Below are positions 1 to 64,000 of a stretch of 64,000 bases of DNA, piece by piece; position 1 is the first letter of the stretch, and each line of letters begins with the position of its first letter. Source of the DNA: Cavenderia fasciculata (taxonomy: Eukaryota > Evosea > Eumycetozoa > Acytosteliales > Cavenderiaceae); assembly GCF_000203815.1 (NCBI RefSeq), contig NW_004457723.1:310001-374000 (forward strand), read 5' to 3'. The position numbers were made by a program, and so were the translations under genes. The notes under the pieces are model-generated. The model did no database searches. It saw nothing but the letters and a program-made list of their open reading frames with translations, and was not told the DNA's origin.

Positions 1-3
1 ATT

Positions 4-3000
4 ATGACAAACCCAGCTGTAAAAGTTGTTGGGGAAGGGATCAAGAAACAGACCTTTTACCTATTGGAATTTGATAGACATATCAAAGAACAAGAGGAAG
101 CTATAGTCAATCTTCAAACAAAATTTCCTCTCAACTCACAAGGTAGAAGACAAAATATCATCCAAGCTCGGAATGAGATTCAAGTCACCTTGAAGAAACT
201 GAATGTAGGACGAAAAGGGATCTCTTTGTGTTTGCAAGAATATACTCGTATTTCAAAAGCCTTGGCTTCCTTTATCGACCATTCACCTATCTCGAATGTC
301 ACATTTAACGATGTAGCCAAAGAAATCAAACTATTAGAGGAAAGACTTAGAAATTTTGCCCGTGGTAGAGATGGTTGTAAAGATCAACAAAAGAAAATAT
401 ATCTAAGTGCTAGGATTGCTATTATCACCCAATTGCTCAAATCTATTGATCTTGCTAAAAGATCCAGAGAGACCATCCCTAATCCATCTCCTTTATCCAA
501 ACCACCAGTTCACCAGTCACCAGACCTCAGTCGTACACAGCCACCATCAGTAGTTCAAGTTCCAGCACCTGTCCAAGTTCCAGTCCAAGTGCAATTTACT
601 CCTCGACCAATTTCAAATCAAGAAAAGGAAAAAGAAATAGTTAAAAAGATTGGAGACCTAGAGTTTTTTATGAAATCCACTAGAGATCATTTCAACTCTA
701 CCAAACAATCCATCAGTCAAGAGGATAGACCACAGATTCTAAAAGAGTACTCTACCAAACTTTCTGTCAAAACAAATGAAGTGAAAAAATTACAAGCAGA
801 GTTGTTGGTGCTTCGTGAAACTAGTTCACTTGTTAACAGCGAAGAGATAGATTATGTTAAATGTACACATAAAACTGTATGTATCAACTTACTTGCATAG
901 TTTACAAACTATTCTGAAACTAACAATATATCTTATTTATAATAGTATGGTCAAATAGTTGATATCTTTTTAAAATGTCGACCACAAAGATTAACAAAAT
1001 TGGCACATCATATTGATCATCAATCATCAATTATTGATAATAATGATAGAACACACGATCAGTATAATAGTTTTATTGTACCTTTGATGTTTGAAGAATT
1101 GAAAGAACAGATTGTTAGCAAGATTACTGATAGTGGTGCTACTGTGAATGGTCATGACGGTCTATTGAACCTATTCAAGATTCAGTCAGTTGCTACTAAA
1201 GTAAAATCACTTACTGCTGACAGTACTGGTATGTTACTAGATTTTAATTACAAGGCTGAATCAAGAGACAAGGATCTGTACAAAGAAGATTTAGTATTGC
1301 TTCAAATCAATGCAAAGCCAACACCGTTGTATGTATTTGCTAAAGTCATTTCGGCACCTCTACCAACCGGTAAATCAGATCAATCTTGTAGAGTCTACAT
1401 CATCGATGAAGAGACATTGGCACCTCACACTACAGAGTTTATCGAAGCTCTAGCCAACCTACGTAAAACTAAAACAGAGTTTTATGTATCAAAGGTTGCC
1501 AACCTCATCACATTTGAAAGAGAATTAAAATCAATTAAACAATTTACATCACATCGATTATCAAAACTAGTTCTATCACCAAGAACTTTTATAGAAGATA
1601 GAAAGAATATGATTGTTAAAAAACAATCATTTATTATTCCATCTCATCTCGACCTTGGTAATCTCAATCCATCACAATTATCTGCAATTCAAAAATCAAT
1701 GATTCAAGATGAATTAACTTTAATTCAAGGTAAATATATATTTATAGAAATATAGAAATATTTATTTATAATTATTATTTGTATTAATTATTTCTCTTTA
1801 TTTTAATTATTTTTAAAAGGACCACCTGGAACAGGTAAAACAACTATTATATTAAATTTATTAAGAATATTTCATTCAATACTCGGAGAAAAGGAAACTA
1901 TTTTAGTTTGTGCACCAAGTAATACAGCAGTTGATGAAGTTGGGTTGAGATTGTTGGATGATGGATTGGGTCTTGGGTCAGAGACACCTGACATTGTTCG
2001 TATTGGAAGATTAGAGGCAGTCAACAAAAAGGTTCATTCTATTTGTATCAACAAACACTCTAAATTCAAAGAAAAGAAGAGAATGATTAGAGAGGCTAGA
2101 ATATTGCTTACAACATTGTCTGGAGCTGCGTCAAAGATTTTAGATGCTAGTCCATCGGTCATTATTATCGACGAGTCTACTCAATCGTGTGAACCATCAA
2201 CATTGATCCCATTGTTGCTCAACCCAAACTCTAAAGTCATTTTAATTGGTGATCCAAAACAACTTCCACCAACTGTATTTTCAAAGATTTCGAGTAGACA
2301 TGGATACAATGTATCATTGTTTGAAAGATTATCAAACTATCTACCAGTTCATATGCTCGATACTCAATATCGTATGCATCCATCCATTTCAAAGTTCCCT
2401 TCACAACGTTTCTATCAATCGAAATTAAAGGATGGTGAAAATGTTGTCAAATACACCAACTCATTTTATAATAATGCAAAGTATGGACCAATCAATTTTT
2501 ATAATATTCCAGAGTCTCAAGAAGTATCAGAAAATGGTAATTCTTTAAAAAATATTTTAGAATCTAAATATGTTTTTGTTTTATTAAAAAAATTGGTAAG
2601 ACATATCAAAAACAAACAAATAATTTAATTAAATATTTATTTATTTATTTATTTATTAATTTATTTATTTTATTTCTTAGGTACAAGAATATCCAGAAGT
2701 TAAAAAAATGATTGTTGGTATTATTACACCATATAAATTACAAAAGAAAGAATTGTTGGAAGCAAGAGGAGCATTTAATGAAAAGATGGATGTAGTTGTG
2801 AATACCGTCGATGGGTTCCAAGGTGCTGAAAAGGATATTATTATATTTTCGTGTGTTAGAAACAAGAGAATCGGATTCCTTAGTGATATTCGTCGTATCA
2901 ATGTCGGTATTACTCGTGCAAGAAAAGCAATCTATGTAATTGGAAATCGTACGCTATTGGGTCAAGATCCAACTTGGAATCAGTGATTGAAAAGGTTGTT

Positions 3001-4527
3001 GGTAAACAATTTATTATCAATTCTGGTGGCATCGATATTCTTCAAGAAGAAATTAGACAACACGATCTTAGACATCCAAATGGTTTAATCGTTAGTAATG
3101 GTAAATCAGATGAAGAAGAACTGGAAGTATTCTTTTCATCATCAAAAGATCAACCATTTGGTCATGGTGATGAAGATGATGAAAGTGATGGTGACGACAA
3201 TGAAACCGAAGCAGACAAGTTGGTTAATAGTATTTCAAATTTATCTATTAATCCAACCGCCGCCAACTATGTCGAATTATTGATAAAACAAGTGGAAATT
3301 GATATTAGTCATTACAACAAGATTAAAGCAGATAGAAACTCTGAAACAAAGGTACAAGCTAAAAGTGCCTATTCAAGAGTTAAAAATAATCTTGGACAAT
3401 TGGTTGGTCATCAAAAGATCAATATTTCATCCTCTCAGCCACAACTAGATATCACCGATAATACAATCAATGGTTTATTGTCAACTGCATTTACCGATAA
3501 AAAGTGTAGTGGTGAAACATTGTCAACAAAGAAATCTAGTTGGAATGATCTTTTAGAGTTGTTAAAGATTAATTTCCCAAAAGACAGTTTCGAGGCATAC
3601 GGGTCATTTGTAAATGGCATTCAATTGGAATCAAGTGACATTGATGTTTGTTTCAAGACCTCGTTTGATACCTCTGACCCTGTCCGTCGAGTAGATCTAA
3701 TGAAGAGTGTGGCTAGATGTCTTTTGGCTAAAAGGGATGATCAAGGTAACCGTGATTATCAATTGGTTCGATTATTAGATTCAATCAAAGTACCAATCAT
3801 TAAATTCACAGATTTGAAGCACCGTGTTTCGTATGACATGTGCTTTAACAATCGTTTGGCAATTGGTAACTCTTTATTGGTAAAATCGTACGCTGAAATT
3901 GACGAGAGAGCCAAACAACTCATGTTACTCGTCAAGTATTGGGCATCGAGAAAGGATATCAATGATGCTAGCGGTGGCACCCTTTCATCATATGCTTGGT
4001 TGAATATGGTTATATTCTATCTTCAAACTGTTCAACCTCCCGTACTCCCATCGTTGCACTCTAATGTCTATTCAAAATCAGATGGTCAGTTGGTACAAAG
4101 TAAAGTGGATGGTTGGAAGTTTGTTGATCATCGTCACACTGGATTCGTCAGCCAAAACAACAAAACATTATTCCAACTATTCTATGGTTTCTTTAATTTC
4201 TATTGCAAGTTTGATTTTAAGGATCAATTGATTTGCATTCGTTTAGGTAAACCAACGAGCAATCGAATGGCATCACAATCCTATATGGAACAAAACGATC
4301 AAAGTAAAATTTGCATTGAAGATCCATTCAACACTTCCTCCAACCCAGGTTCATCTGTTCAATCAACCTCATTTAATATTATTATTTTTGAATTCATGTC
4401 AATGAAATCAAAATTACAACAACTAGCAGTATCAACCAATAATCAAAAGATTATTCATCAACAAGATTTTGATCATCTCTTTTCAAAATCCTTAAAATTA
4501 AATGAACTTTATAAAAAATCAAAATAA
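4..4527 (+). CDS. Upf1-like SF1 helicase fused to nucleotidyltransferase, copy 1 (frame break inside)
   Basis: Exons 4-876, 946-1729, 1820-2595 and 2681-4527; the three introns sit exactly where the paralogue at 16566-21526 has its first three. Order of parts: a basic helical N-terminus of about 290 residues; an SF1 helicase with GPPGTGKT (1820-1842), IIIDESTQSCEPS (about 2164), GDPKQLPPT (about 2250), QYRMHPS (about 2364), VDGFQGAEKD (about 2807) and GITRARKA (about 2912); an acidic linker; a nucleotidyltransferase with YGSFVNG and SSDIDVCF (3599-3652) and YDMCFNN; and a PAP-associated domain ending in CIEDPF. Such transferases (Trf4/Cid1/TUTase) add A or U to RNA 3' ends. The helicase lacks the Upf1 CH zinc domain. 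Compared with copy 2, 10 nt net are missing after the DPTW codons near 2978, so the helicase frame stops at 2986 and the transferase lies in another frame (about 2977-4527). The true start may lie outside the window. Substrate is unknown; the fusion suggests RNA unwinding coupled to tailing. Confidence 0.8.
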
Positions 4528-5039
4528 AAAGTAAATGGAACAATACTACGTAAGTATTGTTGGAGAGAGAACAGATCAAATAATAAAAGAGTTTAATTCC
4601 AACAATAACACGTATGGAGAAATGAAACAAAAATGTTCATTCCATTTGGTTAACCACACACACACACATAATTGTGACACTATCTTCACGAGCTGTGTCG
4701 ATATGGTTTAGCTCAATGAGTGGTAAAAAATATATATACCTGCATACATACCGACTGTATGGGAGTCTATTGGTCAATAGGTCTATTGTTAATGGTGTTG
4801 CTATTCAAAATAGTTATAACCCCCCTTGGTTGGATGAATCCGTCACCAGAATATGACAGGTTAAATTGATTTAAAAGTTAGAATTGTTAAATTTTAATCA
4901 ATCAATTAATATTAAAAAGAAAAAGGAGACAGAGAGAGAGGAAAAGAATAAATAGATTATATTAATAGTCATACTTCTTCTCAACATTCAACTTCACATT
5001 TATTTATTTATTTATTTATTTATTTATTTTAAAAAAATT
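4528..5039. other. Intergenic spacer with short CA tract
   Basis: AT-rich spacer between the helicase 3' end and the EGF-like gene. It holds a short CA dinucleotide run near 4654-4670 and a TTTA tandem run (about 5000-5028) directly before the ATG at 5040, a usual dictyostelid promoter texture. I see no gene here; the small open frames have no coding character. Confidence 0.5.
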
Positions 5040-6332
5040 ATGAAAATATTAAACACTCATAATTTAATCCTACTATTGTTGGGATTAATATTATTTATTA
5101 ATCAATCTTTGTCACTTGAATGTGATTATGATTGGAAATGTCCAGGTCTACCAAATAGTTTTTGTAAGAATCGTATTGCCATTTATCAAGGTTTAGTTTT
5201 GGATCCTGAAACTCACAAATTATCGTTGACTGGTCGTTACAATACAAGTGTTGGAAGAACTCAAGGAAATGCATTCTTGATTGAAATCGATACTCAAGGA
5301 CCATTGGGATTCGTTGAAAAGTTGGAGTTTTTTGGAGAGAACCGTACACATCTACAGTTCAATATCAAGTATGTTAATGGTCTGGCTGGTATTGCTCCAG
5401 GTGGTCGTCCAGTAGTCGTCATGCCACGTTTCAGAGCCAATCCAACTGTCTCTCTGTATGACCCATCCACCAAAACTTACACTGATTTAATTCAAGAGTA
5501 TTCTGCTCAATTCAAGGGATTTGTAAATGGTAACAATCCAAATGAATTCTTTGGTTGTGGGTATCAAGGTATTAAAAAGTACAGTCCTCTTACACCCGGG
5601 GTCATCCCAACCTCTGTACCCGTCATGTCGTTCCTTCCATGGGGAGATTGTGCAGCTCTGTCCAAACAAGGCAATACATTGTACTTTGTACACTACGAGT
5701 ATTTGTTGGGTGTCACCAAATCACATGTCATGACAGTACCTGATAATTGCAATAACTGTACTTCTGCAACCACCCTATTCACCGTTGATTTCCAGATCCA
5801 AGGCTTTGCAACACATAAAGCAGGTAATAGAGTATTCGTCTATTACTCTAGCCAAGATGCCATGTATCGTGTGCCATTGGACAATGTAGCTCAACCATTT
5901 GTCCTTGTTCAAGAACAATGGATTCAATCGATTGTTGCAGATGACCAATTTGTCTATTACACCACCTCGGACCAGGTCAAAAAGGTCAGTCAACAGACCA
6001 CTGTCACCAGCACTCTCTACGACCCCTCCAACCAACAATACCTCAAAACGTCAACTTGCAACTGTGTCAATGGTTTCACAGGATCGGATTGTCAAACTTG
6101 TGCTGGAGGTACCGTTCAATGGAACTACGGTGAACCATTCTGTGTACCATTCCTCGCCGACGGATCAGTATCTTCTTGTACCGAGACATACCATTGTCTC
6201 AGTGGTCCATATGCCTACTGTTATTACAATTCTTGTATCTGCAAGTCATCCTTTTCTGGTCCACGTTGTGACCAATGTGTAAATGGTACTGTGTCATGGG
6301 ATCAATTTGGTCCAAGTTGTATAAAACATTAA
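5040..6332 (+). CDS. Secreted EGF-like repeat protein
   Basis: Single-exon gene of 430 residues. Residues 1-26 form a signal peptide (MKILNTHN followed by a Leu/Ile-rich core, cleavage near SLS-LE), so the product should be secreted or lie on the cell surface; no C-terminal membrane segment is seen. Residues about 30-335 resemble a beta-propeller-like extracellular domain with N-glycosylation sites and scattered cysteines. The C-terminus has two EGF/tenascin-like modules: one around CNCVNGFTGSDC, one around CICKSSFSGPRC, each followed by a VQWNYG/VSWDQFG-type stretch. The start follows an oligo-A run. Function is not known; such dictyostelid proteins are often called tenascin-like or adhesion related. 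A short fragment resembling its codons 37-52 recurs at 12137-12215. Confidence 0.8.
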   Translation: MKILNTHNLILLLLGLILFINQSLSLECDYDWKCPGLPNSFCKNRIAIYQGLVLDPETHKLSLTGRYNTSVGRTQGNAFLIEIDTQGPLGFVEKLEFFGENRTHLQFNIKYVNGLAGIAPGGRPVVVMPRFRANPTVSLYDPSTKTYTDLIQEYSAQFKGFVNGNNPNEFFGCGYQGIKKYSPLTPGVIPTSVPVMSFLPWGDCAALSKQGNTLYFVHYEYLLGVTKSHVMTVPDNCNNCTSATTLFTVDFQIQGFATHKAGNRVFVYYSSQDAMYRVPLDNVAQPFVLVQEQWIQSIVADDQFVYYTTSDQVKKVSQQTTVTSTLYDPSNQQYLKTSTCNCVNGFTGSDCQTCAGGTVQWNYGEPFCVPFLADGSVSSCTETYHCLSGPYAYCYYNSCICKSSFSGPRCDQCVNGTVSWDQFGPSCIKH

Positions 6333-6389
6333 ACCTTCATACAAATTACCTTTCCAACAACATCAAATAATAAATATTATAAATTATAT

Positions 6390-7531
6390 TATTCTACCAA
6401 CAACAACAACATTAATATTGGATGGTGAATTCAACAGTCCTCTCAGAGGATTAATTCCACCAACACTTTTAAAATTAAAGCTATTGGGAAACTTTAATCA
6501 ACCAATCACATGGGGTGATATTCCAGATAGTGTTGAAACATTGATATTCGGATCATCATTTAATAGTGACATCGAATCATTTCCAAGGTCATTAAAACAT
6601 TTAGTTTTAGGAAAATCATTCAATCAATCGTTGAGATCATTTTCTATGCCTATAAATGCTACAATACATATAACCACCTCTAATTGGAACCATACTCTTT
6701 CCAATGTATTTGTCAATTGGAGTGATCAAGCATTGAAAAGGATGAATGTCTACCAGTACTGCCAAGATTCCAAACAGACTACCATCAACTCATTTATAAA
6801 AAAACAAACCTATTTTCATCTTAACAATCGGTGAGCAATCTTATGGAATTGGTAGAGGTATGGTATCTGGTCAAACAAATTTGTAACAATGATTCTAACC
6901 GGAAGAGTTTTAATATTTTTTCAAATATAGGAGCGATAATATATTACAGTGGAAGAATAATAACATCAAATTATCAATCAATCTAGAAGTTGTCAAGTGA
7001 TATCATATGTTAAAGCATCAATCTATCCACATTTATTTTGTCAAATAGATAAATCAAAATTTGAATCAATCAATCAACACTTTGTCGAATACCAACCCGA
7101 CTCTAAATACCCCCTAAAGGAAATGGAGAAACTATTTGAATTGGATGAAGACAATATTCATCAAGTGTTTGAACATAATGATCAATATCTAAATATTAGA
7201 TTGATTTACACCAAAACATCTGTGCTGTCAAAGAAGAAAAAGGTTTTCTCTCGTCTTTCAAAAAGCAATAACAATAAAACAAAGAAATAAATGGCTGATA
7301 TATTAAACAGGTTTCGTGTTCAGAACACCACCTAAATGATAAGTACATGATGATCAAATACTAAATTCTAAAGTACATTTAAATGTTTTTATATTATTGT
7401 ATATTTAATAATTCATTTCAATAAATTAATTAATTACACTTTTAAAAAGATTTGTTGTTTAAACAATGACGAGTCGTCACCAGTCTTGTTTTATTATTAA
7501 ACAATTTAGTAGACACCAGAAGTTGGTGAAT
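6390..7531 (+). pseudogene. Decayed duplicate of the 3' end of the FNIP-kinase gene
   Basis: This block is a diverged copy of 11200-12366. It starts inside the exon that encodes ILDGEFNSPL and covers the FNIP-like part (6418-6834), the last exon (about 6990-7235), the ATGGCTGATA-type 3' flank, and then the last few codons of the neighbouring reverse-strand secreted gene (7480-7531). The reading frame is broken: it leaves frame after SFIKK near 6810, and the stretch corresponding to 11738-11815 has lost bases. It lacks a kinase and a promoter, so it is not a functional gene. The outer breakpoint lies against the hAT fragment that follows. Two homologous blocks and the shared noncoding flanks show a segmental duplication rather than a retrocopy, because intron sequence is kept. 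Confidence 0.85.
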
Positions 7532-7808
7532 GATAAACCCAAACTTATCAATATGGATATATTATCTTGGTGGCACAGTCAGAAAGAAAGTATGCCCGTC
7601 CTCTATGACTTGGTACAAAAGTATATGTGCATTCCATCGTCATCAGCTCCTTGTGAGCGTATATTTTCAAAAGCAGGTACAATGTGCACATCATTACGTA
7701 ACAGAATGTCCCGTTATTGCAGTCGAAGATGTCATGTACGTAGACGTCAATCACTCATATATTTCTTCTGAGAAGAAAAATCAACAAAAACGTTCTGATA
7801 ATAATTAA
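7532..7808 (+). mobile_element. hAT transposase C-terminal fragment
   Basis: Encodes the hAT dimerisation region: DILSWWHSQK, then PVLYDLVQKYMCIPSSSA, then CERIFSKAG and LRNRMS. These are the classic WW, PSSS..CER.FS and NR motifs at the end of hAT transposases. After RNRMS the match continues in the next frame (PVIAVEDVMYVDVNHSYIS), so one frameshift is present. The catalytic part, the zinc finger and both terminal inverted repeats are missing, so this is a dead fragment of about 270 bp. It abuts the breakpoint of the 6390-7531 duplication, which suggests that the rearrangement and the transposon are linked. Confidence 0.85.
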
Positions 7809-7910
7809 ATAAATAAATGTAATAAATGGTCTAGTTTTCCTTATGATTAATTTAATTGTTTGTAGCTGACTTTTTAATTGTTTCGACAAGCTTTTGACCC
7901 GCTAAAAACG

Positions 7911-7974
7911 AGCTTTCAGCCAAAGCTGAAAACACTGGTTTATTACAATTTTTGAATCAAAAATTGTAATAAAC
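7911..7974. repeat. Two adjacent hairpins, one an 18-bp perfect inverted repeat
   Basis: At 7938-7955 and 7957-7974 there is a perfect 18-bp inverted repeat with a one-base centre (arms GTTTATTACAATTTTTGA). Just upstream TTTCAGC (7914-7920) pairs with GCTGAAA (7925-7931). The pair lies between the hAT fragment and the FNIP gene start. It could be a miniature transposon remnant, a terminator-like hairpin or a promoter element; the sequence alone does not decide. Confidence 0.75.
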
Positions 7975-8031
7975 AGTTTATTATCAATATTAATTTGTAT
8001 TGACTGTTAAAGAATTGACAAAGTCATTATA

Positions 8032-11000
8032 ATGGCTGATACAGCAAACGATATCTCTGACACCCAACAAACTTCCTCAGATACAATCGAGGACAAAATC
8101 AATCCAATATTACTATCATTGACTTTTGCTAATGATTATAATCAATTTCTAACAGTTGGAGTATTATCATCATCATTACAATCATTGGTGTTTGGTGATG
8201 AATATAATCAACCGCTAACAGTTGGAGTATTACCATCATCATTACAATCATTGGTGTTTGGTGATGAATATAATCAACGTCTATCAGTTGGAGTATTACC
8301 ATCATCATTACAATCATTGGTGTTTGGTGTTGGATATAATCAACGTCTATCAGTTGGAGTATTACCATCATCATTACAATCATTGAGGTTTGGTAGTTAC
8401 TATAATCAACCACTATCAGTTGGAGTATTACCAACATCATTACAATCATTGATGTTTGGTCATTATTATAATCAACCACTATCAGTTGGAGTATTACCAT
8501 CATCATTACAATCATTGGTGTTTGGTGATGATTACAATCAACCACTATCAGTTGGAGAATTACCATCATCATTACAATCATTGGTGTTTGGTGATGAATA
8601 TAATCAACCACTATCAGTTGGAGTATTACCATCATCATTACAATCATTGGTGTTTGGTTGGAACTATTACCAACCTCTATCAGTTGGAGTATTACCATCA
8701 TCATTACAATCATTGGTGTTTGGTGATGATTACAATCAACCACTATCAGTTGGAGTATTACCATCATCATTACAATCATTGAAGTTTGGTTTGGAATATA
8801 ATCAACCACTATCAGTTGGAGTATTACCAACATCATTACAATCATTGGAGTTTGGTTGGAACTATTACCAACCTCTATCAGTTGGAGTATTACCATCATC
8901 ATTAAAATCATTGAGTTTTAGTGGTAAATATAATCAACCACTACCAATTAGAGTATTACCACCATCGTTACAATCATTGGGATTTAGTTGGAGATATAAT
9001 CAACCTCTATCAGTTGGAGAATTACCATCATCATTACAATCATTGGTGTTTGGTTGGAACTATTACCAACCTCTATCAGTTGGAGAATTACCATCATCAT
9101 TACAATCATTGGTGTTTGGTTATAAATATAATCAACCTCTATCAGTTGGAGTATTACCATCATCATTACAATCATTGATGTTTGGTCATGATTATAATCA
9201 ACCACTATCAGTTGGAGTATTACCATCATCATTACAATCATTGGTGTTTGGTTACTACTATAATCAACATATATCAGTTGGAGTATTACCATCATCATTA
9301 CAATCATTGGTGTTTGGTGATGATTACAATCAACCACTATCAGTTGGAGTATTACCTTCATCATTACAATCATTGGTGTTTGGTTATAAATATAATCAAC
9401 CTATATCAGTTGGAGTATTACCATCATCATTACAATCATTGGTGTTTGGTGATGATTACAATCAACCACTATCAGTTGGAGTATTACCATCATCATTACA
9501 ATCATTGGTGTTTGGTGATGATTATAATCAACCTCTATCAGTTGGAGTATTACCAACATCATTACAATCATTGGTGTTTGGTTATAAATATAATCAACCT
9601 CTATCAGTTGGAGTATTACCAACATCACTACAATCATTAGAGTTTGGTAGTTCCTATAATCAACGCCTATCAGTTGGAGTATTACCAACATCACTACAAT
9701 CATTGTTATTTGGTCACATAAATATCGAAATTTCGCCAACAAGAGTTTTAGTTGATTTCAAACAAACGATTGCCAACAGAAACTTTATTAAACTAGGGTC
9801 GCTTGGAGTAATCAAACTGCCAAATATCAAAATTCTTCCAAAAATAACGTCATGGTACAATGGGCAGAACAACATTCTAACACTCACAACATTCAACCCA
9901 AATCCCAACTCTATCAATTACGACCCCAACTATTTAATGGTATATCCCATCAAATCCACAGATTATGTTACAGTCAACAACCACAAATATTTCAAATTAC
10001 ACCCTTTTCCATACTCTGACAACCAAGTAATCTTTGTTATGAGCGAATCCGGTGTATTAGTATGTATTAAAAATCCGAAACAAAAATATAATAATTACTT
10101 TGATGTTTAACCTATCTTTTAGTTTGTTTACAAAGAAATAGATTACTCCTCCAATCAATCAATCTACAACAAAGTACAATTTGAAATCACAACGATGAAA
10201 TTATTCATCAGTGACTCTATGTTTGTACAATACAAAGATCACCAAGATGACAGTGATTTAAAAAAGATATATATTTTGACACATTTCTGTGAAGGTGGTG
10301 ATTTAGAACAATTATTTCAATCAATGACTAAATGGTATGTCATTCTAATTATTAGAAGTTTACCATTGATTGACCATATTTAACACGAACAACTCTTTTT
10401 AGGAATATCTCTCAAAAACAACAACCTCTTCCAGAATATAAATATATTCCAGAATCAGAAATATGGGTCTATATTCGACGATTATTCCTCATACTTGAAA
10501 AACTATCACAACACAATCTTGCACATCTTGATATTAAACCACTCAATCTTTTCATTGGAAATGATGGTGAAATCGTTCTTGGTGATTTTGGTTGTTGTCA
10601 CACTTACGTTGATCATAATACATCAGTTTCTAATGCCAAGATTGATAAAGTCACAAATAATAATCAAGAAAATAATGACTCCAATCAAACAACAGCACAA
10701 TATGCTATTAAGATAGCCAAAACACTTGCCTCTCGTGGAACAAAAGGATATTACTCACCAGTATGTACATATTTTTATGTTTATAGATTAATCATGCTAG
10801 AATAACATTTTTTTTTAAATGATAACTGTATAATAGGAATCAAAACAAAAGAAATATTACCCCTCAAGTGATATATATTCAGTTGGTTCAACTATTTTAC
10901 ATTTACTTTCTTGGTAAGATTTTTTATTTGACAAACAACTTTATTGACAACCAACTTACCATTTCACAGTCACCCAGATGATATCGGTCATAGAATTGAA

Positions 11001-12035
11001 TTTGTCAACAACCACAAAAATAACAACTTTGATACGAACCATATTAAAATATCAACAGATAGATACTCTGAATATTTAATTAATTTTGTCAAGAATCTAT
11101 TAATCGAAACACCTGATGATCGTCTTTCATTGGATGATTTGGTTGGAGAAATAGTCAACGAACACACACAAAGAATCACATCATTTTTAATCGATCGACG
11201 ACAAATTCTAACAAACACAACAACATTAATATTGGATGGTGAATTCAACAGTCCCCTCGAAGGATTACTTCCACCAACACTGTTAAAATTAAAGTTGTTG
11301 GGAAACTTTAATCAACCAATCACATGGGGTGATATTCCAGATAGTGTTGAAACATTGATATTCGGATCATCATTTAATAGTGACATTGTATCATTTCCAA
11401 GGTCATTAAAACATTTAGTTTTAGGAAAATCATTCAATCAATCGTTGGGATCATTTTCTATGCCTACAATACATATAACCACCTCTAATTGGAACCATAC
11501 TCTGTCCAATGTATTTGTCAATTGGAGTGATCAAGCATTGAAAAGTATAAATGTCTACCACTGCCAAGATTCCGAACAGACTACCATCAACTCATTTATA
11601 AAAAACAAACCTAATTTCATCTTAACAATCGGTGAGCAATCTTATGGAATTGGTGATATCAAGAGGTATGTTATCTGGTCATACAAAATCAACAATGATG
11701 CTAACCGGAAGAATTATAATATTTTTTTCAAATATAGGAGCGATAATATACTAGAGTGGAAGAATAATAACATCAAATTATCAATCAATCTAGAAGATGT
11801 CAAAGTGATATCATATGTTCAAGCATCAATCTATCCACATTTATTTTGTCAAATCGGTAGAACAGAATTTGAATCAATCAACCAACACTTTGTCGAATGC
11901 CAACCCGACTCTGAATACCCCCTAAAGAAAATGGAGAAACTATTTGAATTGGATGAAGATGATATTCATCAAGTGTTTGAACATAATCAATATCTAAATA
12001 TTAGATTGATTTACAACAAAACATCTGTTGATTGA
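8032..12035 (+). CDS. FNIP-repeat protein kinase (FNIP-kinase-FNIP), copy A
   Basis: Exons 8032-10059, 10123-10334, 10403-10760, 10837-10913, 10970-11665 and 11738-12035 give about 1,222 residues; each junction keeps phase. The first exon holds 24 FNIP repeats of 22 residues (consensus SLVFGDDYNQPLSVGVLPSS). A protein kinase domain follows: VYKEI with the beta-3 Lys, THFCEGGDL at the hinge, HLDIKPLN as catalytic loop, GDFGCC as the DFG site, YYSPES for the APE region and SSDIYSVGS for helix F. The HRD motif reads HLD, so it is a non-RD kinase, and no clear glycine loop is seen. After the kinase come two or three degenerate FNIP-like units (FNSPLEGLLPP, FNQPITWGDIP) and a C-terminal domain unique to this family. 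The last intron (72 nt) has no stop and could be retained. FNIP kinases are a dictyostelid speciality; substrate unknown. Copy B is at 54636-58062. Confidence 0.85.
8116..9699 (+). repeat. 66-bp coding minisatellite, 24 units
   Basis: Twenty-four tandem 66-bp units encode the 22-residue FNIP repeats. Units are highly alike at the DNA level, with the core CAACCTCTATCAGTTGGAGT repeated nearly unchanged, and vary mainly in the codons after TTTGGT (DD, DE, YK, WNY, HY). Such low divergence points to recent unit gain by slippage or unequal exchange. Long open frames on the opposite strand here are by-products of the periodic sequence. Confidence 0.95.
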
Positions 12036-12120
12036 ATTCAAAGATGAAAAAGGTTTTCTCTCATCTTTCAAAAAGCAATAACAATAAAACAAAGAAATAA
12101 ATGGCTGATATATTAAACAG

Positions 12121-12337
12121 GTTAACACATGTTTGGTAGACACCCGGTTTACCAAATAGTTTTTGTCAAGAATCGTATTGATTCATTCTTACTTTTCTCA
12201 AGAGGATCCAAATATCAGATTGGTGTGTCCTATAACTTATACATTTAATAATTAATTTCAATAAATTGATTAATTACACGATTTGTTGTTTAAACAATGA
12301 CCGAGTCGTCACCAGTCTTGTTTTATTATTAAACAAT
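12121..12337. other. Mosaic spacer with a fragment of the EGF-like gene
   Basis: Between the FNIP-kinase stop and the 3' end of the next reverse-strand gene. Positions 12137-12181 match 5143-5188 of the EGF-like gene almost base for base (TACCAAATAGTTTTTGT followed by AAGAATCGTATTG), with weaker likeness to about 12215. The flanks match the 7300-7460 region of the decayed duplicate. A piece of an EGF-family gene was therefore joined into this spacer. Confidence 0.7.
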
Positions 12338-13500
12338 TTAGTAGACACCAGAAGTTGGTGAATGAATATCTACTTGTCCTTGAACTTGAGACTGGGAGAC
12401 AATTTGGTTGGAGTTGAGATCGATGGTGGTCAAGTAGTATTGGTTGTCCGACGATGACAATGAAAGATAGACAAAGTAATTGTCAACAAACCAGAGATTG
12501 AGAGAGAATGGGAGACCGGTATCAGCGTCACTGTAGGTGAGGGTGGCAGTAGCTTGGACGGTATCGATTAGGTACAATGACAATGCATTGGGAGAGTTAC
12601 GGGTAACGGCATAGATTTGTTTGTTGGCAGAGAAAAGATAAGTGTCAAGGTTGGGAGCAATACCAGTCACATTGACAATACTCGATTGTTGGTAGGTGGC
12701 CAATGAATAGTATGACAATACAAATATACTATTGTCATTGTCAGAGACATCCATGAAATAGTAATTGTTTTGACCGTCGAAACAACCAGATGGAATACTG
12801 TACCCTTCTGGCATGGCGAGTGTGATGACCTTGGTGGCTGAATGACCAAAGTCATAGACAAACAATTGGGGACCTGTTTCTGGACCACCTTCAATAAGAT
12901 AGACCGAATTACGATTACTATCATATTGGTATGAAGTCAAGTACCATGTAAAGTCTGGTTTAACAGAACCAACATATGGAGTTGAACTAATCAAATTACC
13001 AGATGGTGAAACAGTCATAATACTATAAGCAAAACTAGTATTCTCTACTAAAATCAAAAACTAAAAAAAATATAAAACAAACAATAATATTATTAGTTAT
13101 AATGATCACAGATACGTAAAAATATATATATTATATAGTTGTTGTTGAATACATACATTTCCATTGGTATCAACACCCAAGAATCTTTGAAACCATGAAC
13201 CATTTTGTAAGGTATTGACAGATAGTGTAGTATTCTTGACAGTTCCACTAGCAATGTTGATCGTACTCAAATCAATAGAGTGATCAGAGTAGTTGTTTGT
13301 ATAGATGTATAGGTTGCTTGGTGGTGTTGCTGCTACATAGTAGATACTCTAATAATAATTAAATTAAATATAAAAGATAAATATGTATGTTAATTCATCT
13401 TTTATCTCTTTTAATGATTTCTGCGCGATCTTTGTTGTTTGAACGAATGAATACTCACACATAAAATTAGTGAAAATAAAAAAGAATATTTTAAATACAT
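12338..13500 (-). CDS. Secreted beta-propeller-like protein, tandem copy 1
   Basis: Exons on the reverse strand: 13500-13459, 13348-13157 and 13060-12338, all phase 0, about 318 residues. Exon 1 encodes a short hydrophobic signal peptide (MYLKYSFLFSLILC). Exon 2 encodes SIYYVAATPPSNLYIY through WFQRFLGVDTNGN. Exon 3 carries repeated blade-like strands (SYQYDSNRNSVYLI, SGCFDGQNNYYFMDV, LNLWFVDNYFVYL), suggestive of a beta-propeller, and ends in SPTSGVY. The next gene upstream has the same exon plan with an exon 2 of identical length (192 nt), so both arose by tandem duplication. The product is probably secreted; no catalytic motif is recognised. Confidence 0.8.
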
Positions 13501-13873
13501 TTTTAATTGTGGTGTGTTTGTGGTTGCTTTGAAAGAAAGACGAATAAAAAGAATGATCAACCGAGGAACCAAGAGTCGTCACAATCAGTGGTGCCTCTCG
13601 TTTTTAACATTAAAATTAAAATTTAATATTATATTATATAATATAATATAAAAGTTTGAAACCCAGTGGTTTACAGGATATTTAAATTTATCTTTGAAAA
13701 AATCGGAAAACTTTTCTTTCACCTTCGAGACAAAAGGAAAAGATGGTATCCGCGCTCATCATACTCTCAGCTCTCTAAAAACAATCAAATAAATCTTTTA
13801 AATACGATTAACCAACATCAATCATCTTTCATTCTAAAGATTGTTGTTGTTTGTTTGTTTGCGTATTTATTTA
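13501..13873. other. Promoter spacer of tandem copy 1
   Basis: AT-rich spacer between the start of one reverse-strand secreted gene and the end of the next. It includes a run of TATAATATAATA-like sequence at about 13628-13650, which may serve promoter function. No gene is seen. Confidence 0.4.
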
Positions 13874-15038
13874 TTAAAAGACACCAGAAGCTTGTGAATA
13901 GAGATCAAAAGTATTTGCTTGGACGAGTGTAGTGGAGACAACTTGTTTGATGTTGAGATCGACAGTGGTCAAATAGAATTCTTGGGTGTCTGACGACAAG
14001 GTAAGCAATACAAAGTAGTTGTCGATGAACCATAGATTGAGAGAGTTCATTAGACCGGTATCAACGTTACTGTAGATTGGAGTGGCGGTGGCTTGGGAGG
14101 TATCTAAAAGATATAATGTCAAGTTTGTAGGGTTGATAGTATTATAGGCAAGAACATAGACTTGTTTGTTGGCACAGTAAAGGTAGGTATCTGAATTGGG
14201 TGAAATACCAGTAACGTTGACATTGTTGGATTGTTGTTGACTGGCAAACGAGTAGGATGATAGTTGGAAGGCACTAAAGTTATCGTCAATGATATTCATG
14301 AAATAGTAGTTATCAACACCGTCAAAACAACCACTTGGAATATTGTATAGTTCAGACATGGAAAGTTGGACAATATTGGTCGATGAATCGGCCAAGTTAT
14401 ACTCCAACAAACGTGGCGCTCCAGCACCCGTGACAATAAGGTATACTGCATTACGACCACTATCATATTGATAGGAAGTGTCGTACCATTCATAAGTTGT
14501 AGATATCGGACCTGCATAGGAAGGTGTATTTAATAATTCCCCAGATTGTGGTGAAACCGTCAATACTCCAAATCCACCTGAATGATTCATTGCTAAAAGT
14601 TTAAACTACAAACCAAAAAAAAAAAAAAAAAAATCAATTAATTATTTATATATTTATATTTAGTTTGTTTGTTAGTTTGTTTGTTTGTTTGTTTGGATAC
14701 ATACATTATCATTGGCATCAACACCTAAAAATCTTTGTAACCAAATATCATCTTGGAACATGGGAAGTGTGGTAGAGTTGACGGCTCCAGTTTCAAGATT
14801 GATCTTTGTCAATCCAACAAGAATGAGTAATCGGTCAACTGAATACATGTAGAGATTGCTTGGTGGTGTTGCAGTCACAACCATAGAGCTATAAATCTAT
14901 AGATAGTTGTTAATTGGAATAAAAATATGTAAATATATTAATCAGAAAAATAAATAAATATTATTCTTTTATACTTACACTACATACTGCTGCAACTAGA
15001 AATAAAAGATAAGGAGAGAGTTTAAAATTCATTTTCAT
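13874..15038 (-). CDS. Secreted beta-propeller-like protein, tandem copy 2
   Basis: Reverse-strand exons 15038-14979, 14896-14705 and 14605-13874, all phase 0, about 327 residues. The signal peptide is MKMNFKLSPYLLFLVAAVCS. The second exon (192 nt) encodes IYSSMVVTATPPSNLYMYSV to WLQRFLGVDANDN. The third carries SYQYDSGRNAVYLI, SGCFDGVDNYYFMNI, NVNVTGISPNSDTYLYCANK and LNLWFIDNYFVLL, closely matching the other two family members here. Several NxT/NxS sites fit an extracellular protein. Two in-frame ATGs lie six bases apart; I took the upstream one. Function unknown. Confidence 0.82.
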
Positions 15039-15367
15039 TCTAATTACAAATGAAAGTGATGCTCCTCTAGATGACGTATAGTATTACAATTCTGGATCAT
15101 TAATTATAATTAAAATTTATACAGTCGACAAAAAATATCTTTGTCGTTGTAAATTTCAAGGTCCATCTTGGGTTTTCAAAAAACGGCACCGTAAAACCGA
15201 GCCCCACCTTGGTCCGATCTGCCTGTCGACGTCATTTCCGGCTCCGACCCTCTTGTTTGTTGCGAGTGATGATTTTTATTGTTTGTTAAAAAGAAATCTC
15301 TTTGAACTTGAATAAGTAATTGGCCAATTACTTATTAATTATTTATTTATTAATTTTATTTAATTTT
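15039..15367. other. Spacer with a GC-rich island
   Basis: Promoter side of tandem copy 2. Positions about 15160-15265 are clearly richer in G and C than any nearby spacer (AAAACGGCACCGTAAAACC, CCTGTCGACGTCATTTCCGG). No open frame or known RNA is recognised. It may be the remnant of an inserted element or an unrecognised structured RNA. Confidence 0.5.
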
Positions 15368-16081
15368 TTAAAAGACACCTGATGCATTTGAACGAATATC
15401 TACTTGACCTTGGACATGGATCTTGGAGACAACATGGTTAAGGTTAAGATCGAATGTGGTTAAATAGAATTGACCGTCAGAATCGGTAGAGAGCAAGACA
15501 AAGTATTTGTCAATGAATCAAACATTGAGAGTTCATGAGACCGGTCGACATTGTAGGCGAGAGTGGCTCAATCTTGATTGGTATCGATTAGGTATAACGA
15601 CATATTGGTAGGATTGATGGTATCATAGGCAAGAGCATAGACTTGTTTGTTGGAACAGTAAAGGTAGGTATCAGAGTTGGCTGAAATACCAGTAACGTTG
15701 ACATTGTCGGATTGTTGTTCATCTGCAAACGAATAGGATGATAATGTGAATTGACTATAATCATCATCATTGATTTCCATGAAATAGTAGTTATTGTGAC
15801 CATCAAAACAACCACTTGGGATATTGTATCGGCCGTTCATGGAAAGATCGAGATCATCAGTCTTGGAATTCTCGAAATCATAGACAAATATTTGTGGACC
15901 CGATACTACAAGATAGACAGAGTCACGACCACTTTCATATTGGTATGAAGTAGTGTACCATTCATAAGTTGTACCGATTGGACCAACATAGTAAGGATCC
16001 TTTACTAATTGACCAGTCTTTGAAACGGTTGCAATTCCTAATGAACCAGTACCTCCCATCGTTCTCTACTAAAATGAGAAA
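15368..16081 (-). pseudogene. Third tandem secreted-protein copy, truncated and frameshifted
   Basis: Matches exon 3 of the two preceding genes (SYQYESGRDSVYLVV, SGCFDGHNNYYFMEI, NVNVTGISANSDTYLYCSNK, SNASGVF at the end). The signal-peptide exon and the 192-nt exon 2 are absent upstream. The frame changes just after the FLILVEN start of the exon and again after LYLIDTNQD at 15568, where the segment equivalent to DTGLMNSLNLWFID has lost bases. This is a dead host gene copy, though the 163-codon central frame is still open. Confidence 0.85.
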
Positions 16082-16565
16082 CTATAATCAAACATTCTTG
16101 ACTTTCTAGATTATCATCCACAGACCCTCAAGTGATCTATAGATCACTAAACTGAGCTGTCATGTGATTGAATGATGAGGAGAGGTGAATTAAACAACCT
16201 GTCTGTAGTGGGTGGGGTTTGAAAAATAATCAATACAAAAAAAAAAAAAAAAAAAAAAAGGTGATACTTCAAGTAGTTGTGTTCTGTAGTCCATAGATAG
16301 GTAGATATATAGATAGATATTTAGAAAGGCAAAATGTTAGGAAGGGGTTTTATTCAAACAATCGAGATCAGGTCACAAGATGAGATGATCGGCGACTTGT
16401 CGGTTTTGGACATCCATCCTATATTTTTCTCTTTTTTTCGTTTGTCGTCAAATGAGGTTTGCTGCCTTTTGATCATTTATTGTACTACTACAACGACAAA
16501 CAAGCAATCATTCAAACATCCTTCCATCCCTCTTCTTTTCCTCTTCTACTTGAATCCATTCAAAA
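16082..16565. other. Promoter spacer of helicase copy 2
   Basis: Holds an A-tract of about 22 bases (16238-16259), a GATA-rich stretch (AGATAGGTAGATATATAGAT near 16296) and a CT-rich leader before the ATG at 16566. No gene is seen; a small open frame at 16334-16645 overlaps the start of the helicase gene and has no homologue I recognise. Confidence 0.45.
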
Positions 16566-19500
16566 ATGGCGTCGGTAGTGGACAAAGAAATAGATCGTCT
16601 TGGTCAGGTGATGCACAGTTGCCAAACTCGGATCAGAGACATTAGAGCTCAATACAACGATGCCATCAGAAAAGCACAGAAACAACAACCACAGACCTCT
16701 GCAACAACCAAGCTCGTTCAAGATCTAGAGATTAGAAAGAAAGCTTTGTTAGATGCTGAAACATTAAAGAACAGAGAATGCATTAGACAAAGAAATATAT
16801 TGATCAACACTCCTGTTAAGAAAACAACTCCTCCTCCTCCTCCTCCTCCTCTTGTTAAGAAACCAACTCCTCCTGTTGTAAAAGCTGTTCCACTTCCACC
16901 GGTGGTTCAACCTCCACCACCACAACATAGTAACCTTCAAACACTATTATCAAGATCTCAGACGATTGAAGCAAAGATATTGCAATTAAAGTCGGAAAGA
17001 AAGAAAATTCCATCCAAGAGTCCAAGTGATACGGATGAAAAGAAGGCAATGCTCAAAAGCAAGAGAAAGGCTGTTTCAAAACAACTGAGAAACCATAGAG
17101 CTGATTTAAGGGATTTAACAGTTCAAATTGAAAAGTTAAAATCAACTACCATTGTCCAGTCACCTGTTGCTGCTGCTAAACCTGCACCGGCACCGGCAAC
17201 AGCTCTCAAACACATGCCAACATTACCACCTGCCAAGCCAGCAGCAGCAGCAGTCGTCACAGTGGCCAAACCCATACCAACATTACCACCTTCCAAACCA
17301 GCAGCAGCAGCAGCAGCCGTCACAGTTGTTGCTCCTCTTCCACTCACAACTCAACTTCAAAAAGTAAACAATGAAATGAGAAATATCTATCAACAGATTA
17401 GAACGGCTCAACTGGCATCGGCCAATGCAATCGCTCAACTCAAAACAAATTTGGCCAATGTACCTCAATCCGATCCAAACCGAAACAAACTCAGAAGAGA
17501 TTTGGAGGAAAGGATAAGGGTAATCCGTCGTGATACACAAGACCAACTTTCCAAATTATATGATGAAAAGAACTACCTCAAAAAAACAAAAGCAATTTTA
17601 AAAAGAGGTCCAAGTTCTGTTGGAGGATCAACCCCTACTAGTGTTCCACTTGCTCCTTATAGACCATCACAAAAACAAATAGATTATATTAATTGTATTG
17701 GTAAAAATGTATGTATATTTTTCAAAAAAAACAAACAAATATCTCTATCAATTATTTTTTTTTTTCTTAACTCTCTCTCTCTCTCTTTGTCTCTTGATTT
17801 ATTTAATTATTTAGGCAGGACAAATTATAGATTTAATTTTATTATGCCAACCAAAGAGAATAGGATTTTTGTCACATTATCTTGTACCTTTTAGTTACAA
17901 GGATGAAAGAACACATGGAGAATATATACAAGATATGGTACCTTTGATGTTTGAAGAATTACGTACTCAAATCACACAGGAATGTGAAGAAAATGGTGTA
18001 GAGATTAGAGATAATGGTGAGATGGATTATATAAGAATTAAGACAATGCCAATCTCTATTGACATTTTGGCTGAAACACGTGACAATGTTGAAGGAGTTT
18101 GTTTAAAATTTTGTCAACGACTCAACGATCCCGATCAGGCATTGTTTCAATCGGATCTCATGTTACTTGTAATTAAAGAAGGTGTAAAGAGACCAGTTCA
18201 TGTGTTTGGGTTGGTGGACAGTGCAGTCACTGATAGAAAGAACCCATCCTTAAAGAGATACTCTATACGTATCTTGGAGGATCAAACCAACTACCCTCAT
18301 ACAACCGAGTTTATCGATGCATTGTATGACATTAAAAAGAGTAAAGGAAAGGTACATATTGCTCGTATATCCAACCTTACAACCTTTCAAAGAGAATACA
18401 ATGCCATTCAAAGGTTTATATCACATTCATTGGGTCCCCTTATCCTCACACCCGAACAATACCTTGAAAACAAAAAACCTTCACCTAGTTATGCAATCCC
18501 AAAACGATTACAAGATAAATTACCTTTAAATCCTTCTCAAATGATTGCAATCAAACAATGTATGATTCAAGATGAATTAACTTTAATTCAAGGTATGTCA
18601 AACAAAAAAAAAAAAGATAGTTATTAAATATTAATATTATTTTTTATTTATTTTAATAGGACCACCTGGAACAGGTAAAACAACAACTATTCTTAGTTTA
18701 CTTGGTATATATCATAGTATATTGCCTCCACAATGCCAAATATTGGTTTGTGCGCCAAGTAATACTGCAGTTGATGAAATTGGTATTAGATTTTTGCGCG
18801 ATGGATTAGTTTCTGAAGAAGAGGAAAATGAAAGACCTGGTGCAGTTCGTTTGGGAAGTAGATTGGAAGTGATCAATGAAAAGTTACATCCAATTTGTAC
18901 AAGCAGGATTGATGATCTAAAGAGAAGAATCATGATGATTCGAAGTGCCAGAATCGTCCTTTCAACATTATCTGGATCTGCATCAACCATGCTAGCAAAG
19001 GCTGGGTGTAGACCATCGATCATTATTGTAGACGAGTCTACTCAATCGTGTGAACCATCAACTTTGATTCCACTGCTCAGAAATTTCAGATCAAAGGTTA
19101 TTTTAATTGGTGATCCAAAACAACTTCCACCAACTGTATTCTCTGATATTTCTAGTAGATTCAATTATGATGTGTCGTTGTTTGAAAGATTATCAAATTA
19201 TCTTCCCGTTCATATGCTCGATACACAATATCGTATGCATCCATCCATTTCAAAGTTCCCATCCGATCAATTCTATCAAGCAAAATTAAAGGATGGTGAA
19301 AATGTAGTCAAATACAGTAATTCATTTTACAATGATAAAAAGTATGGACCAATTAATTTTTATCATATTCCAGATTCTCAAGAAGATACAACTATTGGTA
19401 AATCTATCAAAAATAATTTGGAAATTAAATTGGTTTATGTTTTATTAAAAAAATTGGTATGCAAACAAAATCAAACAAACAAACAACAAAGTTAAATATT

Positions 19501-21526
19501 TAATTATTTATTTATTTATTTATTTATTTTTATTTTGATTTCTTAGGTACAAGAATATCCAGAAGTTAAAAAAATGAGTGTTGGTATTATTACACCATAT
19601 AAATTACAAAAGAAAGAATTGTTGGAAGCAAAAGGAGCATTTAATGAAAAGATGGATGTTGTTGTAAATACCGTCGATGGCTTCCAAGGTGCTGAAAAGG
19701 ATATTATTATATTCTCTTGTGTAAGAAACAAAAAGATTGGATTCCTTCGTGATACTCGTCGTATCAATGTCGGTATTACTCGTGCGAGAAGAGCTATCTA
19801 TGTGGTTGGTTATTCTTCACTTTTGGAACAAGATCCAAATTGGGGTGCCTACCTTCGTTTTATCAAGGACAGGATTGGAAAATATGTTACAATCGATTCC
19901 AAAGGTATCGAGGTACTCCAAGAACAAGTTAGACAACATGATCTTAGACATCCAGAAGGTCTAATCGTTGCCACTAAAGAGGAATTTGAAGAAATTAAAG
20001 AATTTTATGATTCCAACGATGATAGAATATTCCATGATATTAGTGATGGTGAAGATGATCACGATGATGATGAAGATGATGAAGATGAAAAAGATGAAGA
20101 GGACCAACAACAAACCACCATTCAAGAATCTTCACTCTTTGCATCATTGTTAAGTTCATTCAAATCATTGACATTATTTGCAAGTAATAGTGATGATGAC
20201 AACTCTATTTCGACACGTAATGCAGAGATGGTTAAAGTGGTTGAAGAAAATCTTATAAAGTATCATGGATTACAAGATATTAGATTGACACCAGAGACCA
20301 AACTTCAATTAAAGGAAACCAGAAGAAACATTTGGAAAAAGTTAAGAGAGTTGATCAAGAAGCAAAATCTAGACACTACCAAAACAAATTCAACATTTAA
20401 TCCTTTCCTTGGTGTTGAAGATCATAGACATATGAATCATTACTTGGTAATGTTGTGTCACGAAAAGAGATGTAAAAATGTTTTTGTCAAGAATACCAGT
20501 TGGATGGCTCTCCAACTTTATTGTGCCGCCTCATTCCCAGAATGTAATGTCAAACCATACGGATCATTTGTCAATGGTATTCAATTGGAATCAAGTGATC
20601 TTGATGTTTGCTTCTCTACAAGAGAAGATATGAAAACAGCTCAAGGTATTAAATTAATGTTAAGAGTTGCTATTTGTATTAAAAGATGTAAGTAAAAGTA
20701 AAAGTCAAACAAATGAAATAATATATTAACTTTCCATTCTTTTTCTTTTTTTTTTTTTAAGTCAAAACATTTTAAATTGGAGAAAATTATACAATTTTCA
20801 AGAGTACCAATTTTAAAGTTTACAGATACATTACATAATATATCATATGATATGTGTTTTAATAATAGATTAGCTATTGGTAATTCATTATTAATTCAAT
20901 CCTATGCGAATATGGATCCAAGAGCCAAACAACTCATGTTGCTTGTCAAGTATTGGTCATCGCAAAAGGATATCAATGATGCAAGTGTTGGTACACTTTC
21001 ATCATACAGTTGGTTGAATATGGTTGTTTTCTATTTACAAACCATTCAACCACCTGTTCTCCCATCGTTGCAACAAATAGACTCATCTACTCCACCCAAT
21101 AGGTTGGTTAGAAGTGTTGTTGATGGATGGAAATTTTTGGATCCAAAAATGACAGGATTCGACTCAAAGAATACAATGACAGTGTTTCAATTGTTGTATG
21201 GATTCTTTAGTTTTTATTCCAAGTTTAATTTCTCCAATTTGCTCATCTCTATTCGTTTGGGTAAACCAACCAACATTAGAATGGCATCAAAGGAATACTT
21301 GGATCATCATCATAAACGTCATATTTGCATCGAAGATCCATTTGAAACTAGTCATAATCCAGCAGCATCTGTTGGTCGGGTTGCATTTGATGTCATTGTC
21401 TATGAAATCATTGCAATGGAAACAAGATTAAAATCAATGTTGGGTCGTACTCCAATTAAAATTGAATATGATCATTTATTCTCCCAATCATCTTTGATGA
21501 AATTTTGTTCAAACAATAAGAAATAA
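16566..21526 (+). CDS. Upf1-like SF1 helicase fused to nucleotidyltransferase, copy 2
   Basis: Exons 16566-17708, 17815-18592, 18660-19456, 19547-20687 and 20762-21526, about 1,540 residues. Residues 1-380 are a charged coiled-coil region with Pro-rich and Ala-rich spacers. The helicase has all SF1 motifs: GPPGTGKTTT (about residue 641), IIVDESTQSCEPS, GDPKQLPPT, QYRMHPS, VDGFQGAEKD and GITRARRA. An Asp/Glu-rich linker (about 20040-20105) leads to a Trf4/Cid1-type transferase: PYGSFVNG with SSDLDVCF, third acidic residue in SYDMCFNN, and a PAP-associated domain (LVKYWSSQKD, CIEDPF). The last junction is odd: the GTAAGT donor at 20688 leaves phase 1, but the only matching acceptor (20761) opens a phase-0 exon, so the spliced frame would break. 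Either a small indel or a pseudogenising change is present. Expected role: RNA unwinding plus 3' tailing in RNA decay or silencing (inference). Confidence 0.82.
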
Positions 21527-21731
21527 CCGTAATCTTAATAATTTATGGTCATTATTATTATTTCTTGGTTGACCGATTTTTTTTTTTTTTTTCAAAAAAT
21601 AAATAAATAAATAAACAAATAATAATAATCTTTTAAAATCTAATATAATAATTTCTTTCGTTCGTTTTTTATTTATAATTTTAAATAATAGTATAAATTA
21701 AATTTTGGTTTGGGGAATTAATTTTTCTTTT

Positions 21732-22157
21732 TTAAATTAATTGTCTATAAACTTTTTGTTTTGGGCTAGATGAATAGCTTTTTGAAATGACCTTTGATGA
21801 ATTACTACATTGGTGTGATACTTGTAATTGAATGTGATGTTGTTGTGGTTGTCTTTTTCTTTTGTGTTGCAAGGTGTTTACCAGATAGAGTTGGACCAAT
21901 TTCTTGCAAGATGAACATGAATTTTTGTTTTGGATGGTATGCGAGGCTTTGTTTGAACAAACAGTTGATGGTTCAGATGAAATGACCGATGGTGCGGCAA
22001 TACATGATGATGGAATATCGATAAAATCAAAATGTAAATCTCCAGAAATATCCAATGGTGGAGGGTAAAATACATTATTATTGTCGGTAGTAGTATTATT
22101 ATTATTTTCGGACATGATTGATAATTTTGTAAAGATTTGTTGACAGACTTTAGACAT
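21732..22157 (-). CDS. Hypothetical low-complexity protein
   Basis: Open frame of 141 codons starting MSKVCQQIFTKLSIM, followed by an Asn/Thr tract and a Ser/Gln/Lys-rich tail with one CSSCKK motif. A second ATG at codon 15 (MSENNNN) would also suit. I recognise no domain. The Asn-run composition is typical of dictyostelid proteins, and the convergent position 205 bp from the helicase 3' end is plausible for a gene, but the frame could also be chance. Confidence 0.4.
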   Translation of the reverse strand: MSKVCQQIFTKLSIMSENNNNTTTDNNNVFYPPPLDISGDLHFDFIDIPSSCIAAPSVISSEPSTVCSNKASHTIQNKNSCSSCKKLVQLYLVNTLQHKRKRQPQQHHIQLQVSHQCSNSSKVISKSYSSSPKQKVYRQLI

Positions 22158-22879
22158 TTTTTCTAATTTATATAAATATTATTATTTTGATTATTATTAT
22201 ATATAATTATTATTTTTACAATCCGAATATATAGATATATAAATATATATTGAGTAAAGGGAGGGAAATAGTTAAAAAAAAATTTTGTTTTGTTGGGGAA
22301 GGAGAAAATAGAAAGAAGAATGATTGATAGATTTATATAATATAGTAGTAGTAGTAGTAGTAGGTATATTATATATAAATATATTTAATTTCCTTTGTTT
22401 TAAATTGGAAAGCAGTAGGTTGCCTGATTGTGTATATATATATAAATATTATAATAAAAAAAAGAATATATATGTATGTATGAAGTGGCGGTGGTGGTAG
22501 GGGTACTTTCAAAGAGAGTATGTGTGTGGAAAAACCCTATTTAATGATAAGTATGGTTCGTAGGAGGGTGAGTGGGTATGGTTTGGTTTATTTTATGTTG
22601 AATTATTGATCAAGGTGGTGTATAGTGAGAGTAAGAGGAGGATGGGTTTAGAGTAGTGGTGCAACTGGGGGGTGATGGAGAAGAAAAAGATGGTACGGTA
22701 GGGAGTAGACCAAAAAAGTGTTATATAGAATGTTGACTTGATAAAAATAGAAACTAGTCAGGGTTTGGTTCCTTAATGAATGATGTGATACTTGATTGTT
22801 ATATCGACAACTTGATGGTGGGTTGTATATATAAATGTGTATGTGGTTATTATTGATGATGAAATGATGATAGTAGTAG

Positions 22880-22958
<79 letters not shown>

Positions 22959-24532
22959 GTTGTTGTTGTTGTTGTTGTAGTAGGTTCTCTTTAAAGACAG
23001 GAGGGGTGGTTGGAATGAAACAAATAAATATATTAAATATTTGGAATTTGTTAATAATATTATTTTGGTTGTTGCTGAGAGATGATTATTTTATATGATT
23101 GATGTTACAATTGTAGTAGTAGTAATAGTTGTAATAGTAGTAGTAGTTGTAATAAGTTGTAGAATGTATTCAAATGATTTGATTTACAATTAAAATCTAA
23201 AATGTTAATGCTCTATTTATATTCATGTGTTATGAATTGATGGATTTCGTATGTGTATATTAAATTACTCATCACCATTTCCAGTATGTGATATATGTCT
23301 TTGGATGAATGTGTGGTGGTGGTGGTGTTGGTGTGTGTGTTGTTTAAACGGTCAACCTTTATCCAACAATCCATCAAAAAAACAAAACATCCATCAAATA
23401 ATTGATGTTGGTTGCTCGTCGTGCACACACACAGAGGTTCAATCCCAATATTATTTGGTCTGAGAAAACGAGTGTACAAGAGTGGATATGGAGGATGTAT
23501 GATAGATTGACAAGAAGAAGATGAATGACAACCGACAACAGTGTCACGACTGTCCATCTACCATCTAGTATCGTCGATTATTATCATCTACCAAAGTTGT
23601 TGTTGTTGTTAAAAACAGTTGTTTTTGTGCTCATCAACAACAACATGTTGATTATGAGAATGTAGTGAGTAAAAGAAAGAAAGTAGATTTGAATAATAAA
23701 GATTTGTAAAACAACGGTTGAGTATAATAATACTAATTTGTAAAAAGCACATTCACTCCTCCTCTGTACAAACATATTATTGGATAATAGATGGTGGGAG
23801 ATGACCTACTATTACATTGAGATGGGGGGTATGTAGCACAAGTTGAACAAAAACAATACAACAAGATGTTCCATTTTACAATTACTATCTATCCACTTTT
23901 TTTTTTTCTTTTCATCCCATCCCATCCTATCCTATCCATCCTATCCCATTCTTTTATCATTTTACCACAACGAATACCGCCATCTGTTTACCATTTGTCC
24001 TATCAATTTTGGTAGTACAAAGAGAGAGATGGGAATTAATTAGATACGAATTACCCAAAATTGATCCGAGCAAAAAAATTGCTGCTACCACCGTTGTTGA
24101 AGACTACCACGGATTCTCCCCTGTTTGTTAACTAATTTTTACTTGTAAAATCTACATTCCCATGTTTTATCGTTTCCCAACCGTTATTCCTGTTTATGTC
24201 AAGGTAGATAGAGATGAAAATTATAATTTGACTATGGAAAAAAAAAATGGTACTACCTTTTTTTTTTTGGATGAATAATTGATTGATCCATATAATATTA
24301 TAATATTATTATTTTGCTTTATTTGTTGTTGATGTGTGTGGGTGGAGTGGTTGGTTAGTTTGTCTGCTATTGGTGATTGATGGGCTTACGAAACCCATCA
24401 ACTTTTTATATTATTATTATTATTTTAATCCTTCAATATCTCATCTAATCCCATGCTGCCATGAATATTCATTTCATTGTGTGCGATGTGTGCATTGGCA
24501 TTGATGATGATGATGATGATGATGAAGAAAAC
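22158..24532. other. Long noncoding interval (2.4 kb)
   Basis: I see no gene here. From about 22250 to 23000 the + strand is strongly depleted in C and rich in G (GGTGGTGG, GGGAAGGAG and GTAGTAGTAG runs), then flips to C-rich pyrimidine tracts near 23890-23960 (repeated CCCATCC/CCTATCC). It contains GTA-triplet runs at about 22345 and 23115, a long GTT tract, and ATT-rich ends. It may be the long upstream region of the small reverse-strand gene, or hold a noncoding transcript. Confidence 0.5.
22879..22978 (+). repeat. GTT/CAA trinucleotide microsatellite
   Basis: About 33 GTT units with a single interruption (TGTGTT) near 22956. On the other strand this would read CAA/AAC/ACA, the usual source of Gln, Asn or Thr runs in dictyostelid proteins, but no credible gene surrounds it here. 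Confidence 0.95.
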
Positions 24533-25930
24533 TTAAGATTTTTTGATTGTAAAAAATGAATCAAGAGTTGATTGCTTGGTGGCAGTTGTTGAAATGGTTG
24601 GTTTTGGTTTGGAGAGTTGAGATGATTTCCATTCATCGTATTGTTGATCTTTTTGTCTTTTAATTAATTTTTTCTCTTCTTCTATACTCATTTTACCATC
24701 TTTGTTTATGATTGGTAATTGTTGACTTTGGGATGTTGTTGTTGTTGTTTCTTTATCATTGTCAATATCAATTACAAATGAATCTTGGTTTGAATGAGTT
24801 GTTGTCGTTGTTTGGTCGATTGGTTGTTGTTGTTGTTGTTGTTGTTGTTCATTATTATTTGTCAATTCTGGTGAAATTTGATTAGAAATTGAAAATGGTG
24901 GTAGATTGATACTATTATTCTCATCATTATTATTATTATTATTATTATTAAATGTTATTGATTTGTTGGTAGGTGATCTAGGTGATACTTTTGTTGGTGA
25001 TTGTGGTGATACTTTGGTTGGCGATTTAGACACACCTACACCTATTCCAACTCCAGCTCCAACTCCAACTCTTTTTGGTGATTTCTTTCCAGAGTTTAGA
25101 GACAATTTAACTGTTTTTGGCACTTTGATGGGAGCTTCACTGCCTTGATAACAAGTGCTTGTAATGCTATTGACAATGTTTTGGAATTGTTGTTGCGATA
25201 TCTTGCTAAAAGATGCCAACTTTGGTACATCTATTGTAATGTCGTTTTGTTGGGTCATGACGTAAAAGGCGGCCGATGTATACTCTGCGTTCTCAAAATC
25301 AACGTATTGTCTTTGTAACTCTTCAATGCCTGCCAACAACTTTTGCCTGTACAGACCTAATAGATTCTCTGTCTGTTCAATCAATTCTGGTAATTTAAAT
25401 TCATTTGCAATATCTGTCACAGATAAATGTCTCCTATAATATTAAATAAATACACATTAGTACAAGTGCACTCGGACAATGAATATTAATAATCACTTCT
25501 ATGTCGACATACTTTATATCTAATGCATTTTGAACAGATCTAACAGCACCAAAAAAGAATGTTTCATTCGATCCTGTTGAATCTATCAATGCCTTGACAA
25601 GATCATCATTTACTAATTGTGTTTTTCTAATAATAATAATAATAATAGTGATGGTTCATTCAACCATTATTGTTGTGTTAATCAACCCAATCATCATTCT
25701 CTCTCATCTCTCTCTCTCTCTCTCTCTCTCTTTCTATCTATCTATCTAATATATCTCTCTTACGATTGAAGGGATAATAATAAACATGCAGCAGGCCTAC
25801 AAACCTCACCTTGTCCAAGATTTCTAATCTTTAATACACTCTTTCTGTACAACTCCTTTGCATAGCTGATTACTTTGTTTTGATGACCTAAATGGAGGTT
25901 ATCTGCTATTGTATCTATTTGATTTTGCAT
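24533..25930 (-). CDS. orcF: Origin recognition complex subunit 6
   Basis: Reverse-strand exons 25930-25764, 25626-25513 and 25433-24533, joined in phase, about 393 residues. The N-terminal half shows ORC6 cyclin-box (TFIIB-like) signatures: ELYRKSVLKIRN followed by GQGEVCRPAACLL, then LPELIEQTENLLGLYRQKL and YVDFENAEYTSAAFYV. A long Ser/Pro/Asn/Gln linker carries SPTKVSP-type sites suited to CDK phosphorylation. The end holds the conserved ORC6 tail motif (QYDEWKSSQLSK), which in other eukaryotes binds ORC3, and then QSTLDSFF, a perfect PCNA-interacting (PIP) box, seven residues before the stop (TIKKS follows). Role: DNA binding and pre-replicative complex loading in the nucleus. The PIP box at the extreme C-terminus is not a feature I know for ORC6. 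Confidence 0.85.
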
Positions 25931-26112
25931 ATACTTATACTACTAGTAGTGTTGGGGGTGGATATATAGTGTATTGGGATTGATGAAGATTCACCAATCA
26001 ATCAATGTTTCATCAATCCATCAGACAGATTGGGTGAATGCTTGCAAAATTGAATCGTCCTCCAACTGCAAACTCATAAGAAACAGATTTATCATCACAC
26101 GACTGTGAACTA

Positions 26113-26120
26113 ACCCATAA
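26113..26120 (+). promoter_or_regulatory. DUSE-like snRNA promoter element
   Basis: ACCCATAA matches the Dictyostelium upstream sequence element (A/T)CCCA(C/T)AA reported upstream of many small-RNA genes. It lies about 85 nt before the U5 body, a little further than the usual distance of about 60 nt, so either the RNA starts earlier (near 26180) or spacing differs. Confidence 0.6.
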
Positions 26121-26204
26121 AGCAAAAGAGTATAGTCACACGCAAGGGTGAGCTCTTTTAATTGGTTTCGGGCAGCAGTTAGTGATTCTTCACTCAATTT
26201 GCTC

Positions 26205-26314
26205 GATACGGAGGGATATGCAGTCGCAAGTTCTTATCGCCTTTTACTATGAGAACCCGTGTTTATCCCTCATTAACGTGTCTATCTCATTTTTGTGAGG
26301 AGTTGATACTCCTA
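26205..26314 (+). ncRNA. U5: U5 spliceosomal snRNA, copy 1
   Basis: The invariant U5 loop I, CGCCTTTTACT, is at 26238-26248, closed by an 8-bp stem (26230-26237 with 26249-26256). A lower 8-bp stem pairs GAGGGATA (26211-26218) with TATCCCTC (26264-26271). An Sm site ATTTTTG follows at 26289-26295, then a 3' hairpin AGGAGT-TGAT-ACTCCT (26298-26313). This is the full U5 layout in the right order. Loop I aligns exon ends in the spliceosome. The 5' end is estimated from GATACGGAG, alike in place to the AUAC start of other U5 RNAs. The body is identical to the copy at 41942. Confidence 0.9.
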
Positions 26315-26451
26315 ACCCCCCAAAACCCCCTAATATTAATTTAAATGACAAAATACAAACTATCTGATTTAATCATAAGACTTCATTTCATGTCTTGATG
26401 TTCACTTGCACAGACATTTCTTTACATTCTTGTTCTTGAAATAATGCGGAT

Positions 26452-26665
26452 ATGGTTGATATAGATAATAGAAATCAACAATTACAAAAGTTATTATTAC
26501 AAGATGAAAGAAGTGAAGATAGCATCAATAACGATGATTCGTCGTCAAATAGAATGATCACATGGTCGTGGGTTGCCAAACAACTAGTCAAAGTGTTATT
26601 GAATCATTCAGAAGGGATCATGGTCATGTATCTGAATTGAAAAGATAGTATGTTGTACATTAAAT
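26452..26665 (+). pseudogene. Truncated copy of OB-fold gene exon 1
   Basis: Copies the leader and first exon of the gene at 42188 (MVDIDNR, DERSEDSINNDDSSSNR, WSWVAKQLVKVLLNHSEG) and then loses about a dozen bases and the frame after SEGI, ending at 26640. The rest of the gene is absent, so it is dead coding sequence carried along with the U5 gene. Confidence 0.9.
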
Positions 26666-26851
26666 TTTTATAATTTATAATTTATATAAAGATTTAGTAC
26701 TAAAGTTTTATGGTTTTATTATTATAGATAAACAACTTATTATAATATTTTCAAGTCTTAATTATTAATATTTATTGGTAGGTACAGTCATTTCATTTCA
26801 TTTCATTCCATTCTTTGACAAAGAATATTATAAATATACATTTATAAAAAA

Positions 26852-27984
26852 ATGATAGACAAAACTATATTAAAAACTACAAATATTTTAACAGAGTTGG
26901 AAGAATTGAAACAAACTTTTCAAAATGATTTAAAAGAATTAAAGGAAGAGATTGATGAATTGGAGAAAAGAAAAAGGGAAATGGTCGATTTCCAATCGGT
27001 TCTTGATACGAGTTTAATTGCTGATCCAATCACACTCAATATCGGTGGTGCATCATTTCAAACCTCAAAGGCTACTTTAACCAAAGTTAAAGGATCCTAT
27101 TTTGATGCAATGTTCTCCGGTTTCAATAATATTAAATCTTTGGAACCAAATTCTTTTTTCATCGATAGGTATGTAATTATACTTTTCTTCTTTTTTTTTT
27201 TTTTTTTTTGATTTATTAAAAATAATTAATTAATTATCTTTCTTTTTAAATCACTTGTTTAAAGAGATGGAACCAATTTTAGACACATTTTAAATTTTCT
27301 AAGAGATGAAGACTATGGTAGAATCCCAGTAAAGGTTAGAAGTGATGTCGATATTGAAATGAAATTCTATGGATTGACAAAGACATCGGAATGCTCTTTT
27401 TTAGATTCAGTTCAATTTAAGATCATCAGGGAATGGCTACCAAAGAAGAAATTTAAATTATTATATTCTGTAAGTATTTAAATTCCCTTTTGAACTACCT
27501 TTTTATCCTATTAATATCGATCTATTAACATGTTAACAATTAGGGTTCTAGAGATGGTTTTGAAAGCAAAACCTTTCACAACAAGTGTGATGGTAAAGGT
27601 CCAACATTGTCAATTATAATGAACGATGATGGAGATGTTTTTGGTGGATTTAAAAAGGAGAATTGGACAGGTAATTCCATTAAAACGGGTCCATCATCTT
27701 TTCTTTTTAGTATTGTCAGCCAAAACCAAACAAAACCATCTATGTTTAGTCCAAAAGATATGAAAGAAACCTCTGAGTTTACTATTCTCCCATTAGATAA
27801 TGTTGGTATCATTTTTGGTGATGATGGTTGGGGTATCGATCTTTACATTGCCGACAAGTCCAACACCAACAAAGATAGTTTTATTGACCTTGGAAAGACA
27901 TTCAATTCTAGTCCCCTCTTCAATTCAAAAAAGATTAACTTTAAAGTTTCAGATATCCAAGTATTTAGTGCTACAAAGAATTAG
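26852..27984 (+). CDS. BTB (T1-type) and TLDc domain protein
   Basis: Exons 26852-27168, 27265-27469 and 27544-27984, about 320 residues, phases consistent. An N-terminal coiled coil (residues 1-50, LEELKQTFQNDLKELKEE) precedes a potassium-channel-tetramerisation-type BTB domain (residues about 57-145: ITLNIGGASFQTSKATL, DGTNFRHILNFLRD). The C-terminal half is a TLDc domain opening with GSRDGFESKTFHNKCDGKGP and including GDVFGGF and FGDDGWGIDLYIAD. KCTD-type BTB proteins often act as cullin-3 adaptors or oligomerise; TLDc domains bind the V-ATPase or appear in stress proteins in other eukaryotes. The pairing is common in dictyostelids. The first intron contains a 20-base T run. Confidence 0.88.
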
Positions 27985-28725
27985 AGGCCCTAGGGATTTT
28001 ACATTTTATTATATATATTTATAAATAAATTGTAAAAAAGTTAATATTTATATATTTATTTTTTGTTGTATTAGATTAAATTGTATGAATCTTTTTACAT
28101 AAACTAGTATGACAATCAAATACAACATTGTAACCATAGTTGAGATGTAGTTTTACAAAAGTCTTTCCAAACTTTGAAAAAGTGATACAACAAGATAAAA
28201 TCAAACATCTGACAATCACATGAACCAATAGTTATGACGAGACAGCAAAGATCAAATCAAGTAAATCACTGATCAGTCTCAAAATTGATGGTAAGTAGTG
28301 GCAATATTCAATTCGGGAATCCAATATTCAATATTTATTATCCAACTTTCATTTTTTATTCAATTTATAGCTAACAATAAGGATCTTTTAAAGCAATCTA
28401 TACAGCATTGATAGAATGTCACAGTTATACAAAACTTAAATATCTTTATTCAAATATTGGAGACAATGGATGTTTACAACCATCCTCAAACAGTTACGTA
28501 TATATTTTAGACAAGCAACGACAAAAAGGTTGAGAGGAATTTTTTATCTTTTGGGTATCATAGATTGATGCTGGTAGTATCATCATATATCAAGACTATC
28601 AAATTGGAAGAATGCAACAAAATTATTTAGATGCCGAGTCTCTTGACAGCTCTGTTTAAAGGTTAATGTATTAGATTGGTAAACTGTTATTTTGAAGAAT
28701 TATTCCCTCTATTTATTATTGATTT
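27985..28725. other. Convergent intergenic spacer
   Basis: 741 bp between two converging genes. A few stretches (about 28375-28500) look like decayed coding sequence with a leucine-rich or FNIP-like flavour, but stops interrupt every frame and I cannot assign a family. No RNA gene is recognised. Confidence 0.4.
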
Positions 28726-31700
28726 TTAATAACCAGGTTTAGCAGTTTCTCTAATGACAGCGCCCAATTCATTGTGGAGTACCAAGATTGACATTTTAGA
28801 AACATCATTAATGTTTGGACCAGTAGAGACTGTGCTATAGTCAAAGTAACCAGCGATATCAGTGTAACCATCCTTGAAGAATTCATCCTTGCCTCCTGAT
28901 GTGGTCTTGGCATACACCTTGACGTAGGCCTTGCTTACAGGTCTCTTGTTTGATTTCTGTACGACTTGGAGTTGACCAGCCTTTGAACTGATAATGACAG
29001 AGAGGTTGTTGGAATAGACAGAGAGATTGTGGTGGACACCTCCAGATTCAATGTCAACGACAATGTTAGAGTTGGAAAACTCGGCTGGTATCTTGATGCC
29101 AAAGGTACCCGATTTCTCCTTTAATGGGAACGACTCTTTTTTGTTTGGTTGAATGTAGAGGAACTGACCCAACGATTGTTGAACAAATGGATTGGTAGAG
29201 AACAACAATTCAATGTCCATGATAAAGTAGGATACTGTGATATCACCAAGATTACTATAGTTTACCAGAATGGTACGATCACTCTCCAAACTAATATCAA
29301 ATGATGGTTGAGTTGATGCGAGTTTGGAGTGATGTCTGTCACGATCCATTGGATCACTTTGGTCTGTGCTGTCGGCTGCTTGCTCTGCTTGAACTTGTTC
29401 TGGTTGATCGTGACTGTCGATTTGCTTCAACTTGTTGTACAGATCCTTGAATAGACCAGCCCAACGTTGAACTGGATAAGACTTGTACTTTTCAGCCAAC
29501 TCTCTAGCCTTGACAGGCGTACCATTGAAAAAGTCCAAATAAGAAATCAAATAATCATATTGGATTTGTAATTCTGGTAAACATGATGGTGGATTAAATG
29601 CGAGTACATCAATACATTCATCTTCTTCGTGCAAGTGAATAGAGACTGGTGCAGTCGAAGAAGAAGTTGGTTGAATGTTGGCAGATAAAGATTGAGTAGT
29701 TGGATTTGAAAGAATTGCTCCAACTGTTGTTGTGGTACTGGTACTGGTGTTGGGATCAGTCTTTTTCAATTTCTTTAGACGTTTCTCTTCATCCTTTTTC
29801 TTTCTAAGTTCTTCTTTTTCCTCCTTTTCTTTTTTCTTTCGGTCTTCTTTTTCCTTTTTCTTGATTTCCTTTTCTTCAGCCTTCTTTCTCTTTTTATCTT
29901 CCTTGTCAGAGACAGCTGGGACGGTACTAGACTGACCTTGGAGAACCATTGGAGAAGAGTCGAGTGAAGGAAGGTTGATGTGGATGTTGGGAATGTTGGC
30001 ATCGTGACCGATACGCTTCATGATCTTGACAGCTTCGTCGAAACGATCCTGTGCCAAGAGGTAGTAGACCAACGACAACAACTCCTTGTCAGAGGGATAT
30101 GCCTTGTAGAGCAAGAGATTGATAAACTTTTTGTACTTTTCGTTGAGCTTGTCGTTGAGGATCTTGCGCTCGACACCGAGTTGGTGAGTACGGCTGTTTA
30201 CGAGTGGGTAGTACTCGAGGTACTGGAAGGAACCCTTGTCGAGTGGATCGCTACTCAACAACTGGCAGTTGATCGATGGTCCATAGTCGAGCTTGACTTC
30301 GGACAAGTAGTCGTTGCAGTGGGATGCATCCTTGTGGTAGATGGCAAATGACCAGACTGTCAAGTCGTATGCACCCTTTGAACGGAGCACATTGATGACA
30401 TTCTTCCAAAATTCGTGGTCGACCAGCTTGGCATAGATATAGGACAACTTTAATCGCTTCAAATTCTCCTTGCCCAAATACTCAATGATTGACTTGTTGG
30501 TGCCGTTCGATGCAACATACTCCCACGACAATTGGTTGACAATGGTGGGACGTTTGACTACATTAAATGTGTGTGGTGCAATCGATGCAATGATACGATC
30601 CTTTTCAGAGACGTGGGCTGGGAAGTGAGTGTACGATCCAATCTCTGGGAAATAGAAATAGAATTCATTGCGAGAGGTAGAGTAGGGAGAGATTTCAATT
30701 GACTTTCCTCTAGTGTAGAATGGGTAGGGTCCAACTGGTACTGCTCCCTTTGGAATTTGGAGCAACACATCAATCTTGCGTTGCTTGCTTGAAAAGTTGG
30801 CCAAGACGACCAATGCACCGTACACCTTGTTGACAATAAACTCGTCCGACACGTAAATCTCGTTACCTTCACCACTCTCGTACGAGTAACGGTTGTCGGG
30901 ATCGAAAAAGTGTTGGCTCACCAACACGTTGTGGTCCACTTCGAGGGCAGCTTCGACCAACTCTTCGTGGAAGACAATGATGGGTGATGTTGGAGTGTGT
31001 GCAACACGTCCATTGACATTACGTGGTTCCTTGTCCTTGGAAGAGAATGGTAGATCCAATACAGCCAATCCAAACAAAACCGATGTAAAACTACCTGCCA
31101 ACAGACCAATATAACGCGAAACAAATTGAAGGTTCTTGGATTGTTCATTGGCAATGACAAACTTGATATAATCTCTCCAAAATTCATTGGGACGGATCAA
31201 TTCAGACGATGTGTACTGTTGTTGATAATAGTTGGTTTCAGCATACTCTTCAGTCTTTTCAATGGGTTGGTAGAATTGAGCTGGTGCATCACGTTCCTTG
31301 CGTGCCATACTCTTTTTCTTGGACATCATGTCGATACCATAGGATTGTGATGCTGATGCTGGTGGTGGTGGGGGTGCAGCCCCAAATGCCATCATCATGG
31401 GTGCTGGTGCAGCCATTGCCATGCTCATCATGGGGGCTGCTCTGCCCAATAGTTGCATACCACCGGGTCCACCTCCGCCAGCCGACATGGTAGGCATGGC
31501 AACCGATTCACATGCATAGTCTTGTGAAGCGTTTGTGTTGAAATCCATTTCACACTCGTCTTCAGCCATCTTTTCGTCCATTTCAAGCTCGACACCGTCT
31601 TCGTCTGGTGCACCGCCATCACCCGATGGTTTGGGGTCGTCCATGTCGAGTGACAATGCCGACTTGAACAACTTGTCGTAACGAATGGCGGATAAGGGAC

Positions 31701-34700
31701 GGTGACTGACCTCCTCGCTAATGAGCGTGTCGACAACACTAGCATACTGTGGTAACACTTCAACCAAGAGAATCTTTTCAACCGTGTTGAGTGACTTTAA
31801 CTTGGCACTGCTGGTTGCATAGTTTGTGAGTTGCTCGGTATCACGTACGAGGTAATAGTCGATAAACGTCTTGTACATCTTGCACTGTACAAATGGCAGG
31901 ACAACTGTGTCAAAGAATTCCTTATCCTTTTTAAAGATAAACAAGGCAAGTTCGTGACAATAGTACTTTGAAAACTTTTCCCTCTTTTGTTCAATTGATA
32001 GCTTGTGCCAGTCTCCCACAAACCCAAAGTCATTCAATGTGTCCAACGGAGCGATTGTCTTTGACAGCGACAATACCTTGTCGATGGTATCGTAGATCTT
32101 GTACACCGAACTATCGGCATTTTGGATGGTAAAGGCTTGACCGGGTTGCACGTCAGTGATCAACTTCTTTTCGGTAAAGTGTTTGGATGGTTCCAACGAT
32201 CTGACAAGACGAGTGTCTTTGAATGGGAGTGTCTTGGGTTCTTCGAGCAACACGTGTGTGCTGACGACACTGTCAATGTCGACTGCTGCAATTTGCACGT
32301 ATGGTCCCGACTCGCTCAACTGCGACAATGGAACCACAACGGTACCATCGTCCTTGTTTGGCACCAAATTCAACAATAGTGTCGAAGGATTCTTGAGGAA
32401 TTCAAAGTAACTGCTATAGTCTGACGAGTAGGTTTGAGCTCTTGTGATGGGAGCAGCCATGTTTCTTGCTCTTCTGCTCATTTCCGATGCTCCATAGTCA
32501 CTACCACTACTCAATACCTCGTCCTTGGTGGTTGTCTTGCCAACACTCCATGGTTGCAACAAGTTGCTTGGTTTCTTTAATGAATTGCCTGGCAACAAGT
32601 TCTTGGCATGCTTTCTATTGAGAATGTAGGCAATCTCATCACCCAACTCTCTACCACTAAAGTATTCAGTCTTGTCCTTTGAGAATCCTTGAGTCATTGT
32701 TGGTGTATTACCAATTGCCAATTTATCCAATTGAATTCCATAAAAATAACTTGATAATAAATGTACTCTACAATTATTTGTTGGATTCTAGAAGAAAATA
32801 AAAATTAAATTAATAAATGATTATAAATTTATATTTTTTTCTTTTTCTTTTATACCTTTAATTTAATGATTAAATTTTGTTTATCAATTTTAGCATTAAT
32901 ATTTAAACCATTTACAAGATTATGATGATAACTAAGAGCTCTTGAATCACCAATAATAAATCCTTCACGAACATTACCATTACAAACATTGATTGTAATT
33001 ACGACTGAAATATCAGTATTGATAACAAATTTAAATTGTCCTGGTGGTAATTTAAATGAAATCTCATTATTTGTTTTCTATAATTTTAAAAAAAAAGAAG
33101 AAAAAGTTAATAAAATATTCATAATATTTAATATTTAATTTTGATTTACTACATACATCAAATTGAATTGATTTAAAATAATCTGAAGAAAATGAATTAT
33201 TTGGTAAAACTTCAAATAAACCAAAGAATGATTTTGATAGTGTTTGTTCTCTACCATGATATGGAATAGTAACAAGTTGATCACTTTGTGCATTAATAAT
33301 TAATGGATAATTATAATGATTATTTTCAATTAAAAATGTATAATGATGATCATCATAAATTTCAAATGATAATATCTAAAATAAATTAAATTAATAAAAT
33401 AAATAAATCGATTAATAAATAAATATTATTATTATTATTATTATTCTTTTTTCAATTTCTTACATTTGATAAATTTCCTAAATGAATAATACCATTATTG
33501 TCAGTTGAAAGATTAGTAGTAATGGTATCATTTAACATCCAATGTTTAAAATTAAATGTAATTTGTTTGTTTGTGAGTGGTTCACCACCTTTTCCAAGGA
33601 CATGGAATGTATAACCCTTGGCAGTGAGACGAAGGTAGCAATTGGAGATTTGACCAGATTGATTGATCGAGTTGATGGGGAGGGATTGGTTAAACGAGAG
33701 GTCTTGGGTGATATTGTTTTTAGAGAGCACTTTGATCTTGGCGCGGAGGGTGACATCGATCGAGGCAATATTGTCGGGTGTGTTGAACAAGTAGACCGAG
33801 TCTTGACTGTCAGACAATGTAAACGACTTGATCTCCTTGTTGGTGGTGATGGCATGCTCACTATTGTCGGTGGTTGTAATGGACAAGACAATGTCTTCAA
33901 GGTTGGCAAGTGGAATCTGTGTGTTGCCAAGATAGAGACGTGCACGTACTACAATGGGTGCCTTTTCTCCTTGGAGCAGAGTTGAATTGTCCATAAACAC
34001 AGTACCAACCAACAAATAGTCTTCAGAGGCATGTGAGAATGACAACTTGTACGATGCAAAACCATCGTCACCGGCTACCAAAACAATGGGTTTGTCCTTG
34101 GGACTAGTAGTGAATGGAATGATCACATCACCATGCTCGTCACTTGTGAAACGGTTGCCGTCAAGATAGACCGATGATTTGAGCAATTTGACATTGTCTT
34201 CGTCGAGTACTTTGATGACTTGACCTACTTGGTTGATACCAACGGTGTAGTTGAGCTCACCCTTGCGAACAAGTGCACGACTTGATTTACCACCACCAAT
34301 CAATTCAATTACAAACACTCCTCTCTTGCCCTTGAGTTGTGGGAATGCAAAGTGACGAACTACACTTTGGATGGATGGTTCAGTGTAGGTATGAGATTCC
34401 TCCCAATTTGCAACCAAACCATCCAAATTAATCTTTGAATCGATCAACTTTTTCTCTTCACGGTAATAGTTTAATGTAGAGATTTCAAACACCTTTACCA
34501 AAAGATGTTGTACATTTTTAACTGCACATTCAATGACTACATCATCGTCTGGATTGTAATAGGTTGGATTACCAACACTAAAATCAATATCGACACGATC
34601 CTTTAGTGCTTGAACCTTGGCATGATCATCAACCATTTGATACCATTTATCCATATCTCCACTATTACTTAATAATTTAACTTCTGAAAATATTGACTTT

Positions 34701-35949
34701 AAAAAGGTCTGAGTAAAATATGATGTAAACTTATCATAATTTGTTTCCTTTTCAAATAGTTTCTTTAATATTTTCTTAATCTAAAAACAAAACAAAAAAA
34801 GATTTAATTTAGTAAATGATATTCATAATTATTATTATCCTTTTTCCTTTTTTTTTTTTTTTTTTACTATACTAAATGTTCATCATCAGATTGAGAAACT
34901 TGAGTAAATTTAATTGAAAGATATTCATTAAAACGAATGATAGAGGTTGGTTCTGATTTGGATTGTGGGGTGACATAATGATTTCCATGTAGGTCACGTG
35001 GCAATTGAATGTAATCATTGAATTTATCCTTGTCATAGACATTGTATTGGATTTGGTGAGAGAGGTAGTGATATAATACAACCATCTTGTACGAGTTGAA
35101 AGATGATGGGAGTGTTTTTACAAAGTTGTAGGCACTCGAGTAGTAGTGTTCGGCAACGTCATGCTCGGCCTCCCAATTGGTATGATCGGCCGATGGCAAC
35201 AACTTTTCGAGGTATACTTGGATAAAACGAGTGTCAATGGTGGTTGGCTTCTTGTCGGCCAATTCTTGCATCTGACCGATTGTGAGCATGTTGTAGAGAC
35301 GGGCGCCACTACTAAAGTTGGTTTGTGACTGGATCAACAAATCGACTGGTTTCTCTACGAGTGGATACTCTACGGTTTGAATGAGTGATTTGATTTGGTT
35401 GGCATTCAATGTGAAACCCTTGTTGACGAGATAGGGAAGTGCGCGACTCTTAAATGCACTAATATCATATTGACGATCTGATAATGCCTTTTTAATAATT
35501 GCATCAGTATCCAATGTACTATCCTCTAATACTGATGGAACAGAGGAAGAAGATGGAGCAGAACTATCATCTTGATTGCTCGATGAAACCGATGTAAAAG
35601 ATGGATAGTAAAATGAAAGATTCAACTTTGATTTTAAAGCATCAAATGATTTTTGTCCATCACTTCCGGCAACACCATCATGATAAGCAAGTAGATTGTA
35701 ACGAGTGTCAATACGTTCAAACAATGTAGAGTCGTATGCAATTATATCATCAGCCCATTCTTTCTTTAGCTTTGTAAACTTGGTACGATTGCCAGCGTCA
35801 GCCAACTGTGGATCGATGTTTAAGAGATGCAATAAATTGAAAAAGTAGTAGTCTGGACTACCAGCAATCAATGCAACCAACAACTTTTCCTTTTCATCTA
35901 CATCTGATGCTAAACTATACAATTCTTCAAATTTAAAATTATTACTCAT
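28726..35949 (-). CDS. Very large macroglobulin-like multidomain protein
   Basis: Reverse-strand exons 35949-34873, 34780-33464, 33375-33157, 33077-32856 and 32787-28726, all phase 0, about 2,298 residues. There is no signal peptide (MSNNFKFEELYSLASDVDEK). Residues about 400-800 contain beta-sandwich units of the kind seen in macroglobulin MG domains (VYLDGNRFTSDEHGDVIIPF, APIVVRARLYLGNTQIPL). Further on are an Ala/Met/Pro-rich spacer near 31330-31500, a helical TPR-like stretch (LLALVYYLLAQ-like, about 30020-30120) and a Lys/Glu coiled coil (about 29750-29900). The C-terminus has a carboxypeptidase-regulatory-like beta domain (VSKAYVKVYAKT, DGYTDIAGYFDY). I do not recognise a named family; homologues should be found in other amoebae. 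The donor after exon 1 (GTATAG) is unusual. It could be a cytoplasmic scaffold; that is a guess. Confidence 0.8.
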
Positions 35950-36590
35950 CCTAGTATACTAATATAATATAAATATAATATAATATAATATATAAATAAT
36001 TAATTTAAAATCTTAAAAGATATTTATTCTTATTTTGTGTATATGTGTATGTATCTATCTATTTATATGTATAAATAAAAATGAATGAATGAATGAAGGA
36101 ATGAGTTTGAAAGGGGTATTTATAAATATTATTAATAAAAAGAAATTTGATAATGAAAGTAGGAGCCTTCTACTCTGGGATCTTCACTGTGGGGGTCACA
36201 ACATCAGACACTGAAACCCCTTCTCCAATGAAGAGGTGGGTCAGATTTTTTTTAATTTATTTTTTACATTATTATTTTTTAGCTTGTCCAAATGCGGGTT
36301 GTCTTCAGCGAACTTGAATCAGATAATTTGGACAAACCTTACCTCAAAAGTAATATATTTAAAGAGGGTAGAGGGACAAGAGACATAGTTTGTAGTCAAT
36401 TTATGCGTTGAGAAGAATACGAGATTATCATTCAAACAATCATTCATTCGCTTCATTTCATTCGGTTTATTATAACTTTAGTTTTCAAGTTAAGGTATGT
36501 ACATATAAAGATAAGAAGATCTCTATCTCTCATTCTCTCTTGTCATTTTAGGACAGAGAAGAATATTAGAAGGAATAGAATAGAAGGTAT
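35950..36590. other. Intergenic spacer with possible structured RNAs
   Basis: Promoter side of the large reverse-strand gene. Unlike other spacers, about 36150-36250 is GC-balanced, can form nested stems (GTAGGA with TTCTAC, TCTTCA with TGAAGA, GGGGT with ACCCC) and ends in a T8 run like a Pol III terminator. A separate hairpin follows at 36284-36335. No protein gene is seen. Confidence 0.5.
36284..36335. ncRNA. Candidate small hairpin RNA
   Basis: TTGTCCAAAT (36284-36293) pairs perfectly with ATTTGGACAA (36326-36335), enclosing a 32-nt loop of mixed composition. A long terminal stem with an open interior recalls dictyostelid Class I small RNAs, but the conserved CCTTACAGCAA motif of that class is not present; only a loose CCTTACCTCAA lies just 3' of the stem (36338-36348). 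Strand and expression are unknown. Confidence 0.3.
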
Positions 36591-37619
36591 CTATAGATCT
36601 GTTGGTGGATAGAAGGATGTACTGTTGTCGGGTTGTACAACCAACTGATTGTCAACAAGATATGAGATTACATCAGTGTGTTTGTTAAACTCTGCTTCTC
36701 GATATGCTAGTAGTGACCATGATTTGGCGTGCTGGTGTATACCACTATTTAGATGTATATACTTGACTATACTTAAACAACCATTTGATACTGCATGGTA
36801 TGACATTAAACTCCATGGTATTGTGTCATCATCGTAGTGCTTTGTAGTTGTAGTTGTAGTTGTTGTAAGTGTTATAGTTGAACGACGACACAGATAATCG
36901 ACCATTTCAACATCACTATTGAGACATGCATGTTTAAAGATGGCATCTTCAATACCATGTTCGGGATAGGTTTCTAGGAGATAGTATACGATGTCTCGGT
37001 GACCGAATTGAATGGCTTGTTTGACTGCTTCCCTCGTCACGGCGTATCCAAGTGACAACAAATACTTTGTCATACCAAATCGACCGTATCTAGATGCCAG
37101 TTGAACCAAGTCACCTGCTCGACCATACTCTTCTTTGTAGTTTGATTGATCAATCAACAATTTCAATATAGGGTAGTCTGGATGATCGTCACAACGTATT
37201 GCCTCGTGTAAATAGTTTACAGTCAATCTCAATGGAAATGTGTCGACTATAAACCGAACCAATTGAACGTTGACCTTTGAATTATCGTTTGACTGCAGTC
37301 CACATACACCCAACAAACAATACAACGACTCGTATATAAATTGTATATTTGGTGGTGTCATTTTGTTTGTGGCGATGCAAGACAAGTGTTCCAACTTGGT
37401 GACCATTCTATCTTTAAAGTTGTACTGCAGTAATAGAGTAGGTGACTGTTCCAAATCACAGTATCTATACAATCGAACAATACAATATTGTTGTTTATCT
37501 TTACTACTCTGTTTCTTGTATGCCTTTTGTATGCGTCGATTGATTGCATACACATCATTTATCACTCGACAATACAAGTATCTATTTCTAATTATACTAT
37601 AAAATAATTGATCGTTCAT
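36591..37619 (-). CDS. Ankyrin-like repeat protein of a dictyostelid family
   Basis: Single-exon gene, 342 residues. Helical repeat pairs typical of the large dictyostelid ankyrin-like family are visible: LVQLASRYGRFGMTKYLLSL, AVKQAIQFGHRDIVYYLLET, IFKHACLNSDVEMVDYLCRR and SYHAVSNGCLSIVKYIHLN. The N-terminal part (MNDQLFYSIIRNRYLYCRVI) is the usual lead-in of the family. It contains a Thr run from ACA repeats. It probably works as a protein-binding scaffold; the partner is not known. It shares a 224-bp divergent promoter with the COA6 gene. Confidence 0.8.
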   Translation of the reverse strand: MNDQLFYSIIRNRYLYCRVINDVYAINRRIQKAYKKQSSKDKQQYCIVRLYRYCDLEQSPTLLLQYNFKDRMVTKLEHLSCIATNKMTPPNIQFIYESLYCLLGVCGLQSNDNSKVNVQLVRFIVDTFPLRLTVNYLHEAIRCDDHPDYPILKLLIDQSNYKEEYGRAGDLVQLASRYGRFGMTKYLLSLGYAVTREAVKQAIQFGHRDIVYYLLETYPEHGIEDAIFKHACLNSDVEMVDYLCRRSTITLTTTTTTTTKHYDDDTIPWSLMSYHAVSNGCLSIVKYIHLNSGIHQHAKSWSLLAYREAEFNKHTDVISYLVDNQLVVQPDNSTSFYPPTDL

Positions 37620-37843
37620 CTTGTATATCTCTATCTATATCTATAATACATCATTATTATTGTTATTAACAATTACATCATTAATATTATAAAGATCACA
37701 CTGCACAACAAGCAATTGTGTGTGTCTTGAATCTTAAACAACAATCCGGAAAACGATCAGAAAGTTTAATTAATTTTTAAAGATAAACTGATAATTCAGA
37801 AGATACATACTTATACATATAATATACATATATAATACAAGTG

Positions 37844-38254
37844 ATGAGTCAACCACAACAACAACAATCACAAACACAAACAGGACCTGTTGATATTAGT
37901 AAATTGACAGCTGAGGAAAGAACCAAATATTCATTGCTTAGAGCACCTGACTACCAAGGTACAGAGTCTAGTGTATTAAATACATCACGTAAAGCTTGTT
38001 GGTTGTCTAGAGACCAATACTTTGAATGCTTGGACAAGAATAATGAAAATAAGGACAAGTGTAAAGAAGAGTTTGAAAAGTTTAATAATTCTTGTTTAGA
38101 TAGTTGGGTATGCACATCATGTCACATCTTGTATTTGACTATTAATACTAACACCATCTGTTTATTCATCAAGACACATTACTTTATAAAGAAAAGATTC
38201 ATTGATAATCAAAAGAATAAGTTAATGGCTGGATCAACATCATCTAATTTATAA
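37844..38254 (+). CDS. coa6: Cytochrome c oxidase assembly factor 6 (COA6)
   Basis: Exons 37844-38107 and 38174-38254, about 114 residues. The start is the ATG at 37844; the preceding GTG is not used. A Gln-rich N-terminus leads to a CHCH fold with CWLSRDQYFEC (Cx9C) and CKEEFEKFNNSC (Cx10C), then SW-THYFIKKRF, the COX6B/COA6 tail. The Cx9C-Cx10C spacing and the KACWLSRD motif favour COA6 over structural subunit COX6B. It acts in the mitochondrial intermembrane space in copper delivery to COX2. The 66-nt intron is a multiple of three without stops; splicing it out restores the conserved SW-x-x-Y/HF tail, so it should be real. Confidence 0.85.
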   Translation: MSQPQQQQSQTQTGPVDISKLTAEERTKYSLLRAPDYQGTESSVLNTSRKACWLSRDQYFECLDKNNENKDKCKEEFEKFNNSCLDSWVCTSCHILYLTINTNTICLFIKTHYFIKKRFIDNQKNKLMAGSTSSNL

Positions 38255-38348
38255 TAATAATAATAACAATAATAATATAGGCAAACAATACAATACTCGA
38301 TTATTTATATGTACAAACATTTTGGTATAGAGTGATTATTCTATTCTT

Positions 38349-38948
38349 TTACTTCTTGTTGATATCACTCTTGCCACCCAATTTATTGATTAGTTTAGTT
38401 TCTTTTATGATGATATCATGTGATAATGCTTTACACATGTCATAGATGGTTAGACTTGCAACCGATGCACCTGTCAATGCTTCCATCTCCACTCCAGTCT
38501 TTCCACTACAAGACACTGTACAATCGACTTGAACGTGAGTCTTGTCGACAATGTTAATGTCAAATGTACACGATTCAATGGCGATGGGATGACAGAATGG
38601 TATAAGATCCCAACACTTTTTAGCTGCCATTGTTCCTGCAACTATACTAGTTGCAAATACTGGTCCTTTCTTTGATACTATATCTTTAACTTTACCGCCA
38701 TCTGAAGTAATATTGCCTTGTAACTGCTCTAAAACATGTGATGGAAACTCTATAGTTGATCTTGCAATAGCAGTTCTTTTAGTCACTGATTTATCGGATA
38801 CATCTACCATTGTAGGTTGTTGTTTATCAGCATCGATATGTGTAAATGTTGAATAAGAATAACCATAGTAGTTACCAAATCTACATAATATACTACTACT
38901 ATTCAATGTACTAGTCAATGATCTACCAACCAAAAGATTCTTTATCAT
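38349..38948 (-). CDS. moaC: MoaC-type cyclic pyranopterin monophosphate synthase (MOCS1B)
   Basis: Single exon. The first ATG in frame is at 38948 (MIKNLLVGRSLTST), giving about 199 residues with a mitochondrial-type presequence. The MoaC domain starts at MVDVSDKSVTKRTAIARS and has the catalytic stretches KKCWDLIPFCHPIAIES and SGKTGVEMEALTGAS, then YDMCKALSHD and KLINKLGGKSD. The enzyme converts the MoaA product into cyclic pyranopterin monophosphate, the first committed step of molybdenum cofactor synthesis. In animals MoaA and MoaC come from one locus (MOCS1); here they are separate genes, both reverse, with one unrelated gene between them. Confidence 0.92.
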   Translation of the reverse strand: MIKNLLVGRSLTSTLNSSSILCRFGNYYGYSYSTFTHIDADKQQPTMVDVSDKSVTKRTAIARSTIEFPSHVLEQLQGNITSDGGKVKDIVSKKGPVFATSIVAGTMAAKKCWDLIPFCHPIAIESCTFDINIVDKTHVQVDCTVSCSGKTGVEMEALTGASVASLTIYDMCKALSHDIIIKETKLINKLGGKSDINKK

Positions 38949-39181
38949 CTTTAACAATTATAAATAATTTAAGAAGTGAGAAGTAATTTGAATCGAGATA
39001 AAGATGGGAATGGGGTGGTTTCTCCAAAAAATAGGATGTTCAAAATGGCGCAAAGAAATGTCTTTAAAATCAAAGCGTAATAAATGTCAATAAATAGAGT
39101 GAGTACTCAATCATTATTCATTCATATTACAAACAATAATAGTATAACAAATAATTTAATTATAATTCAACAACAACAACA

Positions 39182-39992
39182 ATGAGAATTCAACAACAAG
39201 AAGAAAACAACAATAACAACCAACAAGACAATTCAATTCTATTAAATAGAATTAAAGAACTTGAAGGTCAATTGGGTGCCATTCAAAACTTATTAACTAC
39301 AATGGTCGTAGCACAAAAGGGTGGTGAGCAACAAGCTGTTCCAAATGTAAACAACGATGGAGAAGTCTTTTCAACTGATGTGCAGTCATCCACTACTGTA
39401 GGTGCACCATCACAGCTCTATCCAGTAGTCGGTCATGAAGATGAAGAAGAAAGATGAAGTAGAATCCAATGATGAATTGGAGGAAGAACAACCAAATCAA
39501 GATGGAAAGAAGAAAGGATTGACCAAAGAAGAAAGAATCAGTATGAGAAACCAAAGAAAACAACATAAATTGGCATCCAAGCAAACTAGACATTTGGAAC
39601 GTCTCCAAAAAAAGGAGGAAAAGGTATTGGTCAAGTATGAAAGAAAGAGTCATCGTATTGCTCCAAAACCAGTCGCAGTTGCAGTTGCACCTGTCGTCGA
39701 ACCAGTCCAAGTAGTCGTAGCAAAACCAGCAGAGCCAGCTGTCATTGTCAATGTCAAAGTTGACCCAATTCAAGAAAAGAAGATGGCCAAGTTAAATCAA
39801 ATCTACTCTAGATACGTTGCCAAAGTAAACAAGAAAAACTCAAAGCAAAGAGATGGATTTGTCTCTGTTAGAACCCCAATCTTATCATTTGACGATTGGA
39901 TGAATACCAGAAAGATTCATTGTCAAAAGGTACCAAGAACCGAAAGACAAAGATCTTCCTGTAGATCAACCAAAATCAATCCATCTGCTTAA
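39182..39992 (+). CDS. Uncharacterised basic/acidic protein with frame break
   Basis: Starts MRIQQQEENNNNN with a short coiled coil (LLNRIKELEGQLGAIQNLLT). The first frame stops at 39457 after HEDEEER; the second frame carries DEVESNDELEEEQ and a basic helical region (LTKEERISMRNQRKQHKLAS, LERLQKKEEKVLVKYERKSH), an Ala/Val/Pro spacer and a C-terminus with PILSFDDWMNTRK. The acidic run reads on smoothly if one base in the A-rich stretch at 39448-39453 is surplus, so a one-base indel (error or mutation) is likely. A 43-nt GT..AG interval (39398-39440) would also keep frame but is too short and too GC-rich. Function unknown; the composition suggests a nucleic-acid or ribosome-related protein. 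Confidence 0.6.
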
Positions 39993-40289
39993 CTTTATCA
40001 ACCATCCATCTTTTTTTTAAAAAAGTGATAACTTTTTTTTTAATTTTGTATTAATACCCTATAGATATATATATATAATAATTATTATTAGTATAACTAT
40101 CTATAACAATTTAATACTTTTCTTTTTTTTTAAACTAAACACTTTTACTTTTTTTTTTTTTTTTTTTCTAAAACAAACCAAAAATACAAATAATCAAATA
40201 ACAACAATTAATCATTTAAATCAATCAATACAAATAAAATATTAAAAAATCTTTTTTTTTTTTTTAATAATATATTAAATACTAGTTGT
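39993..40289. other. Convergent 3' spacer rich in T-runs
   Basis: Between two converging gene ends. It is made of repeated T8-T17 runs and A-rich stretches, with CAATA-type motifs. It likely holds polyadenylation and termination signals for both genes. No gene seen. Confidence 0.5.
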
Positions 40290-41667
40290 TTATCCACCAA
40301 TCAAAATCATTGGTCTATTTTTATTTTGAGATATTTCATGCATATTATTATTACCTCCAAGGGAAGCTTTCTTTTTTAGGACTGCTTGATTGATGATTAA
40401 GAGTAGATCGTCATCTGAAACACCATGTCTCATTAAATCTCTTAGACTAACTTCATCGTTGCCAAATAGACAAACCTTTAGATTACCGTCGGCTGTTAGG
40501 CGCAAACGATTACAACTACCACAAAAATGTTCACTCATCGATGTGATGAATCCAACTTTGCCTCTAAACCCTGGTACTTGATAGGTTTTACTTGTATTGT
40601 TTGGATGATCCTCTGGTATTTTCTCGATCGTTTCATACTTGGTTTTAATGATGTCCAACATCTCCTTGTACGATACAAATTTCTGATCACTCCATCTATT
40701 ACCATCAAATGGCATATATTCTATAAATCTAACTTCAATTGGTTTATCTCTTGTCATTTCAACAAAATCATTAATCTAAAACAAATAAATAAAAAGATTA
40801 AATAAATTAATTAAACATAATATTAATATTTATCTTTCTTTCTTTCTTTCTACATACTTCATAATGATTAATATTTTTCATAACAACACAATTAATTTTA
40901 ACAGGATTAAAACCAAGTGATAATGCTTTGTCTATTGATTCTTTGACCTTGTCCCATCCAAGTCGACGTGTGATGATTGTGAATTTGTTGGCGTCTAGTG
41001 TATCGAGACTAATGTTGAGTAGGTTGAGACCAGCCTTTTGTAATCGTTCCAATTTACGACCAAGAGCAATTGCATTGGTCGTCATTGCAATGGTTTCTAG
41101 TCCTTTGATCTTACCAATCTCTTCAATCATTGACTCTATGTTTTTTCGTACCAATGGTTCACCGCCTGTGAATCTTATCTTGGTGACACCAGCCGACACA
41201 AACAATCGTGACAGTTTGATAATCTCTTGATCGGTCATTATATTCTCTGAAGGTTGTAACTGTACACCTTCCTCTGGCATACAATATTGACATCTAAGAT
41301 TACATCTTTCAGTCAATGATATACGTAAATATGTATGTTTTCTTCCAAATGTATCTGTCAATAATTCATCTTTCTTATTTAATATCATCGTCGACGATGA
41401 TGATTGTTTCTCTTTTAATTGTTTTAATAATTGTAATGATGATTCTAATAATCTATTCCTTTCTTCATTAACCGTACTACTACTACCATTACTAGCAGTT
41501 GATGATGAACATGTTGATGATGTTGATGTTTTTGAATAATATCTATAACTACTACTACAAGTAGGTAATATTGTACTTGCACCACTTTTAAATATCTGTA
41601 AAGTTGAAGATGACAATGAAGATAATAGATATCTATCCATCCAATGTTTGGTGGTTATACATTTCAT
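40290..41667 (-). CDS. moaA: MoaA-type GTP 3',8-cyclase (MOCS1A)
   Basis: Reverse-strand exons 41667-40858 and 40775-40290, phase 0, 431 residues. A Ser-rich presequence of about 100 residues fits mitochondrial import. The radical SAM cluster is CNLRCQYC, followed by [10 protein letters not shown] and MTTNAIALG. The C-terminal cluster is [18 protein letters not shown], and the protein ends in the conserved Gly-Gly needed for GTP chemistry. It converts GTP to 3',8-cyclo-dihydro-GTP, the substrate of MoaC. The start is divergent from the U5 snRNA gene and the OB-fold gene about 275 bp away. Confidence 0.93.
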
Positions 41668-41849
41668 TATTATTGTTTGTCCGATATACGTATTTCATTT
41701 AAACTAACTACACTAACTACAACTAAACTAACTAAACAAAGTGAGTCAGATGCAACTATTCTACAATTAATTAATTTATCTTTAGAATCTTCTTCTTTTG
41801 TTTGGCTGGTTGTGAAGAAGTTCCCAGAGTTGTCTTTGCATTTTTCAAA

Positions 41850-41857
41850 ACCCATAA
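41850..41857 (+). promoter_or_regulatory. DUSE-like snRNA promoter element
   Basis: ACCCATAA at the same distance from the U5 body as in the other copy. It lies at the very edge of the duplicated block, so the block seems to contain the whole snRNA promoter. Confidence 0.6.
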
Positions 41858-41941
41858 AGCAAAAGAGTATAGTCACACGCAAGGGTGAGCTCTTTTCATT
41901 GGTTTCGAGCAGCTGTTAGTGATTCTTCACTCAATTTGCTC

Positions 41942-42051
41942 GATACGGAGGGATATGCAGTCGCAAGTTCTTATCGCCTTTTACTATGAGAACCCGTGTT
42001 TATCCCTCATTAACGTGTCTATCTCATTTTTGTGAGGAGTTGATACTCCTA
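41942..42051 (+). ncRNA. U5: U5 spliceosomal snRNA, copy 2
   Basis: Same layout as copy 1 and identical over the body: lower stem GAGGGATA (41948-41955), loop I CGCCTTTTACT (41975-41985), Sm site ATTTTTG (42026-42032) and 3' hairpin AGGAGT-TGAT-ACTCCT (42035-42050). It lies 137 bp upstream of the OB-fold gene start on the same strand, and C/A-rich sequence (CCCCCCCAAAACCCCC) follows directly. Confidence 0.9.
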
Positions 42052-42187
42052 ACCCCCCCAAAACCCCCTAATATTAATTTAAATGACAAAATACAAACTA
42101 TCTGATTAAATCATAAGACTTCATTTCATGTCTTGATGTTCACTTGCAAAGACATTTCATTTCTTATTGTTCTTGAAATAATGCAAT

Positions 42188-44417
42188 ATGGTTGATATAG
42201 ATAATAGAATTCAACAATTACAAAAGTTATTATTACAAGATGAAAGAAGTGAAGATAGCATCAATAACGATGATTCGTCGTCAAATAGAATGATCACATG
42301 GTCGTGGGTTGCCAAACAACTCGTCAAAGTGTTATTGAATCATTCAGAAGGAATCACATTCTCAATCATTGTATCTGAATTGAAAAGAATAGTATGTTTG
42401 TTGTACATAGAAGGTTAAATACCTATTTCTTATCATTCATATCTATCAATAATTAGAAAGAAACTGAAAGTAAAGATTTAATATCAAAACAATTAAAAGA
42501 ACAATTTGTATCACGTGATAATCTACCTAGTACTGGTTCATACTTTCAAAGGAATGATATTCCTTTTGATATTATCATTGATAGTATTGTTATATCTACC
42601 TCTGAATTGTCACTAAAACCACAACAACAAAAGAACAATAGTAATGACACTGATAATAGTCAAAGTCAATATATTTTAATATTATCAAATCACAAAGACA
42701 CCAAGAAAACCATACCTGTATATCTTCATCCAAAATATAATTATTATTATCAAACCTTAATTAAAGATGTATGTAAATGATTTAAACTATCAATAATGAT
42801 TAATTTATTAATTATTAATTATTTAGGGAACTAGAATTAAACTTACAGGGATAAAAGTACATTTCCCAACAAATCCACAAGACAAGTTATTTGGTAAATT
42901 GGTTATATTGTCACCAGAGAATATGTGTATAGTTTATGATGATCAGGAACAAGATTTACCAATCAAGGTGATGTGTTCAGACAATTATTATAATGTTGAT
43001 AGATATAGGGATCCAGATCCTTTAAAATCAAAACATTTAGAAGAAGATACAAATATGATGTTGGATAATAATCATAGTCATCAAAATGATCATACAAGTA
43101 CAACCACAACAACTACTACAACTACTACTATGACTACTACCAATCCATCATATTCATCATTATTTATTTTAAAAGTTGATTCAATTGATGAAAATGCAGT
43201 TAAAGTTACAACAGAATCAAAATGGAATAATCTGGTACCATATGATAGACAATCAATTGATCCATTTTTATTAAAACAATCAGTATATCTATCGGATCCA
43301 AATAGTGTTCAATTCTCTCAACTCGGTTCAAATCAATCAAGACAACCATTATGTATTCAACTTGTATTTTGGGATAGTTTATGTCAAACTACAAAGTTGA
43401 TCAACCCCAAGGACATATTAATCCTCCAAAACCTATTTTTTAATCAACAAAAAAGTGATTTAAATAGAATGGTTTTTGAATTTACTTTGGAATCTACAAT
43501 TATTATTATTCCAAATTTATCAAAAGAAAATTTAAATGTAAAGTAGAAAAAAAAAAAGAAAAGAAAACTTATTATTTATTTTTATATTTTTATTTTAGAA
43601 TAATAGATATTTTAGTAAAATTGAACAATCAAATTTAGATATGATTTATTATAGTAAACAATTAAAATTATTTGATTTGGTGATTGGAATGGTGAATATA
43701 ACATTGGTGGCAAGGATTGTACATGTTGGTAAAAATACAAATATGAGAATACCAATTATATTAATGGATGATACAGAGGTACCAGTATTATTATTACTCA
43801 TCGATGAAATGGTTGGATTAATTCAAAATCTTCGTATTGGACAATTATGTTATTTTGAAAATCTCTATCTTTTAGAGATTGATGGTAAAAAGAGATTATG
43901 TACACATCCAAATAGTTTTATTCAACCACTTTCTAGTATGCAAGGTGTCATCAATTCCTATTTCCTTCATGGTCCACCTCTCCAATCATCAGAGCAACTT
44001 GAAACACGTACCAATACCATTGTCAAGGCATCTATTACAGAGTGTATACTCTATGATGAACTGCCTCTCTATGCATATCACAAACCTTGCAAGAGACTAT
44101 TGGCCAATAGTAAAGTGGCACCTGGACAATTGGAATGTGCTCATTGTCAAAGTATAGTTCAACCAATTGAAACCGAAAAATTATTTCATCTTAGTTTTCA
44201 ACTTGAATTGGTACTTGACAAAGATAGGGATAGAGATAGGGATGGAAAGAAAGAAGTTTGTTCAATCGTAGCATCTGCATCACATCCAATATTAAATAGA
44301 CAAATTTTACAAATTGATGAAGAATCATTTTCAAAATTATCTCCAACCTCCAAATCACAATGTTTAAACAAAATTTTAAATACTTTTTATTTATTTTCAA
44401 TTTCAACTGTAAAGTAA
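42188..44417 (+). CDS. OB-fold protein with zinc ribbon (RPA1/SHLD2-like)
   Basis: Exons 42188-42391, 42457-42768, 42827-43537 and 43599-44417, all phase 0, about 681 residues. The N-terminus has a winged-helix-like stretch (WSWVAKQLVKVLLNHSEG). Middle and C-terminal parts show OB-fold beta patterns (GTRIKLTGIKVHFPT; LFDLVIGMVNITLVARIVHV then IPIILMDDTEVPVLLLL). Near the end HKPC and CAHC are spaced like an RPA70 zinc ribbon inside an OB fold. This order resembles RPA1 and the C-terminal half of shieldin subunit SHLD2, so a single-stranded DNA binding role is proposed, not shown. A Thr run interrupts the middle. A four-codon upstream frame (ATG at 42181) overlaps the leader and could reduce translation. 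Exon 1 is copied at 26452. Confidence 0.72.
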
Positions 44418-44621
44418 AAAAAAAAAAAAAAAGATAGATAAATTTAAAGAAAGGATTTATATATATTAAATATTAATATATTTATATTTTTTTTTATACA
44501 TAAAAGATAAAAGAAAAAAATAATAATATTTATTTTAGAATCGATGGAATTTCACAATCAATATAAATTTGACATTTGTCTTGTTTGTTTTAGACAATAT
44601 ATAACTGCTGTTCTGCTTGTT

Positions 44622-46575
44622 TTAATTCTTTTTTTGTTTCTTTTTAGTTTTCTTTTCTTCTTCAGATGAGGATTCCGAGGATGATTCAGCAGCATCATCA
44701 TCATCTGATGATTCTTCATCTTCATCTGGTTCATAATCATCATCATCAGAGTCATCTTCATCAACAAGCATACGCATAGGTGCTGCTTGTTCTTGTTTGG
44801 CAACCTTGATTCCTTTTGATTGAATAAAGTTGTGTAAATTTTCATATTCCTCCCTAAAAAATAATTAATAAGTTAGTTTCTTTTTCATTTCTCCTATTCT
44901 CCTATTTCTTTATATTTTTTTCCATCATACTTTAAGATATTTGTAAATTGAATATTTGTTTGATTTTTAAGAGTGATACCAAGATCAAAGTTACGACTAC
45001 TTGGAGCATTTCTACCAGTGACCGAAGTTGGAGCACGAGAGAATTCAATAAAGTCAATATCGGTAAACTTGATATAGGTTGGTGGTTTGTAGATGAAAAA
45101 GAATGATCTTTCCAATGGATATAAATCACCTTCATTTGCCTTGAGTGAACATTTAATACTGTTGAATTGATTGGCAGATTGGAAGTTTCCAGGCACAATA
45201 ATGTTCTTTCCTGTCAAAGATGTCAAGATTCTACGAACAATTACATAAAATGTACCATCCATAGTTGGTGATAATTTATCTTTATATTTTTCTTGTGCTT
45301 CACTATAAAAATGAAATAGATTGTTAGTTTGTAAATTAATATTTATCATTTTTTTCTTCAAATTTACTCTGTTAAATTTAATTCAACTGATGCTTCTTGA
45401 TTCTTTGGTAATTGAATAACCAAATGATCATATTTAGTTTTACCTTGTCTAACAGGTGGATCTAAACTTATCTATAAATTAAAAAGATATTAATATCCAT
45501 TTCTATATATATCTTTTTTTTGTTCTATTCTTTTTTACATACAACAAAATACATATTAGCTTGATCTTGTTTTGGTAATTGGAATAATTTTGAAATGGTA
45601 TTATAGATGACTTTGTAATCATGAGTTTTACCATGAAGACGAAGAAAGGTTGGGTACATTTCAACATCACATCTACCTCTTGGTGTGACGAGTTGAATAT
45701 TTTCGAGAACAGCAATTCTCTTTCCAACTTGAGAAATGTCTGATTTTCTGAGGAGGGCATCTTGAAAGTCCTTGACTGGATCCTCAGTGTTGTCTTCATC
45801 CTCTTTGAGAGATTTTGAGAATGGATTATAAAGTCTAACCTCTACCAATGATTCATCCTCTTCGTCCAATGTAGAGTCGTGATGAAACTCCATAGTCAAT
45901 TCATTTTTGTTGCTGAGGTTAATGATCGATTGTGAAATCTCTGAAATGGGGAATTCAAAGAGTGTCTTTTGATTGGATCCTGTAAATGATACAATACTAC
46001 CATTCACTTTGACCATTGAAAAGTTTACTCCTCTTGTTGATAATTCAATATTATCCAATTCAATATCATAGTTTTCTTTAAAGAATTGTTTTAATGTTTC
46101 ATTGTCCTAAAAAATAGTAAATAGTCAGAGATTAGATTATAAATGAATCTATCTATTGTTCATATGTTCTTCTTTTTGTTTGTGTTTTACATACAGGTTC
46201 TCTAAAACCATCAAACTTTACAGAAGCACCTCCTTTCATCTTAAGATTCAATTGATATATCTTTGGTGTCATTCTTGTCCAACCAGCTGCTTCAATTTCG
46301 CTACTTTGTATAGTTTCACTTCTACCTGCTTCAGACTTCCATGCTAAACCTACATTATTCATCTTTAATACTCCTCTCGTCTAAATAGTAATAATAATAA
46401 AAAGAAGAAGAAGAAAGTGAGAATAGAGGGAAGAGATAGAGTTATTAGTACTCATATATATAAGCTCTCAACAGATTGCTTTAATCTTTTTCTAACATAC
46501 ACCTCCTATTCTACCACCCAATGATATATTGTTAAAGGAGAATGCTCCTGTTGAACCATTATTTGCTGTAGACAT
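44622..46575 (-). CDS. ssrp1: FACT complex subunit SSRP1/Pob3
   Basis: Reverse-strand exons 46575-46501, 46380-46195, 46106-45543, 45471-45368, 45302-44931 and 44853-44622, in phase, about 510 residues. The N-terminal PH-like domain opens FNNISLGGRIGG and continues GWTRMTPKIYQLNLKMKGG. Next is the structure-specific recognition domain (GRCDVEMYPTFLRLHGKTHD, ISLDPPVRQGKTKYDH), then the Rtt106-like PH module (YPLERSFFFIYKPPTYIKF, FDLGITLKNQTNIQF). It ends in a Ser/Asp/Glu tail with a short Lys-rich end and no HMG box, so the protein is of the yeast Pob3 type. With Spt16 it forms FACT, which moves H2A-H2B during transcription and replication. The tail (DEDDSDDDDYEPDEDEE) is typical histone-binding sequence. 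Confidence 0.93.
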
Positions 46576-46786
46576 TCTTTCTATCTCTCTCTCTTTCTTT
46601 TATTAGTAAAATGTCTACTTGTTGAAATCAAATTAATGATAGTCAATAACAAACGTTGCTCCTCCTCGTTGCAAAAATTGAAGTTCTTGAAAAAAAAAAA
46701 AAAAAAGAGAGGGAAAAACCAAGAATTCAAAAAAAATATCAAAGAAGTACAGTACTACTTTACTTTCTTTTATATATATATTATTA

Positions 46787-49718
46787 TTACATTTTATTGG
46801 AACCATTCCAGAAACCAAAGAAATTTGAAATAAAAGATTTTGGTGATACTTGGGGTTTAGAATTTTGATCATTATTGTTTGATGAGCCACCTTGAAATAA
46901 ATTCAAACTTTTTAAATAATATCTTAATTCTGGTGTAACATTTTTATCTAGTTTTTGAGGTACTGTTTTTAACAAAGCTGATGAGACAAGAGAATCCATA
47001 ATACTTTGAGCTACTTCTCGATTGGTTGTATTATATAATGGTAAATATTCTGGTACTTGATCATTTAAATTATTATTATTAAATTCCCAATTCCAACAAG
47101 TAGTGGAGTCACCATCATCATCACTATCATTTGTATCTTCTTCTTTTTGTTGTTCATTTTTTGTTTCTTCTTCTTCTTCTTCTTCTTTTACCTTTACATT
47201 TTGTCTAATTACACAAGTATGATATTTTTTACATAAATATTGTAATGTTGATAAATTACAACCATTAAATATAGATACATTTGCAAGTGACCAAATAAAT
47301 GCTTGTTTGGTCTCTCTAAACTCTATATAATAATCCAATAAATTTAAATGATTATATAAAATAATATTATTTTGTATATGAAATGATGTTTGACCATATA
47401 CTTCATAATTGGTACTAAAAAAAAAAGTAAAAAGTATAAGTAAATATTAATATTAATATTTGTTTTTTTGATTTGTATTTTTTGTACACTTACCATAAAT
47501 ATTTAAATAAATCAAATCTACCATGTTTAGTAGCTAAACCCCATACCAAAGGTAATTGATGTAATTTTGGATCTGAGTGATTGTTTTTTACACATTTGTA
47601 TAGATCCACATTACCAGTTTCGCCAGCCAACTTGTACCCTAATTCAGTCTTGAACTGGAGTTTTACTATTGAGGTGGTGTTATCATCTTCATTGTAATGA
47701 TAAATCTCGTCTCTATTAATTACATGTTTAATCAGTCGAACAGATCCACTTTTGACAACATGATCCAAAAAACTTTCAATGTAATAGTTGTTTAAATAAA
47801 ACTCTGCATATTTCCTAAAGAATACATCTTGAGCTGAAAGGTATGGGATTGTTTGTTGTTGATGAGTATCGCTATACAATACATTTAAAAGAGTTGGTCC
47901 AACACCACGTCTAACAGTTCCCAATTTATATTGGCTACGTATAGTTGTCCAATCGGTAATCATTTTCTTTATCTTTACCAATGTTTGGTAATAAGTATCT
48001 AAAAGGTTGGTATCACCAATTTGACAAAACAACATTATAATTCTTATCGGGTCGAATAATAAGAATGTATTTCTTTTAGACATGATTGGATATTTTTCAA
48101 AATGAAACTCTTCCTCTTTTGATGAGAATTGGGTAGTTGGATTGATATAAGGTGATAGCATTAAAAGTTGGTATAATGCATAATCAGTCAGATGACAATC
48201 AAATATTTTATAGAAATGTTTGGAGTCGTTGCGTGAATCCAAGTATTTAACAACTGAATCACTCATCCTTGTCGATTTATATGTTATATTGTCGGCCATC
48301 TGTGGTGACACTGTTAATATGAAATGCATCATACCAATCTTTTCACGTTCCACCAATACTCTCCAATCAACATATTCAATCATCCATTTCAAATTTGTAA
48401 ATTCATGTAAATCCAATCTACTCGATTTCAAATATTCTAAATGTTCCAATTCTCCATATCTACATATCATTCCTAATAATTCCCCTTTTTTCTCTAGAAC
48501 CAATAAAATAAATATAAATATAAATATTAATATATTAATTCTTTTTTCTTTTTTAGAAATATTAATTAATTTACCAATAGTTGAATTTAAAGATAATAAT
48601 TGTTTAAATGTTAAAAAATAAATAAAAGAATTTAAACCAGATTCAATTGATTCTTTTAATAGACTACGTTCGATGAGTTGGATGGGAGTACCACCTGACA
48701 TGACGATAATATTTTGAATGGAGTGCATTTTGATTTGTTCGGTCGAAAGGATGAGTCCTTTAAGAGCGGCAGCTTCAGTGACGGTTTGGGTAATGGCTGA
48801 CAGATCAAAACTACCCAAACAAGAAGCATATCCTTGCATTTTGGTCAATACGTGTAGTTGTCGGTCATAGGTCGACTTGTGACGGTAGATGAGAAAATAA
48901 GATTGGAGTATTTGGTCTTGTAAATTGGGTGCTATTGGTATATTACGTATAAAGTCAATGTCACCATTCACCATACACCTTCCAGTTACTTTGACACTAC
49001 CACCTACACCAGCTCCACCAGCTCCAAACAATCGACAATATTCATCGTACACTAAATGACTATCATGGTTGATAGCACAATCTAAAATATATTCATCATG
49101 TTGAATGGTAGAGGTTGTGGTAGTTGCCAACAATTGAAGAATATCTATACGACCATGACCAATAGCAGCTTCAAGTACACCAGTTCTTGGTAATTGAGTT
49201 GGTACAGTTTGTTCAAAAAGTGTTTTGAATATGTGTATTGATTCTTCTTTTCCTTCTTCTTTTCCTCCTCTATTTCCACCTTCAACAGCCCATAATAATA
49301 GATCCTCGTATGCAAATACCGATTGATAGTGTTGATAAAGTAAATCAAATATAGAGTTATCAGTACACTTTTTAATGAATACTGATAGACCTCTATTATC
49401 TATAAATAATTGTCTTTTACTCTTGATACGATCTTTGATGAGTCCCCAATGACCATGATAAACAATCATCTCCAAAGCATAATAGTCCCAATAGTTTTCT
49501 CTGATACCCAATTCAAATTGCAATATTGGACTACTATTACCTGTAAACTTCTTCCTTGTACCCTCACAATCATATTGTGTCATAGAGTCCGTAATCTTTC
49601 TAGATCTCTTGCATTTTGATAGAATTAATTTAAATAACCATTTGTTCTTTATAACCAATTCTATTAATCTTTGATCTTTTATATCAATACTATTATTATT
49701 ATTATTATTACTATTCAT
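46787..49718 (-). CDS. Ankyrin-like repeat protein of a dictyostelid family
   Basis: Reverse-strand exons 49718-48575, 48493-47494 and 47414-46787, about 923 residues. Family marks: an Asn run at the N-terminus, LIELVIKNKWLFKLIL, repeats such as GVLEAAIGHGRIDILQLL, MICRYGELEHLEYLKSSRLD and VWGLATKHGRFDLFKYLW, and helical pairs ending in a Glu-rich spacer and CWNWEFNNNNLND. The first intron (48494-48574, 81 nt) is a multiple of three with no stop; removing it joins NSTI to EKKGELLGMIC and gives a better repeat, so I treat it as an intron. Larger than its relative at 36591-37619. Probably a binding scaffold; partner unknown. Confidence 0.8.
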
Positions 49719-49907
49719 TATATTACATATATATAAATAATTGTAAAGTATGTTGTGAATAAGTACATGATTGTTTCAAAAAAAAAAAAAAGTAAAGTGT
49801 CACTCGCCACGCTTGTTCAAAATAATATTATATTATATTATATTGTTATTTTGATATCCCTTTGGGGAGGGAGGGACAGATAGATCGGTGGATTTATTTA
49901 TTATTAT

Positions 49908-52900
49908 TTAATCATCACCTTTGGTATTGTTGTCATTAGGATTACTACTACCACGATTATCAATGATTCTATTATTGAAAAAGTATTGATCGATAAAGTC
50001 ATAGGTGTATTGGGTGATGGGTTGTGGCTTTTGGTTGACAATGACAAAGTTGTTGATGAGTGTGGTGACTTGATCGTCTTGAATCTCAGAGTTGCAGTGG
50101 ATGATGAGTTTGGCAAAATGTTCGTCGATGACTTGGGGTAGTTGAAGGAGCTTGATGAGTGATATGAGGTTGGCGTCGTATCGAGAGGGTGGGACGGTCG
50201 AGACGACAGAGTAGAAAGTGTTGAGATTCCAGTGACTCTTGATACACTCTAACAGGTGGTTTCGGATGAATAGACCGATGGGATGACCACACTCTCCCAA
50301 CTCTTTGAGTAGTGCTAGGTAGAAGAGTTCCTTGTTCTTGGTGATCCCCGGTAGTTTGGATTCCCACCAATCCATATTACCAATTGGACGAGCTTCAGCA
50401 CGTGTAAGACCATGTGTACAAATCTTTATACCCATATAATAGTAAAATAGTATGTTGTCGTTATCATTGTGATCTTGTTGATGTTGATGATGCTTGCCTG
50501 TCAATGATGCCGACACACTTTCTAAATTCTTTGTCCAGAGTTTAGATGCTTGTTTTAAATCACCCTTTTGTAAATGGTATCTAATAAGACTACATTCTAA
50601 AAGGATGGTTGGGTGTTTAATCTTTGTGACAAATTCGATCAACTCGGTGACTGTTGATAATGGGAAGTTTTCAACTTGAACATCTCTATCAAACAAAAGT
50701 TTAGAGAATTCTTGAACGGTTGATAAAAGCATGGTAAAGTTGTGGTCGAGCATGAGACGGAGTAGACGTAGCGTTAGATCCAACTCTCCCAATTTAATGA
50801 GTCCTTGAATAGTGCAGTTAAAGATGGGAACGGTAGAGACAAACACTTCTGGTTTAGTTGTCTCTAAAAAGCGTAGTGTCTCTTCCAACGACAGTATCAA
50901 TTGATTTTGTAGTGTACGTGGGTTAAAGACAACTAATTTCCAGTCGTCTGGCAACCCCTTTAATACATGTAACGTCTGTGACTCTGACACACCAATCTTG
51001 CACATTGCATCGAGTAACAATGTATGTGCTGGCATTGTAACAGGACACCTAGACAGGTATTTTTCAATAACATTCTCTATTCTTTCAAAGTCACTCGACT
51101 GTGTAGCTTGTTGTAATTCAACGTCCAATTCACCAAACGGAGGTCGTTCCATTCTACTTTTCGTCTTTTGACCAACAACAGGCTTCTTTTCAGTGTTGGT
51201 GGTGGTGGTTGGTGTTATTGCCATCATATCATCCTCTCCAATGTACGTATCAATATCTTGAATATCTTGTACAATACTTTGATGAGAGTTCCATTCTCTC
51301 AGCGCACTCGCTTCGTATGCTTTGGGGATACCAAAATCTCCTCTTAACTTGTTCCAATGTTGAATGAGATTGGTTTGTTTGTTGGTCAAATGATAGTGCA
51401 TAAAACCAAATACAATATTCGAGTTGGGTGCACATCCAGCTTTTAAACGCTTGATATAATATTCCAATGCAAGGTGATACATATCCATCTGTAGACAATA
51501 CCTAATCACAACACTCGATATAAACGAGTATTGATGTAAATCATTTAATCCAACTCCCATTAACAATGATTCAAACTTGGTTGATATTATTGAATTTACA
51601 TTATTTTGATTATTATTTTGATTATTATTATTTGTATTTGTTGAGTTTGCAGCTGCTAAAGCACGATTATAAAATATAATCTTTGCAAAATGTTTCTTTC
51701 TTTTGTCTTGGTCAACCAATGTATTGATTAGTCGCTCGATGGTTGGGTGTTGTTCGTTTTGGTGTTTGGGACTGCCGTAATAGAGTTCGAGTAAACTTTG
51801 CATTGCTGGAAAGTATAGTATTGGACTGTCTACTAAATTGGCGTCTGCCCATTCGAGAGCTTGTCCAACATCCTTGTTGATGATTGCGTATCTCAGGAAC
51901 CGCTGTCTTGCAACCGGTCCATGCTCTGGTTCTTGACAGAGATGCTCCTTGTATATCTTTGTAGCATCGTCCATCTTGCCGGCATGTAAATACGCCAATA
52001 CTATTCTTGCCCACATATGTGGACTGGGTCGATTAGGGTGGGTCGTACCACGACCACTACCCATAGCATCGACAATTAACTCAACTACATAAGTTAACTC
52101 GACATGTTGTTGATGTAGTGTACCGAGATAGAGTGCAAAATAATTATCCTCTAAAAACAATTGACAATGTTTGATACTGTCTATGAGGAATGTTGCCGAG
52201 TCAATAGATCTACCTTGTCGTACCAAGTATGTCAGATACGTATACAACGGTAGAGATTGATAGTTTTCACCTTGTTTACTAATCTCTGTAAACATTGACA
52301 CTACTTTTTGTTCATTATCCAATTTCAAATAGACACTTGTCAATTGTTGTATACCACCACCTCCACCATCGCGACCCATGCCAGTCAACGTCTCTACAAA
52401 TGTAATATATTTAGCAATTTGTTCTCTCTTTCCATAATCCACCATGTAGACACTGATCGATTCAACCAATGCAGCTCTTGTTTTCGTATCCTTTTCAGCT
52501 TTGATAAATGCAGTCAATCGGTCAAATTGATCAGACTTTACATAGTATCGTAACAATGCATAGAATATAGAATGTGGTAAATCTTTGCTGAGTTTCATAT
52601 CAATAAACGAAATCAATGTCTTCATTTTACGATTTGTTCTACCAAAATCATCAACCGAATCAATGTATTGTGTTATCCTAATAAAGTAAAGTATAAGTAT
52701 TTGTGTTATTCCATCTCACTACCACTACTACTATAATATAATATAATATAATATACTTACAAATTAATTGCAGATGTTCGATTTGATATGAAATGGTTAT
52801 CTAGATTTTCAATAACAGAGCCTATTTCATCTGTATTATGTGAAGAAAGAGTACTAGGTTTTCTTTGTTGTTGTTGTTGTGATGATGGTTGTTGTAATGA

Positions 52901-53290
52901 TGGTTGTTGTTTTTGTTCGACAACTATTGGTTTATATGTTGATGTTGATGTTGATGATGGTGATGGTGATGATGAAGATGAAGAAGATTTTGAATGCGTA
53001 GAGTTATTATTATTATTATTTGATTGATATGATTTGTGTTGATGATGATGATAGGTTGACTCTCTATTCTTTCTATATTGAGGTGGAGATGAAAACCCTT
53101 CTAAACCAGTACTTGTATTATTACTTGTATCATTGTTGTTGCTATTGTTGTTGCTGTCGTTGCTGCTATTTGTTGAATAATATTGAAAAGTACTACTAGC
53201 AGTACGTGATACGATCGGTGTTGAATATGATATCGATGAATTGATTACTCTCAAGAGACTGATCGTATTCTTTTTTGTAATATTAAACAT
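49908..53290 (-). CDS. Mitochondrial PPR-like helical repeat protein
   Basis: Reverse-strand exons 53290-52761 and 52677-49908, phase 2 junction, about 1,099 residues. The N-terminus (MFNITKKNTISLLRVINSSI, followed by SRTASSTFQYYS) is rich in Arg/Ser without acids, as in mitochondrial presequences; a Ser/Gln/Asn low-complexity stretch follows. The rest is helix-turn-helix repeats of PPR/TPR type, such as HSIFYALLRYYVKSDQFDRL, MWARIVLAYLHAGKMDDATK and IFNCTIQGLIKLGELDLTLR. PPR proteins bind organelle RNA for maturation or translation, so a role in mitochondrial RNA metabolism is inferred. Repeats are too diverged to read an RNA code by eye. Confidence 0.75.
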
Positions 53291-53580
53291 ATTGGTTGCT
53301 GGTGTTGGTGGCTATCTAGCAATCATGCATATAATATGATCTGAGATCCACAGTGATTACTACAACAACTACACAATCAATCAATGAATCAATCAATCAA
53401 TAGGAACAACTATGAATAATTAACACTTTCGTTCGTTTTTTTTCAATTTTAATAACCTAATTTTTTTTTTTTGTATATAATATTAATTTAATTATTAATT
53501 ATTTGTTGTTGTTGTTGTTGTTGTTATTAATAAATATATATATTTGTATTTAAATAGAGAGAGATTTGGTTTAGATTAGA
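53291..53580. other. Spacer between PPR-like gene and phosphoglycerate mutase
   Basis: 290 bp of AT-rich sequence with a GTT run (about 53503-53525) and T-rich tracts. It holds the promoter of the PPR-like gene and the 3' end signals of the mutase gene. No gene seen. Confidence 0.4.
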
Positions 53581-54460
53581 TTAGTTTTGTTTTGCTTTTC
53601 CTTGGTTGGCAACAGCTTGTTGAGCAGCCTTTAAGTGTGACTCGTCGGCGAGGTAACGGTGGCTGATTGGCTTTAGGTTTTCATCCAATTCGTAGACCAA
53701 TGGAATACCGGTTGGAATCTCGACACCAACAATCTCATCATCTGAAACATTGTCTAAAAGTTTGACCAAAGCTCTAATACTATTACCATGTGCTGCAATA
53801 ATAACCTTTTTGTTATTCCTTTAAATAAATAAATAATTAAATAAATAAATAAAAGAAAAGAATGTTAGAGATATATATATGTATATATATATATATATAT
53901 ATGAGGATGAATCATATGATTAATTGATTAGTGTCATACTTGATAGCAGGAGCAACAGTTTCATTCCAGAATGGAAGGAATCTTTCTACAGTGTCTTTGA
54001 GACATTCGGTGAGTGGGAGGAGTGATGGATCGACACCTTTGTAGAGTGGATCGTTGATTGGTGCACGAGGATCATCCTTTTCGAGGGCTGGTGGTGGGGT
54101 GTCGTATGAACGACGCCATACGAGTACTTGAGCATCACCATACTTTTGAGCAGTCTCTGACTTGTTGAGACCTTGGAGTGCACCGTACATACGCTCGTTG
54201 AGTCTCCACGACTTGACAGTCTCGACCTTGCCGACGAGATGCATCTCCTCCAAGATAAAGTCGAGGGTGTTGTTTGCACGCTTCAAGAATGAAGTGTAGG
54301 CAATATCAAAGTTAAACTTGTCAGCAAGCAACTTCTTGCCTGCTTCATGTGCTTCTGTTACACCTTGTTCAGAGAGTTCTACATCTGTCCATCCTGTAAA
54401 CTTATTCTCCTTGTTCCATGTGCTTTCACCGTGTCTAACTAATACTAATGTGTATACCAT
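53581..54460 (-). CDS. gpmA: Phosphoglycerate mutase, 2,3-BPG dependent
   Basis: Reverse-strand exons 54460-53940 and 53818-53581, phase 2 junction, 252 residues, the usual length. RHGESTWN (residues 9-16) holds the phospho-accepting His and [13 protein letters not shown] follows. [16 protein letters not shown] contains the catalytic Glu region, [10 protein letters not shown] the substrate loop, and [12 protein letters not shown] the second catalytic His. It interconverts 3- and 2-phosphoglycerate in cytosolic glycolysis. The C-terminus (NQGKAKQN) is the flexible tail expected of this class. It is divergent from FNIP-kinase copy B, with 175 bp between the starts. Confidence 0.96.
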
Positions 54461-54635
54461 TCTATTTTATTCTATCTTAAGATTGTAAAAAATGTACTTG
54501 TCACTAATAATGATAAGATCATCCTAACTTCTCAAAAAAATGAATTAATTAAATTTTAAAGAACTTCACCAAAGCTATCCAATTGTTCATATTTATCGAA
54601 GATATATTATATTATTTATAAATGTATCAAAGATT

Positions 54636-57600
54636 ATGAGCTCTATAAAAAAAATCAGCAACTATGATAAACTTGGAGTATTACCATCATCATTACAATC
54701 ATTAGAGTTTGGTGATTGGTATAATGAACCTCTACCAGTTGGAGTATTACCATCAACATTACAATCATTGGTGTTTGGTCATTTATTTGATCAACGTCTA
54801 TCAGTTGGAGTATTACCATCATTATTACAATCATTGAAGTTTGGTGACAGATATAATGAACCGCTATCAATTGGAGTATTACCAACAACATTACTATCAT
54901 TGGTGTTTGGTGATAGATATAATCAACCTCTATCAGTTGGAGTATTACCAACATCATTACAATCATTGGAGTTTGGTTATAGATATAATCAACCTCTATC
55001 AATTGGAGTATTACCAACATCATTACAATCATTGGTGTTTGGCGGTGGATATAATCAACCAATACCAGTTGGAGTATTACCAATAACACTAAAATCATTG
55101 ATGTTTGGTAATGACTATAACCAACCAATACCAGTTGGAGTATTACCAACATCATTACAATCATTGGTGTTTGGTATAGTCTATAATCAACCTCTATCAG
55201 ATGGAGTATTACCAACATCATTACAATCATTGGTGTTTAGTTATGAATATAATCAACCTCTATCAGTTGGAGTATTACCAACATCGTTACGATCATTGGT
55301 GTTTCGTAATAGGTATAATCAACCTCTATCAGTTGGAGTATTACCATCATCATTACAATCATTGGTGTTTGGTAATGAATATAATCAACCACTATCAGTT
55401 GGAGTATTACCAACATCATTACAATCATTGACATTTGGTAATGACTATAACCAGCCTCTATTGGTTGGAGTATTACCACCAACTTTACAATCATTGAAGT
55501 TTGGTGATAGATATAACCAACCTCCATCAGTTGGAGTATTACCATCATCATTACAATCATTGGTGTTTGGTCATTTATTTGATCAACCACTATCAGTTGG
55601 AGTATTACCAACATCATTACAATCATTGGTGTTTGGTGATGACTATAATCAGCCACTATCGGTTGGAGTATTACCAACAACACTACAATCATTGGTGTTT
55701 GGTGGTGGATATAATCAACCTCTGTCAGTTGGAGTATTACCATCATCATTACAATCATTGGTGTTTGGTGATGAGGATTTGGCACCCCCCATAAGATTAT
55801 TAGTTGATTTCAAGCAATCAATCGGTGCAAGCAGAAAATTTATTAAATTAAGATCGCAAGGAGTCTTTAAACTTCCAAGTATCCAAGTTAAAATAGTTCT
55901 TTCGACTCCATCAGAACAACATGCTGGTCTCGATATCACGTCGATGTTGAACAACATTGAACACCAATCTACTATTTCCAACTCCAATCCCAACTCAATC
56001 AATTACGACCCTAACTATTTAATTGCATATCCTATCAAGAATACAGAGTTCATTTCTGTCAACAACAACAAATATTTCAAATTGCACAGTTTTCCATACT
56101 CTAAAAACAAAGTAATTTTAGTAATATGTGAATCCTCTGGTGAGTTGGTATGTAAACCAATCACATTTTGTCATTCATCAATTATTGCTAATACATATCT
56201 TTTAGTTTGTTTACAAAGAAATAGACTACTCCCACGATCCAAAGATCAAGGACAAAGTGCAATTTGAAATCACAACGATGCAACTATTCATCGGCGACTC
56301 AATGTTTGTGCAATACAAAGACCACCAAGATGACTCTGATTTAAAAAAAATATATATTTTGACGCATTTCTGTGAAGGTGGCGATTTGGAACAATTATTT
56401 CAATCAATCTATAAATGGTATGTTATTCATAATATATTCAACCTATTAACACTAACAAATATATTATCTATTAGGAATCTCTCTCGAAATCAAGGGACTT
56501 ATTATTTTAAATATAAATATATTCCAGAATCAGAAATATGGATCTATATTCGTCGATTATTCCAAATACTTGAAAAACTATCCAACCACAATCTTGCACA
56601 CCTTGATATCAAACCACTCAATCTATTTATTGGATATGACGGTAAAATAGTCCTTGGTGATTTTGGTTGTTGCCACTTTGTCCTAGATCAAAATCATTCC
56701 AGTCTGATCAAATTGATAAAGCAACTAGTAATAATCAAGAAAATGACCGAACAGAAGAATATGCAAATATGATAACTACAACACTTGCCTCTCGAGGAAC
56801 ATTTGGATATTACTCACCTGTATGTTTACATATATTTATCTTGTTTCTTTGACACTGATTTAAAAATATCGTTATAGGAATCAAAACAAAAAATATACTA
56901 TCCATCAAGTGATGTATACTCAGTTGGCTCCACTCTTTTACATTTACTCTCATGGTAATTATATACTATAAGAGGACTGCAAACTTAAACTAATTATTTC
57001 TATACCAGTCATCCCGATGATATTGAAAATAGAAAAGAATTTATCTCCAATCACAAAAATAACAACTTTGATCCCAATCATATTAAAATATCAACAAATA
57101 GATACTCTGACCATTTGATTAATTTTGTCAAGAAACTATTAATCGCAACACCTCAGAATCGACTTTCATTGGATGATTTAATTGGAGAAACAGTCAATCA
57201 GCACACACAGAGAATCACATCATTTTTAATCGACCGACGACAAATTCTATCAAGCACCACAACATTAATATTGGATGGTGAATTTAACAGTCCTCTCAAA
57301 GGATTACTTCCACCAACACTTTTAAAATTAAAGCTGTTTGGAAAGTTTAATCAACCGATCAAACAAGGTGATATTCCGAATAGTGTTGAAACATTAATAT
57401 TTGGGTCATCATTTAATCGTGAAATCTATTCGTCCCTCAGACAATTAAAAGTATTATATTTTAGCAAATCATTCGATAGACGCTTGCCAGAACTCGACCT
57501 ATTCGGAAGCAGAACTTTTGTCAACATAACCAGCTATTATTCTTCTCCACAAAGAAATGCCAATGTTTATCACTTTAATGTACATGGCGAGATTGCCCAC

Positions 57601-58062
57601 TTATTCAAAAATGGTAAGCCCAAAACCAACATAATCTTGGCAATTAACCAAAAATACTATGGTATTGGAGTCCTCACTAGGTATGTATCCGATTGATTGA
57701 TTTCTCTAATTATGGAAACTAACAAATTGCTTTTATTCAGAGAAAAAAATATCATTAAGTGGCAGAACAATGATATCTCAATATCAATAGATCAAACGAA
57801 TATTGGTGTGGTATCTAATGTTCAAGCATCAATTTATCCACATTTATTTTGCCAAACTGATAAATCAAAATTTGAAGAATTTAACAAACAGTATGGAAGT
57901 AATATCAATGATGTTGACTACCCTCTTGATAATATGGCAGACCTATTTGAATTGGATGAAGACAATCTTCATCAAGTGTTTAAAGATGGTCAATATTTGA
58001 ATATAAGATTCATTCCAATGCCACAAATCGAACAAGAAAAAGAAGTGATCGACGATTCATAA
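54636..58062 (+). CDS. FNIP-repeat protein kinase, copy B (frame break in kinase)
   Basis: Exons 54636-56147, 56206-56417, 56475-56819, 56878-56954, 57009-57680 and 57741-58062, matching copy A one for one (exons 2 and 4 have identical lengths, 212 and 77 nt). The first exon has 16 FNIP repeats, less uniform than in copy A. The kinase part has VYKEI-type beta-3, HFCEGGDL, HLDIKPLN and GDFGCC, then SRGTFGYYSP. Between the DFG site and that motif the frame shifts by one near 56693-56708: exon 3 is 345 nt, one short of the needed phase. Hence the product would stop after MTEQKNMQI unless the base is a sequence error. The C-terminal FNIP-like units (FNSPLKGLLPP, FNQPIKQGDIP) and end domain follow. 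Probably a recent pseudogene or an assembly error. Confidence 0.8.
54699..55754 (+). repeat. 66-bp coding minisatellite, 16 units
   Basis: Sixteen tandem units encode FNIP repeats. Units differ more from each other than in copy A (for example YNEPLPVG, FDQRLSVG, YNQPIPVG), which suggests an older or less homogenised array. Confidence 0.95.
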
Positions 58063-58135
58063 AATTGAAATACTACTAGACTATTTATTTAATTTTTTGA
58101 AAGCCATCCATGTATTAATAAATAAACGAATTATT

Positions 58136-59963
58136 TTAATCTAATGATTTCAATTTTGAAAGAGCAGAAATCAAATTGGTAGTTTGACTCTTGATATTGT
58201 TTGCAAGTCCGACGAGTTTGTCACGACTGTCTAGAATTTCAATGCTGAGGGTGTATGGGTTGTAACGGAGAGAGAATGGCTTTTCCAAACTCTCTGCAAA
58301 TTGTTTCATCTTGTCTTTGGCAGATTGGAAACTATCGGCAACATAATAGATTGGTTGGTATGTAGTGATTGGATAACTTTGTTTACAGGTTTCAAATGGA
58401 TCAAATGGTCTTTTTTCATTCTTGTCACTTATACAATATTCCAATTCTCCAAATGATGAAAGTAATCCTGCTCCAAATGCTTTAATCTCTCCTCCTTCCT
58501 TACATAATCCAAATTCAACTGTAAACCAATAACACTAAAATAAAATAAATAAATAAATAAATAAATATAATTAGTATCGACTATTAAAATATATATATAT
58601 TATATTTTTGACTTACAGTTGATAATCTTTCAATATCTTCATCACTAGCACCAAGAGAAGCCAACCCAATTTCTTGACTGAAATCAGCAAAGTCTGGATC
58701 GGCAAATAGAGGTACGTGACCCAAGAGTTCATGACAAATATCTGGTTCGGGAGTGTATAATGGTACGGTGTGATGTCTAATGTATTGAGTGGCATGGAAT
58801 ACTCTAAATGCCAAACCATTCAAAAAGTCTCTGGAAGAGAGGAGACCTTGGACAGGACGTAATCTAAAACCGGTGCATTCAGTCAAAAAGTCAGATATGT
58901 CTTGGAGTTGAGGAATGTTGGTCTCTGAGAATCCACAGTTTTGTTCCAACAATGGAAGAATGTATGCATGTTGTTTACATGCGTGAGTCTTTAACAAATC
59001 CTTTAAATTCTTGTAAATAATTCCCCAAGTTTCAACTTCCTCTTTTGAATAATCAACTCTTGGTATCTTTTCTCCACTAAAAATTAAAATTAAATTAAAT
59101 TAAATTAAATAAATAAATATTATTATTGTTATTTGCTTACTATTTATAGACAGAAGCAATTCTAGCAATTTCTCTTCTTCTTTCCAAGTATTTTTGATCA
59201 GTGGCACCTGGATGATCTGAACTTAATTCAGAACCCATTTCCAAACATCTGTTGGCATATAAATCCAAGTCTGAAATCTTTCTTGGGAACCATGGAGCTT
59301 TTAATTTTAACAACGATGATTGTTCAGAGTATAATGGAAATTTTGGATAAGTAAAAATGTAAATGAAATAAATAATTATTTGAGAGAAAAAGAAAAAGAA
59401 AAAGAGAGATATTACTCGAATAAAAAAATAAAACATCATCGATCCCCAATGAGTTCATTGTTTCAAATCTATGTCTATTTTCCATTTTAGGTAAAGTCAA
59501 GCCGATCATCCTCTCTCTCCTCTCTCTGCATAAAGAGAGAGAGTGAAGAGTATACCCGTACAACTATTATATATCTCTTTTGTTGTTTATGACTTGATCT
59601 CTTTCTTTTCTCTTTTCTCTTTTCTCTTTTCTATTGAATTGAATACATACTAGTTGAACCTGTTTGCTTTTGTTCAGTGAGAACTGTAACATCTACACCT
59701 TTAGACTTTAACTCTTTGAGGATAGTGTCTACTTCTGTGGTTGAGGTTTCTTCCTTTGAATCGAGGTCCAAGAAGAAGTCGTAATCACTCTTCTCGGTCT
59801 TTGATGGTCTCGACTCGATTCTGCTAATGTTGACATTGTGCTTCTTGATGATACTCAAGTAATCATTCAACACTCCAACACCATCCTTGATGGAGAAGAG
59901 AATTGATGTCTTGAATGTCTCCTTTGGTGAGAATAATGAATCTTTTGGGTATGGTGATTGCAT
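58136..59963 (-). CDS. pah: Phenylalanine 4-hydroxylase
   Basis: Reverse-strand exons 59963-59651, 59297-59141, 59076-58617 and 58534-58136 join in phase into about 442 residues, the normal size. Residues 20-100 are an ACT regulatory domain ([29 protein letters not shown]). The catalytic domain opens with [12 protein letters not shown] at the exon 2 start and has the iron ligands in [11 protein letters not shown] (two His) and YWFTVEFGL (Glu), plus [20 protein letters not shown] for pterin binding. The C-terminal helix is short. The enzyme turns Phe into Tyr; dictyostelids use a tetrahydrodictyopterin cofactor. The first intron is 353 nt, far longer than others in the window. The acceptor is the AG before CTCCATGG; frames further upstream in that intron are not coding. 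Confidence 0.95.
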
Positions 59964-60670
59964 TGAACTGAATTATTAAAATAAAATATAATGAATAGAA
60001 TATAGTAGTAGTAATTGATAATTATGTATATACAAAATAATAATAACTGTGTGTTGCTTTTGTTGTTAACTTCTGACAAAACAATTCAATTTGCTTAAGC
60101 CGATCGAAATGAAATTTAACGTTGATGCGGAAGTTGGGGACAAAGAAACAAAAAAATTAAAATGAAAATAATAAAACGGATTTTGTTGTTGTTGTAATGT
60201 AGTAATTAGATAGATATTTTGGTTGAATGAATATAACCTAAATATATGTACAATATACAATATAATTATAAAATGAAATTTTCTATTAGTTTTGGGGTGG
60301 TTGTTTGTTGAAAGTTTGGAGTGAATAAATAAATAAATAAATAAGGTTTGTTTTGTTTGTTTGTTTGTATGTATGTTTGTTTATGACTATTAAATAAATA
60401 AAATTAAAGAATGTAGAATGAGAAATTATTGTAGTATGAGAAAATTTATTCCTAACCTAAAAAACTGGTGATATCAATATTTAATATTCAAAAGAATTTA
60501 AATCAAAATAATCATCGATTGGTTAATTTTTTAATTTTGTTTTTTTTTTTCCCAACTTCACAACAAAAAACAAAAAAATAAACTTTAGTTTTTCCCAGAC
60601 TCCAAAATAAATAATTAATTATTATTATTATTATACCTATTATTATTTTTATTAATAATTATTTTAATTT
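59964..60670. other. Spacer upstream of phenylalanine hydroxylase
   Basis: About 700 bp of AT-rich sequence with a TGTTTGTTTG run near 60340-60380 and many short A and T tracts. It holds the hydroxylase promoter and the 3' end of the RhoGEF/RhoGAP gene. Two small reverse-strand open frames (60066-60260 and 59867-60079) show no coding character. No RNA gene recognised. Confidence 0.45.
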
Positions 60671-63600
60671 TTAATTCTTTTCACAACAATTTGAAATAGC
60701 TTTAATCCATTCTTCCAATTCGGAAGCACTGGTTGCACAGATGAGGAATTCACGTTCCTCACGGTCGACGAGTGATTTGATGGCCATACAATTTGGTTTA
60801 TAGAATGATTTGACCGCTCCGACATTGACCAATTGGATGATACCCTTTGGCTTCTTGTCCCGTGATGTTTTGAAATAAAAGAGATAGTTTTGTTTGAGAA
60901 CGAACCAACGCTTGGTCCAGTTTCTTCTCATAGCACCCTTTTTGGTGAGATATCCTTGTTTGACAATCTCACCGAGTTGGATAGTGATAGATGCCTGTTT
61001 GGAAATATTGGCACTAAATGGGAATCCTCCTTCGTCATCGTCGTCTTCTTCACCCTCGCTGTCGCTGGTAGGTTGGTGTTTGACGATGGGTTTGGCAGTT
61101 GAGATGGAACCGCCATAGCCACCAGTCGGACTATTATTCTTGATGTGGAGTGTAGCCATGTCTGGTGCTGATGGACCCTGACCAATACCAGGTGCTTGTG
61201 GAAGTGGTTTCATAACCATGACAGACTTGCGTTTAAGGTGTAATTGTTGTTCTTGATAATCGTTGAATTGCTTTTCAACATCGGAAAAGATATAGGTGAA
61301 TCCAGTCATGAAACATTCGACAACACCAAAGATCGTGTTGAATGACGTGCAGTCGAGTGGAGAAGCATCCTTTTTCTTGAGGAGTAGTGTGGCAAAGACA
61401 ATTGATATGTTGTTGGGGGTCATCTTGTTGGTGGCAGAGTTGTCGGCAACCTTGGTCAGTAGACGCATCAAATAGTACATACAGAAACGATTCTCGAGTG
61501 GTAATCTGTCAACCAGCTGCTTGATAGTTTGGAAACGTTGTTGTTTAGAGTCAAGGTCTGCGACGGCGACAAACGCATCAAACGCCTTCCAAGTGAGCAA
61601 TGGTTCGGGTAAATTACGTACCCACAACTTGAGCAAACATGCTACGACATGTGTATCGAGTTCTGAATAATCGAGTTCAATACCAGTCTCTATCTCTTCT
61701 TTCGATGCATCGAGTACACGTTGGTTGGCTGATAGACGGAAAATACCTTCTTCATTATACCCACTCTCAAAGAGATGGTCAACAATACGCTGCAAGAATG
61801 ATGGTACTGGACGACCAACTTCGGTTGGACGCTGGTACAAATGTTCGAGTGCGATGGCAAACAGTTTGTTTTGGTTGGCTTTGGAGATGTATTTGCTGAG
61901 CACACTCCACCACTCTTCCTTTTGCTGTTTCGATTCAAAGCAGTAGGTGACTGCGTTGTTTGGACCTGTGCTTGCAATGATACTCGTGTCGTCTCTATTT
62001 TTCACATCCATGCTCTTGAGCTCGAACTTGCCGACGTATTTGTATCGAGTTGTTGCCGATGAAGATGCTCCGCTGTTGGGGATGGGCACCAAACTCATCA
62101 CATCACTCGTGATGGATGCTGGGAACAACGCATTGTGCTTTTTACAGTATATGAGTACATCGCTAAGCAAGATAAAGTAATAGTTGCTTGGCGGCATATT
62201 GCCAATCGTGATACCGACCGTTCCCTCCTTTACGAGGAACCGACCCTCTTCGATCAAAGTCGAGTCATATCCAATGAGCGATTGCTCAATCTTCATGAGT
62301 TGAATGATGTTTTGACTCTGTCCAACCAAATCGCACAACGATTGAATCTTTTCAATCGACACCATAATGTTATTGTGTTCGTTGGCGTCTTGACCGCTCT
62401 GTGTGGGGTTGTACGCGTCCTTTAACTCTTGGAGGAGGATGAGGTAGTTGGGGAGACGACTGAGGGGCAGTGAAATAAGACTGTTGAGGTCGGACCCATC
62501 AGCCTTTTCTTCGCACGTCTTTAGATAGGACTGGAAGTTTTTCGATTGTTTGCAGCGATTGATTGTGACGAGTGCACGACGGAAATTGTTGATATAGGTA
62601 GAATACAGTTGCACAAATTTAGGTGATGCCTTGGCAAACGCGGTGGCCAGGCTGATAGCGCCCGGCTCGCCAAATTGCTGCAAGCAGTTGCTGTCGAGTT
62701 CCTCGAGGAACTTGTTTTGGTGTGCCATGAGCGGCTCGATATTGGAAAAGATGGCAATCTCATCCTCTTTAAACACCTTGCTAAAGAGACGATCATCTGT
62801 ACGCAATCCCACCAAATAGACACTCACTAAATGTGACAATCCATGTATATAATTACGCTCCGATGACACCAAACGTCTTATACGACTCTTTCTTGGGTCT
62901 TCTCCAGGTACATCTCTCTCTGCCTTTGGTACTCCAATCATCTTTGGTCCACTTCCCTTTGATGTTGATAAATTACCACTACTGTTATTATTATTATTAC
63001 CACTACTATCATTTGAAAAGATATTAACTGATGTTTGTTGTTGTTGTTGTTGTTGGAGTTGTTGACTTTTTTGTACTTCAATTTTGTTTTCCAAATCTTG
63101 ACGACGACGTTGTGACTCTTTTTTATAGACTTGATAAGATGGTTGAATCGCTTCGATTTGCTTGTTTAGCTCTTGTACTGCCAACTGGACGTTCTCCACA
63201 TATTCTACAATTTGCTCCATCAACTCGACAGCATTACTCTCTGATGCCAAACGAATGGTGCTGTCAGACTCTGCGCCGACAGTAGCCACACGGTGACGTA
63301 AAAAGTCACGTTCTTGCTGCAATTCGGCTTGTTTGACCAAATTGACACCCTTTCCTTTAGATGCATTGGCTACGACCTTGGCTTCAACCGAGTCGTACAT
63401 GGTACGAATCTTGTCATAATTTTTCTTGTTTGCACGAACCACCTTCATATCACGATTGACGTATTGATCAACCGTTCCTCTTACTCCACTCAATGCTTGA
63501 TTGTCTACCTTGTTTCTAAATGATTCATAGTCTCTTTGGAAATCACCAATCTTAAACATACATTGTCCCAATGTATTATCCGATTGAGCTATCAACATGG

Positions 63601-64000
63601 TACCATAATTTTTAAATGCTTCTGCCAAACTATTACCTTCTCTAACACATGATACACTTGATTGTGATCTTTTTGTAATCTTGTTATAAATATCTTTTAA
63701 ATAATTAAAATTTTCTTCTGCAATCTAAAAATATAAAAAGAAAAATAAAAAGAAAAAGAAAAGTATTATTAATAAGATAAAATCATTTAATCTTTTCTTT
63801 TTTTTACATACTCTTGCTTGAGAAGAAATTTCTGGAAAATTATCTGATGATAGTGGAGTGAGAGCATCGGTACTATTTCTAAATTGTGAAGATTCAGTAC
63901 TATTTCTAAATTGTGTTGATGGATTAATAAATTCTGACAATGATTCTTTGGATTGGTGAGTTGGAAGTGGAGGTTTTGGTGTCTGATGAATGGGTGGTGG
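60671..64000 (-). CDS. RhoGEF-PH-RhoGAP-PH protein with BAR-like N-terminus (5' end outside window)
   Basis: Visible exons 64000-63812 (partial) and 63724-60671, about 1,080 residues. Order: a Pro-rich lead (PPPIHQTPKPPLP); an F-BAR/BAR-like helical region (FKIGDFQRDYESFRNKVDNQ through ELMEQIVEYVENVQLAVQEL); a DH domain (SSERNYIHGLSHLVSVYLVG, SLPLSRLPNYLILLQELKDA); a PH domain (YYFILLSDVLIYC, QQKEEWWSVLSKY); a RhoGAP domain with the arginine finger in NEEGIFRLSANQ and MTPNNISIVFATLLL; a disordered stretch; and a C-terminal PH domain (QGYLTKKGAMRRNWTKRWFV). It should both load and switch off Rac/Rho GTPases at curved membranes during motility or endocytosis. Dual GEF/GAP proteins are known in Dictyostelium; I do not assign a name. 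Confidence 0.9.

Follow-up and report, generated by a model that had tools for sequence, protein, structure and literature searches.

In the TRAMP complex (Trf4-Air-Mtr4) a helicase is found together with a tailing enzyme, the helicase in question, Mtr4, belonging to SF2 and working in the 3'-5' direction. In the RDRC of fission yeast (Hrr1, Cid12 and Rdp1) a helicase is likewise associated with a non-canonical polymerase (PMC2965749). The gene described here places helicase and transferase in one chain; it differs from TRAMP also in that its helicase is of SF1B type and in that Pfam finds no zinc-knuckle match in any of the seven fused proteins discussed below, and from RDRC in that the subunits of the latter are separate, its helicase is probably of another branch, and the fused polypeptide is without an RdRP. 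Nearer in form are the environmental proteins P0009 and P0012, which also carry a TUTase-type nucleotidyltransferase (NTase) and an SF1 helicase in one chain, but in the reverse order and with zinc-knuckle-like sequence in between (Pfam zf-CCHC in P0012). Their helicase (a long branch in the first of the helicase trees) and the NTase of P0009 lie outside the dictyostelid clades, and they are probably the product of a separate fusion. Given these two proteins, and given also P0008 (from a metagenome) and P0010 (Willaertia), in which a transferase of the same superfamily is combined with a Dis3-like RNB nuclease, it is probable that fusions between tailing enzymes and enzymes that handle RNA arose repeatedly. 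Among open-licence papers no description of a helicase-NTase fusion was found, and the present one seems to be an undescribed variant of known families.

The gene lies in a window of 64,000 nucleotides (positions 310001-374000 of contig C7) from the 31-Mb genome of Cavenderia fasciculata, where its five exons occupy 16566-21526 (Table 1). Its annotated protein, P0001, bears the NCBI name 'Regulator of nonsense transcripts'. A sequence-only reading of this DNA had described a helicase, an acidic linker, an NTase with its catalytic triad and a PAP-associated domain, and all are there, in that order and on that strand. Pfam matches the product to AAA_11 (4.8e-46), AAA_12 (3e-58), PAP_assoc (2.4e-13) and, for the first and second halves of the NTase, MTPAP-like_central (7.3e-10 and 6.3e-11); NCBIfam gives no match above cut-off for the helicase, the IGHMBP2 family reaching 260.6-308.8 of 348.9 bits. 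All four introns are GT-AG, with a GC content of 0.10-0.21 as against 0.32-0.41 in the exons.

Table 1 Features of the main gene, and its paralogue, in window coordinates.
Feature	Position	Strand	Remarks
Exon 1	16566..17708	+	N-terminal extension, charged/coiled-looking, Pro-Ala-rich; no Pfam domain
Exon 2	17815..18592	+	SEN1-type brace, stalk and beta-barrel (subdomain 1B)
Exon 3	18660..19456	+	RecA1 and beginning of RecA2; Walker A GPPGTGK at exon start, motif II DEST
Stretch at place of SEN1 prong (subdomain 1C)	18848..18967	+	35 residues from RxG to TLS vs ~123
Exon 4	19547..20687	+	Remaining RecA2 (includes motifs V and VI), then acidic linker and N-terminal half of NTase; single open frame
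Acidic linker block	20045..20104	+	Read from sequence
NTase motif GS...DxD	20561..20605	+	Aspartate codons 20597-20599 and 20603-20605
Intron 4	20688..20761	+	74 bases, GTAAGT...AAG; phases of the flanking exons differ by one base
Exon 5	20762..21526	+	Second half of NTase palm, PAP_assoc domain, stop
Third catalytic aspartate (NISYDMC)	20849..20851	+	By alignment with relatives
Histidine at UTP-selecting position (IEDPFETSHN)	21353..21355	+	Aligns with histidine of TUT7, TUT4 and URT1
Paralogous helicase + NTase gene	4..4527	+	Exons by eye ~4-876, 946-1729, 1820-2595, 2681-4527

The proposal that an SF1B helicase and a terminal nucleotidyltransferase are covalently joined is borne out by these Pfam matches and by the single open exon that crosses the joint. 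Exon 4 is open for 380 codons, from helicase motifs V and VI through the acidic linker to GSFVNG...SSDLDVC, and of 5000 first-order Markov sequences with its composition none was open over that length. A difficulty arises just downstream: at the donor (20688) exon 4 stops in phase 1, and at the acceptor (20762) exon 5 begins in phase 0, all other exon joins being in frame, and it is only via this one-base discrepancy that the third aspartate and PAP_assoc domain of the main copy are joined to the remainder. When read against the DNA, the NCBI model P0001 is found to span the discrepancy with a 19-base 'intron' at 20646-20664, which is too short to be credible and which, as judged by eye, also cuts out residues resembling those of Heterostelium. 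An alternative in-phase acceptor for exon 5, seen by eye at 20805, would lose the strand preceding the third aspartate and is not favoured. The discrepancy is either a one-base assembly error or the mark of a broken copy.

A survey of other dictyostelids had been set beforehand as a test of the fusion, and the same order is found in relatives: among the matches listed in protein searches, at least seven annotated proteins from at least five dictyostelid species have a helicase followed by an NTase, the domains being confirmed by Pfam. These are P0001 and P0004 (the latter from a copy on contig C18) in C. fasciculata, P0003 in Heterostelium album PN500, P0006 and P0046 (with adjacent locus-tag numbers) in Acytostelium subglobosum, P0047 in Dictyostelium purpureum and P0050 in Polysphondylium violaceum. 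By eye, acidic blocks occupy the equivalent place in six of the seven, and are weak in Polysphondylium. No fused protein of D. discoideum is among the matches listed in two protein searches, which admitted lengths of 0.55-1.75 times that of the query, the second scoring the 7991 candidates that shared most words and giving the best 120 of 4047; this may be why the fusion seems to have gone undescribed. A third search (query P0047, E<=1e-60) returned three proteins and says nothing on D. discoideum. A further D. purpureum model, P0162, has the N-terminal part and the NTase without RecA domains, but is given little weight because it is partial and continues into a ComC-like gene, a join that looks wrong.

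As regards the transferase half, the nearest solved structures are TUT7, TUT4 and URT1 (6.3e-45 to 1.7e-40), so that of the earlier description as 'Trf4/Cid1-type' the Cid1 part can be kept and the Trf4 part cannot; among solved structures the domain is closest to the TUT4/7-URT1-Cid1 type. With those enzymes it shares PAP_assoc and the GS...DxD...D (Pol-beta) triad, the latter present in all seven fused proteins and in two of four proteins that lack RecA domains. It differs from them in being attached to a helicase, in forming a clade confined to dictyostelids, and in the fate of one residue. In terminal uridylyltransferases a histidine favours UTP (PMC6053540, PMC7470959), and this histidine is present in three of the seven fused proteins (that of the main copy and the two from Acytostelium) and in none of the four RecA-less ones; elsewhere the position holds Asn (Heterostelium), Ser (the C18 copy), Phe (Polysphondylium) or a gap (D. 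purpureum). Because the residue varies between copies, uridylation is a fair prediction for the main gene and is not extended to the fused family as a whole.

The helicase half is of SEN1/senataxin type and not UPF1. Structure comparison identifies the fold encoded by exon 2 as the brace, stalk and barrel of SEN1, and the SF1B RecA motifs follow, these being largely intact in six of the seven fused proteins; in D. purpureum they are altered (DD for DE, and motif III), and motif III is altered also in Acytostelium P0046. The principal departure from Sen1/senataxin, apart from the C-terminal transferase, is that some 90 residues of the 'prong' are missing from all seven: the distance from RxG to TLS is 31-35 residues, as against 122-125 in all eight canonical Sen1 proteins in which it could be measured. 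The pattern was measurable in 16 of 20 proteins (the seven fused, the eight Sen1 and a MAA3-like protein of T. lacteum, with 65), the others being two plant MAA3, Entamoeba and one eukprot protein. In the predicted model of the main protein this stretch contains short helices only. SEN1_N (PF12726) also gives no match at E<=0.001 in any of the seven, though the same is true of the canonical P0052.

What such a loss may entail can be judged from yeast Sen1, for which lower-prong (1461-1554) and upper-prong (1471-1538) deletions are described in PMC5452015. The phmmer alignment places query residues 345 and 352 on Sen1 1460 and 1556, where yeast Sen1 has 123 residues, and on this basis 29 residues are left by the lower-prong and 55 by the upper-prong deletion; the 31-35 residues of the fused proteins therefore match the former. 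The lower-prong mutant keeps its RNA-dependent ATPase and a similar RNA affinity, with a smaller footprint, while unwinding and termination are abolished (PMC5452015). Unwinding is reported there not to be lost on deletion of the upper prong, for which reason the stub that the fused proteins retain could matter. The suggestion of the sequence-only reading that unwinding is coupled with tailing thus becomes doubtful, the prong that unwinding needs (PMC5452015) being absent throughout.

Trees of the two halves agree in pointing to one origin. In the NTase tree (35 rows, including 19 of the 39 non-dictyostelid matches of the first protein search, and the C. fasciculata locus L042, which phmmer missed, as a hand join) the seven fused and four RecA-less proteins form one clade at 100/99.7, within which the order agrees with the dictyostelid species groups. 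The helicase tree, with 25 rows, likewise unites the seven fused proteins in one clade (89/89), and dictyostelid SEN1 is its sister, at 86/89 for the two together. Plant MAA3, dictyostelid MAA3-like proteins and the C. fasciculata loci L020 and L022, which from their motifs we take to be UPF1-like and IGHMBP2-like, respectively, lie elsewhere. These supports are moderate and do not reach the starred level. Long branches lead to Polysphondylium and D. purpureum; that to the main copy is short (0.098). A first helicase tree, of 30 chosen rows (24 proteins and 6 of the 18 AAA_12 matches in the organism's own genome), had placed Populus P0055 within the fused clade (8 rows, 93/88), but its cut-out was 1306 residues long with a branch of 2.65, for which reason it was dropped; L027, L031, P0009 and P0012 were also left out of the 25-row tree. 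An identity with UPF1 is ruled out by the trees together with the structure ranking: the fused helicases do not group with L020, which falls with L022 outside, nor has Pfam a match to the CH domain in the fused proteins. Of 'Upf1/senataxin-type', as the helicase had been called, it is accordingly the second name that applies. As each half forms one clade, the simplest reading of the sequences is that the two were fused once, before the dictyostelids radiated, and that copies were later duplicated and lost.

The C. fasciculata genome contains six NTase loci that are close relatives, the main gene among them. The paralogue at the start of the window has a frameshift near 2970, between the halves, where it is 10 bases shorter than the main gene, and a near-identical copy (L039) on contig C18, within a 5.7-kb duplication at 96.7%, has the same 90 bases at the joint and the same frameshift. 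The annotated C18 model P0004 bridges the frameshift, and read from it a 59-base intron would lie at 2936-2994, but its GC content of 0.39 is unlike the 0.08-0.23 of the other introns in both window genes, and the feature is therefore read as a frameshift. RecA domains are missing from three further copies, of which L038 holds two and L040 one, although their N-terminal part and NTase remain; one of these has Asn in place of the third aspartate. A further fragment of NTase sequence carries a stop at C18:457142. One model, P0002, holds two tandem genes and looks wrongly joined. Values of dN/dS among these copies are 0.21-0.48 for the NTase (15 pairs) and 0.34 and 0.24 for two helicase pieces. 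With three such copies, and one D. purpureum model, retaining the NTase without RecA domains, the motor would appear to be dispensable for some copies. Tandem copies, RecA-less copies and variable nucleotide-choice residues together suggest a family of fast turnover that may serve in RNA control.

The working model, to which we give a probability of roughly 0.45, is that of a dictyostelid RNA 3'-tailing enzyme that arose long ago, when a duplicated SEN1 helicase and a TUTase were fused in a single event. As to how the fused enzyme moves and in which direction, what tail it adds, to which RNAs and with what effect, we infer the following. The SEN1-type core (brace, stalk, barrel and two RecA domains) would bind single-stranded RNA and, at the cost of ATP, travel along it 5'-3'. 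This direction leads to the RNA 3' end, the site at which a tailing enzyme has to work; lacking the prong, the motor would displace proteins but would neither open duplexes nor dismantle RNA polymerase II. By way of the acidic linker the C-terminal transferase would reach the 3' end, where the main C. fasciculata copy and both Acytostelium proteins would add uridines, and other copies other nucleotides, the tailed RNA then being marked for decay or silencing. In short, the fused protein would scan and clear single-stranded RNA and tag its 3' end. Because the prong is missing in all the fused proteins, such an RNA-tracking carrier is favoured over an unwinding-coupled, TRAMP-like arrangement. 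Copy turnover and the loss of parts suggest genome defence as a possible role; a more specific version, in which the prong-less Sen1 is an ATP-driven 5'-3' carrier of the transferase in a fast-evolving defence against transcripts of transposons or viruses, some copies dropping the motor or switching nucleotide, is on balance unlikely. We know of no link between this family and the A-tails seen on miRNA in D. discoideum. The tails in question are short and occur on intermediates of one miRNA (PMC6161686).

That the fusion results from neighbouring genes wrongly joined in annotation or assembly is very improbable and already contradicted: P0002 and P0162 do look like joins of this kind, but here a single open exon spans the joint, which recurs in at least five species among the matches listed, with concordant trees, and the artefact is rejected for these reasons. 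Considerably more credible, though still short of an even chance, is that the C. fasciculata gene is decaying, its halves no longer forming one protein while transferase ORFs are kept, a reading compatible with the working model in other species. The phase discrepancy of the main copy, the identical frameshift in the C7 and C18 copies, the three copies without RecA domains and the NTase fragment with its stop all fit; against this the main copy is otherwise open through all five exons, dN/dS is below 0.5 in both halves, the helicase branch is short, and a single-base assembly error is possible. On account of the discrepancy and of the shared frameshift the joined protein is to be regarded as putative in C. 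fasciculata, whereas the domain order itself stands, resting on full-length annotated proteins of four other species.

Two further explanations concern function, and both seem improbable, to a similar degree. The protein might be a one-chain version of the fission-yeast Hrr1 and Cid12 pair, serving RdRP-based silencing of transposons. Its helicase, however, is sister to SEN1 rather than grouping with C. fasciculata L027, which we take from its features to be of the ZNFX1/Hrr1-like branch. Any likeness to Hrr1/Cid12 would for this reason be convergent; the sister position argues against orthology with Hrr1. Moreover, D. discoideum, which has working RNAi, has no fused protein among the matches listed. 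In its favour, tandem copies and turnover would suit a genome-defence family, and in Dictyostelia RdRPs seem to be expanded and small RNAs made by RrpC appear to restrain transposons (PMC11014262). Alternatively, the enzyme might act in general surveillance of mRNA and ncRNA, uridylating deadenylated or stalled RNAs for decay while the motor clears bound proteins. The kinship of its transferase with TUT7, TUT4 and URT1 would agree with this, as would the independent pairing of a similar transferase with a Dis3-like RNB nuclease in other eukaryotes (P0008, P0010), but a patchy spread and rapid copy turnover would be unusual for a housekeeping decay factor, and separate C. fasciculata loci (L041, L042) group with URT1/TUT.

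On the preferred reading, that of a 3'-tailing enzyme from one old fusion, the SEN1 helicase family is linked to 3'-end tailing within a single chain, and the link has apparently been kept since before the dictyostelid radiation, the root of which a figure legend in PMC11014262 places at ~600 million years. With its placement beside SEN1, the protein's database name, 'Regulator of nonsense transcripts', is corrected as well. The missing prong, a finding that goes beyond the sequence-only reading, leads from the yeast mutants to a clear prediction, namely that the motor would track along RNA without unwinding it.

A paralogous gene that joins a SEN1-type helicase to a TUTase-type nucleotidyltransferase (NTase), at window 4-4527, is carried by a segmental duplication shared between contigs C7 and C18, with a frameshift common to both copies. 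One paralogue in L038 (the C. fasciculata locus adjoining the start of the window), which lacks the helicase RecA domains and has another residue at the position of its third catalytic aspartate, is perhaps inactive.

Coordinates of the RecA-less paralogue, the duplication and other elements
Feature	Location	Detail
RecA-less paralogue	L038 2867-4288	third catalytic aspartate replaced by Asn
Segmental duplication	L039 2150-7828 (C18) vs end of L038 + window 1-5035 (C7)	5.7 kb, 96.7%
hAT transposase dimerisation-domain fragment	window 7466-7768	Pfam 1.1e-15
Long FNIP-repeat protein	window 8032-10107	Pfam 3.2e-196
Second FNIP protein	window 10944-12032	

Two database models, P0002 (DFA_06957), where two tandem NTase genes lie within one entry, and P0162 (D. 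purpureum DICPUDRAFT_85060), where an NTase gene is run together with a ComC-like gene, seem to be erroneous mergers of adjacent genes.

The metagenome proteins P0009 and P0012 combine an NTase with an SF1 helicase in the order opposite to that of the dictyostelid fusion, a zinc-knuckle-like sequence separating the two, and probably represent an independent fusion. Five further database proteins (P0008, P0010, P0011, P0043 and P0044), several assigned by protein name to Heterolobosea (Willaertia, Naegleria) or a percolomonad, carry a TUTase-type transferase and a Dis3-like RNB exonuclease on a single polypeptide, which, as predicted from sequence, is a tailing and decay enzyme in one chain.
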